Positions 1 to 64,000 of a stretch of 64,000 nt of DNA are shown piece by piece. Position 1 is the first letter of the stretch. Each line of letters begins with the position of its first letter. A program made the translations under genes and the position numbers. Source of the DNA: Nitrospirales bacterium (GTDB taxonomy: Bacteria > Nitrospirota > Nitrospiria > Nitrospirales > UBA8639); NCBI GenBank assembly GCA_029261355.1, contig JAJDBM010000024.1:372001-436000 (forward strand), read 5' to 3'. Below the pieces are notes generated by a model. That model saw only the letters and a list, made by a program, of their open reading frames with translations, had not been told where the DNA came from and did not search any database.

Positions 1-88
1 CGTGTGTGGAATTGAAATGCATGGGTGACACATCAAGAGCTGTCGCCAGGTTTCCCGGAAACATCTCTGCACTCTCGATGTGAGCAGT

Positions 89-1105
89 CTATACTGCAAT
101 TTTAGATTCGGGAGGTCCCTGACTTCCCTGAGTCTGATCTTCTTCCAATACCCAAGATGGCACAGGACGAATTTCCCAAATTAAACCACAGAGCTGAAGA
201 CCTGACAAGATGTAGTAAGTCATATCAATTTCCCACCATCGAAACCCTTGCCGAGCAGAACTTGCATATCGGTGATGGTTATTATGCCATCCTTCGCCCA
301 TCGTAATCATGGCCAAGAAGAAGTTGTTCCGACTGTTATCAGTGGTGTTGTACCGTCGACTACCAAAACGATGAGATAAAGAATTGATGGTGAATGTACC
401 GTGATACAACGTTAATGTGGAAATCACAAATCCCCAAACTAACATCTGCCACCCATTCGTCCCCAATTGTGGATGAGCACTCCCCAACCATTCACCAAAT
501 GCAAATAGACTCACAGCCAAGACAAATGGAACAAGCATATCAAAGCGATCAAGGAAACGTAATTCCGGATACCGGGCAAAATCTTTAATTCGATTGAGGT
601 TGGTTGAAAGCTGTTGAAATGATAAGAACCAGCCCATATGACTCCACCACAGTCCATGTTGAACAGGAGAATGAACATCTTCAACCTGATCTGAATGAGT
701 ATGATGGATACGATGATTCGACGCCCACCACAATGGGCCTCGCTGTGCAGCGCTTGCCCCCATGACGGCAAAAATAAACTGCATAAATCGTGACGTTTTA
801 TACGATCTGTGAGAGAAATAGCGATGATAAATACCAGTTATCGCAAACATTCGTACGAAATACAGCATGACTGCCATCATCACGGCCACAGGACTCCAAC
901 CAACCCAAAATATGGCAATGACGGAAATATGCAAGGCAATGAACGGTAACGTTCGCACCCGATCCATCACACGACCGTCCGTTTCAACAACACTCACGAC
1001 CTCATGATTAATATTAAACAAACGATTCAAGATTACCCAAACGCTTAACGCCGTTCGCCGTATCACGGACATTCGTTGTAGATCCTTTCTCATTGTCTTA
1101 GACAC
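89..1105 (-). CDS. Membrane fatty acid desaturase (acyl-CoA desaturase family)
   Basis: Di-iron membrane desaturase that puts a double bond (usually delta-9 in this family) into saturated acyl chains. Three histidine boxes are visible in the 338 residues: HRYFSH at 94-99, HRIHH at 131-135 and HNNHH at 274-278, with extra histidines at 235 and 245. Hydrophobic stretches near residues 53-90 and 190-235 fit the usual paired membrane helices. There is no fused cytochrome b5 or ferredoxin domain, so the electron donor is encoded elsewhere. The start is GTG at 1105 or the in-frame ATG at 1093; neither has a strong ribosome site. No operon partner is visible. Family assignment is firm; regiospecificity and substrate (acyl-CoA, acyl-ACP or lipid) cannot be read from the sequence. 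Confidence 0.9.
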   Translation of the reverse strand: MSKTMRKDLQRMSVIRRTALSVWVILNRLFNINHEVVSVVETDGRVMDRVRTLPFIALHISVIAIFWVGWSPVAVMMAVMLYFVRMFAITGIYHRYFSHRSYKTSRFMQFIFAVMGASAAQRGPLWWASNHRIHHTHSDQVEDVHSPVQHGLWWSHMGWFLSFQQLSTNLNRIKDFARYPELRFLDRFDMLVPFVLAVSLFAFGEWLGSAHPQLGTNGWQMLVWGFVISTLTLYHGTFTINSLSHRFGSRRYNTTDNSRNNFFLAMITMGEGWHNNHHRYASSARQGFRWWEIDMTYYILSGLQLCGLIWEIRPVPSWVLEEDQTQGSQGPPESKIAV

Positions 1106-1880
1106 TCTTAGATACCGATAAGGTAACGATTTAGAAAAATGAGCTCACTCCTTCGCCTACAATTGAGACGGCTAAGTAACTAGAATTTTTTGAGGGGATA
1201 ATAAAAACCGTATAATTTAAACCAGATGTGTAGGGCCTTGCAACTTAAAAAGTATTTTTGGGGGACTACTTCAAGAGATCGGTAGAAAAATTCAAATCAT
1301 CTCCCTAAGGGAAAAGAAAAAATTACTCTCTTATTATTGTCTCGTTACATTCTTGCTGTATGAGAGAAAATGCTAGATTAACAATTTTTCCAGACAACGG
1401 TGGAAAGGTCAACCAATTTTTTCCACTGAAAAATTCGCCTAATTGCCATGCAAAGGGCAGATTTTTTCAGAAACCCACATGGGCAGAGTCTCAGAGATTG
1501 AATCAGGTAGGATAAAAACCTTTGACTAGCTTTCTAATAAAAAATCTCCCTGTAACACAAGGTACCCTGAATCCACTCCACATCGAACTAAGTTAAGCTA
1601 ATGGTAATTTGTCCCTCTAATAACACAATGTTTAATCCAAATCTGGCGAAAAAGCATTCACAATAGAGACACAACCATTCGCGCGAATTCGCTCATCCGC
1701 GCAAGTGCGTAATCGCACAAAAATAAAGATCTTACCCATTCTTTTGTATTACTAATTATTAAAGCTTAGTTTATTCAGTAGCTTATGTATACCTATCTCA
1801 AACACATCCATGAAGGCATTCATGGTACTGAGTTTGCTTATATCAGTAGCCATACTAGATAAATAGAAAGGTATATAACT

Positions 1881-1952
1881 ATGGAACCATTATTTGACTT
1901 AGCAGTTATTGGAATCGTTGCAGTACTTGTAATATTTAACATTTACGGCTGA
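1881..1952 (+). CDS. Possible 23-residue single-helix membrane peptide
   Basis: Too short for normal gene calling. The frame is ATG to TGA and reads MEPLFDLAVIGIVAVLVIFN followed by IYG: one hydrophobic helix of about 18 residues after an acidic N-terminus. A GAAAGG ribosome-site-like stretch sits nine bases before the ATG. Small membrane peptides of this shape often act as accessory subunits of membrane complexes, but no family is recognised here. It stands alone, about 190 bases before the structured RNA candidate. A chance frame is quite possible, so confidence is low. Confidence 0.3.
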   Translation: MEPLFDLAVIGIVAVLVIFNIYG

Positions 1953-2139
1953 TATCATAGTGGCGAATCTTCAGACACTTATATAAACTCTTCTCAAAAA
2001 CACACCTTCATCGCTTCCTTCCCAATCCTATTAGGATTCTCAAAAAATTCTTAAATAGTCCTCCATTGTCCGTTTGTTAAAAAATTGGTATAACTTAATA
2101 GTTCCATGGTACGGGTAACTCTATCCCCTTCTATTTATT

Positions 2140-2284
2140 ATGGCCATGAGAATATGGAGTTCACCATTACAGGGTAGAATAGTTAGCAGTAGGCTCATTC
2201 GTGCTAAGTCGTTTTAGACGAAACAGTACATTCCAGTCACATGTTCAGCGTCTGTCATCGCGAACCTGACTGGTTTTTTTATGC
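2140..2284 (+). promoter_or_regulatory. Candidate structured RNA, copy 1 (upstream of SulP)
   Basis: Shares ordered sequence blocks with a second element at 8098-8254. The blocks are TGAGAATATGGAG (2147-2159), GTAGGCTCA (2189-2197), CAGTACA (2224-2230) and TTTTTTTATGC (2274-2284). Between blocks two and three a hairpin forms (TTCGT 2198-2202 with ACGAA 2218-2222). After CAGTACA a two-tier hairpin forms (CCAGTCA 2233-2239 with TGACTGG 2267-2273, inner GTTC/GAAC) and runs straight into seven T. The shape is that of an intrinsic terminator behind an aptamer or of a free small RNA. The SulP start is about 290 bases downstream. I do not recognise a known riboswitch class. Confidence 0.5.
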
Positions 2285-2576
2285 CTGAACGCGAACCTTA
2301 TTGCTAGCCCTGCGCACTGAGGGCGACACAGCATACTGAGACAATAAATAACTGATGAGATACGCGAAAATGACAAATTGGAGTCTCTGAGGCTCAATTT
2401 TTTAATATCAGTATTCTTTAAAGGGAACCCTACTCATTTTGCGAAAACCTCATACTTGACCAGGCCCAAGTATGAACTGCAAATGTCGAAGTTAGCGAAA
2501 CAATAATACATCCAGCAAACGACAACGACTCCTAAGTTACGCATTTCGAGTAACGACCCAAGAGGAGTAAAGGATA

Positions 2577-4211
2577 ATGGCTTCCGAAACCATATCGATC
2601 CCTCGAGGAACCTTCTCGAACCTTACCAAAAATCTGAAAGCTGACCTCCTTTCTGGCTTTTTGGTCTTCCTGATTGCCCTACCGCTCTGCCTGGGAATTT
2701 CACTCGCATGCGGGTACCCCGCTATTTCAGGCATCTTTACGGCCATTATTGGTGGCATGCTGGCCACCTTCTTTAGTAATTCTGAACTCACCATCAAAGG
2801 CCCTGCTGCGGGACTCATCGTCATTGCCATTGGTTGTGTCACAGAGTTTGGGTACACGGGAGGGAAAGATCCGGCGATTGATTATCAAGCCTACCGATTG
2901 GCATTGGGTGTTGGAGTCATTGCTGGCATTGTTCAGATACTGTTTGGAATGTTCCGTGCTGGAATTTTAGGTGAGTTTTTCCCTGCCTCAGCCGTACATG
3001 GCCTGCTTGCTGCCATCGGAATCATTATTATGGCCAAGCAGCTTCCGATTGCATTGGGTGTTAGTCCTGAAGGAAACCCATTAGAATTGATCGCCCAAAT
3101 TCCCCATTTTGTAATGGCGATGAATCCACTTGTCGGCCTGATAGGCATCATTAGCCTCTGCATCATGTTTAGCTACTTATTCATCAAGAACCCCAAACTG
3201 AAAATTATCCCCGCCCCCATGATGGTACTTCTGGTCACAGTCCCACTCGCGATGTATTTCAATTTTTCTGAGGAACGCACCTATTCATTTGGCGGCCAGG
3301 ACTACCCTATTGGTAAAGCATTTCTTGTGGCTGTCCCGGAAAATATGTTTCACGCCATCACCTTTCCTGACTTTTCTGGCCTTATGACAACCACAGGCTG
3401 GAAATATGTAGTGATGTTTGCACTCATTGGAAGCATTGAATCCCTCCTCAGTGCAAAGGCCATTGACGGCGTAGACCCATGGAAACGCAAAACGAATCAC
3501 GATCAGGATATGCTCGCGATCGGGGCAGGCAATACACTTGCAGCATTCGTGGGCGGCCTACCCATGATTTCTGAAATCGTACGAAGCAAAGCAAATATTG
3601 ACAATGGGGCTCGAACACGATTTGCCAATGCCTTTCATGGGTTATTCCTCTTGCTCTTTGTCGCCCTCATACCTGGATTGATTAACCAGATTCCGTTAGC
3701 GGCACTCGGAGCCATGCTTGTCTTTACAGGCTATCGTCTTGCGTCACCGCAAGAGTTCATTCATATGTACCAGATAGGCCGTGAACAATTTATTATTTTT
3801 GTTTCAACGGTCATCGGCGTGCTCGCCACAGATCTACTCATGGGTATCGCCATTGGAATCTTCATCAATATCGTCATTCACTTGAAAAATGGAGCTCCTG
3901 CAAAATCACTATTTAAACCGAAAGTCAGCATTGAACGGCAAGAGCCGACAGGGGTGACAGTCAAAGTCAAAGACTCGGCAATTTTCAGTACATGGATTGG
4001 GTTAAAGCAAACCTTGGATCGATTGAAAGACGAACCACATGTCGTATTAGATCTGTCTGACACCTACCTCGTTGATCATACGACGATGGCAAAGCTTCAT
4101 GAAATGGAGAAAGAATTTACAGAGCGGCAGTCGAATCTGGTGATTACAGGATTAGAGCGACATCACCCTTTGTCGAATCATCCAGAAGCGGGGAGAAAAA
4201 GGTCGAGGTAG
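2577..4211 (+). CDS. SulP family inorganic anion transporter (probable bicarbonate/sulfate type)
   Basis: A 544-residue SulP (SLC26-type) anion transporter. The N-terminal half has the family's opening helices (residues about 17-75, with the GYPAISGIFTAIIGG stretch), followed by about ten more membrane segments to residue 435. A cytoplasmic STAS domain follows at about 450-535. A clear ribosome site (AGAGGAG) precedes the ATG. Some SulP members carry sulfate and others, such as cyanobacterial BicA, carry bicarbonate with sodium. The neighbouring dabA and Mrp-type genes favour a role in inorganic-carbon uptake, but this is inference from context. It converges on the leftward MpsC-like gene with only 39 bases between them. 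Confidence 0.85.
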   Translation: MASETISIPRGTFSNLTKNLKADLLSGFLVFLIALPLCLGISLACGYPAISGIFTAIIGGMLATFFSNSELTIKGPAAGLIVIAIGCVTEFGYTGGKDPAIDYQAYRLALGVGVIAGIVQILFGMFRAGILGEFFPASAVHGLLAAIGIIIMAKQLPIALGVSPEGNPLELIAQIPHFVMAMNPLVGLIGIISLCIMFSYLFIKNPKLKIIPAPMMVLLVTVPLAMYFNFSEERTYSFGGQDYPIGKAFLVAVPENMFHAITFPDFSGLMTTTGWKYVVMFALIGSIESLLSAKAIDGVDPWKRKTNHDQDMLAIGAGNTLAAFVGGLPMISEIVRSKANIDNGARTRFANAFHGLFLLLFVALIPGLINQIPLAALGAMLVFTGYRLASPQEFIHMYQIGREQFIIFVSTVIGVLATDLLMGIAIGIFINIVIHLKNGAPAKSLFKPKVSIERQEPTGVTVKVKDSAIFSTWIGLKQTLDRLKDEPHVVLDLSDTYLVDHTTMAKLHEMEKEFTERQSNLVITGLERHHPLSNHPEAGRKRSR

Positions 4212-4250
4212 AGAATTGGAGTTGAATAGAAAGCGTGAATACCTCATCGA

Positions 4251-4622
4251 CTATTGCAGATTATTTTCCAAATCCTGGCTCAGGGAAAATACAATCACCC
4301 GTTCTCCAATTTGCGTATCAATATCAGTAAAAAGACCAAAAACCGTTGCTCCGGTGATTTCACTCAGTTGTTCAGAAAGCTTTTCCCGACCTTGCGCAAT
4401 AAGATTTTGACGCATGGCTTTCACCATTTCAATACCATCCGCATTATTGGCTAATTGTCGCTCAGCAGGGGTCAAGACACCCTTCAGTCTGATGAGAACT
4501 AAATCTTTCAATATAAAGGCTTTCACGTCCTCAGGACCGCGTCCCATGAATTCCTGTTCAAATTTAATAATGGCATTGCGGATCGCGGCTTCAAGCTCGC
4601 CTTTAGTCCTACCATTTTTCAT
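4251..4622 (-). CDS. MpsC-like protein (DUF2294 family)
   Basis: A 123-residue soluble protein of the DUF2294 family, now also called MpsC after the staphylococcal mpsABC locus. There MpsA is a NuoL-like protein, MpsB is the DUF2309 protein, and the system maintains membrane potential and CO2/bicarbonate supply. Family-like features are the N-terminal amphipathic helix (residues 7-25), the conserved GRGPEDVKAFILKDLVLIRL stretch (about 28-47), LTPAERQLA in the middle, and a C-terminal block with DIDTQIGERVIVF. It is transcribed away from dabA, with a 110-base gap holding both promoters. Its place beside dabA and near a NuoL-like gene supports the MpsC link. Its biochemical role is unknown. Confidence 0.75.
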   Translation of the reverse strand: MKNGRTKGELEAAIRNAIIKFEQEFMGRGPEDVKAFILKDLVLIRLKGVLTPAERQLANNADGIEMVKAMRQNLIAQGREKLSEQLSEITGATVFGLFTDIDTQIGERVIVFSLSQDLENNLQ

Positions 4623-4732
4623 ATAGGTTCAGATATTCTCATGGTATGATTTGTAGGGTTGAAAGTGGAAGAGGTACGATTATATAGAGTTCTTGAACAA
4701 GGAACAATTCTAGGACTATTAGGGCGTTCATT

Positions 4733-7700
4733 ATGATATCGGAAACAACGAATACAACACAGTCGACGTTATCGACTACGGAGCGATCACATCTGCGGCA
4801 AATTATACTGGAAGCCAGCGAGCCAATTGCTCCGTTTTGGCCAATGAGAACAATGGTTGCCCAAAATCCTATCCATGGATTGGAATATCTTCCATTTGAT
4901 CAGGCCGTGCGACAAGGAAAATGCCTACTCGGCGGGAACGGGTACCTTTCGAATGAAGAATATCGCCAGTTGCATCAAGAGGGACGGATTAGCATCGACT
5001 GCATCAAACGAGCGTTCACACGAATGGGCCCCCGTTCGATTCAACAGGACACGTGCAAGATAGGGAACCGCCACATCTCCGCTCACGATATCTGGCAATT
5101 ACATCTACTTTTTGGATTTGAGGCATTACCGCCCCCCTTACTCGAATGGGAACTCAGCGAGGATGGAACCACGAGACAGTTTCACCAAAGCCTGCCAGAA
5201 AAATCTCGCACACGGATCCTCGAACGAACGATAAAAGAATGCGAACTCTGTCGAGAATATCCCGAAAAAGCTTACCTCACAAACCTCTGGAAGAGTACAG
5301 TCGCCACCTTAGCACAATCTGAAACTGCCTCTGATACGCAGAAGGCTCACCCAATGCACACATCGTTGGAGATTCAGCCGTCAATACTTGAAGTTTCTTT
5401 GCACGACCAACAAGCCATGAGTGATTGGGTGGGGACCTTAACGAGTACCGACCTTGTCGAGCAAATCAATAGTCAGCTCATTAAGTGGGTTGCAACATTT
5501 CTTGACGAAGGATTGGCCGGATGGAAAATGCCCGAACGAGAAAAAGGCTTTTACCAAGCTTGGAGACAACTCATTGGGCAAGATTATACTGGGACACTAC
5601 TGGGGATCAAAAACATTGCAAAAAAAATCCACACCCTTCCCGAAAACCCAGAAGAAGCCATTTGCTGGAGCTTGCAGCAGCTTGGGATTCCTCAGAAACA
5701 ATGGAGAGGATACCTTTCACGATTATTATCTCAATTACCAGGGTGGACCCGTTATATACGGTGGCTTGGAGAACACCCGACCTATCATGCCCAGCAACAA
5801 CACCCCATCGACACCACTCAATATCTCGCCGTTCGACTGTTCTATGAAATGGAATTAACCCACGTCACCTGTGAGCGAGAATGGGGAATTGATGGAACAG
5901 TTTCAGCACTTCGTGCATATTGGAAAGTCCGCCCAGATGAATACCTCCGAAAAATGGGAAACGACACTCACTCCATTCATCCGACTAAACAGAATATTTG
6001 TAACAACGCGTGGCGCCTGTTTCACCTTTCCCAATTTTTAGAACTTTCACCGATTGAAATGCATGACCTGTCGTCCTCTGATGCCAACCTGTTGTTGAAT
6101 TGGTTAGATGCTTTCCCGGCAGATAACCATAGTACCGTGTGGCTCGAAGCCTATGAAGAAAATTTCCGTGAAACACTATTAAAAAAACTCCATGCCCATC
6201 AGGGAACGGTACCGGCATTAGACATTCGTCCACTTGCTCAACTGGTGTTCTGCATTGATGTGCGATCGGAATCGTTTCGACGGCACATTGAAGCACAAGG
6301 ACCTTATGAAACACTTGGCTTTGCGGGTTTCTTTGGTATCCCTATGAGTCATCAAGCGTTTGATAGCGAGGAACGTGCTGACTTATGCCCCGTGTTACTC
6401 ACACCCAACCATGCTGTCACAGAGGTACCTCGACCTGAAGAGCATCAGGCATTACAGTCCTACGCCTCTGGCACTCGATGGCATCAACTTGGACACCACC
6501 TTTTTCACGACCTCAAGCATAATCCCATAGGGTCAATGATGGTGATTGATGTACTTGGTTTCTTTTTCAGCCTAGGGTTAGCAGGAAAAACACTCTTTAA
6601 AAAAACCTTTCATGTCATCACCTCAACGATCAGCAATTGGTTTTCACATCAGGTGCCAACACAAATTTCTGTCTCTGCCCCATCAGATTCTCAAAACCCG
6701 AAAATTGGAGACGTGACAGCTGAAAGCATTCCAAATGGATTCGCACAGGGATTTACCCTCGCAGAACGCGCCACCTTTATTGAAAACGGGCTTCGAGGCA
6801 TGGGACTCACACAGAATTACGGCAGGTTAGTCTGCTTGTGTGGACATGGAAGCGAGACCGAGAACAACCCATATTTTGGGGCATTAGATTGCGGTGCCTG
6901 TGGGGGAAATCCAGGGGATGCCAACGCTCGCGTGTTTGCAGCAATGGCCAATGATCCTGAGGTTCGAACTATTCTCAAAGAGAAGGGGTTAGCCATTCCT
7001 GAGGATACGTGGTTTCTTCCTGGCAAGCACAATACCACCACTGATCGAGTGATCTTCTATGATCTTGAAGAAGTACCTCAGAGTCATCGTGAAGATATTT
7101 ATGTGTTGTGTGCCGATCTTGAAGAAGCGGAAGCCAACCAAGCCCTTGAACGATGTCATCGCATCCCACATACACCGACAGAGATTACTCCGAAAGAAGC
7201 ATTGGCTCATGTCGAAGATCGAAGTTGGGACTGGGCCAACCCACGGCCTGAATGGGGCCTATCAGGTAATGCCGCATTTTTAATTGGTAGACGTAAAATA
7301 ACGAGAGGGCTAGATTTGGGTGGCCGTGTATTCTTACATTCCTATGACCCTATCGCTGATCCACAGGGAGCTATCCTTGAAAAAATTATGACCGCACCAT
7401 TAGTCGTCGGAGAATGGATTAATACCGGATATTATTTTTCAGCTGTAGACCCTTGGGGCTATGGGAGTGGAAGCAAGGTGCTGCATAATGTAGTTGGGGG
7501 CGTGGGGGTGATGCTGGGAAGCCAAAGTGATCTCCAAATGGGGTTTCCCTTACAGACCGTCAACAACGGTGACAGGCACTACCACGAACCAATGCGATTG
7601 CAAGCCATCATAGAGGCAAAGCCTAGCGTGATCTCATCCATTATTCAAAAACATGCCATTCTCCAACAACTCTTTCATAATCAATGGCTGAATCTGATTG

Positions 7701-7801
7701 CCGTCGATCCAAGTACGTTTACCTATCATCGATACAATTCAAATGAAACATGGGAAACTGTAGCTGCAACCACTGATGATAAAAACTCTCACAATGAGTG
7801 A
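4733..7801 (+). CDS. dabA: DabA, inorganic-carbon accumulation subunit (DUF2309)
   Basis: Large cytoplasmic subunit of the DAB-type dissolved inorganic carbon pump, a beta-carbonic-anhydrase-like zinc protein that works only with a membrane DabB partner. The predicted zinc and active-site residues are present: C507 and D509 with R511 in the CIDVRSE motif, then H705 (CGHGS) and C720 (LDCGACGG). The 15-residue spacing of the last two matches the known enzyme. At 1022 residues it is longer than the roughly 800-residue prototype, mainly before the CIDVRSE motif. It is transcribed away from the mpsC-like gene. The NuoL-like gene at 12170 is the most likely DabB partner, lying beyond the intervening Mrp-type genes. 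Confidence 0.92.
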   Translation: MISETTNTTQSTLSTTERSHLRQIILEASEPIAPFWPMRTMVAQNPIHGLEYLPFDQAVRQGKCLLGGNGYLSNEEYRQLHQEGRISIDCIKRAFTRMGPRSIQQDTCKIGNRHISAHDIWQLHLLFGFEALPPPLLEWELSEDGTTRQFHQSLPEKSRTRILERTIKECELCREYPEKAYLTNLWKSTVATLAQSETASDTQKAHPMHTSLEIQPSILEVSLHDQQAMSDWVGTLTSTDLVEQINSQLIKWVATFLDEGLAGWKMPEREKGFYQAWRQLIGQDYTGTLLGIKNIAKKIHTLPENPEEAICWSLQQLGIPQKQWRGYLSRLLSQLPGWTRYIRWLGEHPTYHAQQQHPIDTTQYLAVRLFYEMELTHVTCEREWGIDGTVSALRAYWKVRPDEYLRKMGNDTHSIHPTKQNICNNAWRLFHLSQFLELSPIEMHDLSSSDANLLLNWLDAFPADNHSTVWLEAYEENFRETLLKKLHAHQGTVPALDIRPLAQLVFCIDVRSESFRRHIEAQGPYETLGFAGFFGIPMSHQAFDSEERADLCPVLLTPNHAVTEVPRPEEHQALQSYASGTRWHQLGHHLFHDLKHNPIGSMMVIDVLGFFFSLGLAGKTLFKKTFHVITSTISNWFSHQVPTQISVSAPSDSQNPKIGDVTAESIPNGFAQGFTLAERATFIENGLRGMGLTQNYGRLVCLCGHGSETENNPYFGALDCGACGGNPGDANARVFAAMANDPEVRTILKEKGLAIPEDTWFLPGKHNTTTDRVIFYDLEEVPQSHREDIYVLCADLEEAEANQALERCHRIPHTPTEITPKEALAHVEDRSWDWANPRPEWGLSGNAAFLIGRRKITRGLDLGGRVFLHSYDPIADPQGAILEKIMTAPLVVGEWINTGYYFSAVDPWGYGSGSKVLHNVVGGVGVMLGSQSDLQMGFPLQTVNNGDRHYHEPMRLQAIIEAKPSVISSIIQKHAILQQLFHNQWLNLIAVDPSTFTYHRYNSNETWETVAATTDDKNSHNE

Positions 7802-8302
7802 TGTATTCTGCGGTTGAGTAAGTGGTATAAGGTTGGTATAAGAAATATAATGATACCGTATGATATCAATCTAACAAGCTTAGACACGATGCATCCAAGA
7901 ATAGACGCTTGATTGAAACATTCGAGTGCCATTTTCCATTCAATGATCGAACGACCAAGAGTATGAGAGGTACCCACGTCTACCCGAACCAATTTCGCTG
8001 ACACAGCACAACTCAACACCTCATGCATGTGAAGTGACATAGGAGCGGGTCATGGATTATCACATACTTACATATTGGTGCCCAAACCTTTTTCTTTCCA
8101 AGACTGAGAATTTGGGAGCCATGATTATGAAACCACTACCATACCTAGGCCGGTAGGGTCACTGTTTCTCGATTGAGGGGAACAGTCACAGTACAAGCTA
8201 ACCCGAAGCTCTTCGAACGATGTGTTCAAAGCTGATGGTTGGCTTTTTTTATGCGCAATATGCTGCTGATGTCATATAGACATCTATAGGTAGGACACGA
8301 GC
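7802..8302. other. Intergenic region between dabA and mrpE
   Basis: About 500 bases without a convincing gene. The 3' half (8098-8254) is the second copy of the structured RNA candidate listed separately. The 5' half (7802-8097) shows nothing I can name. Confidence 0.6.
8098..8254 (+). promoter_or_regulatory. Candidate structured RNA, copy 2 (upstream of mrpE)
   Basis: Repeats the block order of the element at 2140-2284 with similar spacing: TGAGAATTTGGGAG (8105-8118), GTAGGGTCA (8153-8161), CAGTACA (8189-8195) and TTTTTTTATGC (8244-8254). The middle hairpin is ACTGTTTC (8161-8168) with the GGAACAGT arm at 8179-8186. The final hairpin pairs GCTAACC (8197-8203) with GGTTGGC (8237-8243), with inner AGCT/AGCT and GAAC/GTTC pairs, and is followed by seven T. 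Helix sequences differ between the copies while pairing is kept. The terminator-like end is about 50 bases before the mrpE start, as expected for an attenuator-type control of the Mrp-type operon. The class is not recognised. Confidence 0.5.
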
Positions 8303-8788
8303 TTGAGACCGATATCTTCTCAATTTTTATTCCTTAAGACGACAGCCATATTTGTATTGTGGGTCATGTTGTCAGCCAGCTTTGACTGGGTCCACCTTGG
8401 ATTGGGATTAATCCTATCCTTCACCGTCGCCTGGATTAATTCTGGCCATTCCCCTTTCGTGCCAAACTTTCGTCTATGGGGAAAGATAATCTTATACATT
8501 CCATGGCTCTTTTTCAGAATCCTGCAAAGCAGCCTTCATGTCACAAAACTCATTCTTCATCCTGCACTTCCTATTGATCCCAAATTAATTCACGTCAAAA
8601 CCAAACTGGCAAATCCTGCAGCCGTCGTGCTTCTAGGAAATTCCATTACCTTGACGCCAGGTACCATCACCGCAGAAGTGGAACCTGATGCCCTCATTGT
8701 CCATGCCTTAGATGACATATCAGCAGAGGACGTCACGAGTGGAAGGATTGAGTCAAAAATTGCTGAAGTATATAGGAACGGAGAATAG
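8303..8788 (+). CDS. mrpE: Mrp antiporter-type subunit E
   Basis: A 161-residue MrpE/MnhE-type membrane subunit of a multi-subunit cation/proton antiporter. Two or three N-terminal hydrophobic segments (residues about 8-75) are followed by a soluble tail with the family signature NSITLTPGTITAEVEPDALIV (split here as NSITLTPG near 113-120 and TAEVE after it). The start is TTG with GGA about nine bases upstream. It is the first gene of a tightly packed run, followed by mrpF after five bases. In Mrp complexes MrpE sits at the periphery and is not itself a pump. Here it probably belongs to the DabA-linked complex. Confidence 0.85.
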   Translation: MRPISSQFLFLKTTAIFVLWVMLSASFDWVHLGLGLILSFTVAWINSGHSPFVPNFRLWGKIILYIPWLFFRILQSSLHVTKLILHPALPIDPKLIHVKTKLANPAAVVLLGNSITLTPGTITAEVEPDALIVHALDDISAEDVTSGRIESKIAEVYRNGE

Positions 8789-8793
8789 AGTCC

Positions 8794-9060
8794 GTGAAGA
8801 TCTTTTTTCTGTGCATCTTATTAATTATAGCGGTCTTAATCGGCGCATATCTCTATCGCGTCATCCGAGGGCCGACGATTTTTGATCGCGTGTTGGGTCT
8901 CAACGGCATTTCCACTAAAGCCATTATCTTGCTTGCGCTGATTGGAATTGTCTTTGAACGCATGGATATGTTTATCGATATTTCCACTGGGTATGCCTTA
9001 CTTAATCTGGTAGGGGCACTTGCCGTTGCCAAATACTTAGAACAAAAAGGACTCCCCTGA
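8794..9060 (+). CDS. mrpF: Mrp antiporter-type subunit F
   Basis: An 88-residue MrpF/MnhF-type protein with three predicted membrane helices. It has the family's GPTIFDRVLGLNGIS loop after helix one (about residues 26-40). The start is GTG six bases after the mrpE stop. Its gene is one base from mrpG, indicating translational coupling. MrpF is a small scaffold subunit of Mrp antiporters with no known catalytic role of its own. Confidence 0.85.
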   Translation: MKIFFLCILLIIAVLIGAYLYRVIRGPTIFDRVLGLNGISTKAIILLALIGIVFERMDMFIDISTGYALLNLVGALAVAKYLEQKGLP

Positions 9061-9061
9061 G

Positions 9062-9361
9062 ATGGAAATACTCTCGATTATTTTCATTGTCGTCGGATTG
9101 TTTTTTCTGATCGTTGCAGCCATTGGTGTGCTCCGACTCCCTGATATCTTTAGTCGTTCACATGCCGTCTCATTGACCGACTCGATCGGTGCGTTTTTCA
9201 TGCTCATTGGGCTTGCGCTACATGAAGGATTCAGTATGAATGTGTTCAAAATCCTTGCTGTGTTAGCGTTACTGTACCTCCAGAATCCAGTCATTGCCCA
9301 TGCAACTGTTCGAGCGGCACTTCGAGCTGGATTGAAACCATGGCAGAGGGAAGCTTCATGA
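9062..9361 (+). CDS. mrpG: Mrp antiporter-type subunit G
   Basis: A 99-residue MrpG/MnhG-type protein with three helices. The family pattern IGVLRLPDIFSRSHAVSLTD is visible at residues about 21-40, followed by a glycine-containing second helix and the NPVIAHATVRAA ending. It begins one base after mrpF stops, and its own stop overlaps the next start as ATGA. The coupling means the E-F-G group and the following MrpA-tail gene are made in fixed proportion. Confidence 0.85.
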   Translation: MEILSIIFIVVGLFFLIVAAIGVLRLPDIFSRSHAVSLTDSIGAFFMLIGLALHEGFSMNVFKILAVLALLYLQNPVIAHATVRAALRAGLKPWQREAS

Positions 9362-9888
9362 CGATTGCAGTTGAAATTGTCCTTCTCATTCTCCTGCTCG
9401 TCACGGCTGCTGGAGCCATTTTAGTCAAAGATCTCATGAGTGCGATCTTACTTCTCGGAACCTATAGTTTCTTCTTATCCCTCGTGTGGGCTTGGCTGGG
9501 AGCAGTGGACGTGGCGTTTGTCGAAGCCGTGGTTGGAGCGGGCCTCGCAACCGTTCTCTTTCTGGTCACCTTATTCGGCACCGCACCGAAAGATAGTCGT
9601 CTTCGACGACCGCCACCACCGATCGCTGCATTGTTTGCGCTCCCTCTTTTAGGAATTCTTTTGCTCTATGCAGCAAATGATCTTCCGGAATTTGGAGATC
9701 CCAATTCACCTGCGAGCAGCCATATTTCACCGATATACCTTGAGAACAGTTTCCAGGATAGTCATACGCCAAATGTTGTCACCTCCGTCCTGATGGATTA
9801 TCGATCCTTGGATACTATGGTAGAAACAGTCGTGATATTCACCGCAGGAATTGCCTGTGCCCTGTTACTTCGGAGGAAAGCGTCATGA
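9358..9888 (+). CDS. MrpA C-terminal-type subunit (DUF4040/MbhD plus MbhE-like)
   Basis: A 176-residue membrane protein that matches only the last part of MrpA, the MbhD/MbhE region that is fused to a NuoL-like half in standard Mrp operons. Residues about 1-75 carry the DUF4040 pattern (KDLMSAILLLGTYSF, then VDVAFVEAVVGAG). The C-terminal part carries the MbhE-like motif TPNVVTSVLMDYRSLDT followed by a last helix. I place the start at ATG 9358, in ATGA overlap with mrpG and behind GAGGGA, instead of the ATG six codons upstream. The NuoL-like half of a standard MrpA may be supplied by the gene at 12170, so MrpA would be split here. Confidence 0.8.
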   Translation: MTIAVEIVLLILLLVTAAGAILVKDLMSAILLLGTYSFFLSLVWAWLGAVDVAFVEAVVGAGLATVLFLVTLFGTAPKDSRLRRPPPPIAALFALPLLGILLLYAANDLPEFGDPNSPASSHISPIYLENSFQDSHTPNVVTSVLMDYRSLDTMVETVVIFTAGIACALLLRRKAS

Positions 9889-10337
9889 TCCAACCCCATG
9901 ACAGTATTATTGTCAAATCACTAGGTCGATTTCTCATTCCTGTGATCCAAATTTTTGGACTGTATGTGTTGTTTTTTGGCCAATATGGTCCTGGAGGGGG
10001 ATTTGTCGGCGGGGTTATTTTAGGGACGAGTATTATCTTAGCCGTATTGACTTTTGGCCATAATGCCTCAAGAAGCCAAATCGCCAAAAAACTCTTGCAT
10101 GGTGATGGCGTCGGCATGCTGATTTATGCAGGAGTCGGTGGCCTCTGCATGATCGGAGGCGGGGAGTTTCTGAACTATGCCCACTTGGAGATTCCAGGTC
10201 TTGAGGTGGCTTCGCGTCGATCATTGGGGATTGTCTTGACACAAATTGGTGTCGCCCTAGATGTGGCTGTCACCGCCATTTCTATTGTCTTTAGTTTATC
10301 CGCAGAAGAAATCATTGAGGATTCATTAAATGGATGA
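9885..10337 (+). CDS. mrpB: Mrp antiporter-type subunit B
   Basis: A 150-residue MrpB/MnhB-type protein with four predicted helices. The family signature is clear: FGQYGPGGGFVGGVILG at about residues 30-46, and the GVALDVAVTAISIVFSL ending. It overlaps the preceding gene by four bases (ATGA) and the next by eight. In Mrp complexes MrpB packs beside the MrpA tail, matching its position after that gene. Confidence 0.85.
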   Translation: MIQPHDSIIVKSLGRFLIPVIQIFGLYVLFFGQYGPGGGFVGGVILGTSIILAVLTFGHNASRSQIAKKLLHGDGVGMLIYAGVGGLCMIGGGEFLNYAHLEIPGLEVASRRSLGIVLTQIGVALDVAVTAISIVFSLSAEEIIEDSLNG

Positions 10338-10707
10338 TGTGTTAACGGCTGTTCTTCAACGTCACAATTTCCTGACGTTTGTCATCATTTTCCTCTGGGG
10401 CTTTTATATTATGCTCACGCGGTATAACCTCGTCAAAAAACTCGTGGGTATGTATCTGGTTCAAACAAGCGTCATCTTTTTCCTTGTCACCATCAGTGCG
10501 AAAAGAGGCGCAACCGCTCCGATCCTGCTCTCCACAACTGCCCCCATTGACCCAAGTGCCTACGCCAATCCATTGCCACACGTGCTGACCTTAACCGCCA
10601 TTGTCGTTGGCGTGGCGACACTCGGTGTGGCATTGGCATTATGTTCGGCGATTTACCAAACATATGGCAGTCTCGACGAAGAAGAAATTTTGAAAAAACT
10701 AGAATGA
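10330..10707 (+). CDS. mrpC: Mrp antiporter-type subunit C (NuoK-like)
   Basis: A 125-residue MrpC/MnhC-type protein, the Mrp counterpart of NuoK, with three helices. The typical stretch DPSAYANPLPHVLTLTAIVV lies at about residues 76-95 and matches the family's PLPQALVLTAIVI-type motif. It overlaps mrpB by eight bases and the next gene by four. The N-terminal helix keeps the LTRYNLVKKLVGMYLVQTS pattern. It probably links the antiporter subunits to the rest of the complex. Confidence 0.85.
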   Translation: MDDVLTAVLQRHNFLTFVIIFLWGFYIMLTRYNLVKKLVGMYLVQTSVIFFLVTISAKRGATAPILLSTTAPIDPSAYANPLPHVLTLTAIVVGVATLGVALALCSAIYQTYGSLDEEEILKKLE

Positions 10708-12173
10708 GTCGCCATTTCCCAGCCCTATTATTTCTTATCCCATTGTTTGCTGCCATCTCCATGCCGGTGGTCTGCCTGAAACACCGTGGATGGAGTCGGC
10801 CCATAGCCTTGGGAGCATTGTCGGCCATGGTGGGAGTCTCCATCCTGAATCTCTCGAACATCATCGAGAACGGAGAAATTCGCTATGCCTTTAGTGGTTG
10901 GGCCTCACCAATAGGCATTGAATGGGTGGCTGATGTGTTGGCCAGCCTCATCTTGGTGGCCTTGAGCCTTTTAGGCTTGTTGGCCCTGATCTTTGCCGGA
11001 CCAACGGCACCAAAAGATCTTGGCGGACGAATCGTGCATTTTTATACATTGATCTTACTCCTTATTTCCTCTCTCACAGGCATTGTGTTTGCGGGAGACC
11101 TGTTCAATCTTTTTGTGTTTCTAGAAGTCGCGGCCTTAGCTAGTTATGCCTTGGTAGGGGTTTCTGGAGGGAAAGCCTTATTTGCGGCCTTTCGCTATCT
11201 CATTTTAGGAACGCTCGGGGCATCGCTCTATTTATTGGGTGTGAGCTACTTTTATGCGGCAAGTGGAACCCTGAATATGGCCGATATTGCTGAAAGACTT
11301 CCCCACCTCTTAACTTCCAAAGCTGTCGTGGGGGGCCTCCTCTTCATGTTTATCGGATTGGGAATTAAGATGGCCCTCGTGCCATTTCACGCATGGTTAC
11401 CGGATGCCTATTCCTACGCTCCCGAATCCGTTTCTCCTATATTAGCCTCACTTGTCACGAAGGTGGCACTCCTGGGATGGGTGAGAATCATTTATTGGGT
11501 GATCGGGGCGAAGGTGATTATGAATGAAATTCCTATCCTCTTGCTTGTGGGAGTGTTTGGCTCGCTAGCTGCGGTTATCGGTGCCGTCCTCGCCCTCACG
11601 CAAACAAATTTAAAAAGGATGTTTGCCTACGGGGGAATCTCTCATATTGGCATCATTCTCATAGGAATCAGTCAGGGCAATGCAACGGGTTTTGTGGGAG
11701 GCGTCTTTTATTTATTGAATGATGCCGTCATGCAAGCGGCCTTATTCTTTCTAGCAGGTATGGCTATTTGCCACTATGGCGTTAGAACTGTGGAAGATTT
11801 TGGACGAGTTGGAAGACAAGCCCCTTGGCTGACGGGATCCCTTGTCATTATCTCATTAGGAATGATCGGCCTGCCTCCTACAGGTGGATTTTTTGGAAAA
11901 TGGTACATCATTTTAGGAGCCCTCGAAGCCAAGAACTACCTCGCTGTTGGCGCAATCTTGCTCTCGACTCTTCTCACGCTGGCGTATTTCGTCAAACTCT
12001 TTGATCGCATCTTTCGCGATAACTCCAGCTCTTCAGATGCCTTAAATCATGAGCCTCCCCTCCAGTTTAAATGGTGCTTGGGGCTAACATCTGCGGCCAT
12101 TATGCTCTTAGGTCTTTTCAGTGATCCAATTGTGAGTTTGTTATTAACCCAGGCCCTACCGCCAGGTCTTTGA
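10704..12173 (+). CDS. mrpD: Mrp antiporter-type subunit D (NuoN/NuoM-like)
   Basis: An antiporter-like membrane subunit of 489 residues with about 14 helices, of the proton-conducting family shared with NuoL/M/N. The pattern VPFHAWLPDAYSYAPESVSP, typical of MrpD-type proteins, is present in the middle, with the preceding lysine-bearing helix and the LTQTNLKRMFAYGGISHIG motif after it. A glutamate in the fifth helix (FVFLEVAALASYALVG) is kept. The start is set at ATG 10704, in ATGA overlap with mrpC; a frame-open ATG exists upstream inside mrpC but would add an unlikely hydrophilic extension. It overlaps the following NuoL-like gene by four bases. Confidence 0.85.
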   Translation: MSRHFPALLFLIPLFAAISMPVVCLKHRGWSRPIALGALSAMVGVSILNLSNIIENGEIRYAFSGWASPIGIEWVADVLASLILVALSLLGLLALIFAGPTAPKDLGGRIVHFYTLILLLISSLTGIVFAGDLFNLFVFLEVAALASYALVGVSGGKALFAAFRYLILGTLGASLYLLGVSYFYAASGTLNMADIAERLPHLLTSKAVVGGLLFMFIGLGIKMALVPFHAWLPDAYSYAPESVSPILASLVTKVALLGWVRIIYWVIGAKVIMNEIPILLLVGVFGSLAAVIGAVLALTQTNLKRMFAYGGISHIGIILIGISQGNATGFVGGVFYLLNDAVMQAALFFLAGMAICHYGVRTVEDFGRVGRQAPWLTGSLVIISLGMIGLPPTGGFFGKWYIILGALEAKNYLAVGAILLSTLLTLAYFVKLFDRIFRDNSSSSDALNHEPPLQFKWCLGLTSAAIMLLGLFSDPIVSLLLTQALPPGL

Positions 12174-14281
12174 GCCAGTCAATGTCCATTTTCATACTCA
12201 TTCCCCTCCTTCCCCTCTTTGCGTCACTCGCTATTGGGCTTGGGGGACGACGATGTCACGAATATGGTCACCGAATCGGGATTCCGGCCATTAGCCTCTC
12301 GTTCGGTCTATCGATTTGGGCCTTTATTGAAGTTTTAAACAATGGTCCAGTCTCTCTTGACCTGTATCGCCTCATTGAATCTGGTTCGCTGGTGATTGAC
12401 TTGAACATGTACATCGATCAACTCACAGTCCTCCTTCTGTTATTGGTGACCGGAGTGAGTAGTGTCGTCCATGTCTATTCGTCGCGCTACATGATTGGGG
12501 ATCCACATTTCAACCGATTCTTTGCCGTCATCGCCTTGTTTACGGCATCCATGTTGATGTTGGTCATGAGTAACAATCTCTTGATGTTATTGATCTGCTG
12601 GGAGGTCATGGGAATCTGTTCCTATCTGCTGATTTCTCATTCAAGACAAAGACCATCGGCCTGCCGAGCAGCCACAAAAGCATTTTTAGTCAATGCCGTG
12701 GCAGATGTGGGATTGAGCTTTGGAATCATCCTGACGTTTTTTACATTCGGGACACTCGACATTCAGGTTATTCTGTCGCAGGCAGAAGGGATGCAAAATC
12801 ATACAGTCAATGTATTAGGATGGATCGGATTAGATCTTCCTATCTATCCAGTCCCCCTCATTCCATTCTTTTTGTTTATCGGCGCGATGGGGAAATCCGC
12901 TCAAATGCCGTTTCATGTCTGGCTCCCTTTTGCCATGGAAGCTCCGACCCCTGTCTCGGCATTAATTCATGCAGCAACCATGGTCAATGCTGGCCCATTT
13001 CTTCTCATCCGTTTAAGTCCATTACTTGTTCTCTCTCCGTATGCCATGACATTTATCGCGGTGATCGGTGGTCTGACGGCATTATTTGCAGCCATTGTCT
13101 CTCTGACACAAACTGACATTAAAAAAATTCTTGCGTACTCGACTATTAGTCAAATTGGGTTCATGATTATGACTTGTGGACTTGGAGCATTTGTGGTGGC
13201 AATTTTTCATCTCTTGGCTCATGGATGTTATAAAGCTTTCTTTTTTCTTTCGACTGGGAACATTCTTCAAGCAGTAGAGCCATCTCATCCTCACAAACAC
13301 GTCGCTCACCAAAAATCTCCTGGCATGTTGACCCTGTATGTTGGGGCGTTACTGTTAGCCTGCATTCCCCCAATTATCCTATTTTCTGGACCATATGAGC
13401 ACATGTGGAGCGTCACAGGTTTTGCCTCAGCCAAATTGGGATTTTGGATCATTGGCCTGATAACAGTGTTCGTGACATCCGCCTATCTGTTCCGATCTAT
13501 CATGTCTTTATTCATCCATGGCCCCAAAACCCATTGGCCAAACACTGGCATACATACGTTGGACAACCACACGATTCAACCACAGTTCATCAATGGTCCA
13601 ATTTTGAGTGGCCTCATTCTGACAACCATCGTCCTGGGCGGAATGTTGGGACTATTCTGGAGTTGGTTTACCAACTTTCTCACTCCCGCCTTGTCTCTTA
13701 CGGGACTCCCGTCGCAGGAAGGACTATTGATGATGAACTTTTCTACATGGATCCTCGTACCCCTTGCCGTCGCATGCATGGGATGGGCCTACGCCTATAA
13801 GATGCATACTCAACCTCGTCAACCATCCCCTGGAGTCAACAGATGGACAACATCCCTCTATGTCTTGTTTTGGAATAAATTGTACTTTGATGAAATCTAC
13901 GATGCCTATATCGTCGCTCCCTCACTTCGTTTTGCACATTGGCTTTGGCAAACGATCGATGTACGAGGGATTGATAGAGCCATTCATGGCATTGCCTCCT
14001 CTTCACTGCTCTTAGCCCACTGGTTATGGAGAATCGTTGATATCAAGGGCATTGATCGAATTGTTATTGGCATTGGGCAACGCAGCATTGGGCTTGGTCG
14101 TTGGTTATCGCAAATGGTTGATATCCGATGGCTCGAGCAGAATATCAATCAGGTCGGAAAGCAAGCTGATGCCGCAGGACAGGCCCTACAAGATGTTGAG
14201 CCTCACACCATTCAGCATCAATTATTAGTGATGATCCTGTGGCTGGTTTTAGCCACAGTGATATTATATATCTTGGTTTGA
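12170..14281 (+). CDS. NuoL/DabB-like antiporter subunit with lengthened lateral helix
   Basis: A 703-residue proton-pump-type subunit. The antiporter core fills residues about 1-490 (WEVMGICSYLLI with its glutamate; MPFHVWLPFAMEAPTPVSAL; LTQTDIKKILAYSTISQIG). The C-terminal part has the NuoL-type lateral helix ending in a last membrane helix. Unlike ordinary NuoL, this arm contains three tandem 27-residue units (residues 586-666), making it about 58 residues longer than I recall for E. coli NuoL. The most likely roles are DabB partner of DabA, NuoL-like half of a split MrpA, or both. The start is TTG at 12170 in TTGA overlap with mrpD, or ATG 12182. The next gene follows after 91 bases. Confidence 0.85.
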   Translation: MSQSMSIFILIPLLPLFASLAIGLGGRRCHEYGHRIGIPAISLSFGLSIWAFIEVLNNGPVSLDLYRLIESGSLVIDLNMYIDQLTVLLLLLVTGVSSVVHVYSSRYMIGDPHFNRFFAVIALFTASMLMLVMSNNLLMLLICWEVMGICSYLLISHSRQRPSACRAATKAFLVNAVADVGLSFGIILTFFTFGTLDIQVILSQAEGMQNHTVNVLGWIGLDLPIYPVPLIPFFLFIGAMGKSAQMPFHVWLPFAMEAPTPVSALIHAATMVNAGPFLLIRLSPLLVLSPYAMTFIAVIGGLTALFAAIVSLTQTDIKKILAYSTISQIGFMIMTCGLGAFVVAIFHLLAHGCYKAFFFLSTGNILQAVEPSHPHKHVAHQKSPGMLTLYVGALLLACIPPIILFSGPYEHMWSVTGFASAKLGFWIIGLITVFVTSAYLFRSIMSLFIHGPKTHWPNTGIHTLDNHTIQPQFINGPILSGLILTTIVLGGMLGLFWSWFTNFLTPALSLTGLPSQEGLLMMNFSTWILVPLAVACMGWAYAYKMHTQPRQPSPGVNRWTTSLYVLFWNKLYFDEIYDAYIVAPSLRFAHWLWQTIDVRGIDRAIHGIASSSLLLAHWLWRIVDIKGIDRIVIGIGQRSIGLGRWLSQMVDIRWLEQNINQVGKQADAAGQALQDVEPHTIQHQLLVMILWLVLATVILYILV
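13925..14167 (+). repeat. Three tandem 27-residue protein repeats in the lateral helix
   Basis: Residues 586-612, 613-639 and 640-666 of the NuoL/DabB-like protein align without gaps. Units one and two share AHWLW..(I/V)D(V/I).GIDR.I.GI; unit three is more diverged (RWLSQMVDIRWLEQ). Each unit is 81 bases. The DNA copies have drifted, so this is an old, maintained repeat and not a recent slippage event. A 27-residue helix is about 40 angstroms, close to the width of one antiporter subunit. Confidence 0.8.
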
Positions 14282-14372
14282 TTTTTCTTGTATGAACCGA
14301 TGAATACGATTTACTTAATACCAGTCAGCAATAATCGAATCGATTGATTCGTAACAGGTAAGAATTTAATCC

Positions 14373-15881
14373 ATGACCTTATTGACCGATCATATGATTA
14401 GTTTGGTGGTGGCGGTTCCCATCTTGGGAATAATCATGCTGGCGTTCGTTCGCGATCAAGAATGGACCCGGAGAATTGCGTTTGGCAGCACTATGGTCGA
14501 GTTAGGGTTGGTGATCATCCTCTGTCTCCGTTTTGATTTTACTCAACAGGACATGCAATTTGTTGAACGGATGGCATGGATGCCAACCTTTAACATTCAA
14601 TATGCCGTAGGCATTGATGGCATTAGCATCCTCATGGTGCTGCTGACGGCCCTCCTCTGTCCCCTCGCCATCCTCTGTTCATGGAATTCGATCACCACTC
14701 GAGTTCGCGCATTTATGTCGCTGATCTTATTGGTAGAAAGTGCCATGATCGTCGTGTTTACCGCGCTAGACCTCTTTCTCTTTTTCATGCTGTGGGAACT
14801 CACGATGATTCCCATGTATTTCATGATTATTCTCTGGGGAGGCCCAAATAGAAGTGCGGCTGGAATTAAATTTGTTTTGTACAGCCTGACAGGAAGCTTG
14901 CTGTTACTCGTAGGGATTTTGGGCCTCTACCTTCAGGGTGGCCACACCTATGACCTCTTAGCTCTTACTGAGCATACCTTTAGCGCAACCACGCAATTTT
15001 GGCTCTTCATCTCTTTCTTTTTGGCCTTTGCCATTAAGATGCCGATGGTTCCCTTCCACACATGGTTACCAGATGCGCATTCTGAAGCCCCAACTGCTGG
15101 AAGTGTCATCCTGGCTGGCGTGTTGCTGAAAATGGGCGGATACGGATTTTTACGATTTTGCTTACCAATGTTTCCTGAAGCCTCTGCGATGTTCGCCCCT
15201 TATATTTTATGGCTATCCGTCTTTGCCATCGTATACGGCGGCTATATGGCGTTAGCACAAACTGATCTCAAAAAACTCGTGGCCTATTCATCTGTGTCGC
15301 ATATGGGTTTTGTCACACTAGGAATTTTTGTCTTTAACAGCCAGGGTATTCAAGGCGCGATACTGCAAATGTTTAATCATGGTCTGACGACGGGAGCGCT
15401 ATTCATTTCCATAGGGCAACTGTATGACCGAACGCATAGTCGAAATATTGCTGACTATGGGGGGCTGCATAAACCCATGCCAAAATTCGTCGCATTATTC
15501 TTCCTATTTTCTGTAGCCGCATTTGGGCTACCAGGAACCTGTAACTTTATTGGGGAATTTCTTGTGCTCGTCGGCACGTCCTATACGAGTTTCGCGATGG
15601 TCCTTCTTTCGATGGGGGGCATCGTATTAGCTGCAGCGTACATGCTGTGGATGGTGCAAAAAGTCGCAATGGGCGAACCAAACACAAAAGCCGCAGCCAC
15701 ATTGCCTGACTTATCGAATCGAGAATTAGCCACGGTCATACCATTAGCCATTCTGGTTCTATGGATTGGCCTCTACCCTGGACCTTTAATGGAAATGATG
15801 GATGCTAGCGTGACCAATCTGGTCAATCACATGGATTCAATTACGTTGGCACAAGTTGCACGGAACGTTTACGTACCCTAA
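14373..15881 (+). CDS. NuoM-like antiporter subunit
   Basis: A 502-residue NuoM-type proton-conducting subunit with about 14 helices. Conserved features: AVGIDGISILMVLLTALL at about residues 76-93, the glutamate of FMLWELTMIPMYFMI, VPFHTWLPDAHSEAPTAGSV, the lysine-bearing LAGVLLKMGGYGFLRF, and the LAQTDLKKLVAYSSVSHMGF motif. It follows the lengthened NuoL-like gene in the same direction and closes the cluster. Together they give the same NuoL plus NuoM pair as in complex I, but without the electron-transfer subunits. I infer it is a further pump in the DabA/Mrp-type complex. A second complex I fragment is the alternative. Confidence 0.85.
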   Translation: MTLLTDHMISLVVAVPILGIIMLAFVRDQEWTRRIAFGSTMVELGLVIILCLRFDFTQQDMQFVERMAWMPTFNIQYAVGIDGISILMVLLTALLCPLAILCSWNSITTRVRAFMSLILLVESAMIVVFTALDLFLFFMLWELTMIPMYFMIILWGGPNRSAAGIKFVLYSLTGSLLLLVGILGLYLQGGHTYDLLALTEHTFSATTQFWLFISFFLAFAIKMPMVPFHTWLPDAHSEAPTAGSVILAGVLLKMGGYGFLRFCLPMFPEASAMFAPYILWLSVFAIVYGGYMALAQTDLKKLVAYSSVSHMGFVTLGIFVFNSQGIQGAILQMFNHGLTTGALFISIGQLYDRTHSRNIADYGGLHKPMPKFVALFFLFSVAAFGLPGTCNFIGEFLVLVGTSYTSFAMVLLSMGGIVLAAAYMLWMVQKVAMGEPNTKAAATLPDLSNRELATVIPLAILVLWIGLYPGPLMEMMDASVTNLVNHMDSITLAQVARNVYVP

Positions 15882-15976
15882 ATCATGAGTATGATGTCAC
15901 TATTGTCAAGTCAATGGAACATTTTTTGTTTGCTCTGAAACTTGACAAGTAGCAAGAGAATGCTTAACTGTAGGGT

Positions 15977-16651
15977 ATGACACAACCTCGGCCATTAACC
16001 CATGACGAAAAGAAAGCTTCGGAAGCGGCATTTCGCGGCTTGCCATTTAATCCCAAATGGTCACAGTCGGCAAAAGTCGTCTATGATGGTATTCTTGCCA
16101 GCTTAAGTAAGTCACCTATTTCGCCTAAACTCGCAGACGACGACAGCTCGGAAAGTAATGAGGAATCAAGAGAGCTCGTTCCAGTGCAAGCTGAAGAACG
16201 AAAAGTGCTCACTGAAGAATCGCCAAAAGCTGACAACGATTTGGTGGATAGTCTTTCCATTCAGCAGGTCCGTTCACGTCGGGAAGCGATTGAAGCTGGC
16301 TATCTTATGGATGTTTCTGGTGAGGCCAAACGAGTTGGACTTGATTTAGCCGTAGGGATGACCAAACCACTATGGAACAGAGGCATTTGCCCCTCAGATG
16401 AATTATCAGAAGACGATTTACACAGCAGGATTAGAGATGTCCTCATGGCGGTACGATTACGACTGGCTGGCCTGGAAACCCCCACCGCGTTTGTTGAGGT
16501 CCCGGTCCTCCTGACATTTCCACCAGAGCCAATTCCACAACTCTTCCTTGTCTACGCGCTGTTTCATAAGGATCCGCTTGAAGCAGACTCCCTCCTCCTA
16601 CTTCATCCAGGAGAAGTCTCACTCGCAAAGCAGTCTTTCTCAGAGAATTAA
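15977..16651 (+). CDS. Conserved hypothetical protein (possibly DUF6573-like)
   Basis: A 224-residue soluble protein of unknown function. Residues about 1-45 form a charged start (PLTHDEKKASEAAFRGLPFN). Residues 48-95 are acidic and low-complexity, likely disordered. The C-terminal 130 residues form a folded-looking domain (DVSGEAKRVGLDLAVGMTKP, DVLMAVRLRLAGL, VEVPVLLTFPP), which resembles the DUF6573 pattern of a short regulatory-like domain. That match is from memory and weak. It begins 95 bases after the NuoM-like gene and may be read from its own promoter. No signal peptide or membrane segment. Confidence 0.65.
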   Translation: MTQPRPLTHDEKKASEAAFRGLPFNPKWSQSAKVVYDGILASLSKSPISPKLADDDSSESNEESRELVPVQAEERKVLTEESPKADNDLVDSLSIQQVRSRREAIEAGYLMDVSGEAKRVGLDLAVGMTKPLWNRGICPSDELSEDDLHSRIRDVLMAVRLRLAGLETPTAFVEVPVLLTFPPEPIPQLFLVYALFHKDPLEADSLLLLHPGEVSLAKQSFSEN

Positions 16652-16797
16652 TCTACTCAGGCTTTTCAAAAACACCACTTGTTTTCTTCATAACATCTCA
16701 CCATAGATAATTTCCTTTGTGCCTCCAGTGTGTAAGCCGGTACAATCACCGCCAAACGTTCTCTGTGGGTTCATTTTTTTCACACGTGAATATTATT

Positions 16798-17235
16798 ATG
16801 GATAGAACACTGTGGCTCAATCTTAATGCCGTACTCGGAAGCCTCGTCATCACCGTTGGGCTCTGGATGCTTCTCGGAGAATTATCACTCCCCATGGGGC
16901 TAGTCATTGCCTTAGGAGTCGCAGGGCTATTGGCTTGGCAATTTCACTCGATTGCGCTTGTATGGACAGCCTCAACACTCGTCCTGGGCATAGAAAGTTT
17001 CGCGTGGCCTGTGATCCAAATGATGGACCTTCAAGCCCTAGGACCAGAACCGCCACTTGAAGATCTTCAACGGATTTTTACGGCCGTGTTATTTGGCCTG
17101 TTCTCGGGAGTATTTTGGATGACCTTTGCCTATGGGATCTATAAACGAAGCCGAGGCGAACCCCCCTTGCCTGAATCTCCAGCTCCACCCGTGCCCCTCA
17201 CAAAAAATCAAAAAAAAGCTAAACGGAAAAAATGA
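16798..17235 (+). CDS. Small four-helix membrane protein, unknown function
   Basis: A 145-residue integral membrane protein with about four hydrophobic segments (residues 6-27, 30-48, 51-73 and 88-112) and a basic, proline-rich cytoplasmic tail ending in KKAKRKK. I do not recognise a family. The start is placed at ATG 16798, which begins just before helix one; the frame is open upstream to 16717 but the added residues look non-coding. Ribosome-site support is weak for both. It converges on priA with about 200 bases between, where a short run of seven T near 17279 may end transcription. Confidence 0.6.
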   Translation: MDRTLWLNLNAVLGSLVITVGLWMLLGELSLPMGLVIALGVAGLLAWQFHSIALVWTASTLVLGIESFAWPVIQMMDLQALGPEPPLEDLQRIFTAVLFGLFSGVFWMTFAYGIYKRSRGEPPLPESPAPPVPLTKNQKKAKRKK

Positions 17236-17444
17236 GAGTCTCTCTCATTCGTTGTTTAGAGTCCCTCTAATAACTAGTTTTTTTCGTGAGTATGAAGAAC
17301 ATGTGCGCCAAACCGAAATGTATAGGCACATATTTGAAATATTTGAGCACAAAGGGGACGCCGTAATCGCGGCAAAAGATGGTTTTGAAAAATGTCCTAT
17401 AAAATATCCTTGATGAGATTAGGTCTCACGTACAAGCCGCGACC

Positions 17445-19811
17445 TTAGTTCATGTCAGCAGGATTCACTTTAATGTCCATCATAAGCCGGTCCCGCTTAA
17501 GAAGAGTTGCAAGATCATCCCGCATACGTTTGATCTTACTTTGTCCATGCTCCAGATCCACTTCTTTCACGATCAAAATATAGCGAGTCAGGCCAAGACT
17601 TTTCTGGCGTGAAGAAAGTAATGGGCCTAAGACTCCATCCGCTCCTTGAGGAATATCCTTCGAGTGCTGAGCCCCCCCCTTGGCCATCAAAACCACAAGT
17701 CGTTCTCGACATTTCAGAGCCATACTTTTTACACGTTCTGCTAGCTTCCCTGATATGGCAATATGAATCAGTAACGAATACGGTGGATACTGTAATTCCT
17801 GACGGATCTGTAACTCTTCCTGATAAAACACCGTCGAATCACGCTGAGCAACCGAGCGAATCACGTGATGGCTTGGCAACAACGTCTGAATGATAATAGT
17901 AGAATCACTCGACGTTTCATCAACCAGTTGCAAGGCTTCCATTAGGCGATGATAGGTTCGCTCAGCTGAGCGAAAGTCCGGAAAGTGAAGACCACCATCA
18001 GCATTCGGCATTCCCACACATTGCATGGGTGGAAGTGATTGGACACGAAACAACATTTCCGTACCAATGACAATATCAATCATTTTCTTTTGAACATCCT
18101 CAAGAATGACTGTTTGCTGAAGGGGCGTCTTCACCGTTTCTCGATCAAAGCGAGCAACAGTCGCATCAGGGAACTTCTCTCGGATAAGAGCTTCCACTCG
18201 TTCTGTTCCATAACCTGTCGCCTCAAGCCGAACAGATTGGCACGAAGGACAAGCTTCAGGTGGAGCATGAACGGACCCACAATACGAACACCGCATACGA
18301 CCTGGCTTCTGATATAAAATGAGAACCACACCGCAGGTGGTGCATTGTGGAACATACCCACAATCTTTGCAGGTGAGCGAACGAGAAAACCCCTTACGAT
18401 TCAAAAATACGACCGCCTGCCGCTTCGCCTCCAATGCCCCTTGTATTGCTTTCATCATTCTCGGAGAAAGTATCGCTCCATAGGGAACCTCTCGCAAGTT
18501 CACAATTTCAACTGTCACGGGGGTTCGGCAATTCGTGACTTGAAGCTTCTTCACGTCTTCATCATGACCGACACGATGAAATGTTTCTAATGAAGGATGA
18601 GAAGACCCAAGAACAAGAACTGCTGCCTCCAGCTTTGCTCGCATTCTGGCAACTTCCCGTGCATGGTAATATGGGCTTTGCTCTTCCTGAAAAGAAGAAT
18701 CTTCCTCTTGATCAACCCAAATCAGACCCACAGCTCGAAGTGGCACAAACACTGCCATACGCGTTCCAACTACCACTCGACAAGGATCACCTTGAATTTC
18801 ATGCCACGCCTGAGACCGACCTTGTGCAGAAAGGTCACCATGATATTCAACGACATGCGTTCCCCACCTTGCTTGTAATATCTCAACAATTCGTGTCACC
18901 TGTTGAACTTCTGGGCACAGCACCAACACCGTGCGTCCGAGACCCAATGTTTTCTGGATAGCCTTGAATACATCACGCTCTCGAATTTCTTGTGAGGCAT
19001 GAAGAAGAATCTCATCATAGTGGTGCCGAGACAATGCAGTAGAAGCTCGATTCCACCATAAAGAAGATTCATCGAAAAGCTTGCCTTGAGTGAGAAAAGA
19101 ATCACCTTCTGACTGTGCGAATTCATGATTCGGCTCAGAGACAGGAGCAACGAGGCCTATCTGTGCATCCTGAGAAATGTAAGCCTTTTCTGCATCAGCA
19201 CGGACCCATTCGATCTCTTGAATGAATTTTCTACGCTTAAGCCCAGTCATCACTGCCTTGTCCCCATCAATGACTTTTAATAATGTAGCCATCGTGAGGC
19301 CTTTGGGTTTCTTGGCCAAACGAAGGAGGACTGCGGCTTGCTCATCTGACAGTCGTGACTGCTCCAACGCCTGCCTCCCCATATCAGTCAGCACCATACG
19401 TTTAGCCGTACGTCTTGAAGAAACCGGTGGAAGAATAAGACGCAATGCCGCACCAGGCGGTGCCAAATAGTAGTCCCCAACCAGACTCGCTAATTTCATT
19501 AAAGTCGGATCAAGCGTCGAATTACTAGAAGTATCAATTAATTCAGAAATTTCACGGATCTTATGCTGAGACAACCCCATTCGCCCTGAATGTGAAAGGA
19601 AGTCCTGCGAAAAAGCAAAAATCAAACCCTGCGCTGAAGCACGACCCAACGGCACCAGCACCCGACTCCCTACTTGTAGCTGCCCATGTAATCTCGCAGG
19701 AATGCGATAGGTAAAGATTTGATAGCGACGTTGAGGAAAAACGATATCTGCAAACATGAAGTAAGTTAGAGGAGAGAACTGCATCTTACCAATGCAGGGG
19801 ACACCTGACAA
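17445..19811 (-). CDS. priA: PriA-like primosomal protein with degenerate helicase motifs
   Basis: Replication-restart protein PriA by overall layout. The N-terminal 3'-DNA-end-binding domain is present (FTYRIPARLHGQLQVGSRVLVPLG). All eight zinc cysteines are there (481, 484, 490, 493, 508, 511, 521, 524), and so is the C-terminal domain. The motor is altered: the Walker A segment that should read GVTGSGKT is HASQEIRER (about 271-279), the DEEHD box is DQEED (367-371), motif V is GTEMLFRVQS, and the AGRAGR arginine-finger motif is replaced by ALQLVDET (626-633). The frame is intact, so this is not a broken gene. It may act as a helicase-dead scaffold, as is accepted for actinobacterial PriA. 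The true start may be ATG 19784 or 19757, since the first residues do not match the family. Confidence 0.85.
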   Translation of the reverse strand: MSGVPCIGKMQFSPLTYFMFADIVFPQRRYQIFTYRIPARLHGQLQVGSRVLVPLGRASAQGLIFAFSQDFLSHSGRMGLSQHKIREISELIDTSSNSTLDPTLMKLASLVGDYYLAPPGAALRLILPPVSSRRTAKRMVLTDMGRQALEQSRLSDEQAAVLLRLAKKPKGLTMATLLKVIDGDKAVMTGLKRRKFIQEIEWVRADAEKAYISQDAQIGLVAPVSEPNHEFAQSEGDSFLTQGKLFDESSLWWNRASTALSRHHYDEILLHASQEIRERDVFKAIQKTLGLGRTVLVLCPEVQQVTRIVEILQARWGTHVVEYHGDLSAQGRSQAWHEIQGDPCRVVVGTRMAVFVPLRAVGLIWVDQEEDSSFQEEQSPYYHAREVARMRAKLEAAVLVLGSSHPSLETFHRVGHDEDVKKLQVTNCRTPVTVEIVNLREVPYGAILSPRMMKAIQGALEAKRQAVVFLNRKGFSRSLTCKDCGYVPQCTTCGVVLILYQKPGRMRCSYCGSVHAPPEACPSCQSVRLEATGYGTERVEALIREKFPDATVARFDRETVKTPLQQTVILEDVQKKMIDIVIGTEMLFRVQSLPPMQCVGMPNADGGLHFPDFRSAERTYHRLMEALQLVDETSSDSTIIIQTLLPSHHVIRSVAQRDSTVFYQEELQIRQELQYPPYSLLIHIAISGKLAERVKSMALKCRERLVVLMAKGGAQHSKDIPQGADGVLGPLLSSRQKSLGLTRYILIVKEVDLEHGQSKIKRMRDDLATLLKRDRLMMDIKVNPADMN

Positions 19812-19866
19812 TGGAGAGTCCTATAGCTCGTTTGACCGCCTAAATGGGCAGTGATATGGTGTATGA

Positions 19867-20463
19867 ATGCCAAATGGACCATCATTTCTTTCGCTACACA
19901 GGCAATCACCGATTATCTTACAGTCAGTAGCCAACACACTGCTATGGGGATTATGGCTCCTTATGCTATGCGGAATAGATATACAAGAATCCAAAGCCTC
20001 TATGAATGATCAAAGAAACATCGCTCCGTATTTTATTCCTATCGTCACACCTTCTCCATTTCTCCATACGCAGCCTCGAAGTAAACTCCCGGAAGAACCG
20101 GATGAATTTGACCAACGAGAGGTTGATGCGTTTTACGATTGGCGGAATGATATGTTCTTTCGACGGTTTGATATGACTGGAATGGGAACCGTTGATTTTA
20201 TGACTGCGCGACGGACCTATAAGGTATGGCTCGACGATTATGGAACACCCTCGGTGATTACCGTGGCAGACCCATTGTTCTACTGGATGGACCTCAACGG
20301 CAATGGCCGCTTTGAGCAAGAATTGGGGGAAATGTGGTTAGACTCCTATGAAGATGGGCTAACGGGCAATGAAAAACCCTACGATAATAGTGACCTACAA
20401 CAGGCCCCAACCAACATTCCATCTTGGTCAGCACCAACTCCTAAACCTCAAATTGAGGACTAA
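19867..20463 (+). CDS. Exported hypothetical protein with EF-hand-like loops
   Basis: A 198-residue protein with a long hydrophobic stretch at residues about 18-38 (a signal anchor or uncleaved signal) and a soluble remainder. The core at 95-165 holds two acidic loops: DMTGMGTVDFM, and DLNGNGRFEQE, which follows the D-x-N-x-N-x-x-x-x-E spacing of a calcium-binding EF-hand loop. Between them lies TARRTYKVWLDDYG. No recognised family. It is divergent from priA and sits upstream of the complex I operon with another small gene. Calcium binding is suggested by one loop only. Confidence 0.6.
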   Translation: MPNGPSFLSLHRQSPIILQSVANTLLWGLWLLMLCGIDIQESKASMNDQRNIAPYFIPIVTPSPFLHTQPRSKLPEEPDEFDQREVDAFYDWRNDMFFRRFDMTGMGTVDFMTARRTYKVWLDDYGTPSVITVADPLFYWMDLNGNGRFEQELGEMWLDSYEDGLTGNEKPYDNSDLQQAPTNIPSWSAPTPKPQIED

Positions 20464-20482
20464 AGACGTAATAGAGTGAACA

Positions 20483-20713
20483 TTGGTGATGAATAATAAA
20501 GAAAAACCGCCCCCAGAACAGCGAACAGACTCATCTGCACCGAAGAAACGGATTAACACACAAATTCATAGACGCAGCAAGGCCAAAGCCGTGTATCCCT
20601 TATCTGATGAATGGGAAGACACCTCCCCCCTTCCACCCAAGCAACTCCGAATGCCTTCTACCAACATGAAGAAGACCGCCACCGACCGCAAAAAAGATAC
20701 TCCCGATCCATAA
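20483..20713 (+). CDS. Small charged hypothetical protein
   Basis: A 76-residue, strongly hydrophilic protein rich in K, P, S and T (RRSKAKAVYPLSDEWEDTSP in the middle). It is likely disordered and has no signal peptide, membrane segment or recognised domain. It begins 19 bases after the preceding exported protein, so the two are probably co-transcribed. The short length and biased composition leave some doubt that it is translated. Confidence 0.4.
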   Translation: MVMNNKEKPPPEQRTDSSAPKKRINTQIHRRSKAKAVYPLSDEWEDTSPLPPKQLRMPSTNMKKTATDRKKDTPDP

Positions 20714-21020
20714 TACGCCCTCACACTACTCGTAGGTTTTTCCGCTAAAAAACAAAATTTCAGTCAAATTCATGGTAAAGTTGCTCTACTCAATGGCCAA
20801 CAATACACTGACTCGTTGCTCAGAGCTTAATACACCCTTCCTCCTTTCACCATCCATTTTTCAGTTGCCTCCCATCTAGCAACAATCCATAACAATCAGC
20901 TACATTGAGCGCAATGAATGAGTCTTAGGTCTTTTGTTCCATTGATTCCAAAAAAATTAGAGTGCTAGGATGCAAAATTCTTAAGAAACCCTGGTCTTTT
21001 GCGCATAGGAGATTTCGCAT
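20714..21020. other. Leader region of the complex I operon
   Basis: About 300 bases before nuoA with no convincing gene. One possible promoter is listed separately at 20942-20971. AGGAG at 21007-21011 is the ribosome site for the TTG start of nuoA. Nothing else is recognised. Confidence 0.5.
20942..20971 (+). promoter_or_regulatory. Possible sigma-70-type promoter for nuoA
   Basis: TTGATT (20942-20947) and TAGGAT (20966-20971) are 18 bases apart and lie 50 bases before the nuoA start, next to an A-rich stretch. The match to the -35/-10 consensus is moderate, and it was chosen by position. Confidence 0.3.
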
Positions 21021-21404
21021 TTGGTCGGCCTTGATCTATTTTCAGATTATCTCAGCAGCTATTCTGCGATTCTTATCTTTATTATCATCGCTTTTGGGTT
21101 TGGTGCGGTCACTCTCACCCTGTCCTGGTTAGTCCAACCCAAATACCCTGAAACTGAAAAACTGAGTACGTATGAATGTGGAGCCGAACCATTTTCTGAT
21201 TCGCGAATGCCGTTTCCCGTTCGGTACTATGTCATTGCAATGCTCTTTGTCATATTCGACATCGAGGTGATTTTTCTCTATCCATGGGCAATTACATTTA
21301 ATCAAACGGGCTTGATTGGATTTATCGAAATGATGATTTTCATTGGCCTTTTTGTTGTGGCCTATGTCTATGCCTGGAGGAAAGGGGCGTTGGAATGGGA
21401 TTAA
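21021..21404 (+). CDS. nuoA: NADH-quinone oxidoreductase subunit A
   Basis: Membrane subunit A of complex I, 127 residues with three helices. The family motif [19 protein letters not shown] lies in the first loop (residues about 48-66), with the [12 protein letters not shown] stretch in helix two. The TTG start is fixed by AGGAG nine bases upstream and by the normal family length. It is the first gene of a rightward complex I operon and overlaps nuoB by ten bases. Confidence 0.95.
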
Positions 21405-21910
21405 TCCAAATAGGCAAGCCAGATAAAGACGGTGATTTGGGTATCGTGACCCTGACGATAGAGAAAGCGGTCAATTGGGCTCGAAAAGGCTCATTATGGC
21501 CAATGACCTTCGGACTTGCCTGCTGTGCCATCGAAATGATTGCCGCCGTGTCGGCACGTTATGATATTGACCGATATGGAGCTGGCGTCTTTCGTGGATC
21601 ACCGAGACAGTCTGACCTGATGATTGTTTCTGGGACTGTTTGCCGACGGATGGCACCAGTGATTCGTAAAGTCTATGACCAAATGCCTGAGCCAAAATAT
21701 GTGATCTCCATGGGCTCATGTGCGACGTCAGGAAATATCTATGACAGCTATAGTGTCGTGCAAGGCGTTGATCGCTTTGTTCCCGTTGACATTTATGTGC
21801 CGGGGTGCCCTCCAACTCCAGAAGCCTTGTTCGACGGAATCTTGAAGCTGCAAGACCGTATCATGCAGAAACGCGTGTTTACCAAGCAACCACATCAAGT
21901 CAAGGTCTAG
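21395..21910 (+). CDS. nuoB: NADH-quinone oxidoreductase subunit B
   Basis: Carries the terminal N2 [4Fe-4S] cluster that passes electrons to quinone. The 171 residues include the adjacent cysteines C43-C44 ([10 protein letters not shown]) and the later ligand motifs [15 protein letters not shown] and VPGCPP. Normal length for the family. It overlaps nuoA by ten bases and precedes nuoC by 46 bases. Confidence 0.95.
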
Positions 21911-21956
21911 TTGATGATAGAGCCAATACAGCCCTTGGCAACGATATAAAGATTTT

Positions 21957-22451
21957 ATGCATGCAATAGCCGAACAGATTCAACAATCCTTTCCGACTGG
22001 ATTCGTCAAAGCTGAAGAATGGCGCGGCGACCTTGCCATTACAGTGAAACGAGAGTCCTTGCATGATGTTTGTGAATTTCTCCGGAAAGATCCTGCCATG
22101 GATTGCGACTATATTGTCCATGTCAGCTCTGTAGACTGGCCGGACGAAGATGAACGATTCGAGATTGTGTATGAAGTGTACTCCATCAGGAAACGGCATC
22201 GAATTCGGATCAAAGCCCGAGTACCGGAACATGACTGTGTGGTTGACTCGATGGTCGATCTCTGGAGAGGTTGCGAGTTTATGGAAAGAGAAGTGTTCGA
22301 CATGATGGGTATTCGCTTTGCGAATCACCCTGATCTTCGTCGAATCTTGATGCCAGACGACTATCCGGAAGGCTACCCACTTCGTAAAGACTTTCCACTG
22401 CAAGGCAAAGGATGGCGTGATACCTTTGACTTTTTGAATGACCCAGCCTAA
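21957..22451 (+). CDS. nuoC: NADH-quinone oxidoreductase subunit C
   Basis: The 30-kDa-type peripheral subunit, 164 residues, separate from NuoD (unlike the fused NuoCD of E. coli). It shows the family's ERFEIVYEVYSIRKRHRIRI strand region (about 63-82) and the ending signature REVFDMMGIRFANHPDLRRI with DDYPEGYPLRKDFPL. It contributes to the connection between the NuoB/D/I module and the electron-input side. Confidence 0.93.
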   Translation: MHAIAEQIQQSFPTGFVKAEEWRGDLAITVKRESLHDVCEFLRKDPAMDCDYIVHVSSVDWPDEDERFEIVYEVYSIRKRHRIRIKARVPEHDCVVDSMVDLWRGCEFMEREVFDMMGIRFANHPDLRRILMPDDYPEGYPLRKDFPLQGKGWRDTFDFLNDPA

Positions 22452-22526
22452 GGAGGAACGCTAAACACAAAGAGCAAAGTGCGAAATCAGCACCCAGCAT
22501 TTTGAGTTCAGCATTGAATTTATAGC

Positions 22527-23777
22527 ATGGCACACAGAATGGAAGATCAACGGGAAACGGTCTATAAGGTCGACCCCGAACATCCTGAGACTGAGTCACT
22601 CCCGACGCTTCGAACGGAAGAGCTGCTCCTTAATATGGGGCCACAACACCCAAGCACCCATGGTGTATTGAAGGTCATCTTGGAGCTAGAAGGTGAGAGA
22701 CTCGTCAAATCAACGCCAGTCATGGGATATCTCCATCGTGGGGTAGAGAAGTTAGCGGAAGCAGGAACCTACCATCAATTTATTCCGCACACAGACCGGC
22801 TCGATTACGTCTGTGCCATGTATAACAATTTCGCCTATTGCCGAGCCGTTGAGAAGTTGATGGACATGACCGTGCCCGATCGTGCCGAATATCTCCGAAC
22901 CATGGTTGCCGAGATACAGCGGATTATTGGGCATTTATTCTGGTTAGGAACACAAGCCCTCGATATTGGGGCCATGACCGTGTTCTTTTACACCTTTCGT
23001 GATCGCGAAATTTTACTAGATTGGTTCGACGAACTCTGTGGAGCCCGTCTAACCACGAGTTGGTATCGAATTGGTGGTGTTGAAAATGACTTCAATGATT
23101 CGCTCATCAATAAAATCCGACAATTCCTGGACTACTTTCCTCCAAAAATTGATGAATACATCATCTTTTTAGAGAAAAACCGAATTTGGTTAGCACGGAC
23201 CGTAGGGGTTGCCACCATTTCTGCAGAAGATGCCCTGAGCTTTGGCCTCAGCGGGCCTTCACTTCGAGGATCCGGTGTTGACTACGACCTTCGAAAGTAT
23301 GAACAGTACGGTGCCTATCCTAAATGTGAATTTAGCATCCCGCTTGGAAAAAATGGCGACACCTACGATCGATATTGGATTCGTATTGAAGAAATGCGTG
23401 AGAGCATAAAAATCATTCGACAATGCATGGACCAAATGCAGCCAGGCCCGGTTATGGCCGAAGTACCAAGCGTCACCCTCCCTCCTAAAGACCGGGTGTT
23501 CAAAAACCTTGAATCCATGATTCAGCAGTTCAAACTCTTTTCTCAAGGATTCGATGCACCAGTCGGGGAAATTTATTGTGGCACTGAAGCCCATAAAGGC
23601 GAACTGGGATTCTATATCGTCAGTACTGGAGGCGGCCAACCATATCGAATGAAGATTCGCTCCCCGTCCTTTATTCATATGGGCGCGTTTGATTATATGG
23701 CACGTGGATACATGATTTCTGACGCCATCACCATTTTTGGAACCTACGACATCGTGATGGGTGAATGCGATAGATGA
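22527..23777 (+). CDS. nuoD: NADH-quinone oxidoreductase subunit D
   Basis: The 49-kDa-type subunit that forms most of the quinone-binding cavity with NuoB. Of 416 residues, residues about 34-60 hold the LNMGPQHPSTHGVLKVILEL signature. The GYLHRGVEKLAE segment and the C-terminal PHMGAFDYMARG-type ending (here IHMGAFDYMARG) follow. Full family length. After it, the usual nuoE and nuoF are absent: the next gene is nuoG, 125 bases on. Confidence 0.95.
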   Translation: MAHRMEDQRETVYKVDPEHPETESLPTLRTEELLLNMGPQHPSTHGVLKVILELEGERLVKSTPVMGYLHRGVEKLAEAGTYHQFIPHTDRLDYVCAMYNNFAYCRAVEKLMDMTVPDRAEYLRTMVAEIQRIIGHLFWLGTQALDIGAMTVFFYTFRDREILLDWFDELCGARLTTSWYRIGGVENDFNDSLINKIRQFLDYFPPKIDEYIIFLEKNRIWLARTVGVATISAEDALSFGLSGPSLRGSGVDYDLRKYEQYGAYPKCEFSIPLGKNGDTYDRYWIRIEEMRESIKIIRQCMDQMQPGPVMAEVPSVTLPPKDRVFKNLESMIQQFKLFSQGFDAPVGEIYCGTEAHKGELGFYIVSTGGGQPYRMKIRSPSFIHMGAFDYMARGYMISDAITIFGTYDIVMGECDR

Positions 23778-23902
23778 TTACGGGAAACAGTCCACACGAG
23801 ACAGGTACCTCAAACGGTTCATGCTGTCGCAGGATGATGTGTCAGTCATGAGAGAGGGATACGATATGATTTCATGGATAAACAAAAGCTGAGGCATACG
23901 AT

Positions 23903-26596
23903 ATGGGACTGAAGCCAGTTACCTCATCAGATACAGAAGCTACAACCATTGAATTAACGCTCGATGGCGAAACGGTCACGGCTAAGGAGGGGGTATCACT
24001 CTATGACGTGATCTCCAGCACTGGAAAAATTGTTCCGGCCATGTGCTACCACTATACATTTGATCCTTTTGGCTCCTGCGGTATGTGCCTCGTCATGCAA
24101 GAAGGCAAGAAAGCGCCTGTTCGCTCCTGTACCGCAAAAGCGGCAGGAGGAATGATTATTCGAACTGAGGGCGATGATCTATTCGCTGCCAGAAAGAAAG
24201 GCGTTGAAAAGCATCTATCAGTCCACCCATTGGATTGCCCTGTGTGTGATGCCGATGGGCATTGTGAATTGCAAGACATGGCCTTTGAACATGGAGTCAC
24301 CGACCTCGCCAATGCCAAGCAAAAAAATATCCCTGAAGACACGAGAAGCCTTGTCCTTGACTTCAATATGAATCGATGTATCGCTTGTGGCGAATGCATC
24401 AACATTTGTAAGGATGTCCAGCGCATTGATGCCCTCCAATTCATGAAGAAGGGCGGCTTTACTCAGGTAGTGGCAAAAGGGGATCAAACCCTAGATTGCG
24501 AGTTCTGTGGAGACTGCTTAGCGGTGTGCCCTGTTGGGGCCATTACCAATAAATACTCCAAATATGCCTATAAACCTTGGCAGCTAAAAAAGACCACCAC
24601 CACATGCAATTACTGTGGTGATGGCTGCCAAATGTATGTCGAAACAAAAGATACGGAAGTCACCCGTGTCACATCTCCCCTATCCTGGAAAAATAAATGG
24701 GGTGATCGAGGAGATACCGTCAATGGTCACGGTGGCTTGTGCGTTCGAGGCCGATTTGGATTTCAATTTATCGACAGCAATGCCCGCTTAAAATCGCCAT
24801 TGGTCCGTACGGAATCCGGTCTTAAAGAAACCCCATGGATTGATGCGCTAGATATTGCCGCCGGTCGGTTGGCGTACGTCAAAAAGACCTATGGAGAACA
24901 AGCCATTGCAGGACTGATCACCGCACGATGCACGAATGAAGACCTCTATGTCTTTCAAAAGTTTATGAGAACGGTTCTTGGAACCAATCATATTGATAGT
25001 AGCTCCCGATACGGTCATGTCAATTTTGTTCGTGCCGTACAACATGCACTTGGCGCAACACGCATGACCAACACGTCAGAAGAGATTTCGCGAGCTCAAG
25101 CCATACTCGTGATTGGAGCCAATATTACGGAAACCAATCCCGTTGCCAGCCTCCGAGTGAAAGCAGCCTTAGGTGTCAATAAGGCCCATGTCATCGTCGT
25201 GGATTCTGCGCAAACCAACATTGCGGCATTGGCCTCACACCCATCACTCGTGAAGCCGGGAACAGAAGGCTTGCTTATCCAAGGATTGATCAAATCAGCC
25301 ATTCAACAAAATTTGATTGACGAGGACGTCACCCAACAATCACCTCAGGCCTTCACAGCTCTACAACAAGCGATTGAACACATCACTCTTGAGCACATTG
25401 CTCAACAGACTGGCCTATCGGTGGATCACATTCACGAAATTACGAAGGTGTTTGCGGAAGCTTCACGCTCGCTAATCCTATGCGGTGAAGGAATCCTCAG
25501 ACAAGTCAATGGCTACCATCATGTACTTAATTTAATTGACCTCTTATGGATCATGGGGAAAATTGGCAAACCTGGATGTGGAATCAATACCTTTACCGAA
25601 GAAGCCAATGAACAAGGAGCAGTGGATATGGGCGTCGGCCCTGAATTCCTGCCTGGAGGATTGGCCTATACCAGCTCTGAAGCTAGAGAAAAATTATCCA
25701 ATATTTGGTTGACGGAACTTCCACCTGAAAACCAAGGCTCGACACTCATGGACATACTCAAGCAATGTCGAAGCGGAGACATCAAAGCTCTCTACATCGT
25801 TGGAGAAAATCCATTGGGCACACTCCCAGCTTCATGCGAAGTTGAGGCTGCGCTCAAAAACCTTGAAGTCTTGATTTATCAAGATCCTTTCATGACAGAG
25901 ACTGGCCAACTAGCTCATGTGGTATTCCCAGCCACCACGTTTGCTGAAAAAGATGGAACAGTGACCAATCAAGAAGGTAAGGTACAATTTCTCCGACCAA
26001 TCTTTGACCCTCTTGGCGAAAGTGCGATGGATTGGCATATTATGGCAGGGATTGCCAACGGTCTTGGGTCATCTCTCGACTTTGAAGCGACAAACGATGT
26101 GCAGCGGGAAATTATGAAAGTGCTACCTGGATACTACAATCTTGGCCAACCCGCGAAAGTTCAAGTGAATCCAGATCCCTATTTGCGCAATGAGTACGTG
26201 AATGAAGTGTCGACTCGTTATAGCCAAGCATCGAACGATGCCAAATCTCAGCGACCATTTATGCTAAAAATGATCCAATTGATTTATCACTCGGGAAAGC
26301 TCTCAACTCAAGCGTCAGGGCTATTGGCTATTGCACCGAATACCAAACAATTACATATGCATCCTGAAGATATCGAACGATTAGGACTGGTCACCGAAAA
26401 CCAAGTTCGCATCACCACTGATCACATGAGTCTGGAACTCGGCGTGAAGGCAGATTTGTCCATCATGCCAGGAAGCTGTAGTGTTCCAGAACATTTCAAT
26501 GATCCTCCGGTAAAGGACCTGATGACTATCCATGTTGACCCGGACACCAAGGTTCCGTATTTTAAACAAACCCATGTCACGGTAGAAAAGATTTGA
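23903..26596 (+). CDS. nuoG: NuoG-type subunit with iron-sulfur clusters and molybdopterin-like domain
   Basis: An 897-residue electron-transfer subunit. Residues 12-90 form a [2Fe-2S] ferredoxin domain (CYHYTFDPFGSCGMC). Next come the His-Cys cluster region (HPLDCPVCDADGHCELQD) and two [4Fe-4S] motifs (CIACGECINIC; CEFCGDCLAVC). A molybdopterin-oxidoreductase-like domain follows from about residue 225, starting with CNYCGDGC. This last domain resembles formate dehydrogenase (GTNHIDSSSRYGH), but glycine stands where the molybdenum-binding Cys/Sec would be, so it should not be a working formate dehydrogenase. With no nuoEF nearby, NuoG may take electrons from, or give them to, ferredoxin or another soluble partner. 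That last point is inference. Confidence 0.88.
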   Translation: MGLKPVTSSDTEATTIELTLDGETVTAKEGVSLYDVISSTGKIVPAMCYHYTFDPFGSCGMCLVMQEGKKAPVRSCTAKAAGGMIIRTEGDDLFAARKKGVEKHLSVHPLDCPVCDADGHCELQDMAFEHGVTDLANAKQKNIPEDTRSLVLDFNMNRCIACGECINICKDVQRIDALQFMKKGGFTQVVAKGDQTLDCEFCGDCLAVCPVGAITNKYSKYAYKPWQLKKTTTTCNYCGDGCQMYVETKDTEVTRVTSPLSWKNKWGDRGDTVNGHGGLCVRGRFGFQFIDSNARLKSPLVRTESGLKETPWIDALDIAAGRLAYVKKTYGEQAIAGLITARCTNEDLYVFQKFMRTVLGTNHIDSSSRYGHVNFVRAVQHALGATRMTNTSEEISRAQAILVIGANITETNPVASLRVKAALGVNKAHVIVVDSAQTNIAALASHPSLVKPGTEGLLIQGLIKSAIQQNLIDEDVTQQSPQAFTALQQAIEHITLEHIAQQTGLSVDHIHEITKVFAEASRSLILCGEGILRQVNGYHHVLNLIDLLWIMGKIGKPGCGINTFTEEANEQGAVDMGVGPEFLPGGLAYTSSEAREKLSNIWLTELPPENQGSTLMDILKQCRSGDIKALYIVGENPLGTLPASCEVEAALKNLEVLIYQDPFMTETGQLAHVVFPATTFAEKDGTVTNQEGKVQFLRPIFDPLGESAMDWHIMAGIANGLGSSLDFEATNDVQREIMKVLPGYYNLGQPAKVQVNPDPYLRNEYVNEVSTRYSQASNDAKSQRPFMLKMIQLIYHSGKLSTQASGLLAIAPNTKQLHMHPEDIERLGLVTENQVRITTDHMSLELGVKADLSIMPGSCSVPEHFNDPPVKDLMTIHVDPDTKVPYFKQTHVTVEKI

Positions 26597-26616
26597 CCTG
26601 ACGAGAAGGAATCCCG

Positions 26617-27192
26617 ATGGCAACGAGTTCAAATAGCTTAGCAAAAAAGATTCTCGATGCAGTCTTCTTTCGAGAAATTTGGGGCGCCATGAAGGTGACA
26701 TTCAAGCACATGCTTCACCGCCCCATGACGTTTGAGTACCCCAGGGAGAAAAGAACCATTCCCGATGCCCATCGTGGTGCACTGGGTCTATTGCGATATG
26801 ATGACGGCAAAGAGCGGTGTGTTGGATGTGATCTCTGTGAGGCCGCCTGTCCCTCCCGATGTATCAAAGTGATAAGCGAAGAAGATAAATCCCTTCCACT
26901 TCAGCGATATGCGACAGAATTTTATATCGACATTACGAAATGCGTCTTCTGTGGCTATTGTGTTGAAGCCTGCCCCGTGAACGCATTGGCCATGACAAAA
27001 GTCTACGAATTCTCCACACATGATAAGCGCACTCTCCTCTTCGACAAAGAGCGACTGTATGATATTGGTGAACGGTATTTAGACGACGCCAAAAAATATC
27101 TCTATGCCCATAACCAAGAAAAAGAGGGGGAAGAAAGTGTCGCGTACCGCTACCATTTCCCTGTCCCTGTTGAAAAATCTCAAGACTCCTAA
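26617..27192 (+). CDS. nuoI: NADH-quinone oxidoreductase subunit I
   Basis: A 191-residue 2x[4Fe-4S] ferredoxin-type subunit bridging NuoG and NuoB. Two cluster motifs are complete: CVGCDLCEAACP (about 68-79) and CVFCGYCVEACP (about 109-120). The N-terminal amphipathic helix (KHMLHRPMTFEYP) is typical for anchoring at the membrane arm. It starts 20 bases after nuoG; nuoH, normally between them, is missing. Confidence 0.94.
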   Translation: MATSSNSLAKKILDAVFFREIWGAMKVTFKHMLHRPMTFEYPREKRTIPDAHRGALGLLRYDDGKERCVGCDLCEAACPSRCIKVISEEDKSLPLQRYATEFYIDITKCVFCGYCVEACPVNALAMTKVYEFSTHDKRTLLFDKERLYDIGERYLDDAKKYLYAHNQEKEGEESVAYRYHFPVPVEKSQDS

Positions 27193-27201
27193 GACATTAC
27201 G

Positions 27202-27735
27202 ATGATGTGGTTACTTTTTGGGTATTTCTCTGCGGTCAGTATTGTGGCTGGTGTCATGACTGTGGCCTTTCGGAATCCCGTGCACTGCGGCATGGCCCTT
27301 CTGACACTCTTACTTCATGTCGCGGGACTGTTTGTCTTACTGAATGCTGAGTTTCTATTTGCCGTTCAAATAATCGTCTACGCTGGGGCTATTCTTGTTC
27401 TCTACCTCTTTGTCTTAATGTTGCTGAATCTCAAAACAGAAGAACAGCACCTCCATCGCAAATATAAACTCTCGTTGATTGCAGCTGGAGTCATCTTGGG
27501 TGAGCTGCTTATTCTTCTCATACAATCCCCCTATGGAGGAGTAAAAGGCACGGCCTCACCTCAAGTCATTCTTGAGACAGGTCCAAGCCAAGCTATAGGA
27601 ATTACCATGTTCAGTGATTACCTCTTGCTGTTTGAAATTGTGGGTGTGTTCTTACTCGGTGCCGTGATTGGTGCTATTGTTCTGGCCAAGACACCATCGG
27701 AAGTCGGAGTGAAGACAGAGACTGAGAACAGCTAG
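27202..27735 (+). CDS. nuoJ: NADH-quinone oxidoreductase subunit J
   Basis: A 177-residue membrane subunit with five helices. The family motif AEFLFAVQIIVYAGAILVLY covers the third helix with its pi-bulge region (about residues 49-68), followed by FVLMLLNL. It helps couple quinone chemistry to proton pumping. It begins nine bases after nuoI. Confidence 0.93.
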   Translation: MMWLLFGYFSAVSIVAGVMTVAFRNPVHCGMALLTLLLHVAGLFVLLNAEFLFAVQIIVYAGAILVLYLFVLMLLNLKTEEQHLHRKYKLSLIAAGVILGELLILLIQSPYGGVKGTASPQVILETGPSQAIGITMFSDYLLLFEIVGVFLLGAVIGAIVLAKTPSEVGVKTETENS

Positions 27736-27797
27736 CGAATAGAAGTCACAAATAGTTTCCGATGAACGTTATAAACTCATTATAGAAAATCTTCCTT

Positions 27798-28100
27798 ATG
27801 ATTCCTCTTGAAGCCTATGTCGCCGTCAGTGCCATCCTGTTTATGACTGGCTTGATCGGAGTGTTGGTTCGACGTAATTTCATTGTGGTTCTAATGTGCG
27901 TCGAAATCATGTTGAATGCCGCCAACATCAACTTAGTGGCATTCTCTCATTATCTTGAATCCATGGCTGGGCAAATGGCCGCATTATTTATCATCGCCAT
28001 TGCTGCAGGAGAAGCGGCAATTGGGTTAGCCATTATTATCGTAGTCTTCCGTGGGAAGATTGCCACCAATGTGGACGAAATTAATATCTTAAAGTGGTAA
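27798..28100 (+). CDS. nuoK: NADH-quinone oxidoreductase subunit K
   Basis: A 100-residue, three-helix subunit. Both conserved acidic residues of the proton path are present, in VLMCVEIMLNAANINLVAF and in AAGEAAIGLAIIIVVFR. Normal length. It lies 62 bases after nuoJ and one base before nuoL. Confidence 0.95.
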   Translation: MIPLEAYVAVSAILFMTGLIGVLVRRNFIVVLMCVEIMLNAANINLVAFSHYLESMAGQMAALFIIAIAAGEAAIGLAIIIVVFRGKIATNVDEINILKW

Positions 28101-28101
28101 C

Positions 28102-30093
28102 GTGTTTGACCTTATAGTTCTGCTTATTCCAATATTTCCGCTCCTTGCCGTCATCTCAAACGGAGTTTTTGGAGCTCGGTATTCCACTGAAATGGCTGGG
28201 CGGATAGCCTTTGGCTCCGTTGGCCTGTCCTTTCTTTGTGCCCTTGGTGTCTTAGGGTACGTTGTATCCGACCCCACACCTCGAGAAGTCATCGCCTACT
28301 CATGGATTTATGGAGGCGACCTCTCCGTTGATCTCGGATTTCTGATTGACCCTCTGACAACAGTATTTTTAATGGTGATCACTGGCGTCGGCCTGCTCAT
28401 CCACATCTATTCCACTGGATACATGCACGGCGAAGAAGGCTTCACACGCTTCTTTACCTATATGAACTTGTTCATGGTCTCCATGCTGCTGCTGGTCATG
28501 GGGAATAATTACGTGGTCCTCTTTATTGGGTGGGAAGGCGTTGGTCTCTGCTCCTACCTACTCATTGGGTATTACTACGAAAAGGTTTCAGCTGGGAAAG
28601 CGGCCACTAAAGCCTTTGTGGTGAACCGTATTGGAGATGCAGGATTTCTACTCGCGGTCTTTTTAATATTCACAGAATTTCGGACCCTCGATTATCTCAA
28701 AGTCCTGGAACAAGCCCCTCAGCTTTCGACGGGAATGGCGACAGCCATTGCCTTGTGTTTACTCGTTGGAGCAGTGGGAAAGTCCGCACAACTTCCCTTA
28801 TACACCTGGTTGCCTGATGCAATGGAAGGTCCCACGCCGGTCAGCGCATTGATTCACGCAGCCACAATGGTCACGGCTGGCGTCTATATGATCGTGCGAA
28901 ATCATGCCATTTTCGATATGGCGCCAATTGCCTTAACCACGGTCGGACTGATCGGTGGCATTACCGCATTATTCGCGGCCACCATCGGACTTGTTCAAAA
29001 CGACATCAAACGCGTCTTAGCCTATTCGACCGTAAGCCAATTGGGCTATATGTTTCTTGCCTGTGGCATCGGTGCATATACGGCGGCAATCTTTCATGTC
29101 GTCACGCACGCGTTTTTCAAAGCACTCCTATTCCTTTCGGCAGGTGCGGTTATTCACTCCTTGAACGGTGAACAAGACATTCGAAAAATGGGAGGACTGC
29201 ATAACAAAATTCCCATTACCTATAAAGTCTTTCTGATTGGAACAATTGCCATTGCTGGGATCCCGCCTTTAGCAGGGTTTTGGAGTAAAGATGAGATCAT
29301 GGCCCATGCCTTCATTCATCACCATTATCTGTTATATGCCTTTGCGGCCATTGGGGCACTTCTCACCAGCTTCTATATGTTCCGCTTAACGAACCTGACA
29401 TTCTATGGTAATTCTCGGGTCGATCCCAAAGTTGAGGCCCATATTCACGAATCACCCAAAGTCATGTTGGTCCCGCTTATGATTCTTGCCGGACTCTCTG
29501 TTATTGGTGGTCTGCTATTAGGGTTTCCACCTGAACATGGCTTACTCCATAGCTTTCTCCACGATGTCGCAACTCCACTTGGAGCAACAGCCCACGAAAT
29601 GAATGTGGGCTTACTGCTTGGACTTGCAACGTTTGCCACATTGATTGCAGTGAGCGGATGGGCTCTTGCACGCTACATGTATCTCTCAAATCCTGGTGTG
29701 GCTGACGAATGGATGCAAAAATATTCAGGCATCTACACGACCTTACTCAATAAATATTATGTGGATGAATTCTACGACAAGATCATTGTCGAGCCATGCA
29801 AACGGCTCGGTGAGATATGGGATTGCTTTGATCGCAAGGTGATTGATCGATTCGTGATCGGAGTTGGCAATATGACCGATGTGAGCGCTGCAGGCATCAC
29901 CTGGACAGAAAAGCATGTGATGTATGCGGGCCTTAACGTAATCGGCTATGGACATCACCTCGCAGCCTTGGCTTGGAGAAAACTCCAAAGTGGAATGGTC
30001 CATCACTATGCCGCCATCATTATTATCGGATTAGCGATTCTCGTGCATGTGGCCTTTCTCTGGTTCACCAGTGCCACAGCACTTGGTCAGTAA
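28102..30093 (+). CDS. nuoL: NADH-quinone oxidoreductase subunit L with lengthened lateral helix
   Basis: Distal proton pump of complex I, 663 residues. The core includes the glutamate of FIGWEGVGLCSYLLIGYYY, LPLYTWLPDAMEGPTPVSAL, and LVQNDIKRVLAYSTVSQLG. From YDKIIVEP (residue 558) to the end there are 106 residues, against about 70 in E. coli NuoL as I recall it. The lateral helix that braces the pumps is therefore longer by roughly one antiporter subunit, which fits the two NuoM genes that follow. The start is GTG at 28102, one base after nuoK. Confidence 0.95.
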   Translation: MFDLIVLLIPIFPLLAVISNGVFGARYSTEMAGRIAFGSVGLSFLCALGVLGYVVSDPTPREVIAYSWIYGGDLSVDLGFLIDPLTTVFLMVITGVGLLIHIYSTGYMHGEEGFTRFFTYMNLFMVSMLLLVMGNNYVVLFIGWEGVGLCSYLLIGYYYEKVSAGKAATKAFVVNRIGDAGFLLAVFLIFTEFRTLDYLKVLEQAPQLSTGMATAIALCLLVGAVGKSAQLPLYTWLPDAMEGPTPVSALIHAATMVTAGVYMIVRNHAIFDMAPIALTTVGLIGGITALFAATIGLVQNDIKRVLAYSTVSQLGYMFLACGIGAYTAAIFHVVTHAFFKALLFLSAGAVIHSLNGEQDIRKMGGLHNKIPITYKVFLIGTIAIAGIPPLAGFWSKDEIMAHAFIHHHYLLYAFAAIGALLTSFYMFRLTNLTFYGNSRVDPKVEAHIHESPKVMLVPLMILAGLSVIGGLLLGFPPEHGLLHSFLHDVATPLGATAHEMNVGLLLGLATFATLIAVSGWALARYMYLSNPGVADEWMQKYSGIYTTLLNKYYVDEFYDKIIVEPCKRLGEIWDCFDRKVIDRFVIGVGNMTDVSAAGITWTEKHVMYAGLNVIGYGHHLAALAWRKLQSGMVHHYAAIIIIGLAILVHVAFLWFTSATALGQ

Positions 30094-30111
30094 ATGAAGT
30101 AAGACTGAACG

Positions 30112-31665
30112 ATGCAAGAAGAATTACAAGCAGGCTTCCCCATTTTGACGTTCCTCACGTTCTTCCCGCTTCTTGGCGCCATGGCCATTTGGGCGATGAA
30201 GGATGAAGATCTCATCAAGAAGTCTGCCTTGGGTATTGCAGTCCTCGAGCTCATCGTTGCAGCCTGGCTTTTACTTGGCTTTGTCCCTGACACCGCGGCC
30301 ATGCAATATGCCGAACGCTATAACTGGATTCCTCAACTTGGCATTAGCTATCACATGGCTGTCGATGGAATCAGTATTCTCTTCGTGGGCCTGACCGCAT
30401 TCCTCTTCGTACTGCTGGTGCTCTATGCCTGGGATACGGTCAAAGTATATCCCAAAGCCTTCTTCATGAGTCTTCTGGCCCTCGAAACCACCATCATGGG
30501 CATTTTTGCCTCCATCGACCTCATTTTATTCTTTGTGTTCTGGGAACTCATGCTGATTCCCAGTTATTTCATGATCAAACTCTGGGGGCTTGGCTCTCAA
30601 TGCCAATATGCGGCATTGAAATACGTGCTCTACACGCTCCTCGGTAGCGTGTTTATGTTGGTGGGATTCTGCCTCCTTGATTTGAACTACTACTCGGTAA
30701 CACAGACCTATAGTTTTGACTTAGTTGAACTGCTGTCAGTTCCCATCCCAATCGATCAGCAACTCTTGATTTTCTGGCTCATCTTTATGGGATTCGCATT
30801 TAAGGCGCCGGTATTTCCATTTCATAGTTGGCTTCCCGATGCATTAACCCAAGGCCCCATTCCCACATCTGTGTTGCTAGCCGGTATTAAAATGGGCACC
30901 TATGGGTTCCTACGATTTAGCTTCCCTCTGCTTCCTGATGCTTCGAGTGATGGGACGGTTGTCGCCATCCTGATGACACTTGGACTGATTGCGATTGTGT
31001 ATGGTGCGATTGTCGCCATTATTCAAGCAGACTTCCGACGACTCCTTGTGTTCAGCAGTATTAGTCACTTGGGGTTCGTGGTGATTGGCCTGTTTGCTTT
31101 GAACTTTCAAGGGATTCAAGGAAGCCTCCTCACCATGATTAACCTTGGATTCACCACCGCAGGACTCTTCTTTCTTGCTGGTTTTGTTTATGAACGACTG
31201 GGACATACCAATGTCCAAGAATGTAGTGGGCTTGCGAAGAAAATGCCGCTCTTGGCAACCTTCTTCCTTATTATTGGTATGGCCTCCATTGGGCTTCCAG
31301 GAACCAATGGTTTCGTCGGGGAATTTCTCATCTTACTTGGAGCCTTTCAAGCCTATTGGCTATATGGCGCCATTGCCGTCACGGGTGTCATTTTCGCAGC
31401 TGCCTACTTCTTATGGTTTTATGAACGCGCCATCTTTGGTCCACTCAAGGCAAGTCTCCCAGCAGGGTTAAAAGACCTCAACACGAGAGAATGGGGAATC
31501 GGGCTCGCATTGAGCATCATGATTTTCTGGATAGGCCTCTACCCCTCTCCATTTCTCCGAATGATTAATGGCTCTGTTCAAGAAGTGGTCGATCGCTTGA
31601 ATCATGGAACCGTTGCGATGGAGACAACAAACACACATGTGCTGAGTCAGGTGATATCGGATTAA
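30112..31665 (+). CDS. nuoM: NADH-quinone oxidoreductase subunit M, copy 1
   Basis: Proton-pumping subunit of 517 residues with about 14 helices. It keeps the glutamate of FVFWELMLIPSYFMIKLWG, FPFHSWLPDALTQGPIPTSV, and an IIQADFRRLLVFSSISHLGF motif. One oddity: the lysine-bearing helix reads LLAGIKMGTYGFLRF, two residues shorter than the usual LLAGVLLKMGxYGFLRF, while lysine 260 itself is kept. It lies 18 bases after nuoL and five bases before the second nuoM. Confidence 0.93.
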   Translation: MQEELQAGFPILTFLTFFPLLGAMAIWAMKDEDLIKKSALGIAVLELIVAAWLLLGFVPDTAAMQYAERYNWIPQLGISYHMAVDGISILFVGLTAFLFVLLVLYAWDTVKVYPKAFFMSLLALETTIMGIFASIDLILFFVFWELMLIPSYFMIKLWGLGSQCQYAALKYVLYTLLGSVFMLVGFCLLDLNYYSVTQTYSFDLVELLSVPIPIDQQLLIFWLIFMGFAFKAPVFPFHSWLPDALTQGPIPTSVLLAGIKMGTYGFLRFSFPLLPDASSDGTVVAILMTLGLIAIVYGAIVAIIQADFRRLLVFSSISHLGFVVIGLFALNFQGIQGSLLTMINLGFTTAGLFFLAGFVYERLGHTNVQECSGLAKKMPLLATFFLIIGMASIGLPGTNGFVGEFLILLGAFQAYWLYGAIAVTGVIFAAAYFLWFYERAIFGPLKASLPAGLKDLNTREWGIGLALSIMIFWIGLYPSPFLRMINGSVQEVVDRLNHGTVAMETTNTHVLSQVISD

Positions 31666-31670
31666 CAATT

Positions 31671-33281
31671 ATGGGTGAATACTCTCTACTCATTATTCTC
31701 TTCGCGCCGTTCCTTGGAGCAATCGGGCTCATCTTTGTCCCAAGAAAAGAAGAACTGCTGACGCGAATGGTCGCAGCTGTGTCAGCTGGCATTTGTTTGA
31801 TTGCGTCTTTCTACATCTTTTTTGCCTATGACACCAATCTGGCCGGGTACCAATTTGTTCAGCGCTTTCCTTGGTCGGAGCAACTCGGCATTGCCTTTTA
31901 TGTCGGCGTTGATGGTATCGGAGGACCGCTCGTCTTTGCTTCAGCCATTTTATTGTTTGCAGGAGTCTTTGTTTCCTGGAACATCAAAGACCGCACCAAA
32001 GAATTCTATATCTTCCTCCTGATTCTCGCAGCAGCGACCATTGGCGTCTTCATGTCTCTGGACATGTTCTTCCTTTACTTCTTCTATGAGATGTCCGTGT
32101 TACCCATGTACGTGCTTTTAGGAATGTGGGGCAGCCACACCAAAGGCTACTTGTCGATGACAGACCCTGAAGGACTGAAGCTTCGAGACTCTGTCGGATT
32201 CATATTCAATTTCGGGTCCAACAGTAAAGAATATGCGGCCATGAAGTTGGTGCTGTTTCTCTCAGCTGGTGCCGTCATTGCCCTCATGGGCATCCTCTTG
32301 ATCTACCATTTCTCTGGACTCCACACCTTCGATATTGTCGCGCTCAAAGAGCAAACGGGCATTCAGGAAAACAGTCCACTGGCGATCCTTATCTGGCTTC
32401 TCGTGTTTATTGGATTTGCCTCGATCGCCCCGATATGGCCACTGCATTCATGGTCTCCAGTCGGACATGCTGCAGCGCCTGCTGCCACAAGTATGCTCCA
32501 TGCTGGCGTCCTAATGAAACTTGGACATTTCTCAATAATTCGCGTGGCCTATGAAATACTTCCAGAAACAACCCGTGAATGGATTTGGATTGCGGCTGTT
32601 CTGTGCGTCTTCAGCATTATTTATGGAGGACTCGTCTCCTATTTTGCCAAAGACACCAAATACATCATTGGATACTCCAGCTCATCACATATGGGTTATA
32701 TCTTTTTAGGCATGGCCGCGTTGGACTACATCAGTTTAACGGGCGCAGTCATTTACATGTTTGCCCATGCCTTAGCCACGAGCATGTTGTTTGCCATGGC
32801 AGGATGGGTCTATGACCAAACCCATTCCCGCGACATCCCCTCGTTAGGGGGGCTCATGCAGAAAATGCCCTTTATCTCTGGAGCCTTTATTGTCGGCTGT
32901 ATGGCATCCATTGGTATGCCCGGAACCGTAAATTTCATTGCTGAAATCATGATTATTGTCGGTAGTTGGGATAAATACCCCTTCCAGGTGGTCGTGGCTG
33001 TACTCGGAATTGTGTTGACCTTAGCGTACATGTTCAAAATGATGCGGGGTCTGTTCTATGGAGAATTGTCTCCGGAACATGCCCATGCCCGAGATGCCAC
33101 AACATTTGTCGACCGCATGCCGCTCATACTTTTGATCTTCTGCAGTGTATCGCTGGGACTGTTCCCAGGACACTTCTATGAAGTGGTGCGATCAACAGTG
33201 GAACCCATGCTCGATCGCATTAATCATGTCGCTCCAGTAGTCAGCCAAGTCACGCAAAGCACACAAGGACTGTTGCCGTAG
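31671..33281 (+). CDS. nuoM: NADH-quinone oxidoreductase subunit M, copy 2 (divergent)
   Basis: Second NuoM-type pump, 536 residues. It has the NuoM order of motifs (VGVDGIGGPLVFASAILLF, the glutamate of YFFYEMSVLPMYVLLGMWG, KYIIGYSSSSHMGYIFLG). The strongly conserved WLPDAH stretch is changed to WSPVGHAAAPAATSMLHAG. An insertion of about 30 residues (SMTDPEGLKLRDSVGFIFN and on) precedes the next helix. It is clearly not a recent duplicate of copy 1. Together with the long NuoL helix it fits a four-pump complex I. It is read directly after copy 1. Confidence 0.92.
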   Translation: MGEYSLLIILFAPFLGAIGLIFVPRKEELLTRMVAAVSAGICLIASFYIFFAYDTNLAGYQFVQRFPWSEQLGIAFYVGVDGIGGPLVFASAILLFAGVFVSWNIKDRTKEFYIFLLILAAATIGVFMSLDMFFLYFFYEMSVLPMYVLLGMWGSHTKGYLSMTDPEGLKLRDSVGFIFNFGSNSKEYAAMKLVLFLSAGAVIALMGILLIYHFSGLHTFDIVALKEQTGIQENSPLAILIWLLVFIGFASIAPIWPLHSWSPVGHAAAPAATSMLHAGVLMKLGHFSIIRVAYEILPETTREWIWIAAVLCVFSIIYGGLVSYFAKDTKYIIGYSSSSHMGYIFLGMAALDYISLTGAVIYMFAHALATSMLFAMAGWVYDQTHSRDIPSLGGLMQKMPFISGAFIVGCMASIGMPGTVNFIAEIMIIVGSWDKYPFQVVVAVLGIVLTLAYMFKMMRGLFYGELSPEHAHARDATTFVDRMPLILLIFCSVSLGLFPGHFYEVVRSTVEPMLDRINHVAPVVSQVTQSTQGLLP

Positions 33282-33309
33282 AACCTCACTCGCTCAGATA
33301 TCTTCTTAT

Positions 33310-34809
33310 ATGATGACATTTAATCTCGCACTCACCGGCTCTGACCTTCTTTTACTCTTGCCAGAGATTTTCCTGACAATCTGGCTCTGCGTCGTGTTGT
33401 CAGTTGACTTCTCCATGCGCAAAGTCAGCAATGAAACCTTGGCACATCTGAGCATTGGTGGCTTGCTAATCACCACTTTCATCCTCTTTTGGTTTGATCA
33501 GGCAGACATTACGGGTGCGCTCTTCAAAAACATGTACGTCCTTGATCACCTCGCGATCTATTTTAAGATCATGATATTGATCGCGACAGCTATGGTGATA
33601 TTAATCTCGATTGATTACGTCAAAAGCTTTCGCTTCTTTAAAGGCGAATATTACTTCATGGTTGTCATGTCGGCAATCGGCATGATGTTCATGGCCTCAG
33701 CCAATGACCTACTCTCCGTATTCGTTACGCTTGAATTTTCAACATTTGGGTTCTATGTACTGGTTGCCTACCTGCGCGACGATGTCCGATCAAGCGAAGC
33801 GGGTCTGAAGTTTTTCATCTTAGGAGTGTTTGCAGCAGGACTTCTCGCATATGGCATCAGTTTGGTCTATGGGGAAACGGGGACGTTAATTTTCCCAGAA
33901 ATGGCCTCGGCTCAAGGAAGTTACGGACTGGCAATTGGATTTATTCTCATCTTTGCAGCATTAGGCTTTAAGATAGGTGCAGTCCCCTTTCACTCCTGGA
34001 TTCCAGATACCTATCAAGGTGCCCCCACACCAGTAACCGCATTTTTATCCATTGCCCCCAAAGCGGCAGCGATCGCCATGTTGATCCGCATGTTCTATGT
34101 GGGCTTAGCCTCATTTAAGCCGATGTGGGTCTTACTATTCGTCTGCGCCGCCATCATCTCGATGACATATGGAAATGTTGTCGCAATTGCGCAAAAGAAC
34201 ATCAAGCGTCTTTTGGCATATTCAGGTATCGCGCAAATTGGCACAGTCATGGTTGGGTTAGCAGCAGGAACCAAAATGGGTAGCGATGCCATGTTGTTCT
34301 ACTTGCTCACCTACCTGTTTGCGAACATCGGTGCCTTCGCGGTGATCATTGCCGTCAGTAGCGCCATCAAAAGTGATGAAATTGAAGACTACAGTGGCCT
34401 GAACCGACGCTCACCTTTTTTGGCGGCAGCTCTGTTCTTGTTCTTGCTCTCACTCGCAGGGGTACCACCATTAGCAGGCTTCATTGGGAAGCTCTATTTG
34501 TTCGTCGCTGCCATCGAAGAAGAACTGTATACCCTCTTAATCGTGGGGCTCATTAACATTGTCATTTCAATGTACTATTACCTCATCGTCGTGAAAAAGA
34601 TGTATATCAGCGAACCGATTGATTCTTCGCCAGTCCCCGTATCAGCTCCAATCAAAGCCGTCATCTACTTCTGTGTCGCCGGGACCTTGTTCCTCGGCAT
34701 TTACCCCAAAGCCTTCATCGACTGGGCCGCCGCCGCAACCTTAATGTTCTCAAACATTGCCAAAACAACAGCCGCCGCTCCTGCACTCACATCCCTTGTG
34801 GGTGGGTAA
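33310..34809 (+). CDS. nuoN: NADH-quinone oxidoreductase subunit N
   Basis: Last gene of the operon, a 499-residue pump with about 14 helices. Family features are VTLEFSTFGFYVLVAYLR, VPFHSWIPDTYQGAPTPVTAFLS, and IAQKNIKRLLAYSGIAQIG. Usual length. It begins 28 bases after the second nuoM. Downstream palindromes and a T-run near 35099 probably end transcription. Confidence 0.94.
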   Translation: MMTFNLALTGSDLLLLLPEIFLTIWLCVVLSVDFSMRKVSNETLAHLSIGGLLITTFILFWFDQADITGALFKNMYVLDHLAIYFKIMILIATAMVILISIDYVKSFRFFKGEYYFMVVMSAIGMMFMASANDLLSVFVTLEFSTFGFYVLVAYLRDDVRSSEAGLKFFILGVFAAGLLAYGISLVYGETGTLIFPEMASAQGSYGLAIGFILIFAALGFKIGAVPFHSWIPDTYQGAPTPVTAFLSIAPKAAAIAMLIRMFYVGLASFKPMWVLLFVCAAIISMTYGNVVAIAQKNIKRLLAYSGIAQIGTVMVGLAAGTKMGSDAMLFYLLTYLFANIGAFAVIIAVSSAIKSDEIEDYSGLNRRSPFLAAALFLFLLSLAGVPPLAGFIGKLYLFVAAIEEELYTLLIVGLINIVISMYYYLIVVKKMYISEPIDSSPVPVSAPIKAVIYFCVAGTLFLGIYPKAFIDWAAAATLMFSNIAKTTAAAPALTSLVGG

Positions 34810-35019
34810 ATATCATTTCCTAATCCTACTTTCTCAACAAATACTGCGGCTCTAATAAATCTCCACTTTTGCATCACGCTACGTTGGCTTGGGCAATGCT
34901 TTTGTAATTTTCAATCTACCGTATCCAAGTACTCCAACAAAATTTAATTTTTCTACTATGATTCCACAATCTCACAACCCCTGATGTTCTTCCTTCTACT
35001 CAGACCTTTCCTCTACTTC

Positions 35020-35036
35020 AACCCTAAATTAGGGTT
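35020..35036. promoter_or_regulatory. Perfect 17-base palindrome upstream of the response regulator
   Basis: AACCCTAA-A-TTAGGGTT, with eight-base arms around one central base, about 200 bases before the regulator start. It could be an operator for a dimeric protein. No second copy was noticed. Confidence 0.35.
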
Positions 35037-35078
35037 ATCTAAACAGATACAGGACGTATCCATTAAGATACAACAGTT

Positions 35079-35105
35079 GAGTGAATTCACTCCTCCCGTT
35101 TTTTT
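35079..35105 (+). terminator. Possible terminator of the nuo operon
   Basis: GAGTG-AATT-CACTC hairpin (35079-35092), then CTCCCG and seven T (35099-35105). The six-base gap between stem and T-run makes it weaker than a standard intrinsic terminator. Confidence 0.35.
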
Positions 35106-35234
35106 ATTCCTGCATTAATCCTGACTATCTCTTCAGAAATCTTACGAAACGAGAACCGTTCCCTCCTCCTACCCCAATGGCCCTAAATTTGCTGTCATTT
35201 AATATTATTTATTTTTAACCAAGGATGGTGACGA

Positions 35235-36671
35235 TTGAACCCCTCTCGATCGGAACTGACAAGTTTGTCCAGACCTCATATTTTCATACTAGAACACAAC
35301 AAACACCTACACAGGCATTTACGCAATACGACGGAAAGGTACAGCCTCACAATCACCAATGATTTATGGCAAGCTATTGACAGCAATATTTTTCACAATG
35401 GGTCGAGTCCAGACTTAGCTATCATCGACGTCTCACTCGCTCAATCATGGCGTGGCCTCGAAATCGGCAAAGATCTACGACAACACGATCCCACTATACC
35501 CATCCTCCTCATCACACAAAAAAGTTCAGAAAACTTTGCACTCTCAGCCCTGCGATCAGGTATCACCGACTACATCAAAGAACCATGTACGCATGAAGAA
35601 TTCTCAGAACGTGTCACACATTGCCTCAATCAAAATCTCACAAGAGATGTATTAAGTAAAGATAAGATTCTGCCAAAGGATGGTAGGCCTGAAAGCACTC
35701 TTATAGGAGTCTCAAATACTATTCAAGAAGTTCGTAGAGACATCAAAAAGATTGCATGTACACACAGCAATGTCTTGATCACTGGAGAGACAGGCACTGG
35801 GAAGGAAGTCGTGGCTCAAGCGATTCACCTAAACAGCCAACGTCGCGATAAAGCATTCGTGTGTGTGAATTGCGCAGCCATTCCAGGAACCTTATTGGAA
35901 AGTGAGTTGTTTGGGTATGAGCAAGGAGCCTTCACTGGCGCAATGCAAACCAAGAAAGGAAAGCTCGAGCAAGCGCAAGATGGAACCATTCTATTTGATG
36001 AAATTGGGGATATGGAACTATCTGCTCAGGCAAAGGTATTGAGAGCCATAGAAGAACGGCAAGTCCATCGGTTAGGTGGAGGAGACAGCCATCCACTCAA
36101 TATCCGCGTTGTGGCAGCCACGAATCAGGACTTAGAGGAGGCTATCAGTCAAAAGCAGTTTCGATCAGATCTTTTCTATCGTCTGAATGTCGCAAGAATT
36201 CAATTGCCACCATTACGGGAACGAAAAGAAGACATCCCCTCTCTCGTCCAACACTTCATTCGTGAATTCAACCCCAAGTTTCACCGTGAAGTCGAAGAGA
36301 TGACTACTGAAGCCTTGGAATCTCTTTTGAAATATACGTGGCCTGGCAATGTCAGAGAATTAAGGAATCTCATCGAAGCATCGTTTATTCATTTACAGGC
36401 GCCCACGACCAAACACATGGAACTTCCGCCACAGTTCCGAGCAAAAGAAAAGCAGTATGCAGATCTTCCTCAAAATGAACGCGACCTCATATTATCAGCT
36501 CTTCTCAGCACGAAATGGAGCCGAACAAAAGCGGCGAAAAAGTTGGAATGGTCACGAATGACACTTTATCGAAAGATGGCCAAGCACGATATTCGCATTG
36601 CCAATCATAAAACTTGTGAGAACCATGCCGAACAGACCCAACTCATCAACAAGCAATGTAACATCTCGTAA
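35235..36671 (+). CDS. Sigma-54-dependent response regulator, NtrC family
   Basis: A 478-residue transcription activator for sigma-54 promoters. A receiver domain covers residues about 14-130, with phospho-acceptor D65 (LAIIDVSL), T94 and K115; the usual acidic pair at its start is reduced to E20. The AAA+ domain at about 155-395 has Walker A GETGTGKE (K190), GAFTGA (231-236) for sigma-54 contact, and FDEIGD (254-259). A Fis-type helix-turn-helix lies at about 430-456. The TTG start follows AAGGA at nine bases. No histidine kinase is adjacent. Two similar 19-base inverted repeats just downstream may be its binding sites. It stands at the left edge of the hydrolase island, whose regulator it may be. 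Confidence 0.9.
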   Translation: MNPSRSELTSLSRPHIFILEHNKHLHRHLRNTTERYSLTITNDLWQAIDSNIFHNGSSPDLAIIDVSLAQSWRGLEIGKDLRQHDPTIPILLITQKSSENFALSALRSGITDYIKEPCTHEEFSERVTHCLNQNLTRDVLSKDKILPKDGRPESTLIGVSNTIQEVRRDIKKIACTHSNVLITGETGTGKEVVAQAIHLNSQRRDKAFVCVNCAAIPGTLLESELFGYEQGAFTGAMQTKKGKLEQAQDGTILFDEIGDMELSAQAKVLRAIEERQVHRLGGGDSHPLNIRVVAATNQDLEEAISQKQFRSDLFYRLNVARIQLPPLRERKEDIPSLVQHFIREFNPKFHREVEEMTTEALESLLKYTWPGNVRELRNLIEASFIHLQAPTTKHMELPPQFRAKEKQYADLPQNERDLILSALLSTKWSRTKAAKKLEWSRMTLYRKMAKHDIRIANHKTCENHAEQTQLINKQCNIS

Positions 36672-36688
36672 CCTCTTCACTTCAGATC

Positions 36689-36707
36689 TGTAACAAATAT
36701 TGTTACA
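36689..36707. promoter_or_regulatory. Inverted repeat TGTAA-N9-TTACA, site 1
   Basis: TGTAACAA-ATA-TTGTTACA, eight-base perfect arms, 18 bases after the regulator stop codon. It has the same outer arms and spacing as the site at 36862-36880, their centres being 173 bases apart. It could be an activator site or a weak terminator stem. Confidence 0.4.
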
Positions 36708-36861
36708 CATCCTTCTTCTCATAACTCATCATTTCACCACACACCACCTATTTAATCTGACAGCCCAAAACCACTGCAGATAGTAAAAACGGAAGTTGGC
36801 GTACAAAGTTTTTGTAGTTCTATGACCAACGTAAGACTCACATATTTGCATTCAGAACATT

Positions 36862-36880
36862 TGTAACATCTCTGATTACA
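36862..36880. promoter_or_regulatory. Inverted repeat TGTAA-N9-TTACA, site 2
   Basis: TGTAACATCTCTGATTACA keeps the outer five-base arms and the nine-base spacing of site 1 while the centre differs, as expected for a protein-binding site. It lies 173 bases upstream of the next small gene. Confidence 0.35.
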
Positions 36881-37052
36881 TTTCCTTCTGATCCTCCAGA
36901 ACAGCAGGAAGGAAAAGAGGTCCAATCCCAATCCTTTCAATCACTTCTGACGAGTCAATCAATTTCCCTTCTTCTACACACCAATCTTGCAGTTTCCATC
37001 TCATTAGAAATGCCTCGTATGTGACTAGAGTCAATGCCTTCCACCTCGCACT

Positions 37053-37307
37053 ATGACTACTGATGATGAACAGTTTATTTTCAAAAATACTATTCCGATC
37101 ATCCACGTCGACGCATTTCGGATCGGATATGACGCCTACAAATTCATTCTAGATCTTGGCTTAGTTGCACCCAATGATAGGTCAGCACAATTTCAAATGA
37201 GAGTAATTATTAGTCCGGACAATAGCAAAGATTTAACAGAACTATTGTTGGGATCCATAAGAGAATATGACAAATGGTACGGAAGGATTGACGTGAATGA
37301 CAAATAA
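37053..37307 (+). CDS. Small DUF3467-like protein
   Basis: An 84-residue soluble protein that follows the DUF3467 pattern: a hydrophobic strand start (IPIIHVDAFRIGYDAYKFIL DLG, residues 14-36), a middle RVIISPDNSKDLTELL segment, and an ending helix with IREYDKWYGRI. Function of the family is unknown. It is oriented with the following exported protein, 54 bases upstream of it, and may share a promoter with the island genes. Confidence 0.6.
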   Translation: MTTDDEQFIFKNTIPIIHVDAFRIGYDAYKFILDLGLVAPNDRSAQFQMRVIISPDNSKDLTELLLGSIREYDKWYGRIDVNDK

Positions 37308-37361
37308 GCATTTATATTTATTTCGCTAACTCCACTGCAAAGTAACTACAAAGGAGCCTTC

Positions 37362-38351
37362 ATGAAAAAAGTCATACCTATATTTTATGTGTTTCCACTT
37401 TGGATTATATTTTTAACCTCTACAGTCCTAGCTAATAATCCTCCAGAATACAAGGGGCCGGATGCCAAGGTGGTGCCAGAGGACACAGACTTGAAAATTC
37501 AAAAAATCTCAATCTTTGACCAAGATCATGACCTTAAAACTGTGAAACTCGAAGTCAAACGAGGGACTCTCACTGCTACTAAAGTAGGAAGCGTCAATTT
37601 GAGTGGAAAGGGGGAGAAAACCCTCTCTTTGTCCGTTCCTACACCATCAGCGACTTCGGAAAAGGAGATTAATGATACGTTAAAGTCTCTCGTCTATAAA
37701 GGAAAACTAAACTTTCACGGAGAAGACAAGCTTACCGTAACGAGTACTGACGCCAGGAATTCTGAAAGTACAAAGATCATTCCTATTACCGTTCTTCAGG
37801 TCAATGCTTCGTCCCAAACTTGTGATCCGCATAAGAAAACCACTGGAGGGGCACAAGGATTTGGAGGCAATTGGTCAGCTGGTCCCAGCCTGTCCTATTC
37901 TCTTATTCAATACAATCTCTCTGACAAAAAATCATCGCTCAATGCTCAAGCTGCTGGTGCTGGGATATCAATTAGATTCTATGATGACGACGAACTAACA
38001 AAGTTTGGAGAAAACTCTTTGAATTTACCAAGAAAAAATCCTGAAGACCCTTCGACCCCAATTGGAGCATCTAAATGGGCAGATGATACTGATATTAAGG
38101 ACGTTCCTTCAGAATGCCGCGCAGAAACTTATGAATTTAATAACGAAGAGAAGATCCATTCGTGGATTTCCTTTGCACCAACTGTGTATGCATTTCAAGA
38201 AAAGAACGCAGATAACCTTGGGGTACAACTCGCCCTTAATGTGGGGTTTTTAGATGATATCTTTACACTTGGCGCTGGATGGAATCTATCAGGAGACAAT
38301 GCTGGGGAGTGGTTTATCCTATTTGGACCGAGCATAGGGTTTGGATTTTGA
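37362..38351 (+). CDS. Exported protein with cadherin-like segment and outer-membrane-like end
   Basis: A 329-residue protein with a clear signal peptide (residues 1-24, cleavage near VLA-NN). Residues about 26-145 resemble one cadherin/tandem-repeat-type beta domain (PEDTDLKIQKISIFDQDHD, then LTVTSTDARNSESTK). Such domains usually occur in long repeat proteins; here there is a single unit. The rest (150-329) alternates short strands and ends in FGPSIGFGF, with a final aromatic residue as in outer-membrane beta proteins. AAGGAG precedes the ATG. It heads the run of exported hydrolases. No enzyme motif is visible. Confidence 0.6.
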   Translation: MKKVIPIFYVFPLWIIFLTSTVLANNPPEYKGPDAKVVPEDTDLKIQKISIFDQDHDLKTVKLEVKRGTLTATKVGSVNLSGKGEKTLSLSVPTPSATSEKEINDTLKSLVYKGKLNFHGEDKLTVTSTDARNSESTKIIPITVLQVNASSQTCDPHKKTTGGAQGFGGNWSAGPSLSYSLIQYNLSDKKSSLNAQAAGAGISIRFYDDDELTKFGENSLNLPRKNPEDPSTPIGASKWADDTDIKDVPSECRAETYEFNNEEKIHSWISFAPTVYAFQEKNADNLGVQLALNVGFLDDIFTLGAGWNLSGDNAGEWFILFGPSIGFGF

Positions 38352-38446
38352 AGAATCTGTGTTTACGAACGATCGTCTGTGGAACATTTAGAAAAGAATC
38401 ATCATCATGAGATCCTAAATCTACATATAAACAAGGCGTATAGAAC

Positions 38447-40216
38447 ATGAAGCGTTTTCATATTATTGAGTACGACAAATTTACACACCTTTTCATTAAA
38501 CTTAGCTTTTGTGTTTTAGTTATTTGCAGTTGTTTCAGCACGATTGGCTGCAACAAAGAAGTCTTAAAAAGGTCTGGGATACTTGAGCGCCACACCATCA
38601 TTGTTGACAAAACTGGTGCTCCTTATCTACCCATCGAACCCTCGAATTGTACTTCTGACGAAACATCATGTGACGATTCGAGGCAGTGGTCAACACAAGA
38701 AGAAGCAAGTTACCTGACCAACGCTTACGATGTGTATTTAGATAAACTCATCCAATCGGCCAAGACCAGCTTTCCTAACGGAAAACAAAAGAAACTGCTC
38801 GTTTTTATTCACGGAGGCCTAAATCGACAAGAAAGTAGTAATGAGAGAGCTAGCAAGCTGACTGAGCAGATCACGGCAGAAACGAGGGGAGAGTATTATC
38901 CAATATTCGTCAACTGGAACTCAGCGCTACTCAGTAGTTACGGTGAGCATCTTACAAGTGTTCGGCAAGGGAGAGCTGACCATTGGGCTTGGGCTACTTC
39001 ACCAACATATTTAGCAACAGACCTCGGACGTGGACTACTTCGAGCGCCGGCTGTATGGTGGTCTTTAGTAGGTAATGACCTAGCATCTACACCATCGAAC
39101 AAAGATAACTGGTTTTTTAATTTTTTCAATATCGCTCAAGACGAACGAGCTGCCAACAAGATCGCGGAAGACCTAAAAAATTCGCCTCCTAACGGAAATA
39201 TCAAATTTTGGCTTGGACCAACAGCCCCTTATACTTTCTGGAAGGACCAGCTACTCGGTCCAGCCACTACAGCCCTGACCTACCCTCTAAAATTCGCCTC
39301 CTCTCCTTGGATCGATGCACTAGGGAAAAGCGCTTGGGAGAACATGCTTCGTCGAACTGATCTTTTATTTCACACAGAACAAGAGTTTCGGAATAGTGAC
39401 CTACAGTTGAGAAATATTCAAGCAGAAACAGGTTCACCTAAAGGATATCAGAATACCCTAGACTCTCTACCACAGGAACTATTACCACGGATCAATGCAT
39501 GCAGGGCACTTGTCCAGCAAAAACCAGGCTTGTCTCATATAAAGCCCAACGGTGCTTTATCTATCTTTTTTCGAAAACTAGCTAAAGAAATTGGTAATGA
39601 CTACCCTAATTGGTCAATTACCCTTGTAGGGCATAGTATGGGAGCGATTATTGCGAATCATATTCTTCGCGATTTTGGAACTTGTCTACCCATAGACAAC
39701 ATCGTGTTTATGGCTGCAGCATCTACTATAAATAGCTATAAAGATAGCGTCATTCCATTTATGGAAATGCGTGTAAGGCAAAATCAGGACGTGCCTCAAG
39801 GAGTCTTCCACGGTCCAGACGAATCGATACCTAAAGTTTATCATCTCACGCTTCATGAACTTGCTGAAACCAGTGAAACTAATTTCTGGAATCTGCCGCC
39901 CACAGGATCTTTGCTTGTGTGGATCGACAATTTCTTATCAACTCCTAATACACCAATGGATCGGACATCCGGGCGGTTCACTAATCTCATGCTGTCTCTC
40001 CATACAACTCCAGACATAATCCGACGTCACATCTCTATTAAACGTTTCCCAGGTGGAGGTAGTAGCTTGGGGGGGACCAGTGACGGCATTCCTGAAAACC
40101 ACAGCGACTTCGCAGCAAGATTCAGATTCTGGGAAAAATCCTGTTGGGAAGTTCCCGTCGGAAATGATGACGGTGAGAAGTTTCAAAACGAAAAGAGTAA
40201 GAATTGTTTCTATTAA
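38447..40216 (+). CDS. Exported alpha/beta hydrolase of the HGGLN type
   Basis: A 589-residue predicted serine hydrolase. The N-terminus has a signal with lipoprotein-like cysteines (C29 or C35). The oxyanion-side motif VFIHGGLN lies at 119-126, and the nucleophile elbow GHSMG has S397. About 160 residues between them form a large, mostly helical insertion with aromatic stretches that may form a lid or a membrane-facing surface. The C-terminus has a cysteine pair (CW...C). Substrate is unknown; esterase or lipase activity is the likeliest guess. It is clearly related to the C-terminal half of the protein encoded at 49840-51669. Confidence 0.7.
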   Translation: MKRFHIIEYDKFTHLFIKLSFCVLVICSCFSTIGCNKEVLKRSGILERHTIIVDKTGAPYLPIEPSNCTSDETSCDDSRQWSTQEEASYLTNAYDVYLDKLIQSAKTSFPNGKQKKLLVFIHGGLNRQESSNERASKLTEQITAETRGEYYPIFVNWNSALLSSYGEHLTSVRQGRADHWAWATSPTYLATDLGRGLLRAPAVWWSLVGNDLASTPSNKDNWFFNFFNIAQDERAANKIAEDLKNSPPNGNIKFWLGPTAPYTFWKDQLLGPATTALTYPLKFASSPWIDALGKSAWENMLRRTDLLFHTEQEFRNSDLQLRNIQAETGSPKGYQNTLDSLPQELLPRINACRALVQQKPGLSHIKPNGALSIFFRKLAKEIGNDYPNWSITLVGHSMGAIIANHILRDFGTCLPIDNIVFMAAASTINSYKDSVIPFMEMRVRQNQDVPQGVFHGPDESIPKVYHLTLHELAETSETNFWNLPPTGSLLVWIDNFLSTPNTPMDRTSGRFTNLMLSLHTTPDIIRRHISIKRFPGGGSSLGGTSDGIPENHSDFAARFRFWEKSCWEVPVGNDDGEKFQNEKSKNCFY

Positions 40217-40494
40217 TTGTCTGTATGAACCACAGTGGTCAGGGGCATCTAATTATGGGGGGAGTGCCTGAGATATATCTACTTCAGGTACTTCGAATGT
40301 TGAATTTACCTCGATAGGTTGTCAAAGTTGTCCTGTCATTTTTGTAAGAGTTCAACAACCTATTTCTGCAATGTGGAGTGTATTAAGCCAAAATCTCAAG
40401 AACAAGTAAGCATACTAGTGAGGCAGGGCGGAAGAAAGTTTTCAAAAGTACAGAAGGATTACATCCTTTCATCATTTACTGCAAGGGGAAGGTT
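40217..40494. other. Intergenic region before the dihaem cytochrome
   Basis: About 280 bases. No gene, strong hairpin or recognised site was found, apart from an AGGGGAAGG ribosome site just before the next ATG. Confidence 0.4.
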
Positions 40495-42252
40495 ATGAAC
40501 CACAAAGTAACGATTTTTCTCGTCATATTGTTATTTACTACCGGTTGCGGAAAAACAACTCCAGCCCTTGAACTAACTTATTTGGATCAGGGTTGGAACA
40601 AAGAAAATAATTTTCGGGAACTGTCTTATTACACCACCCAAGGTTCTCGATTAATCCCCTACAAATGGTTTCTGGCGTTAGAGCAGCACGATAGCGATAA
40701 ACCGTTTAAAGACCCCAGACATATTGAAAGCTTGGGTTTTCTTACGCCATCTGCAGAAGAACTCAAATCATATAGAGGTCTGAATCAAGATGGCCTTCCT
40801 ATAGGATTTGTCAAAGACAAACCTGCATTTGATCCGGGGGATCGGAACAAATTCGACGAAATGGAATTTATGGGCTTCAATTGTTCGACCTGCCACACGG
40901 GGCAGATCAATTATAAAGGTAAGGCCATTCGGATTGATGGTGGACCGACGATAGCCGATCTACAAACTTTTCTTAAGAGAATGGATAAAGCTCTTACTAA
41001 CACCTTAAATAACCCTGAAAAGTTTAAACGCTTTGCAGGAAAAGTGCTAAAGCGGAATAACGTAAAAATAGAGGAACTAAAAGAAAAGTTGAAGACATTT
41101 AGCGATTCCTTCTCTGGGATGGTGAAGAGAAGCGTCACACCAGACCCTGAAGGTACGGGAAAAACATCGCGCTACGGTTATGCCAGATTGGATGCTTTTG
41201 GGGGCATTCTAAATGAGGTCGCCCATGCTTTAAATAAAAACACAGATGGGGAACCTCCGAATGCCCCGGTGAGTTACCCTTTCATCTGGGATGCGCCACA
41301 ACTGGAATGGGTGCAGTGGAACGGGGCTGTCAATAATCCGATTGCTCGTAATGCTGGAGAAGTCGTGGGAGTTTTTGGCGATATCACAGCCCACAACGGC
41401 AATCCTTTTTTTAGCTCTAGTGCTCATTTACCAAACTTGTTTCTATTGGAAGAATGGTTGAAGGATTTAAATTCTCCAAGGTGGCCACAAGACATCTTAC
41501 CGAAATTCGATGCTGATAAAGTGAAACGAGGGGAAGAGATTTACAAGGAAGGAGGAAGGAAGGATCAAGGCAAAAAATACAAAGGTTGTATAGGTTGTCA
41601 TTCCCTACCATCTAAGGAACCTGATTCCCAAAAAGGGTGGACGCCCAAAGGAAAGTACCCTGCCGATACTGAAAAACAATTTATCAAGATAAAAATGATC
41701 CATGTAGATAAAGTTGGGACCGATCCGTTGATGGCAACAAACTTTGCAACCCGCAACATTGACGTAGGGCCACTTGCCCAAGTTTTTGGAAATAAAAAGT
41801 CGGCTCTTTCCGTGCTTAGTACGTTTGTGACGCTCACGATCAAAGATCATTTAGGAAAGCTTACACCTCAGGAGAGACATGAATATACCGGTTATCGTCT
41901 TCCTGCCACAAAATCCCCGAGTGAGGAACTCTACGAGTTAAAAGCATACAAAGCGCGCCCGCTGAATGGCATTTGGGCCACAGCCCCCTATTTGCATAAT
42001 GGGTCGATTCCCAACCTCTATCAACTCTTGTTCCCAAGTCAACGAGACTCAAAGTTCTGTGTTGGTAGCCAAGAATTTGACCCGAAAAATATCGGGTTCA
42101 AGTTCAAGCCAAGTAAGAGCGGTAAATGTGGCAAAAACTCCACGTTATTCGATACCACACTAACAGGCAACTGGAATACCGGACATAATTATGCCAAAGA
42201 TCTTGACGATGACGAACGAATGGACCTTCTCGAGTATCTGAAAACTTTATGA
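40495..42252 (+). CDS. Dihaem cytochrome c, RoxA-like / dihaem peroxidase superfamily
   Basis: A 585-residue exported c-type cytochrome with a lipoprotein-like signal (C18). Two haem-attachment motifs are present: CSTCH (130-134) and CIGCH (365-369). The WVQWNGAVNNP stretch (about 272-282) and the ending YKARPLNGIWATAPYLHNGS are typical of the RoxA/RoxB branch, which contains rubber oxygenases that cleave polyisoprene double bonds with O2, and of related 'dihaem peroxidase'-annotated proteins. The pocket residues are not sufficient to choose dioxygenase over peroxidase. Its neighbours are lipases and a catalase-related protein, which suits oxidation of an unsaturated lipid or polymer in the periplasm. 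Strong ribosome site (GGGGAAGG). Confidence 0.8.
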   Translation: MNHKVTIFLVILLFTTGCGKTTPALELTYLDQGWNKENNFRELSYYTTQGSRLIPYKWFLALEQHDSDKPFKDPRHIESLGFLTPSAEELKSYRGLNQDGLPIGFVKDKPAFDPGDRNKFDEMEFMGFNCSTCHTGQINYKGKAIRIDGGPTIADLQTFLKRMDKALTNTLNNPEKFKRFAGKVLKRNNVKIEELKEKLKTFSDSFSGMVKRSVTPDPEGTGKTSRYGYARLDAFGGILNEVAHALNKNTDGEPPNAPVSYPFIWDAPQLEWVQWNGAVNNPIARNAGEVVGVFGDITAHNGNPFFSSSAHLPNLFLLEEWLKDLNSPRWPQDILPKFDADKVKRGEEIYKEGGRKDQGKKYKGCIGCHSLPSKEPDSQKGWTPKGKYPADTEKQFIKIKMIHVDKVGTDPLMATNFATRNIDVGPLAQVFGNKKSALSVLSTFVTLTIKDHLGKLTPQERHEYTGYRLPATKSPSEELYELKAYKARPLNGIWATAPYLHNGSIPNLYQLLFPSQRDSKFCVGSQEFDPKNIGFKFKPSKSGKCGKNSTLFDTTLTGNWNTGHNYAKDLDDDERMDLLEYLKTL

Positions 42253-42400
42253 AGCCCAAGAACTAGCGAATTCTTTACTCTTCGAGAAAAGAAAAGGGCA
42301 ATTACGTTTGGGAATAATTGGATTCTTGATCAGAGGAAAAGGATCAGCAAGATTGAGACGAAAAAGGATATGAGCACATTGGAACTAATGTGAATTATCT

Positions 42401-43390
42401 GTGAATTTTAAAAATCAGATATGGAAATGCTTGCTGTTCCTTGGCATCTTGTTAATAGCAGGAATGGAGTACGACATGTTATTTGGCCAGGCAGAAAATG
42501 AAGTGCTAATCCGTGAGCCAGATACACGAAGCTACAGTCCATCAGTTCACGCATCTACGACGGCCATTCCATCTTGGGAATATGCCGTACTGAGCGGAAA
42601 TAGTTATCTCAACTATTGGCCAGGCATTGAAGACCCAGCGCCTTGGAAAGCGGTGAAAGGTAAACTCCCTCAAGAAGGTTATTGGGAAGAATGGACAGAC
42701 TTTTCAAAAGACACAGACCTTAGTACGGCGGCAGATTTCGTTGGTCTCTATGGCGAAGTATGGGAGAAGAAGTCCTCATCACCTCGGATAATCGCAGTTG
42801 TCTTTAGAGGCACTGACGCAAGTTTGAAAGATTGGCGCTCAAATCTGCGATGGATTCTGAGGTTTGTTCCTTTCTATTCATTCATGGAAGACCAATATTC
42901 GGTCGTGGCAAATGAATTCTCAAACACATTCCTTAATCATCTTGCCAAGAAAATGAGTGCCACAAATGGTGCAGAATATACAGGGGTTCAGATCATAGCA
43001 ACTGGGCACTCGCTCGGAGGTGGACTTGCTCAACACTTCGCCTACGCTCTTCCTGGTCGCGTACTAAGCGATGGAAGCGAGGCGCCTAGAGTGTCTCAGG
43101 TATATGCATTAGACCCATCCCCAGTTACTGGCTGGTTCAGTGTGAAAGATATAGACCAGCGCAACATCAATGTCAGTAGCCTAAAGGTTGACCGCGCTTT
43201 TGAACATGGGGAATTCTTGGCCTACATTCGTTTGTTGCTCAGCTTTGTGAATCCACCGCCTAAATGGGTACGAGAAGTTCGATACAACTTTGTGAAGTCA
43301 GCGAATCCGTTTACAAGCCACTCTCCCAGAATCCTGGCTCGCGGCTTAATGAAATACGGGAAACAGAAACAAATTCAGAACCGTAGATAA
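42401..43390 (+). CDS. Exported class 3 (fungal-type) lipase
   Basis: A 329-residue lipase of the class 3 fold. A signal or anchor helix covers residues about 8-24. VVFRGTDASLKDWRSN (about 133-148) is the oxyanion motif of this family. The nucleophile elbow TGHSLGGGLA has S204. A following aspartate and histidine (D235 region; H316 in SHSPRIL) can complete the triad. The start is GTG at 42401. The family hydrolyses acylglycerols or phospholipids. It is placed between the dihaem cytochrome and the catalase-related gene, about 150 and 100 bases away, probably with its own promoter or a loose operon. Confidence 0.8.
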   Translation: MNFKNQIWKCLLFLGILLIAGMEYDMLFGQAENEVLIREPDTRSYSPSVHASTTAIPSWEYAVLSGNSYLNYWPGIEDPAPWKAVKGKLPQEGYWEEWTDFSKDTDLSTAADFVGLYGEVWEKKSSSPRIIAVVFRGTDASLKDWRSNLRWILRFVPFYSFMEDQYSVVANEFSNTFLNHLAKKMSATNGAEYTGVQIIATGHSLGGGLAQHFAYALPGRVLSDGSEAPRVSQVYALDPSPVTGWFSVKDIDQRNINVSSLKVDRAFEHGEFLAYIRLLLSFVNPPPKWVREVRYNFVKSANPFTSHSPRILARGLMKYGKQKQIQNRR

Positions 43391-43487
43391 GAACTCAAAT
43401 ATATTTTCGCCATGCAAATATAAATATAAGATCCAGGTCTCGTAGAGGCGAAATAATTTTAATTGTTTTCATGAAAGGAGACATGCC

Positions 43488-44696
43488 TTGTCAAATAAAA
43501 CAAATCAAATAGCTTTGACAATTCTTGCGGTATCAGGCCTCCTTGCCCTGAGCGCATGTCATAGTTCGATTGGGAACTATGAGGCCTATACCAAGACGCC
43601 GATTATCATCACTTTTGAAAAGCTTCCCCAAGGTGAAAGAGATGATATAGCCATAATTGCAGATGCTCAATCACAACTGCATAAGAAACGTTATACCGAC
43701 CAAAACGCCAGGAAACTTAGAAATGTTCACCCTAAAGCTCACGGATGTGTGAATGCCACTTTCACCATTGACCCAAACATTAAAAAGGAATTTCAAGTAG
43801 GGTTGTTTTCTAAGCCAGGACATAAATTTGAGAATGTCAAAATCCGATATTCTAACGCGACTGGGATTATAAATTCAGATGTAGATGCCCGTAAGCTGAG
43901 TAGAAGCAGAGGAATGGCTATTCAAATACCGAATGTTAAGGGAACGGTAGGAAGAGTAATTGAAGTTCCTGGTAAAACTGGAAGTCAGGATTTTTTAATG
44001 ATCAATCAACCAGTTTTTGCGATAAAGAATGCGGAAGATTACCTTGAGCTGACAAATCTTCAACTCGATAAAAATATACAAAACCCAGTAGAAACATTTT
44101 TAGGGACATTAGATAAAGAAGGTAAACAAAGAAAACGAGAAGGGCAAATCGTTAAGTCTGTTGTTACAACACCGCTTTCAAATCCTTTAGAGGCGCAATA
44201 TTTTTCTGGAGCTCCATTTTCATTTGGGAAAGACCGTGTGATGAAATTTTCTGCAAAACCCTGTAATACACCACCTACACAAAATATCCCTAATAATCCA
44301 TCTGATGATTATCTCCGTCAAGCCATGAAAAAGCATCTTGAACCGAATAACGGTACCGAAGCATGTTTTGATTTTCTTCTACAAGTTCCACCTATACCGG
44401 TGCCATATAAACGGGATGATTTTGGGATAGAAGATGCGACATTTGAATGGATAGATGATGGCGAAGGTAGCCTCATTGGAGAATTCCCTGGGAAATCACG
44501 AAAGGGCATTCCCTATGAAAAAGTAGCGGAAATAAGAATACCTAAACAAGACTTTGACACCCGGGACCTGGACGAAGCTTGCGAAGCACTAGAACTCAAC
44601 CCATGGCATTCTTTGGTGGAACATCAACCCTTGGGAGGTATTAATCGATTACGTAATCCCGTTTATTCAGAATCTGCCAAAGGACGAAAAAAGTAG
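43488..44696 (+). CDS. Catalase-related haem lipoprotein (y4iL-like family)
   Basis: A 402-residue protein of the catalase-like haem family near y4iL. It has a lipoprotein signal (LSAC, C24). The distal haem region shows VHPKAHGCVNATF (about 78-90), with the distal His and a following Asn-containing IRYSNATG. SRGMAIQIP and QDFLMINQPVF follow, then the proximal region QYFSGAPFSFGKDRVMKFS and the typical ending NPWHSLVEHQPLGGINRLR. Members of this broad group include allene oxide synthase-type enzymes acting on fatty acid hydroperoxides, and most are uncharacterised. TTG start with AAAGGAG seven bases before it. It probably faces the periplasm, tethered by lipid. Confidence 0.8.
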   Translation: MSNKTNQIALTILAVSGLLALSACHSSIGNYEAYTKTPIIITFEKLPQGERDDIAIIADAQSQLHKKRYTDQNARKLRNVHPKAHGCVNATFTIDPNIKKEFQVGLFSKPGHKFENVKIRYSNATGIINSDVDARKLSRSRGMAIQIPNVKGTVGRVIEVPGKTGSQDFLMINQPVFAIKNAEDYLELTNLQLDKNIQNPVETFLGTLDKEGKQRKREGQIVKSVVTTPLSNPLEAQYFSGAPFSFGKDRVMKFSAKPCNTPPTQNIPNNPSDDYLRQAMKKHLEPNNGTEACFDFLLQVPPIPVPYKRDDFGIEDATFEWIDDGEGSLIGEFPGKSRKGIPYEKVAEIRIPKQDFDTRDLDEACEALELNPWHSLVEHQPLGGINRLRNPVYSESAKGRKK

Positions 44697-44945
44697 CTGC
44701 GAAACTCTTACGTTTTCGTCCTCGAGGAAATCTAGTCTTTATAAGTACAGACCTATACCTTTGCCAGCATGAATAAAGATCCCCGTGGCAAGTCCACGGG
44801 GAATCGCAATGAAATTTTGAATATTGCATTTTCCTTCTTGTGCTACGCTCAGCCATCTCCAAAAAGTAGATTATCTACTTAATGAAATTCTTCACAACTG
44901 CAAGAGCAGGGGTTCATTAATTCCCTGTTATCATGTTGCTTAGCT

Positions 44946-46475
44946 ATGGAGGTCAACGAAAAACCAATGCACAGGAAATTAGTCTTTCTCGTATTCGTGA
45001 TTATGCTAGTTGCCATTTTCTCGGGATGTTCACCTACACATCGATATCCTTATATCATTGACGTAAGGAGCATTAACCCACAAGAGAATAAGGGACTACA
45101 GCCAAAACAGCCTCAGAGAGGGAACCCGACTAACGTCGATACGTGTAACCCAAAACTTCGCAAGTGTAAATTAATAGTGTTCGTTCATGGTGTCCTGGGA
45201 AATGGAGAAACCACTTGGGGGGACTTAAAAATAAAAGACGGAAAATCATGGCCAATGTTGATAAAAAATGATTCTCCCGATTTCAATGCATTTGACATCT
45301 ATTCATTTTCGTACGAAACCAATCTCGTATCCTATAGCTCAAACATTACGGAAATTTCTAATCAGTTACAACAATCTCTTGAAAATCAGAAAGTATTTCA
45401 GCACTACTCGCAGATTCATTTTGTCACTCATAGTATGGGCGGTTTAGTCGCAAAACGCATGCTTATTAACCTCCATCAGGCAGGTGAAAATGAAAAACTA
45501 GATCAGGTCCGTACGGTATTTTTTATTGGAACTCCTGCACATGGCTCATTTTGGGCCAATGTAGTCAACATATTCAGCCTTAATCCACAGTTTAATAATA
45601 TGAGGTCCGAAGACATAAATGCCTATATTCAGACTGTAGCAGGAGATTGGGCTACTTTAAGGCGTGCTCGAAAAATCAGTCGGCCGTATTGGCCCTTCCC
45701 AGCAATCTATTGCGCTCATGAAACCAAGTCTACTTATGGACTTAATATCGTCGATAGAACCCATCGTGAACACAATTGTGATAAAAATTCCCTATCCCTT
45801 GATGCAGATCATTTACAAATAGTCAAACCCCGCTGGACGACAGAAGAACCCTATCCATGGGTAAAACGTTTGATTCTAGAGGCTTCTGAAAAGAAAGGAA
45901 TTACCAATAATCGAATAGTTCTTATGGATTCTAGCTTTGAACACAATGTTTATGACCATGCGTCAAAGGCCGAGGGACGCACTAATGCTGACGATATCGA
46001 TGACATTTTCAAAAAATACAAATTACCAATTAGAGTCACAAAGGAACTCACAAACAACTCTTGGAGTAGATATGTGGACATTCGTGAGATGGCGCCTGCT
46101 TTAATAATTATCCACTATTCGGCCTTCGAAAAACAGACGACATGTAGTGATAGAACCCGCCGCTTCCGTACCTTTATGAAAGAAATGAAAAGAAGCAATA
46201 TTAAGTTTTTGATCTACTCACGCGCACTATCTAAGGAAAAAAGTCACGCAGGCTTTGCTGATTGCAAGGACGATTTATCTGATGTGATCGGTGACATAAA
46301 AACGGCATACGGCAATCAACGAGTAAAATTCATCAACATAGACAAGCCACGTACAGAAATAAATAATAGAGATGAAACCTTCAAAGACACCGTAACCGCT
46401 CATAATTTAGTGTGTGAAGTTAGAAATTTATTACAGCTACAAGTTAAGACAGACTGCAAGGTTACCTCTCAGTAA
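44946..46475 (+). CDS. Lipoprotein with lipase-like domain and unknown C-terminal domain
   Basis: A 509-residue exported protein. Lipoprotein signal ends at C28 (IFSGC); the better start may be ATG 44967, which begins right before the signal helix. Residues about 75-250 form an alpha/beta-hydrolase domain: VFVHGVLGNGETTWGDL (oxyanion side) and THSMGGLVAKR with S163, followed by FIGTPAHGS as in PGAP1/lipase-type proteins. Residues about 320-509 form a separate domain starting VLMDSSFEHNVYD, with alternating strands and helices (ALIIIHYSA; IKFLIYSRAL; VKFINIDKP) of receiver/flavodoxin-like order, which I do not recognise. Fusion of a lipase with such a domain is unusual. Confidence 0.7.
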   Translation: MEVNEKPMHRKLVFLVFVIMLVAIFSGCSPTHRYPYIIDVRSINPQENKGLQPKQPQRGNPTNVDTCNPKLRKCKLIVFVHGVLGNGETTWGDLKIKDGKSWPMLIKNDSPDFNAFDIYSFSYETNLVSYSSNITEISNQLQQSLENQKVFQHYSQIHFVTHSMGGLVAKRMLINLHQAGENEKLDQVRTVFFIGTPAHGSFWANVVNIFSLNPQFNNMRSEDINAYIQTVAGDWATLRRARKISRPYWPFPAIYCAHETKSTYGLNIVDRTHREHNCDKNSLSLDADHLQIVKPRWTTEEPYPWVKRLILEASEKKGITNNRIVLMDSSFEHNVYDHASKAEGRTNADDIDDIFKKYKLPIRVTKELTNNSWSRYVDIREMAPALIIIHYSAFEKQTTCSDRTRRFRTFMKEMKRSNIKFLIYSRALSKEKSHAGFADCKDDLSDVIGDIKTAYGNQRVKFINIDKPRTEINNRDETFKDTVTAHNLVCEVRNLLQLQVKTDCKVTSQ

Positions 46476-47005
46476 GCTGCCTTTCTATTTCAAATTGAAT
46501 AATCACGGTATTTTTCTTAGAAGAAAAAATAGAATTTTCCGTCTATTGCGAGAACTTTATCTTAACATCCGTAAAGTCGCGATTCGTTGCTCTAACACTT
46601 GAAATATTTCAAAATCAGAATTGCCTGAATTCTAGAAAATTCACAATAATGTAGAGTTAAGTTTTCGGTGAAATGTGGAAATGGTGAGTCAGAAAATTTC
46701 ATACCAAAAAACGCGGAAGTGTTAAACGCGCGCGCATGAGTTTCCTTTTATTTAGAAAAGTGCTGATATTTTGGTCCCTCTGTTTTATCTCCAATTTCCC
46801 CTTTGTTAGAATGTTTTGAATTGCCACCAATCTCTTTCTGATAGATTTCCCTAGTACCCAGTTGAGCCTAAGTGCATTTAGGTAATTGGCCTGTCTGGAT
46901 TAAATAGTTTTAAAGTCTACGCTTTTTAGATGAGATCGGAAAAGAACTCTGATTTTCTAATTTTTTAGTAACAGGGGGGGGTCTAGAGTCACTTTCATGA
47001 TCTTC
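46476..47005. other. AT-rich intergenic region between convergent genes
   Basis: About 530 bases between two genes read towards each other. No gene or clear terminator. It contains a run of eight G at 46974-46981, short palindromes such as GAAATATTTC near 46602, and otherwise featureless AT-rich sequence. Confidence 0.5.
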
Positions 47006-48034
47006 TCATGATTTCCGAAAGAAACTAACTATTTTACTCCGTAACTTTTCCGAAGGATGGGATACGTAGTCTTGCCAATCACCGACTAAAGTCGAATGGG
47101 CTCTGTAAGGAACAGCTTCATTTTCTTCAGTTTTTTCCCCGGCACGTACTTTTCCGTTTGAATAGACATAGTCGAGAAGCTCAGCATCAATAAATTTCTT
47201 GCCAAAAATAGCCTGCATATATTCATGCTTTTCTCTTTTGGCAAGACAATCATTCAGGAACCTAGTACCAAGAATTTTTATACCTCCAATCTTTACCCGC
47301 TTGATAGCATTGCTTAACTCTAAACCTGAAAGGCCTAAAGATCTATAATCATAACCGGTCCCCCAAAACATGAACGGTAAAGTGGGTTGAGCCACGACCA
47401 CTTTTTGAATGTTCTTATTATCTAGTAGTGCAAGAGGGCTAGCTCCTGTGAGGCACATTCCTATTACACCAATTGTTTGGTTTGAGTGATCGTCTTGAAT
47501 CATTTTTACAAACTTCCTTAACCAATGGTGTATAGGTCTCGTTTTTCCTACAAAATCCTCGTCTTCTTTTCCTTGAGATTGAAAAGAAATCTTCTTTTCA
47601 ACAAAAGGGATCCACTCCTGGCTCGCAAAATACTGAACAAATCCTTTCACCTTGCTCTCTTCTGCTAGTTTTCCAAACAACAGAGGAGCATAAACGGTAA
47701 AGCCTTCTTCTGAAAGCCAATGCGCAAAGTTCAATGTTTTTCTTGTAAGTCCAGGCAATTCATGAAGCAAAAGCAATGGTGGGTTGGTCCGGGAATTCTT
47801 ATCAAGAGGGAAGACAATATACTCATGTTGGATGCTTGAACCATCTTCTTCTAATGCAAACATTTCAAGAGATTTAGGAAGCGGAAACTCCAAAGATATT
47901 TCGGAATCATCTTTTTTCCATGTAGGGTCAACTTTTCCTGAGAAACATTTAGCAAAATCATAAATTCCACATCCCGTTAAAAATGTGGAAGATAAGAAGA
48001 AAATGATAATCTTGTTTCGAAGCTGCCTACCCAT
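47006..48034 (-). CDS. Lipoprotein of the dienelactone hydrolase-like group
   Basis: A 342-residue exported protein with a clear lipoprotein signal (LTGC, C22). The hydrolase core has LLLLHELPGLTRKTLNFAHW (about 87-106) and a nucleophile elbow IGMCLTG whose centre is cysteine C194, as in dienelactone hydrolase (normally GYCLGG), not serine. The lid region (KLAEESKVKGFVQYFASQEW) is large. Substrate unknown. It is the downstream partner of the next leftward gene, 40 bases apart, and likely forms an operon with it. Confidence 0.75.
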   Translation of the reverse strand: MGRQLRNKIIIFFLSSTFLTGCGIYDFAKCFSGKVDPTWKKDDSEISLEFPLPKSLEMFALEEDGSSIQHEYIVFPLDKNSRTNPPLLLLHELPGLTRKTLNFAHWLSEEGFTVYAPLLFGKLAEESKVKGFVQYFASQEWIPFVEKKISFQSQGKEDEDFVGKTRPIHHWLRKFVKMIQDDHSNQTIGVIGMCLTGASPLALLDNKNIQKVVVAQPTLPFMFWGTGYDYRSLGLSGLELSNAIKRVKIGGIKILGTRFLNDCLAKREKHEYMQAIFGKKFIDAELLDYVYSNGKVRAGEKTEENEAVPYRAHSTLVGDWQDYVSHPSEKLRSKIVSFFRKS

Positions 48035-48074
48035 AAAACTCTACTCTTGATTACGTGTCAAAAATTACTGTCCT

Positions 48075-49463
48075 CTAATTGCTCCTATGAACTTTTCCCG
48101 AAATAACATTCCACAACAGGACTCCCATTTCTTTTCGATAAATATCGCTATGGGCAAGGCCACCTGAACCATAAGCATTGTAGTTAATGAGGTCATTGGC
48201 GTTGATATAGGTCTTGTGACTTTTGCGATCAAGAGGAGTAGACAGGTTGCCCTCTGACGTAGCAGTCACACATTCGAATTCTATATTTGATTTCTTTTTG
48301 CAGTAATCTTTGTAGGTCGTGTTATTACCGACGAACGGCACATACGATTTATTATCCATGGCTTTGTCATATTTCGAGGCTGTTAGAACCACATGCTTCG
48401 CATTTTCGCAGGATCGATCTTCTCCTGGATAGTAAATTCCTTCTTTTCCTTTGTTCCGTTCATATCTGTTAATGGAATAGGCCCCTTGCAGACCAATGAG
48501 CAGGTCAATGGTATTTCGAGGAATGAGCTTTCCATCCTGAGTAATAGCTGGCCCCATACACACGCCCATACTGGAAACCCTGGCCCCAAAACTATGTCCC
48601 AGGACAACAATGGGTACATCTCCAGGCAAATCGCGCAACGTGTCATGTAACAGCACGCCGAGCCATCCAAATCCCACTTCATCGGCGTCGTCTGCTTTGT
48701 TCCCATAACTAAACAGAGTCACAATGGGAGTAATCCAATCGGCTGCCCATTTGCTTGGCCAAGTTAGCCCAATGAACAACGGCCGAAAAGCATCCCCATT
48801 TTTTTCTGCAGCCAATACCATATTCTTGGCAACCGAGTTAAAATTTCGTATGGCCTCTGCTTGATCAGTATTCCAACCCATCATCCCAACAAGAATATGA
48901 GTATATCCTCCACTCTCTGATTGTTGAGCATTTTCTATCTTTTTACTCAGTTCCCCTTTCAGGATTTTCAGCGCTTCCCAACTTTGCACATATGCCGCTT
49001 GAGGATGTACTTGATGCTTCTCTGAAGGATCACAAAATTCCACTGGGGAATGCTCATCCTTTGCTCGGTAGTATGCATTGTAATGGGCACAATTACCTTC
49101 CCCATGTTTTCTCCCAAAACTTTCAACGATATGGGAGATATAGAGCAATTTTTCATCGTCACCTATTCTTGCGATATGTTCCCCCATCTTTTCTCCAGCA
49201 TTCGGAATCGACACAGTTTGCACATCACCTTCCTGAGAGATATCTCCTTTGGGACTTTTTTCAATCCCAATGACATAACCAGGAAAACGTAGGCTAATTT
49301 CTGAGGGATAATAGAGTGCTGAATGAAACAAAACCGGAGTTTCATCCCACGTATTCAGTTCAGTCTCACCCAATTGTAATGTCCGAGGTGGAGGTGAGGC
49401 ACATGCCGACGCCACAAAGCAGATGATCATCATCGTCATTAACTTCATCCCATTCATACTCAC
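48075..49463 (-). CDS. Lipoprotein with alpha/beta-hydrolase domain
   Basis: A 462-residue exported protein with a lipoprotein signal ending at C21 (ASAC). A hydrolase domain follows: HILVGMMGWNTDQAEAIRNF (about 189-208) takes the place of the usual HG oxyanion motif, then LFIGLTWPSKW, and VVLGHSFGARV with the predicted nucleophile S291. The first 150 residues are strand-rich, contain three cysteines and resemble nothing I know. It shares the late layout of the other island hydrolases (large middle insertion before the GxSxG elbow). Read leftward together with the dienelactone-hydrolase-like gene. Confidence 0.7.
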   Translation of the reverse strand: MSMNGMKLMTMMIICFVASACASPPPRTLQLGETELNTWDETPVLFHSALYYPSEISLRFPGYVIGIEKSPKGDISQEGDVQTVSIPNAGEKMGEHIARIGDDEKLLYISHIVESFGRKHGEGNCAHYNAYYRAKDEHSPVEFCDPSEKHQVHPQAAYVQSWEALKILKGELSKKIENAQQSESGGYTHILVGMMGWNTDQAEAIRNFNSVAKNMVLAAEKNGDAFRPLFIGLTWPSKWAADWITPIVTLFSYGNKADDADEVGFGWLGVLLHDTLRDLPGDVPIVVLGHSFGARVSSMGVCMGPAITQDGKLIPRNTIDLLIGLQGAYSINRYERNKGKEGIYYPGEDRSCENAKHVVLTASKYDKAMDNKSYVPFVGNNTTYKDYCKKKSNIEFECVTATSEGNLSTPLDRKSHKTYINANDLINYNAYGSGGLAHSDIYRKEMGVLLWNVISGKVHRSN

Positions 49464-49839
49464 CTTCTTTCTTGAAATTTCTGTATGGAATTTATTATCT
49501 CTTTGGATACATTCATTATCTTTTTCGATACACCAAGTAGAAGTTAGATAGTTGTTGACGAGTCAGTCATACATAGAGACAACCATGTCTCAAGTTCATT
49601 CACATGTACACATGCGCTTCAATTGATTTTTGAGACCATTAATACCTGCACTCATTTTGGCCTTTGGATACATACCCCATTTCTTGCATGGAGTAAAGGA
49701 AGGTACGATATCGATGAAGTTTGAATACATTTCCAATTATTGATCATCAACTCTTGTCACGGTGCAAGAAGTCACCCATTCAGACCGTCTTTTTACTTCA
49801 TTCCCCTTGTCTTTAATACTCTAAACAACGGAGTCATGA
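49464..49839. other. Divergent promoter region
   Basis: About 375 bases between a leftward and a rightward gene. It must hold promoters for both directions. No clear -10/-35 pair, operator or hairpin stands out; nothing else is recognised. Confidence 0.4.
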
Positions 49840-51669
49840 ATGCCTACCAACAAACGAGTGAAAAATGTTCAACAAGATGTTCCTGATACTCGTGACTGGA
49901 TGTATCAACCGGCGCTCATCCCACTTGAAAGATCGCTCGATCCTCCTGACAATCTTCAGATTCTCGATCAAAAAAGCGAAGGCGCATGCACAGGGTTTTC
50001 ATTGGCCGCGTCGATTAACTGTCTCAACTCCAGTTTGAACCGTCAGTATCAAGTGAGCCCTAGAATGCTCTATGAAATGGCGAAGCTCCATGATGAATGG
50101 CCAGGGGAACAATATGATGGATCCAGCTTACGCGGAGCGATTCAAGGATGGAAGCACATGGGCGTCTGTTCAGAAGAACTTTGGCCGTTTCGAGTTGGCA
50201 AGAAAGACAAAGGAGATCTGACCATAGAACGTGCTAAAAACGCACGCAACAATACGGTAGGAGCCTACTACCGTATCAAGCCTAATATTTCTCATTTTCA
50301 CGCCGCGTTGAATGAGACTGGAGTCATTTCTGTTTCGGCAAAAGTTCATCGCGGATGGGATGCTCCTAAAAACGGAATGATTACACGCCATGAGAAGCCT
50401 GATGGCGGTCATGCCTTTGCGATTGTTGGATACAATGACAAAGGCTTCTGGGTTCAAAACTCTTGGGGAGCTAGGTGGGGAAATGGTGGACTCGCGCTTT
50501 GGACGTATGAAGATTGGATTACAAACATCATGGACGCCTGGGTCTTTCGACTCGCGCTTCCAACCCCTCAAATATTCGACCTGAAGCCAGAAGCGGCATT
50601 GTCAGCCTCCCCAAAAAGTAGCAAAGTCGAAGCTTCACCTACTCCACGATCCTCTATTGCTGGTCACTTCGTCCATGTTGATGATGGACGGTACGCAACA
50701 TCAGGTCGTTATTGGAGCACGAAAGAGGACATTGAACAAACCGCTGAATTCGTCGCGAATAGCCCGAAGTACCAACACCTGTTGTTTTATATGCATGGCG
50801 GATTGAACTCGCCGAAAGCCTCAGCCAAGCGCATTGCGGCCATGAAAGAACGATTTAAAAGCAATGGCATTTACCCGTTTCATATTATGTACGACACAGG
50901 AATTGTTGAAGAACTCAAAGATTTGATCTTTCGAAAAGAGAATGAGGCTAGTGAACGCGTTGGAGGGTTTAGTGATTGGACGGACCGTATAATTGAAAGC
51001 GTCGTCCGCCGCCCAGGCACCTTACTCTGGGACGAGATGAAACAAGATGCGTATGAGGCCTTTGCCCCGCAGGGAGCCGGGACTGATGCCGTGAATCGGT
51101 TTACCAAACATATCAAGAAGTCGACGAAAAACAAGAAAATCCATCTTGTCGGACATAGCACGGGAGCCATCGTGATCGCACACTTGCTGAATACTTTGAA
51201 ACGATATCAATTTCGAGTCGAAAGCTGTAGCCTCTTAGCTCCTGCTTGTAGCATTGACCTTTTTACATCGCATTACTTGCCAGTACTCGAAGGCAAAACA
51301 ACTCTTAAGATTAAAGATCTCACAATCTATAATTTGAAAGACGAACTGGAACGAGACGATCACGTCGCAAGAGTGTATCGAAAGTCACTGCTGTATCTCG
51401 TTTCGAACGCGCTGGAACGACGCCCTGAGCCTCCACCTGATGACCCTCAACCCAAGCCTCTCTTAGGCATGCAAATCTTTGAGAAACTCGCCAAATCCGC
51501 CAAAGCGAAACACAAGTTCATTTATTCTAATGGCGTCGAAGGCCAAAGAACGCGAAGTACTTCGCATGGTGGTTTTGATAATGACATCTACACCATGAAT
51601 CATGTCCTTGAAAGGATGTTAGGCAAAAGATCCAAAGATCCATTCACATCAGATGATCTAGATTATTAG
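49840..51669 (+). CDS. Papain-like (C1) protease fused to HGGLN-type hydrolase
   Basis: A 609-residue two-domain protein without a signal peptide. Residues about 10-240 form a C1 peptidase: Q44 and C50 (LDQKSEGACTGFSLAA), H191 (GGHAFAIVGY) and N207 (VQNSWGARWGNGG), a complete catalytic set. A linker of about 40 residues rich in S, P and A follows. Residues about 275-600 form an alpha/beta hydrolase with LFYMHGGLN (315-323) and LVGHSTGA (S440 nucleophile), homologous to the hydrolase at 38447-40216. No pro-peptide is visible, so the protease may be active when folded or act inside a complex. Role unknown; the two domains may process a conjugate that has both peptide and ester bonds. Confidence 0.75.
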   Translation: MPTNKRVKNVQQDVPDTRDWMYQPALIPLERSLDPPDNLQILDQKSEGACTGFSLAASINCLNSSLNRQYQVSPRMLYEMAKLHDEWPGEQYDGSSLRGAIQGWKHMGVCSEELWPFRVGKKDKGDLTIERAKNARNNTVGAYYRIKPNISHFHAALNETGVISVSAKVHRGWDAPKNGMITRHEKPDGGHAFAIVGYNDKGFWVQNSWGARWGNGGLALWTYEDWITNIMDAWVFRLALPTPQIFDLKPEAALSASPKSSKVEASPTPRSSIAGHFVHVDDGRYATSGRYWSTKEDIEQTAEFVANSPKYQHLLFYMHGGLNSPKASAKRIAAMKERFKSNGIYPFHIMYDTGIVEELKDLIFRKENEASERVGGFSDWTDRIIESVVRRPGTLLWDEMKQDAYEAFAPQGAGTDAVNRFTKHIKKSTKNKKIHLVGHSTGAIVIAHLLNTLKRYQFRVESCSLLAPACSIDLFTSHYLPVLEGKTTLKIKDLTIYNLKDELERDDHVARVYRKSLLYLVSNALERRPEPPPDDPQPKPLLGMQIFEKLAKSAKAKHKFIYSNGVEGQRTRSTSHGGFDNDIYTMNHVLERMLGKRSKDPFTSDDLDY

Positions 51670-51819
51670 GATACTTGTGATCCAAACATCAGATGGAATT
51701 ATGGCTCCAATATAGGATAATTATGAGTGGCTCTGGGCCTTACGAACTATCGTATCCAAGGACACCGTGAATTCAAATATTAGCGAGAGGTGGTGTGGAA
51801 TATCTTGAATGTAGGAATA

Positions 51820-52464
51820 CTACATCTGCCAATAGACAAGTGCTTCGAGAGGATTGAGGCCTTTTAACTGAAAAAAGGCAAACGATGCCATTGCGACTAG
51901 GAGCACGGAGACAATCACAACAACCAAAAGGCTCATTTTTTTTCTTGCACGTGGATATTGCGGTTCTTCCTCACGAGGACGAGGGCTTTCTCCCCACAGT
52001 GGACTTTTTCTTTTCTCTTTTTTTTGTCCATAGGCATTCATCAAATCCTGACGTGCTTCAGCGATGCGTGCGCCATTCTCTTCTTGTCCCGTAATTTGAC
52101 TGTCAGGAGAGGCCACAAGCTGTTGTGGTCTAGTGACTCTAGCCTTACCCTTTTCTCCTTTGAGGCGTCTTGTAAAGGGAACTCCACAATGTGGACATAA
52201 CCATGTTTCTTGCCCAAGCTCTCTTGGCGTCGCTTCTGGAATTCCTTGATCCTGCGACGTCGGAGCCCCACAATGGGGACAAGCCTTCGCTTGTTTGGAG
52301 AGCAGGTTCCCACAATCCACACAATTCAGGAAGGATTCAACATTCTTCGCATCAAGCCGCTCTTTCTTCCCGGGATAGGGAAATGCACATTGCGGACAGG
52401 CGACGGCCTCTGAGGATACGTCTTTCTGACATTCTGGACATTGGACAAGCGGCATCGGACTCAA
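51820..52464 (-). CDS. Zinc-ribbon protein with C-terminal membrane helix
   Basis: A 214-residue protein. Three CxxC-type zinc ribbons lie in the first 100 residues (CPECQ...CPQC, CVDCG...CPHCG, CPHCG with an unpaired last half). A charged, likely disordered linker follows (about 100-170), then one hydrophobic helix near residues 178-198 with a short tail. This layout is common among bacterial sensor-like or scaffold proteins of unknown role. No link to the neighbouring arsenic genes is evident. It is read leftward, away from arsM. Confidence 0.65.
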   Translation of the reverse strand: MSPMPLVQCPECQKDVSSEAVACPQCAFPYPGKKERLDAKNVESFLNCVDCGNLLSKQAKACPHCGAPTSQDQGIPEATPRELGQETWLCPHCGVPFTRRLKGEKGKARVTRPQQLVASPDSQITGQEENGARIAEARQDLMNAYGQKKEKRKSPLWGESPRPREEEPQYPRARKKMSLLVVVIVSVLLVAMASFAFFQLKGLNPLEALVYWQM

Positions 52465-52994
52465 CCTCGTATAACGAAGAAAAAAATGATATGAATACTA
52501 TACTGATTACTTCTAATTGATAGCAAAGTTGATACCTAGGTGAAAACGAAAAAAAACATAATGAAATTCAATATGTTATAATTTCTAACCATAACAAATC
52601 CCCATTTTTTCGAAAAAAAGTGGAGGGAAGCTCATTCAGCAGTTTTATCTACAAGAACACCTAGAATCTACATAAACAGAAGGACAACCCATGGCCCTGG
52701 TAGGATGCCTGGTAATTCCAACGAATCCACCAACGACCGTGTTTTTGGATACTTCTCGTTTCGAGCGAAGTAGACTCAGACAAGTAAACTGAGACAAAAA
52801 AAAGAAAGCCCTCTTTAAACTGGGCTCGCATCTATGATGTCAGCTGAGCTATTTAGAGAGTCACCTAACTTTAGTCTGTCTGTAAGCCAGGCAACAGAAT
52901 TTTTGTAATATTTATGGTACTTTTGAGACATCCCATTGTCTAGATTGCTGTTTGCAATCCCATTAATTCCATTTCCATCATTCATGAGGGACTT
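52465..52994. other. Intergenic region upstream of arsM
   Basis: About 530 bases. It holds a leftward terminator-like hairpin (AGCCC 52807-52811 with GGGCT 52822-52826, preceded on the plus strand by eight A at 52796-52803), although no leftward gene is visible to feed it. It also has short inverted repeats near 52752-52772. No gene is convincing. Confidence 0.4.
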
Positions 52995-54185
52995 ATGCCA
53001 AATGAGACGATAACTCAAACTGTCAGTGAACGATATGCCCGTGCCGTCACAACCGGCGAAGAGATGTGTTGCCCAACCGGGTATGACCATGAAGAATTAC
53101 AAAAGTTTATTCCTGAGGCTGTCCTAAAAGTATCCTATGGTTGTGGCACTCCAGTGGGCCTCACCACCGTCCAACCTGGTGAAACCGTGCTCGACATTGG
53201 CTCAGGAGGAGGCATTGATTGCTTTGAGGCCTCACGGCGAGTTGGGGCTGAGGGAAAGGTCATTGGCATTGATATGACCGATGAAATGCTGGCCCTTGCC
53301 AAGAGTCAGGCGCCAATTGTGGCAAAGAACCTTGGATATGCCACGTCGAATGTTGATTTCCGCAAAGGGTTTGCTGACGCCATGCCTGTTGACGATCACT
53401 GCGTCGACCTGATTGTGTCCAACTGCGTCATTAACCTTGCGCCGGATAAGGTCAAAGTGTTTCGTGAAATGTATCGCGTGCTCAAACCAGGAGGCCGGTT
53501 TACGATTTCTGATATCGTGGCCGACCAGCCAATTCCCAACTATATGATCCAGGATAAAGAAAAGTGGGGAGACTGCTTATCTGGAGCGCTGACTCTTGGT
53601 GACTATTGGGGCGGATTGCGACAAGCTGGCTTTGGCGGAATTCACCAAGTTGGGTTCATCCCATGGCGCGTCATTGATGGCATTCACTTCTTGTCATTAA
53701 CCTTGACTGGCTACAAGCTTTCATCTGACTCCATCAAACAGACTGCTCAGTTCGCCACGTTTACCGGCCCTTTCAGTCGCATTACAGATGAACGAGGTCA
53801 TTCATTCACTCGAGGAATCCCGCAGTCCATTGATAGAGAAACCGAACAATTGTTAAAGAACTCCTCATATCGCGAACTCTTTGTCTTTTCTGACAGCCCC
53901 ACAACGTTGACAAAAGAACACCCTCAATGGTCATCAGTCTTGCCAGAAGATGCCCCCTGCGTCTGGAAAGGACAGTATGCCTTACTGACGGGCCCATTCG
54001 TTGAAGCCTGCGATGACGATGAACACACGTTTATATGTGGAGAGGCTCAAGAAATCTGTTCGAAGACGAACAAGGTCCTTGAGAGTGAGGCTTATCGAAA
54101 ATATTTCGCAGTGATCAACCGTGCAAGCGAAACGGTCACCTCTCAGGAACCAGCTGCCTGTGGACCAACTGACGGATGCTGTTAA
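52995..54185 (+). CDS. arsM: Arsenite S-adenosylmethionine methyltransferase
   Basis: Cytosolic enzyme that methylates trivalent arsenic using SAM. The 396 residues show the SAM motif LDIGSGGG (66-73) and the three arsenic-binding cysteines expected for ArsM: C50 (SYGCG), C144 (SNCVINL) and C194 (GDCLSGA). The last two are 50 apart, as in characterised ArsM. A C-terminal part of about 130 residues ends in a cysteine-rich tail (CGPTDGCC) that could hold metal. GAGGG precedes the ATG. The gene that follows is arsS, so the product probably feeds arsenosugar synthesis and not only volatile methylarsines. Confidence 0.88.
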   Translation: MPNETITQTVSERYARAVTTGEEMCCPTGYDHEELQKFIPEAVLKVSYGCGTPVGLTTVQPGETVLDIGSGGGIDCFEASRRVGAEGKVIGIDMTDEMLALAKSQAPIVAKNLGYATSNVDFRKGFADAMPVDDHCVDLIVSNCVINLAPDKVKVFREMYRVLKPGGRFTISDIVADQPIPNYMIQDKEKWGDCLSGALTLGDYWGGLRQAGFGGIHQVGFIPWRVIDGIHFLSLTLTGYKLSSDSIKQTAQFATFTGPFSRITDERGHSFTRGIPQSIDRETEQLLKNSSYRELFVFSDSPTTLTKEHPQWSSVLPEDAPCVWKGQYALLTGPFVEACDDDEHTFICGEAQEICSKTNKVLESEAYRKYFAVINRASETVTSQEPAACGPTDGCC

Positions 54186-54249
54186 CGGTCCACATCCTCT
54201 ATGACGTGAAACGTGTGCCTATTACTTGTGAAGATGTAGTGAAAGTTCT

Positions 54250-55272
54250 GTGACTATGATTCGAACCATACCGCTGATCCTGGATAGTGCCTCACCGGCC
54301 CATACGTCACATGGGGCCCCATTCAACGACACGATCGCACGCCATGGCGTGAGCACTCTCACAGCTCAGACCATCTCCACCATACAAGTGAATATTGGAA
54401 AACTCTGTAATCAAATATGTCACCACTGTCATGTCGATGCTGGCCCGCAACGCACAGAAATCATGAGTCTAGAGACACTTGACGCCATACTGGCCATACT
54501 TCAAAAGTACCCTCAAATTTCGACAGTTGATATCACTGGAGGTGCGCCAGAAATGAACCCGCACTTTGAGTATTTCGTCAAAGAATGTCGAAGTCTCAAT
54601 CGTACGGTGATCGATCGATGCAACTTGACAGTGTTTTTTGTCAAAGGAAAAGGCCACCTTCCTCAATTTCTCGCAAAACACAACATAGAAATTGTCGCAT
54701 CACTCCCCTGCTACTTGGAAGACAATGTCGATGAGCAACGAGGAAAAGGCGTTTTTGATCGTAGTATTGCTGCCCTCCAACAGCTCAATGCGCTGGGATA
54801 TGGCATGGAGGGAAGTGCACTTCAATTAAGTTTGGTCTATAACCCTATCGGCCCGAATCTTCCCCCTTCACAAAAAGAACTCGAGAGCGATTATAAAAAA
54901 GAATTATTCTCACGGTTTGGTATTTCGTTTAATCACCTCTACACGATTACCAACATGCCAATCAGTCGATTCCTAGACGACTTACGAAGCAATGGACACA
55001 TCGAACAATATACTGAACTATTAATCAATTCCTTCAATCCGTCTTCCTTGCAGAGTCTGATGTGTCGCTCTCTCATAAGCGTCAGTTGGGATGGGAAGCT
55101 CTACGACTGTGACTTTAATCAAATGTTAGATCTCACGATTACCCCGCCATCACATCAAACCATCTCCACATTCGATTTCGACCTTCTCAAGCATCGCCGC
55201 ATTGCGACTGGACAGCATTGCTATGGCTGCACAGCAGGTGCCGGCTCATCCTGTGGAGGTTCACTTTCCTAA
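54250..55272 (+). CDS. arsS: ArsS-type radical SAM protein of arsenosugar synthesis
   Basis: A 340-residue radical SAM enzyme. The cluster motif is CNQICHHC with C53, C57 and C60 (CxxxCxxC), followed by VDAGPQRTE, as in the ArsS/DUF3641 family. The SAM-site GGAPEMNP motif lies at about residues 97-104. The C-terminal SPASM-like/DUF3641 region has CYGCTAGAGSSCGG at the end for extra cluster binding. ArsS is proposed to add a deoxyadenosyl group to methylated arsenic. It lies 64 bases after arsM, read the same way. Start is GTG 54250 or ATG 54256. Confidence 0.88.
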   Translation: MTMIRTIPLILDSASPAHTSHGAPFNDTIARHGVSTLTAQTISTIQVNIGKLCNQICHHCHVDAGPQRTEIMSLETLDAILAILQKYPQISTVDITGGAPEMNPHFEYFVKECRSLNRTVIDRCNLTVFFVKGKGHLPQFLAKHNIEIVASLPCYLEDNVDEQRGKGVFDRSIAALQQLNALGYGMEGSALQLSLVYNPIGPNLPPSQKELESDYKKELFSRFGISFNHLYTITNMPISRFLDDLRSNGHIEQYTELLINSFNPSSLQSLMCRSLISVSWDGKLYDCDFNQMLDLTITPPSHQTISTFDFDLLKHRRIATGQHCYGCTAGAGSSCGGSLS

Positions 55273-55599
55273 TTTGACGGCAAGGCGTACCTCTTCACAC
55301 TCACCATACATTTCCACCGTCCGTGACAACAATTGACGAGCCTGACGAACCCAATTGACCGCGTTTTTCAATAGCGTCAACGAGCGGGAATCCAACTAAG
55401 CTCCCGTTGAATCCTTGGACACGATAATTCCTATAACTGTCAGCCGTTTAATCTGTATCATTCGTTGGAAACTCAAGCCTTTTGATACTTCGATTACAAG
55501 GGGCCAAGTCATTAACCCCGTGATATCAATCGCTTCAAGATACGGAATTTCCTTGAATCGGCCTTAGGAGCTGTAGAGCTGATAACGAACGGTTAATTG
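55273..55599. other. Intergenic region with possible decayed coding sequence
   Basis: About 330 bases. Read leftward in one frame, it gives protein-like text interrupted by stop codons: a stretch beginning RFKEIPYLEAIDITGLMTWP and, after a TAG near 55396, one with TLLKNAVNWVRQARQLLSRT, ending shortly before the arsS stop. This could be a decayed gene behind the leftward YHS gene, or chance. No other feature is seen. Confidence 0.3.
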
Positions 55600-55848
55600 T
55601 TACGCTGGGGGATTTTCCTGAAAGGTTTTGGCGCAATCATGACTACAAAAATAATATGTTTGATTCTCGATCGTTGTGGTGATCGCAGAACCAGCCGTGA
55701 CATACACCTTACAGATTGGATCTTGAACCATGGTATCTTTGGCTAAATACTTCGTCGAATTGCCTGGGTCACTCCAGTCACGAATGGCCCGACGCACCAT
55801 GTAATATAAAATAAGAAGTAGAACAAGTATGACAATAATTTTGTACAT
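55600..55848 (-). CDS. Small membrane-anchored YHS-domain protein
   Basis: An 82-residue protein if started at ATG 55848, behind AAGGG. The first 20 residues form a membrane helix (KIIVILVLLLILYYMV). A YHS-type domain follows at about 40-80 (DPICKVYV, TYYFCSHDCAKTF), with three cysteines suited to binding a metal ion. The longer frame from 55896 has an unlikely N-terminus. YHS domains occur in metal-handling proteins. Proximity to the arsenic pair may be coincidental, since it is read in the opposite direction. Confidence 0.65.
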   Translation of the reverse strand: MYKIIVILVLLLILYYMVRRAIRDWSDPGNSTKYLAKDTMVQDPICKVYVTAGSAITTTIENQTYYFCSHDCAKTFQENPPA

Positions 55849-56123
55849 GTAACCCTTGTTGCCTGGGAAAAAAGGAGTAGCGTCCACCCTAACCATCGCT
55901 CATGGACCATGAGCCTCTCAATGAAGTATAACTGGTTTCCAAGTTCGTGGCCAAGGAAGATCACGTTTCCCCAAGATGTGAGAAATACCTACGATTGCTG
56001 CTCAGCAGAACGTCAGCTCGGCTTCTTCTTGAAACACTGACGATTATTATGAGAACGTACCTGTAATACCTACATTTCTCAAAGAAGCGAGTCAATCGCA
56101 TCACCTGAATAGGAGAGTATCAT

Positions 56124-56399
56124 ATGATAACGATCGCCCTTATGGGAGAGCTACAAACGATAGATGGAGAACGGACTATTGGCTGTGAAGCATCTGACCC
56201 AATATCAGTGAAACAATTGATTCGAAACCAAGGCAGGCCACTTCGGGATGTTTTTCAATTATTGAAAGAAAAGAAGCTCATGGTCACCGTGAACAAGCGC
56301 ATAGCGAGTGAAGATACCAAAGTCAACGAAGGGGATGTTGTCAATCTCGTTGCTCATAACGGTATGGGCCAAAGTGGCTTAACGCCGTCACTTTATTAA
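56124..56399 (+). CDS. ThiS/MoaD-like beta-grasp protein without GG tail
   Basis: A 91-residue ubiquitin-like beta-grasp protein. The pattern of strands and helix and the closing VNEGDVVNLVAHNGMG (about 68-83) match ThiS/MoaD sulfur carriers. The usual terminal diglycine is absent: the protein ends GLTPSLY. It may therefore need processing, act in regulation, or be a divergent fold member. GAGAGT precedes the ATG as a weak ribosome site. It stands alone, ending in a strong bidirectional terminator. Confidence 0.6.
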   Translation: MITIALMGELQTIDGERTIGCEASDPISVKQLIRNQGRPLRDVFQLLKEKKLMVTVNKRIASEDTKVNEGDVVNLVAHNGMGQSGLTPSLY

Positions 56400-56504
56400 T
56401 TATGGTGAATCCAAATGCACCCCAGCTGAACTCTTGTACACGATGGTTTCTATAATTGTGAATCGACTCTCACCTTCATCAAACAATCCAATCTATTGAG
56501 AATA

Positions 56505-56541
56505 AAAAAAGGGCCAGCACTGTAGAGTGCTGGCCCTTTTT
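56505..56541. terminator. Bidirectional intrinsic terminator
   Basis: An 11-base perfect stem GGGCCAGCACT (56511-56521) and AGTGCTGGCCC (56526-56536) with a GTAG loop, A-run before and T-run after. It ends both the rightward ThiS-like gene and the leftward HU gene. Confidence 0.92.
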
Positions 56542-56603
56542 AATCATAGCCATTGAGGCAGAAGACCTCGATAATTCAAGATCTACCCCACAAATGCTGT
56601 GTG

Positions 56604-56894
56604 CTACTTTTTCACCCCTAAAATTTTGTCTTTGGCCGCCTTCGCTACTCGAAACTTTAAAACCTTCTTTGCTGGGATTTTAATGGCTTCCCCAGTTTGC
56701 GGGTTACGCCCAATTCTCGCTTTACGATGTGCAAGAACCAGCTTACCTAAGCCTGGTAACGTAAATGCATTTTTGGCTTCCTTGTAGGACAATTCTGCCA
56801 AGTCATCGAGAATTTGTGTTGCCGTCTTCTTTGTGATGTCTGCCTTCTTCGCCAAATGATCGGCAATCTGAGACTTAGTCATCGCTTTTCCCAT
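56604..56894 (-). CDS. HU/IHF-family DNA-binding protein
   Basis: A 96-residue nucleoid protein that bends DNA as a dimer. The family's dimer helices (MTKSQIADHLAKKADITKKT) come first, followed by FTLPGLGKLVLAHRKARIGRNP, with the strand and arm region containing GRNPQTGEAIKIPAKKV. Highly basic end (AAKDKILGVKK). A purine-rich AGGAGGAGG ribosome site precedes the ATG on the leftward strand. It has its own promoter in the 56.9-57.2 kb gap. Whether it is HU or IHF-like cannot be told from this. Confidence 0.93.
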   Translation of the reverse strand: MGKAMTKSQIADHLAKKADITKKTATQILDDLAELSYKEAKNAFTLPGLGKLVLAHRKARIGRNPQTGEAIKIPAKKVLKFRVAKAAKDKILGVKK

Positions 56895-57260
56895 TACAGA
56901 CCTCCTCCTCAGAGATGTTAAATAACTGTTATCCGTCAGCTTGTGTCGTTAAGAAAATACCAAAGGCAGGGGGACTCTTTGCCTCTATTGTTTTAGAGGT
57001 GAGTGTCACACGTACGAGCCCCAAGAAACACGCCCATGCCCTCTCAGTAGGCAAACGAGCGAAAGTGTACCGGATGCACAATACCCTGTCAACAAAGAGT
57101 ACATTATATATACATCCTCAACTGAGTTAGGAATTCCAACTTAGATAGCACTCCTCGTTACTTGAGGGATTCTCTTGCAGGAAAACCACATGGCCAGGTA
57201 CAGTACAGCACTACTTAGAAGTTATAATTTATTATTATCCAATTGTAAAGACCCAGGACT
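56895..57260. other. Divergent intergenic region
   Basis: About 365 bases between the leftward HU gene and a rightward hypothetical gene. It holds the purine-rich ribosome site of HU (complement of cctcctcct near 56900) and presumably promoters for both genes. No strong structure or further gene is seen. Confidence 0.4.
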
Positions 57261-57851
57261 ATGGCTAAAGAACTCCCCGTTATTTCATCTTCCACAGATA
57301 GTGAAGAACCAGCGAAACAAGTCGTGTCGTATACGCGAGTCTTTTGTCAACGAGAAGACAGCCCACCGCTTAAACTACTATTAGACTTTCTCAAATCAAA
57401 AAACCAAATTCCTCTTATCGCTAAGATGGATCCAGAGGCTCTGGATGATTGGGACTGGACACATATTACGATCGGGTATCATCGTGAACGAAAACCCATT
57501 CAGTTGTTTTGCGTCCGCGACAAAGGCACATACAAAGATGTCTTTGAAACTGAGAAAGTGACGTTTTTAAATCGTTTATCACCACATGATCATGAGGAAG
57601 CGGGAATCGCAAAAGAATTCGTGACACGCGCCAATTTTATTGCCACCACCCAATTATCCCCAGATGATATCACCGATGAAGGCTACGACTTTAACGGATG
57701 GATTCTTGAATTTTTCCAGGAAAATTGTGATGGCATCGTCCAAATTGACGGACAGGGATTTTTCTCCCCCAAAGGTGACCTCATTGTTGATATGGAGGAA
57801 GCAGAAGAAACTGGACTTGATGGGTCGCCAAATCCGATAGAAAGCGCGTAA
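57261..57851 (+). CDS. Conserved hypothetical soluble protein
   Basis: A 196-residue acidic cytosolic protein without signal peptide or membrane segment. The order of strands and helices looks folded from about residue 25: TRVFCQREDSPPLKLLLDFL, then DWDWTHITIGYHRERKPIQL, then ETEKVTFLNRLSPH and a final FFSPKGDLIVDMEEAEETG. I recognise no family. It starts at ATG 57261 and is read towards the leftward amidohydrolase, which ends 68 bases on. Confidence 0.6.
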   Translation: MAKELPVISSSTDSEEPAKQVVSYTRVFCQREDSPPLKLLLDFLKSKNQIPLIAKMDPEALDDWDWTHITIGYHRERKPIQLFCVRDKGTYKDVFETEKVTFLNRLSPHDHEEAGIAKEFVTRANFIATTQLSPDDITDEGYDFNGWILEFFQENCDGIVQIDGQGFFSPKGDLIVDMEEAEETGLDGSPNPIESA

Positions 57852-57918
57852 GGCAGCAACCAGGGAACGTGCCAGGCATGCCCGTTGCGCAGGACACACT
57901 CCTATCTCGTATGACCAC

Positions 57919-59223
57919 TCACGAGGTGCTCCCCATCGTGTCGACAACACACCCTTCAAATGTTCTCTTCGGAAATTTCGTGAGTTCCCCACGATAGGCG
58001 AGACCAGACTTTATCACTTCAACCAGTGCACCCGTTTCAAAAGCCTGAGGGTTTGCTACGACATCAGCGTTAGTCACCAAGAGATCTGCCGTATATCCTT
58101 CCGCAACTTTCCCAATTTCATTCTCTCCAACAAGCTCACCCGCCAATCCTGTCATACCATGCCAGGCTGATAGAGCTGGCACACCATCATCCATTAACGC
58201 CACCAACTCCATATAATTTCTCCCGTGCATGCCAGGAAGGATCGGATCAGTTCCCCCAAGCATCGTCAACCCACTCTTAAAGGCAATTTGAACAGCTTGA
58301 GCATGCGACTCGGCCACTTGCTGAACCTTCTGCATGACAAAAGGACTGAGATTCTCTGCCTTAGTCAAAGCCTGACCAACCCATGAGGTTGGCGTCACAG
58401 TACAGCCCTTCACATAGGCTTTTTCAGCAAGCTCTTCATTCATAAATGAGATATGCTGAATATCTTTTACGCCATGTTCAATAGCCAGTGCGATCCCACT
58501 TTGGCTATGGGCATGGGCCGCAACATACATACCTCGGCCAGCCGCCTCTTCGCATATCGCATCAATTTCAGCTGCAGTGAAATCCCGATGTTCAAGATGA
58601 TCTGAAGGTGACACAACTCCTGGACTCGCACAAATCTTCACTAAGTCTCCTCCACATGCGGCTATCTCCCTCACACGCTTTCGACAAGCCCAAGGCCCAT
58701 CGACAATACTTGATGGGCGACCTGGCCCAGGAGGCCACAAAGCAGAAACCTGTCCGCAGCAACGGTCAGGGCCCAGAAAGTCAGCATGCCCGCCAGTTGT
58801 CGATAACATACAAATCGCAATTTTCAACCTCGGACCAATGATGACCCCTTGATCAACAAGACGTTTCAACACGTGGGTTGCGCCACCAACATCACGCATC
58901 GTAGTGACTCCCCCATTCACGAGCGTGGTATAGAGAATGCGTTCTGAGTAAATGAGCCCTTCTGGACCATTCATTCGTTCAATATCATCGCGACCAACCC
59001 CCAAAATAGTCACATGTCCATGACAGTCAATCAAACCAGGCGTCACGGTATAGGTAGAACAATCAATACGTGTGACGTCAGCCCCTTTAGGTTTTTTGGG
59101 ATCATGTGGTTGAACCGCCGTAATCTTCTCATCTTCAATCCACACATCCACATGTTCCTGAATCGCACCCTTAGTCGCTGACGTCCCATCATAAAGTTTT
59201 AGAATATTTGAGAGCACAATCAT
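57919..59223 (-). CDS. Metal-dependent amidohydrolase
   Basis: A 434-residue amidohydrolase of the imidazolonepropionase/prolidase-like branch (TIM barrel with composite beta sandwich). The first metal motif HGH lies in TPGLIDCHGHVTILG (about residues 62-76). Later ligands are seen in AAHAHSQSGIALAIEHGVKD and QHISF, and the aspartate in MLGGTDPILPG. These bind one or two metal ions for hydrolysis of an amide or ring. The C-terminal GKVAEGYTADLLVTNADVV segment is the typical sandwich part. Exact substrate unknown. The ATG lies at 59223; the gene has no close partners. Confidence 0.85.
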   Translation of the reverse strand: MIVLSNILKLYDGTSATKGAIQEHVDVWIEDEKITAVQPHDPKKPKGADVTRIDCSTYTVTPGLIDCHGHVTILGVGRDDIERMNGPEGLIYSERILYTTLVNGGVTTMRDVGGATHVLKRLVDQGVIIGPRLKIAICMLSTTGGHADFLGPDRCCGQVSALWPPGPGRPSSIVDGPWACRKRVREIAACGGDLVKICASPGVVSPSDHLEHRDFTAAEIDAICEEAAGRGMYVAAHAHSQSGIALAIEHGVKDIQHISFMNEELAEKAYVKGCTVTPTSWVGQALTKAENLSPFVMQKVQQVAESHAQAVQIAFKSGLTMLGGTDPILPGMHGRNYMELVALMDDGVPALSAWHGMTGLAGELVGENEIGKVAEGYTADLLVTNADVVANPQAFETGALVEVIKSGLAYRGELTKFPKRTFEGCVVDTMGSTS

Positions 59224-59468
59224 AAACAGTCCTCACAAAAAAGAAATAATGATTTGAACCTTGGCTTCATTCGTTTCTCATCTACCCTTTATATGGCTCT
59301 TGGTAACCTTTCCTTATTTTAACTGTCAACCGATATCGTTTAATGCTTCCTTTGCAGAAACCGCAGGATCATGATAGTCTTGTTCATAGAAAATATGGCA
59401 CCAAATATGGGGTTTTCTGGACGTTTTATCTCCTTTTCCCTTCAGTGCCTCGATTACTGATGTGAACC

Positions 59469-59496
59469 GACTGTCGGTGACAGTCTTCTTTTTTTT
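59469..59496 (+). terminator. Terminator-like hairpin in the gcvP leader
   Basis: GACTGTC-GGT-GACAGTC stem (59469-59485) followed by TTC and eight T. There is no rightward gene close upstream (the nearest ends at 57851), so it may be an attenuator in the gcvP leader rather than a gene end. Confidence 0.45.
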
Positions 59497-59541
59497 CAGA
59501 TCAACACACCCACCGATGTATGCTTGCTAAGTCTCAACGGT

Positions 59542-59576
59542 GAGGGGAAAACCCTCGGTTTCATCCGAGGAGTTTT
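59542..59576 (+). promoter_or_regulatory. Mutually exclusive hairpins before gcvP
   Basis: GAGGG (59542-59546) can pair with CCCTC (59552-59556). Alternatively CCTCGG (59553-59558) pairs with CCGAGG (59565-59570), extended by AAAAC (59548-59552) with GTTTT (59572-59576). The two cannot form together. They lie about 30 bases before the gcvP ATG, where a switch could act on translation. Confidence 0.4.
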
Positions 59577-59608
59577 GTTCAAGCAAATACAACCCAATTT
59601 AGGTAGCC

Positions 59609-62497
59609 ATGTCCAATAATTATACAGATCAGGAATTCGCGAGTCTTGACACCTTTCCGCGTCGGCACATTGGGCCAACGGATTCAGACATCCAAGAAAT
59701 GCTTGGAACTCTAGGCCTTTCGTCACTTGACGCCTTAGTGAAAAGCACGGTCCCGGAAGATATTCGTTTAAAGAAGCCCCTTGCGCTTCACACCCATCGC
59801 AATGAGCAAGATGTTTTAAAAGAATTAAAAGATATCGCCAAACATAATCACATCTCGCGATCGTTCATTGGAATGGGATACTACGACTGTATCACTCCCT
59901 CCGTCATTCTCCGAAATATCCTTGAAAACCCTGCGTGGTACACCCAATACACCCCGTATCAAGCTGAAATTTCTCAAGGTCGCTTGGAAGCACTACTGAA
60001 CTTTCAAACTATTGTGACCGATCTCACGGGATTACCATTGGCCAACGCTTCGTTATTAGATGAAGCCACTGCCGCCGCCGAAGCCATGACCATGTGCCGA
60101 GCGATCGGTCATTCAGATCGAACAACATTTTTTATCTCAGACGATTGTCACCCGCAAACCATTGCCGTCATTCAGACTCGAGCCAAACCACTTGGGATTA
60201 CCATTGAAATCGGCGACTGCGACGCACTCGAACTTCAAAACCATCAATACTTTGGGATACTCCTTCACTATCCCACCTCCAAAGGGTTTATTCGAAACTA
60301 CCAGCATGTAGCCCAACAAGCCCATACCGCTGAAACACTCGTGGTTGTCGCCACTGACCTGCTTGCCCTGACTCTTCTACAGGCGCCCGGTGAATGGGGT
60401 GCAGACATTGCGATTGGGTCAAGTCAACGATTCGGCGTACCACTGGGATTCGGGGGACCTCATGCCGCATTCCTCTCGACCAAAGAAGAGTATAAACGAC
60501 AAATGCCAGGTCGTATGGTTGGAGTCTCACGCGATGTGCATGGACAAGTGGCCTATCGACTCGCCCTCCAAACACGCGAGCAGCATATTCGTCGAGATCG
60601 TGCCACGAGCAATATCTGTACAGCTCAGGCCCTTCTCGCCAATGTCGCCAGCATGTATGCGGTCTACCATGGTCCGGCCGGCCTCAGACAAATTGCTCAC
60701 AGAATTCGTGGTCTGACATTACGAGTAGCGGAAGGACTCAGAAAACTGGGATGTCAGGTGGAAAATGAACTGTACTTTGATACGCTTTACGTCAAGTCGC
60801 AGGAACTTTCACCGAAGCAGGTTTTGGCGAATTGCCAAACACAGGGAATCAATCTTCGCTCGTTTCCAGATGGGGCATTTGGTATTTCTTTAGACGAACC
60901 AACCTCCGCATCTGACATCACACGCCTATTGAAAGTATTTTCAAAGACCGAACAACTTCCATTTACCTTGGATGATCTTTCACAAGATATTAATTCCACT
61001 ATTCCAAGCCCCTTTTTGAGGACAACACCATTTCTGACGCATGAGGTGTTTAATCAGTACCACTCTGAACACGAATTACTTCGCTACATGTACCAGCTTC
61101 AAAATCGTGATCTCTCCCTGGTTCATTCCATGATTCCATTAGGGTCATGCACAATGAAGCTGAATGCAACAGTAGAAATGATTCCTGTCACTTGGCCGGA
61201 GTTTGGAAAATTGCACCCCTTTGCTCCACAAGAGCAAACAACAGGCTACAAGAAAGTCTTTCAGCAACTTGAGCAATGGCTCGCCGAAATTTCTGGGTTT
61301 CATGCAGTCTCGCTTCAACCCAATGCAGGCTCGCAGGGAGAATATGCTGGCCTCATGGTCATTCATGCGTATCATGAACATCGTGGCGACATGCAACGCA
61401 ACGTGTGCCTTATTCCAGTTTCTGCACATGGCACCAATCCGGCGAGTGCCGTGATTGCTGGGATGAAGGTCGTTCCCGTCGCCTGTGATCAACAAGGCAA
61501 TATTGATCTTGCTGACTTGAAAGCCAAGTCAGAACTCCACAAGGACACCCTCGCGGCCTTAATGGTGACCTACCCATCAACGCATGGGGTGTTCGAAGAA
61601 ACCATTCGTGAGGTCTGTCAGATCGTGCATAATCATGGCGGACAAGTGTATATGGATGGGGCCAACATGAACGCCATGGTTGGCCTCTGCCGACCAGGGG
61701 ATATGGGAGCTGATGTCTGCCACCTCAATCTTCACAAAACATTTTGTATCCCTCACGGTGGAGGCGGCCCCGGCATGGGTCCCATTGGGGTCGCAACTCA
61801 CCTTGCACCATTTCTTCCTGGGCATCCCATTCACAATCCTAGCGGAGATCAGGCCATTGGCCCTGTCGCGGCAGCACCCTACGGCAGCCCAAGCATTCTC
61901 CCAATATCCTGGGCATTCATTGCTCTGATGGGAGAGGACGGCCTGACCAAAGCCACACAAGTAGCCATTCTCAATGCCAACTACATGGCCAAGCGCCTAG
62001 AAAAACATTACGACGTACTGTATACCGGAAAGAATGGTCTCTCTGCACACGAATTTATTCTGGACTTACGACCATTTAAAAAGACCGCGGAGGTTGAGGT
62101 CGAAGATATTGCGAAGCGACTGATGGATTTCGGCTTTCATGCCCCAACTATATCCTGGCCCGTCCCGGGCACCATGATGGTTGAACCAACAGAAAGCGAA
62201 TCAAAAGCTGAGTTAGATCGTTACTGTGAAGCCTTACTCACTATCAGAAAAGAAATCGCAGAGATCGAAGATGGTCGACTTCCTCGGGACAATAATCCGC
62301 TTAAACATGCCCCTCATACTATTGAGCATATTGCGACTTCTGAGTGGGACCATCCGTATTCACGTGAACAGGCCGCCTTCCCGCTCCCTTGGCTTCGCAC
62401 AAGAAAATTCTGGCCGGCTGTTTCACGAATTGATAACGTCTATGGAGATCGGAACCTCATTTGTACCTGCCCACCAATGGAAAGCTTCCAAGACTAA
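59609..62497 (+). CDS. gcvP: Glycine dehydrogenase (decarboxylating), P-protein
   Basis: Full-length homodimer-type P-protein of the glycine cleavage system, 962 residues. It decarboxylates glycine with PLP and passes the aminomethyl group to the lipoyl of GcvH; it can run in reverse for glycine synthesis. The N-terminal signature [10 protein letters not shown] starts at residue 16. The PLP lysine lies in [20 protein letters not shown] (about residues 710-730). The C-terminal PEGGRLPRDN-type ending is present as [17 protein letters not shown]. GcvH and GcvT are not in the window. The start has AGG eight bases upstream. The leader holds possible regulatory hairpins. Confidence 0.95.
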
Positions 62498-62623
62498 GCC
62501 ATAAACCAATAATGAATTTGCCTCTTGCAGGGCGCTACCAGACCACTCTCACCACAAACATGTTGCATAACATGGTCATGCGTTGCAGCATGACTCACCT
62601 GAAGCATTCTTTGGTGTAACACC

Positions 62624-63895
62624 ATGGCTTCCAACTCCTCCAACAAACTACTTCTCTTCATCATCATTGGAATCCTGAGTGGCATATTCCTAGGCGGGTT
62701 GGCTCCTGACATAGGAATAGAGGTGCAGTTTCTGGGCGATCTATTTCTGAAGTCTCTCTTTGCCATGGTGATTCCGTTAGTCATGAGTTCCATGATTGTC
62801 GGAGTGAGTAGCTTAGGAGATGTCAGAAAATTAGGACAGTTAGGAGGACGAACCGTCGCCTTCTTTATGGCAACCACGGCTATCGCGGTTTCCATCGGGT
62901 TGGTATTGGTGTTGGTCATTCATCCAGGCATGCCTCTAGAGAACCACATCACCGAATCATCAAACGAATCCATGCAACAGGTAACCACGCGCATGGAGGA
63001 TAAACCCACCACTCTCATCGATTTACTGAAAACGATTCTGACAAGCATGGTGCCAGAAAACCTTTTTGCGGCCATGGCGAATATGGAAATTCTTCCACTC
63101 ATTGTCTTCTCACTGGTATTCGGTGGCGTTCTCACAACAATCGGTGAGAAAGGCCTAATTGTTATTCGTTTCTTTGATAGCATTAACGAAGCCATTATGG
63201 CCATCGTACATCTCTTAATGTGGGCCGCTCCGATTGGCATAGGCGCACTCATTGCCGGACGATTAGGTGAAGCCGGAGGTTTTGCGGGTTTTTGGCCGCA
63301 GCTTCAAACGTTAGGCGCATACGCAGGAACGGTCATACTCGCACTCCTCATCCACGGCCTGATCATCTTACCTCTTGCCCTTCGATTCTTAGCAAAGAAA
63401 TCAGTCATGGCTTACGCGAAGGTCATGAGCGCACCATTGATGACCGCTTTTTCGACGAGCTCGAGTTCAGCGACCATGCCGTTGACCATAGAAAATCTTA
63501 TTGAAAAGGGAAAGATATCTCGGCGCACCGTCAGCTTTGTGGTTCCACTTGGCGCAACCATAAACATGAACGGTACGGCCCTGTACGAAGCGGTGGCTGC
63601 TGTATATATCGCACAAAGCTATGGAATTGAACTGGGATTAGGTGAAACCCTTATTATCCTTCTCACCGCCACGCTCTCCGCCATTGGGGCCGCAGGTATC
63701 CCTGAGGCAGGCCTCGTCACCATGGTCATTGTGCTGAAAGCCGTGGATCTGCCAATCGAAGGAGTCTCGCTGATCTTAGTCATTGATTGGTTTCTTGATC
63801 GTTGCCGAACGACCATCAATGTCTGGGGGGACTCAGTAGGAGCAGCCGTGATTGATCGACTTGAAGGCAGCCAAGAAAAGACTGAGTCCTTATAA
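62624..63895 (+). CDS. Dicarboxylate/amino acid:cation symporter (DAACS family)
   Basis: A 423-residue secondary transporter of the GltP/GltT/DctA family, using Na+ or H+ to import glutamate, aspartate or C4-dicarboxylates. Eight helices and the two re-entrant loops are visible: serine-rich SSSSATMPLTIENL (hairpin 1) and the conserved VPLGATINMNGTALYE motif, then GIPEAGLVTMVIVL and the substrate-site DRCRTTINVWGDS near residue 395. The last helix ends DRLEGSQ. It follows gcvP by 126 bases, probably on a separate promoter. Substrate cannot be fixed from sequence alone. Its stop overlaps the end of the next, leftward gene. Confidence 0.9.
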   Translation: MASNSSNKLLLFIIIGILSGIFLGGLAPDIGIEVQFLGDLFLKSLFAMVIPLVMSSMIVGVSSLGDVRKLGQLGGRTVAFFMATTAIAVSIGLVLVLVIHPGMPLENHITESSNESMQQVTTRMEDKPTTLIDLLKTILTSMVPENLFAAMANMEILPLIVFSLVFGGVLTTIGEKGLIVIRFFDSINEAIMAIVHLLMWAAPIGIGALIAGRLGEAGGFAGFWPQLQTLGAYAGTVILALLIHGLIILPLALRFLAKKSVMAYAKVMSAPLMTAFSTSSSSATMPLTIENLIEKGKISRRTVSFVVPLGATINMNGTALYEAVAAVYIAQSYGIELGLGETLIILLTATLSAIGAAGIPEAGLVTMVIVLKAVDLPIEGVSLILVIDWFLDRCRTTINVWGDSVGAAVIDRLEGSQEKTESL

Positions 63896-64000
63896 TCCAC
63901 TTCGGTCATCTCGAGAAATCGTCAACTTGGCATCAATGAAGTCTTGATGTGCGAGTTCTAACCCCGTCGTAATCGCACGAATCTCTTCGATTTCCTCATT
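63890..64000 (-). CDS. C-terminal end of a leftward gene (partial)
   Basis: The window's right edge cuts this leftward gene. The last 36 residues are visible (EEIEEIRAITTGLELAHQDF and on, ending DDRSGL), a hydrophilic, helix-like, acidic end with no recognised motif. Its stop at 63890-63892 overlaps the symporter stop by a few bases, so the two genes converge. Because only the tail is seen, function cannot be given. Confidence 0.45.
   Translation of the reverse strand, partial: NEEIEEIRAITTGLELAHQDFIDAKLTISRDDRSGL

Follow-up and report, generated by a model that had tools for sequence, protein, structure and literature searches.

The Nitrospirales carry out much of the global nitrite oxidation and include complete ammonia oxidisers, and little is known about the regulation of CO2/bicarbonate uptake in chemolithoautotrophs that use the reductive TCA cycle. 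Several described leader RNAs are comparable to the element reported here. In the RAT antiterminators of the BglG/LicT type, a hairpin with internal loops overlaps the 5' arm of a terminator, as it does in our element. The ANTAR dual-hairpin antiterminators likewise consist of two hairpins and act by masking a terminator arm (PMC3369931). The Na+-I riboswitch (DUF1646 motif) is a two-stem ON switch upstream of ion-transport genes, the second stem of which excludes the terminator (PMC9337991), and the Li+-I and Li+-II riboswitches (nhaA-I and nhaA-II) are gene-activating leaders of cation-transporter genes (PMC9646797). As to the genes concerned here, DAB complexes are well established as accumulators of inorganic carbon (PMC13144422), and a Mrp-NuoL/M-like-BicA locus in 'Ca. 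Nitrospira alkalitolerans' has been described as a bicarbonate-uptake module, with no mention of a regulatory RNA in the passages devoted to that module (PMC7784846).

The window analysed in this work is a stretch of 64,000 nucleotides from a Nitrospirales genome, in which two copies of an RNA element were found. We consider it likely that they represent a new family of attenuators that act in cis and control inorganic-carbon uptake operons in Nitrospirales. The family is most probably a class of riboswitches. The first-pass annotation had recognised no known RNA class, and this is supported by Rfam 15, which gave no match in the window at gathering thresholds. Six copies of the element searched at E values up to 10 returned chance hits only, far below the threshold of any family, curated riboswitches included, and Na+-I was not among them. 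In Na+-I, the conserved bases are found at the lower end of P1 and within the P2 loop (PMC9337991), whereas those of the present element lie in internal loops and its apical loops are variable. The element also differs from Na+-I by its location at carbon-uptake genes, mrp within DAB loci being the only Na+ genes seen with it, and from Li+-I and Li+-II by having neither an Rfam match nor an association with nhaA at 90 sites.

Two copies of the element in the carbon-uptake region

The pattern GTAGG[C/G]TCA...ACAGTACA matched the window exactly twice (2189-2230 and 8153-8195) and was absent from 100 shuffled sequences. In the whole 4.63-Mb genome (99% complete), the pattern TGAGAATNTGG...GTAGGNTCA was also found twice, with no match of the reversed-pattern control. 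A genome-wide search with the covariance model described below retrieved the same sites, copy 2 with 85.6 bits (E 3.5e-17) and copy 1 with 49.4 bits (E 2.5e-8), and no further genomic copy except an antisense shadow of copy 2. The proposal that the same sequence blocks occur twice in the same order is thereby borne out, and so is the observation that the helices between them differ in sequence and still pair, at least for P2 and the terminator stem. Both copies precede transport genes, as initially noted, SulP in the case of copy 1 and mnhE in that of copy 2. The second DabA gene of the host genome (G000, contig C58, 28052-31153) has no element.

Copy 2 (8076-8250, + strand) is the canonical form of the element. 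It comprises a predicted 5' hairpin named PA (8076-8121; UGGU[G]CCCAAA...UUUGGG[A]GCCA), which is also present in two relatives of the same genus (L011 and L013), the core (8148-8199; GGC-CG-GUA[GG]GU-P2-CAC[AG]UAC-AA-GCU) and an intrinsic terminator seen in the sequence (8195-8250; AAGCTAACC...GGTTGGCTTTTTTT), the 5' arm of which overlaps the 3' strand of P1. The mnhE gene (8303-8788, + strand; Pfam MNHE PF01899, 114 bits), which is the first gene of an mrp/DAB operon, starts 51 nt past the end of the model match.

Copy 1, on the same strand, is the more divergent copy and may have decayed in part or be tuned differently. A putative sigma-70 promoter can be read from the sequence as TTGTCC (2066-2071) and TATAAC (2089-2094) separated by 17 nt, and a -10 box of the type [T]TGGTATAA precedes most relatives in the upstream DNA that was read. 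The promoter consensus scan listed no promoter at this site at its cut-off. Judged from this promoter-like site (2066-2094), the transcript probably starts near 2101, and the element therefore extends farther 5' than position 2140, where it had at first been taken to begin. The predicted PA hairpin (2111-2165), with the TGGAG block in its 3' strand, has equivalents in many relatives. The core (2189-2230) matches exactly with GUA[GG]..., the P2 strands UUCGU/ACGAA and AC[AG]UACA; it deviates by GGC in place of GGG and by the missing lower P1 (GGC/GCC). Sequence and predicted fold indicate an intrinsic terminator at 2233-2280 (CCAGTCA...TGACTGG TTTTTTT). Of the block TGAGAAT(A/T)TGG(G)AG listed by the first-pass annotation, only the GGAG part is widely kept, in the 3' strand of the 5' hairpin, whereas TGAGAAT is local; the last listed block, TTTTTTTATGC, is present and is in fact the U-run of the intrinsic terminator, which is part of the element.

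The gene 3' of copy 1 (2577-4211, + strand) encodes a SulP-family transporter (Pfam PF00916, 188.7 bits) related to BicA, although its score against the BicA model (126.7 bits) is below the cut-off of 880. It starts 294 nt after copy 1. Between them, at 2381-2403, is another terminator-like hairpin (GAGTCTCTGAGGCTC AATTTTTT), and SulP may therefore possess an additional start or be subject to a second level of control. Between SulP and DabA, an MpsC-domain gene (4251-4622; PF10057, 125.7 bits) is found on the opposite strand; the MpsC annotation is linked to Na+-translocating membrane-potential systems.

Conserved architecture and covariation

Relatives were found by an MnhE protein search in 49 genomes of the family, followed by reading of the upstream DNA, and the element was found ahead of mnhE in most genera. 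Twenty relatives were aligned without use of structure and served as the basis of covariance model R1. Their consensus reads GGCnGUAGGGU - variable stem - ACAGUACAAGCCAACCAG - inner hairpin - GGUUGGCUUUUUU. In this alignment 94.5% of the cells are standard pairs, and the covariation score is 0.280, compared to 0.169 (sd 0.013) after shuffling and at most 0.091 when the pairing partners were slid. For 104 distinct sequences, 95.8% of the cells are paired, double changes occur at 18 of 24 pairs and the covariation score is 0.415 versus 0.196; since this larger alignment was fitted to the model, the structure-free alignment of 20 relatives is the cleaner test. In line with a conserved terminator, the helices 3-5 of alignment A4 covary as well. 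These data, with their strong covariation, support the earlier description of a structured RNA: its stems covary and its internal loops are conserved. Conservation and covariation, like the overlap and the gene association described below, are evident from the sequences themselves.

The core can be written as GGC-N1-2-GUA[GG]GU-P2-AC[AG]UAC-AA-GCC. Of 94 distinct elements, 93 retain the GG/AG internal loop. Variation in GUA/UAC is limited to G-U and U-G type pairs, and the second P2 pair is U-A in 44 elements, U-G in 26 and C-G in 23. As the elements were selected by their core boxes, the conservation of these boxes is partly by construction, but the pairing is not. A complete lower P1 (GGC/GCC) with a spacer of 1-2 nt is present in 85 of the 94, compared to 6.4 on average and 20 at most for other offsets. 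The only compensatory case is L082, in which GGU faces ACC and the terminator has changed accordingly, and W2 has a G-U wobble in the lower P1. The GCC is almost invariant, so that the case for the lower P1 comes from its conservation and location.

An extra hairpin usually precedes the core on its 5' side, and in many copies its 3' strand contains GGA, for example GGGAGCCA. A candidate motif for its internal loop was found, as an exact match, in 24 of 96 elements at the loosest cut-off, compared to 7-11 in shuffled sequences, by a test that is too strict, and at stricter cut-offs in 13 versus 0-2 and 11 versus 0. Sequence comparison thus supports the 5' hairpin as a part of the element.

In the upstream regions of mnhE from five f1 relatives (L012, L015, L016, L017 and L020), the promoter and the terminator are kept and the GTAGGG/CAGTAC core is gone, which suggests that some lineages have lost or altered the sensing domain. 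These regions, as well as a model hit that consists of the terminator only (L205, located after a CBS-domain gene in G026:C81 and rejected as a copy), would also be expected if the terminator alone were functional, a plain partial terminator setting basal expression while the rest drifts. This is very unlikely, as between two mnhE lineages it is the inner terminator sequence that changes and GUAGGGU...ACAGUACAAGCC that stays, and as P2 covaries and the GG/AG loop is kept in nearly all of the selected elements.

The position of the conserved bases also bears on ribosome-mediated attenuation by a leader peptide. Short ORFs of copy 2 and of L143 (MIMKPLPYLGR and MIHSCTHTYNR) end at the TAG of GTAGGG, and the number of ATG ORFs that have a Shine-Dalgarno-like site is somewhat above that in shuffled sequences (26 versus 14.7). 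However, part of this excess is due to a CATGG that is conserved close to the transcription start. No such ORF exists in 71 of 97 elements, the frames and peptides are unrelated, and conservation is found in paired or looped bases and not in codons. We therefore regard a leader peptide as extremely improbable.

Distribution in the Nitrospirales

Of the 396 Nitrospirota genomes searched, model R1 matched 112, and 109 of these belong to three families of the Nitrospirales. The three matches outside the order (G105, G107 and G351) are weak, with E values of 0.009-0.04 that are expected by chance in a search of 396 genomes. A pattern scan of approximately 85,000 species yielded 72 stretches, and all those confirmed by the model are from Nitrospirota, including Nitrospira moscoviensis (L161). 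Five pattern hits from other groups (Lentisphaerae, Babeliaceae, Bacteroidaceae, Oceanospirillaceae and Bacillota) fail the covariance model and were attributed to chance. So were GTAGG-CAGTACA hits in G014 and G026:C41 (L003 and L006), which are coding-like and lack a terminator and flanking structure. None of 369 Gammaproteobacteria carried the element, in a search that had no positive control in that group. A real copy was found in L185, titled Nitrospinota; a phylum search from its genome returns the same Nitrospirota genomes, and this genome belongs to the Nitrospirota. The element is also carried by L137, the title of which (Nitrosospira) is probably a naming error.

The covariance search, suggested earlier as a check, thus revealed many more copies, with covariation and nearly all at gene starts, the opposite of the outcomes that had been named as refuting. 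A dispersed mobile repeat, which the first-pass annotation had offered as an alternative, is rejected: there are 1-3 true copies per genome, nearly all of them before functionally linked carbon-uptake genes.

Genes downstream of the element

The first downstream gene was determined at 90 sites, some genomes being counted through two collections and the gene families being confirmed on examples with Pfam. It is DabB/NuoL-like at 55 sites, DabA at 13, SulP at 12 and MnhE at 6, which amounts to 86 of 90. The four unclassified sites comprise two at contig ends or with partial genes, one truncated NuoL-like gene and one open frame of 797 aa with no Pfam match. The distance from the element to the start codon is mostly 4-120 nt. 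In the second family, the operon order is NuoL-like, NuoL-like, NuoM-like, DabA (PF10070, 894 bits) and P-II-like, and in the first family one genome may hold separate copies before SulP, DabA and mnhE (L078 and L080). DabA is present in 134 of 147 genomes of the order. Those genomes that lack DabA and were covered by the model search (e.g. G151, G154, G289 and G304) do not appear among the model hits.

The 797-aa open frame (4207-6600 of L160) is preceded by an element at 4019-4116 (62.9 bits), and a further copy lies 3.3 kb on, ahead of a NuoL-like gene. This frame may represent an addition to the regulon.

With its own promoter-like site and strong terminator, and at 294 nt from SulP in copy 1, the element might be regarded as a trans-acting small RNA located beside transporter genes by chance or for co-expression, as had been considered at the outset. 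The terminator is real, but its usual location, mostly 4-120 nt before a start codon, indicates that it serves as an attenuator and does not mark where a free sRNA ends. In addition, the downstream genes at 86 of the 90 sites are on the same strand and of four linked carbon-uptake types, and several genomes have 2-3 copies, each before a different gene of this kind, none of which a free sRNA needs. A free sRNA is therefore highly improbable, although the element may have an added role in trans besides its control in cis.

Proposed switch mechanism

In the attenuator reading preferred here, the central feature is the GCC that is common to the 3' strand of P1 and to the 5' arm of the terminator. 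Because this final GCC serves both, the core hairpin and the terminator are mutually exclusive. The computed pairing probability of GGC:GCC has a mean of 0.44 when the transcript ends at the GCC and falls to 0.01 in the presence of the terminator, into which the GCC is then paired with a probability of 0.98. Against this reading, P1 is not the predicted minimum everywhere, and the probability of GUA:UAC exceeds 0.5 in 68 of 97 elements; the loss of the core in some relatives and, in copy 1, the missing lower P1 and the 294 nt to SulP also count against it. In the full leader of copy 2, the GCU is predicted to pair downstream with a probability of 1.0, and the fold with P1 enforced has an energy of -36.1 kcal/mol versus a minimum of -36.9, which is a cost of 0.8 kcal/mol. 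A rival helix of this copy, CUACC/GGUAG, is predicted to hide the GUA, which is a further point against it. The leaders combine a conserved intrinsic terminator, located by its distances between the putative promoter and the start codon, with a computed alternative structure that excludes it (85 of 94 elements share the GCC), and a conserved, structured candidate aptamer precedes functionally linked genes.

We propose that two hairpins would form first, the 5' hairpin with its purine-rich internal loop and the core hairpin GGC-N-GUA[GG]GU-P2-AC[AG]UAC-AA-GCC. The 3' strand of the lower core helix (GCC) would also be the first part of the terminator 5' arm (AAGCCAACC...GGTTGGCTTTTTT). A signal that stabilises the core would hold this arm back and so prevent the terminator, and transcription would continue into the SulP, DabA, DabB or Mrp genes, while without the signal the terminator would form and transcription would stop. 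Since P1 and the terminator share the GCC and the P1 form is cheap, a factor that stabilises the core should switch the gene on, and the element is probably a riboswitch with ON logic. In this mode of action it would resemble the Na+-I switches (PMC9337991), to which it does not belong by sequence. We infer in this scheme that the promoter is active, that termination does take place, that the polarity is ON and that a ligand is bound directly.

Core stabilisation could alternatively be brought about by a protein, an RNA-binding regulator that binds the two hairpins in place of a small ligand and blocks the terminator, as BglG/LicT and ANTAR proteins do. A hairpin with conserved internal loops overlapping a terminator indeed resembles the RAT sites of BglG. 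However, the element is set apart from RAT by the absence of the cognate RNA-binding domain, which was found in none of the 58 genomes of the order tested, with the control positive in 4. The two terminator-masking hairpins also resemble the targets of ANTAR proteins (PMC3369931), which are encoded in 45 of 58 genomes of the order. ANTAR recognition, however, needs conserved terminal loops, whereas the apical loops of P2 are 3 to 11 nt long and none of the 97 P2 loops tested is a hexaloop with A1 and G4. The ANTAR protein is, moreover, missing from many genomes that carry the element, among them at least eight that are at least 95% complete (G075, G084, G091, G098, G117, G137, G143 and G148). 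Antitermination by a protein is thus possible but unlikely.

Candidate signals

For the riboswitch that we favour, the candidate signals that fit the genes are Na+, HCO3-/CO2 or pH, and a carbon-status metabolite. The presence of four gene types under one RNA suggests a single carbon-uptake signal, which could be a new riboswitch ligand. By reasoning, Na+ would fit Mrp as well as SulP transporters, which may be sodium-driven; neither nhaA nor nhaB was found downstream of the element among the sites examined. A metabolite of carbon limitation, high pH or Na+ would agree more readily with an ON switch, because inorganic carbon as an ON signal would amount to positive feedback. It is only a tentative and rather doubtful suggestion that the RNA directly senses the inorganic carbon status (bicarbonate/CO2, or a tracking pH or carbon-fixation intermediate), which would make it the first carbon-supply riboswitch in autotrophs. 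The literature searched contained no riboswitch for bicarbonate or CO2. Whichever signal is involved, the element, which precedes the uptake genes of most Nitrospira-type bacteria, has the appearance of a switch that turns carbon supply on or off in nitrite oxidisers, and a leader RNA that occurs across the order and serves a coherent regulon (DAB complex, SulP/BicA-like and Mrp) makes this regulation testable in the tube. In the Nitrospira operon, the P-II-like gene that follows DabA (L188, 9167-9496) recalls the SbtB-type control of bicarbonate transport.
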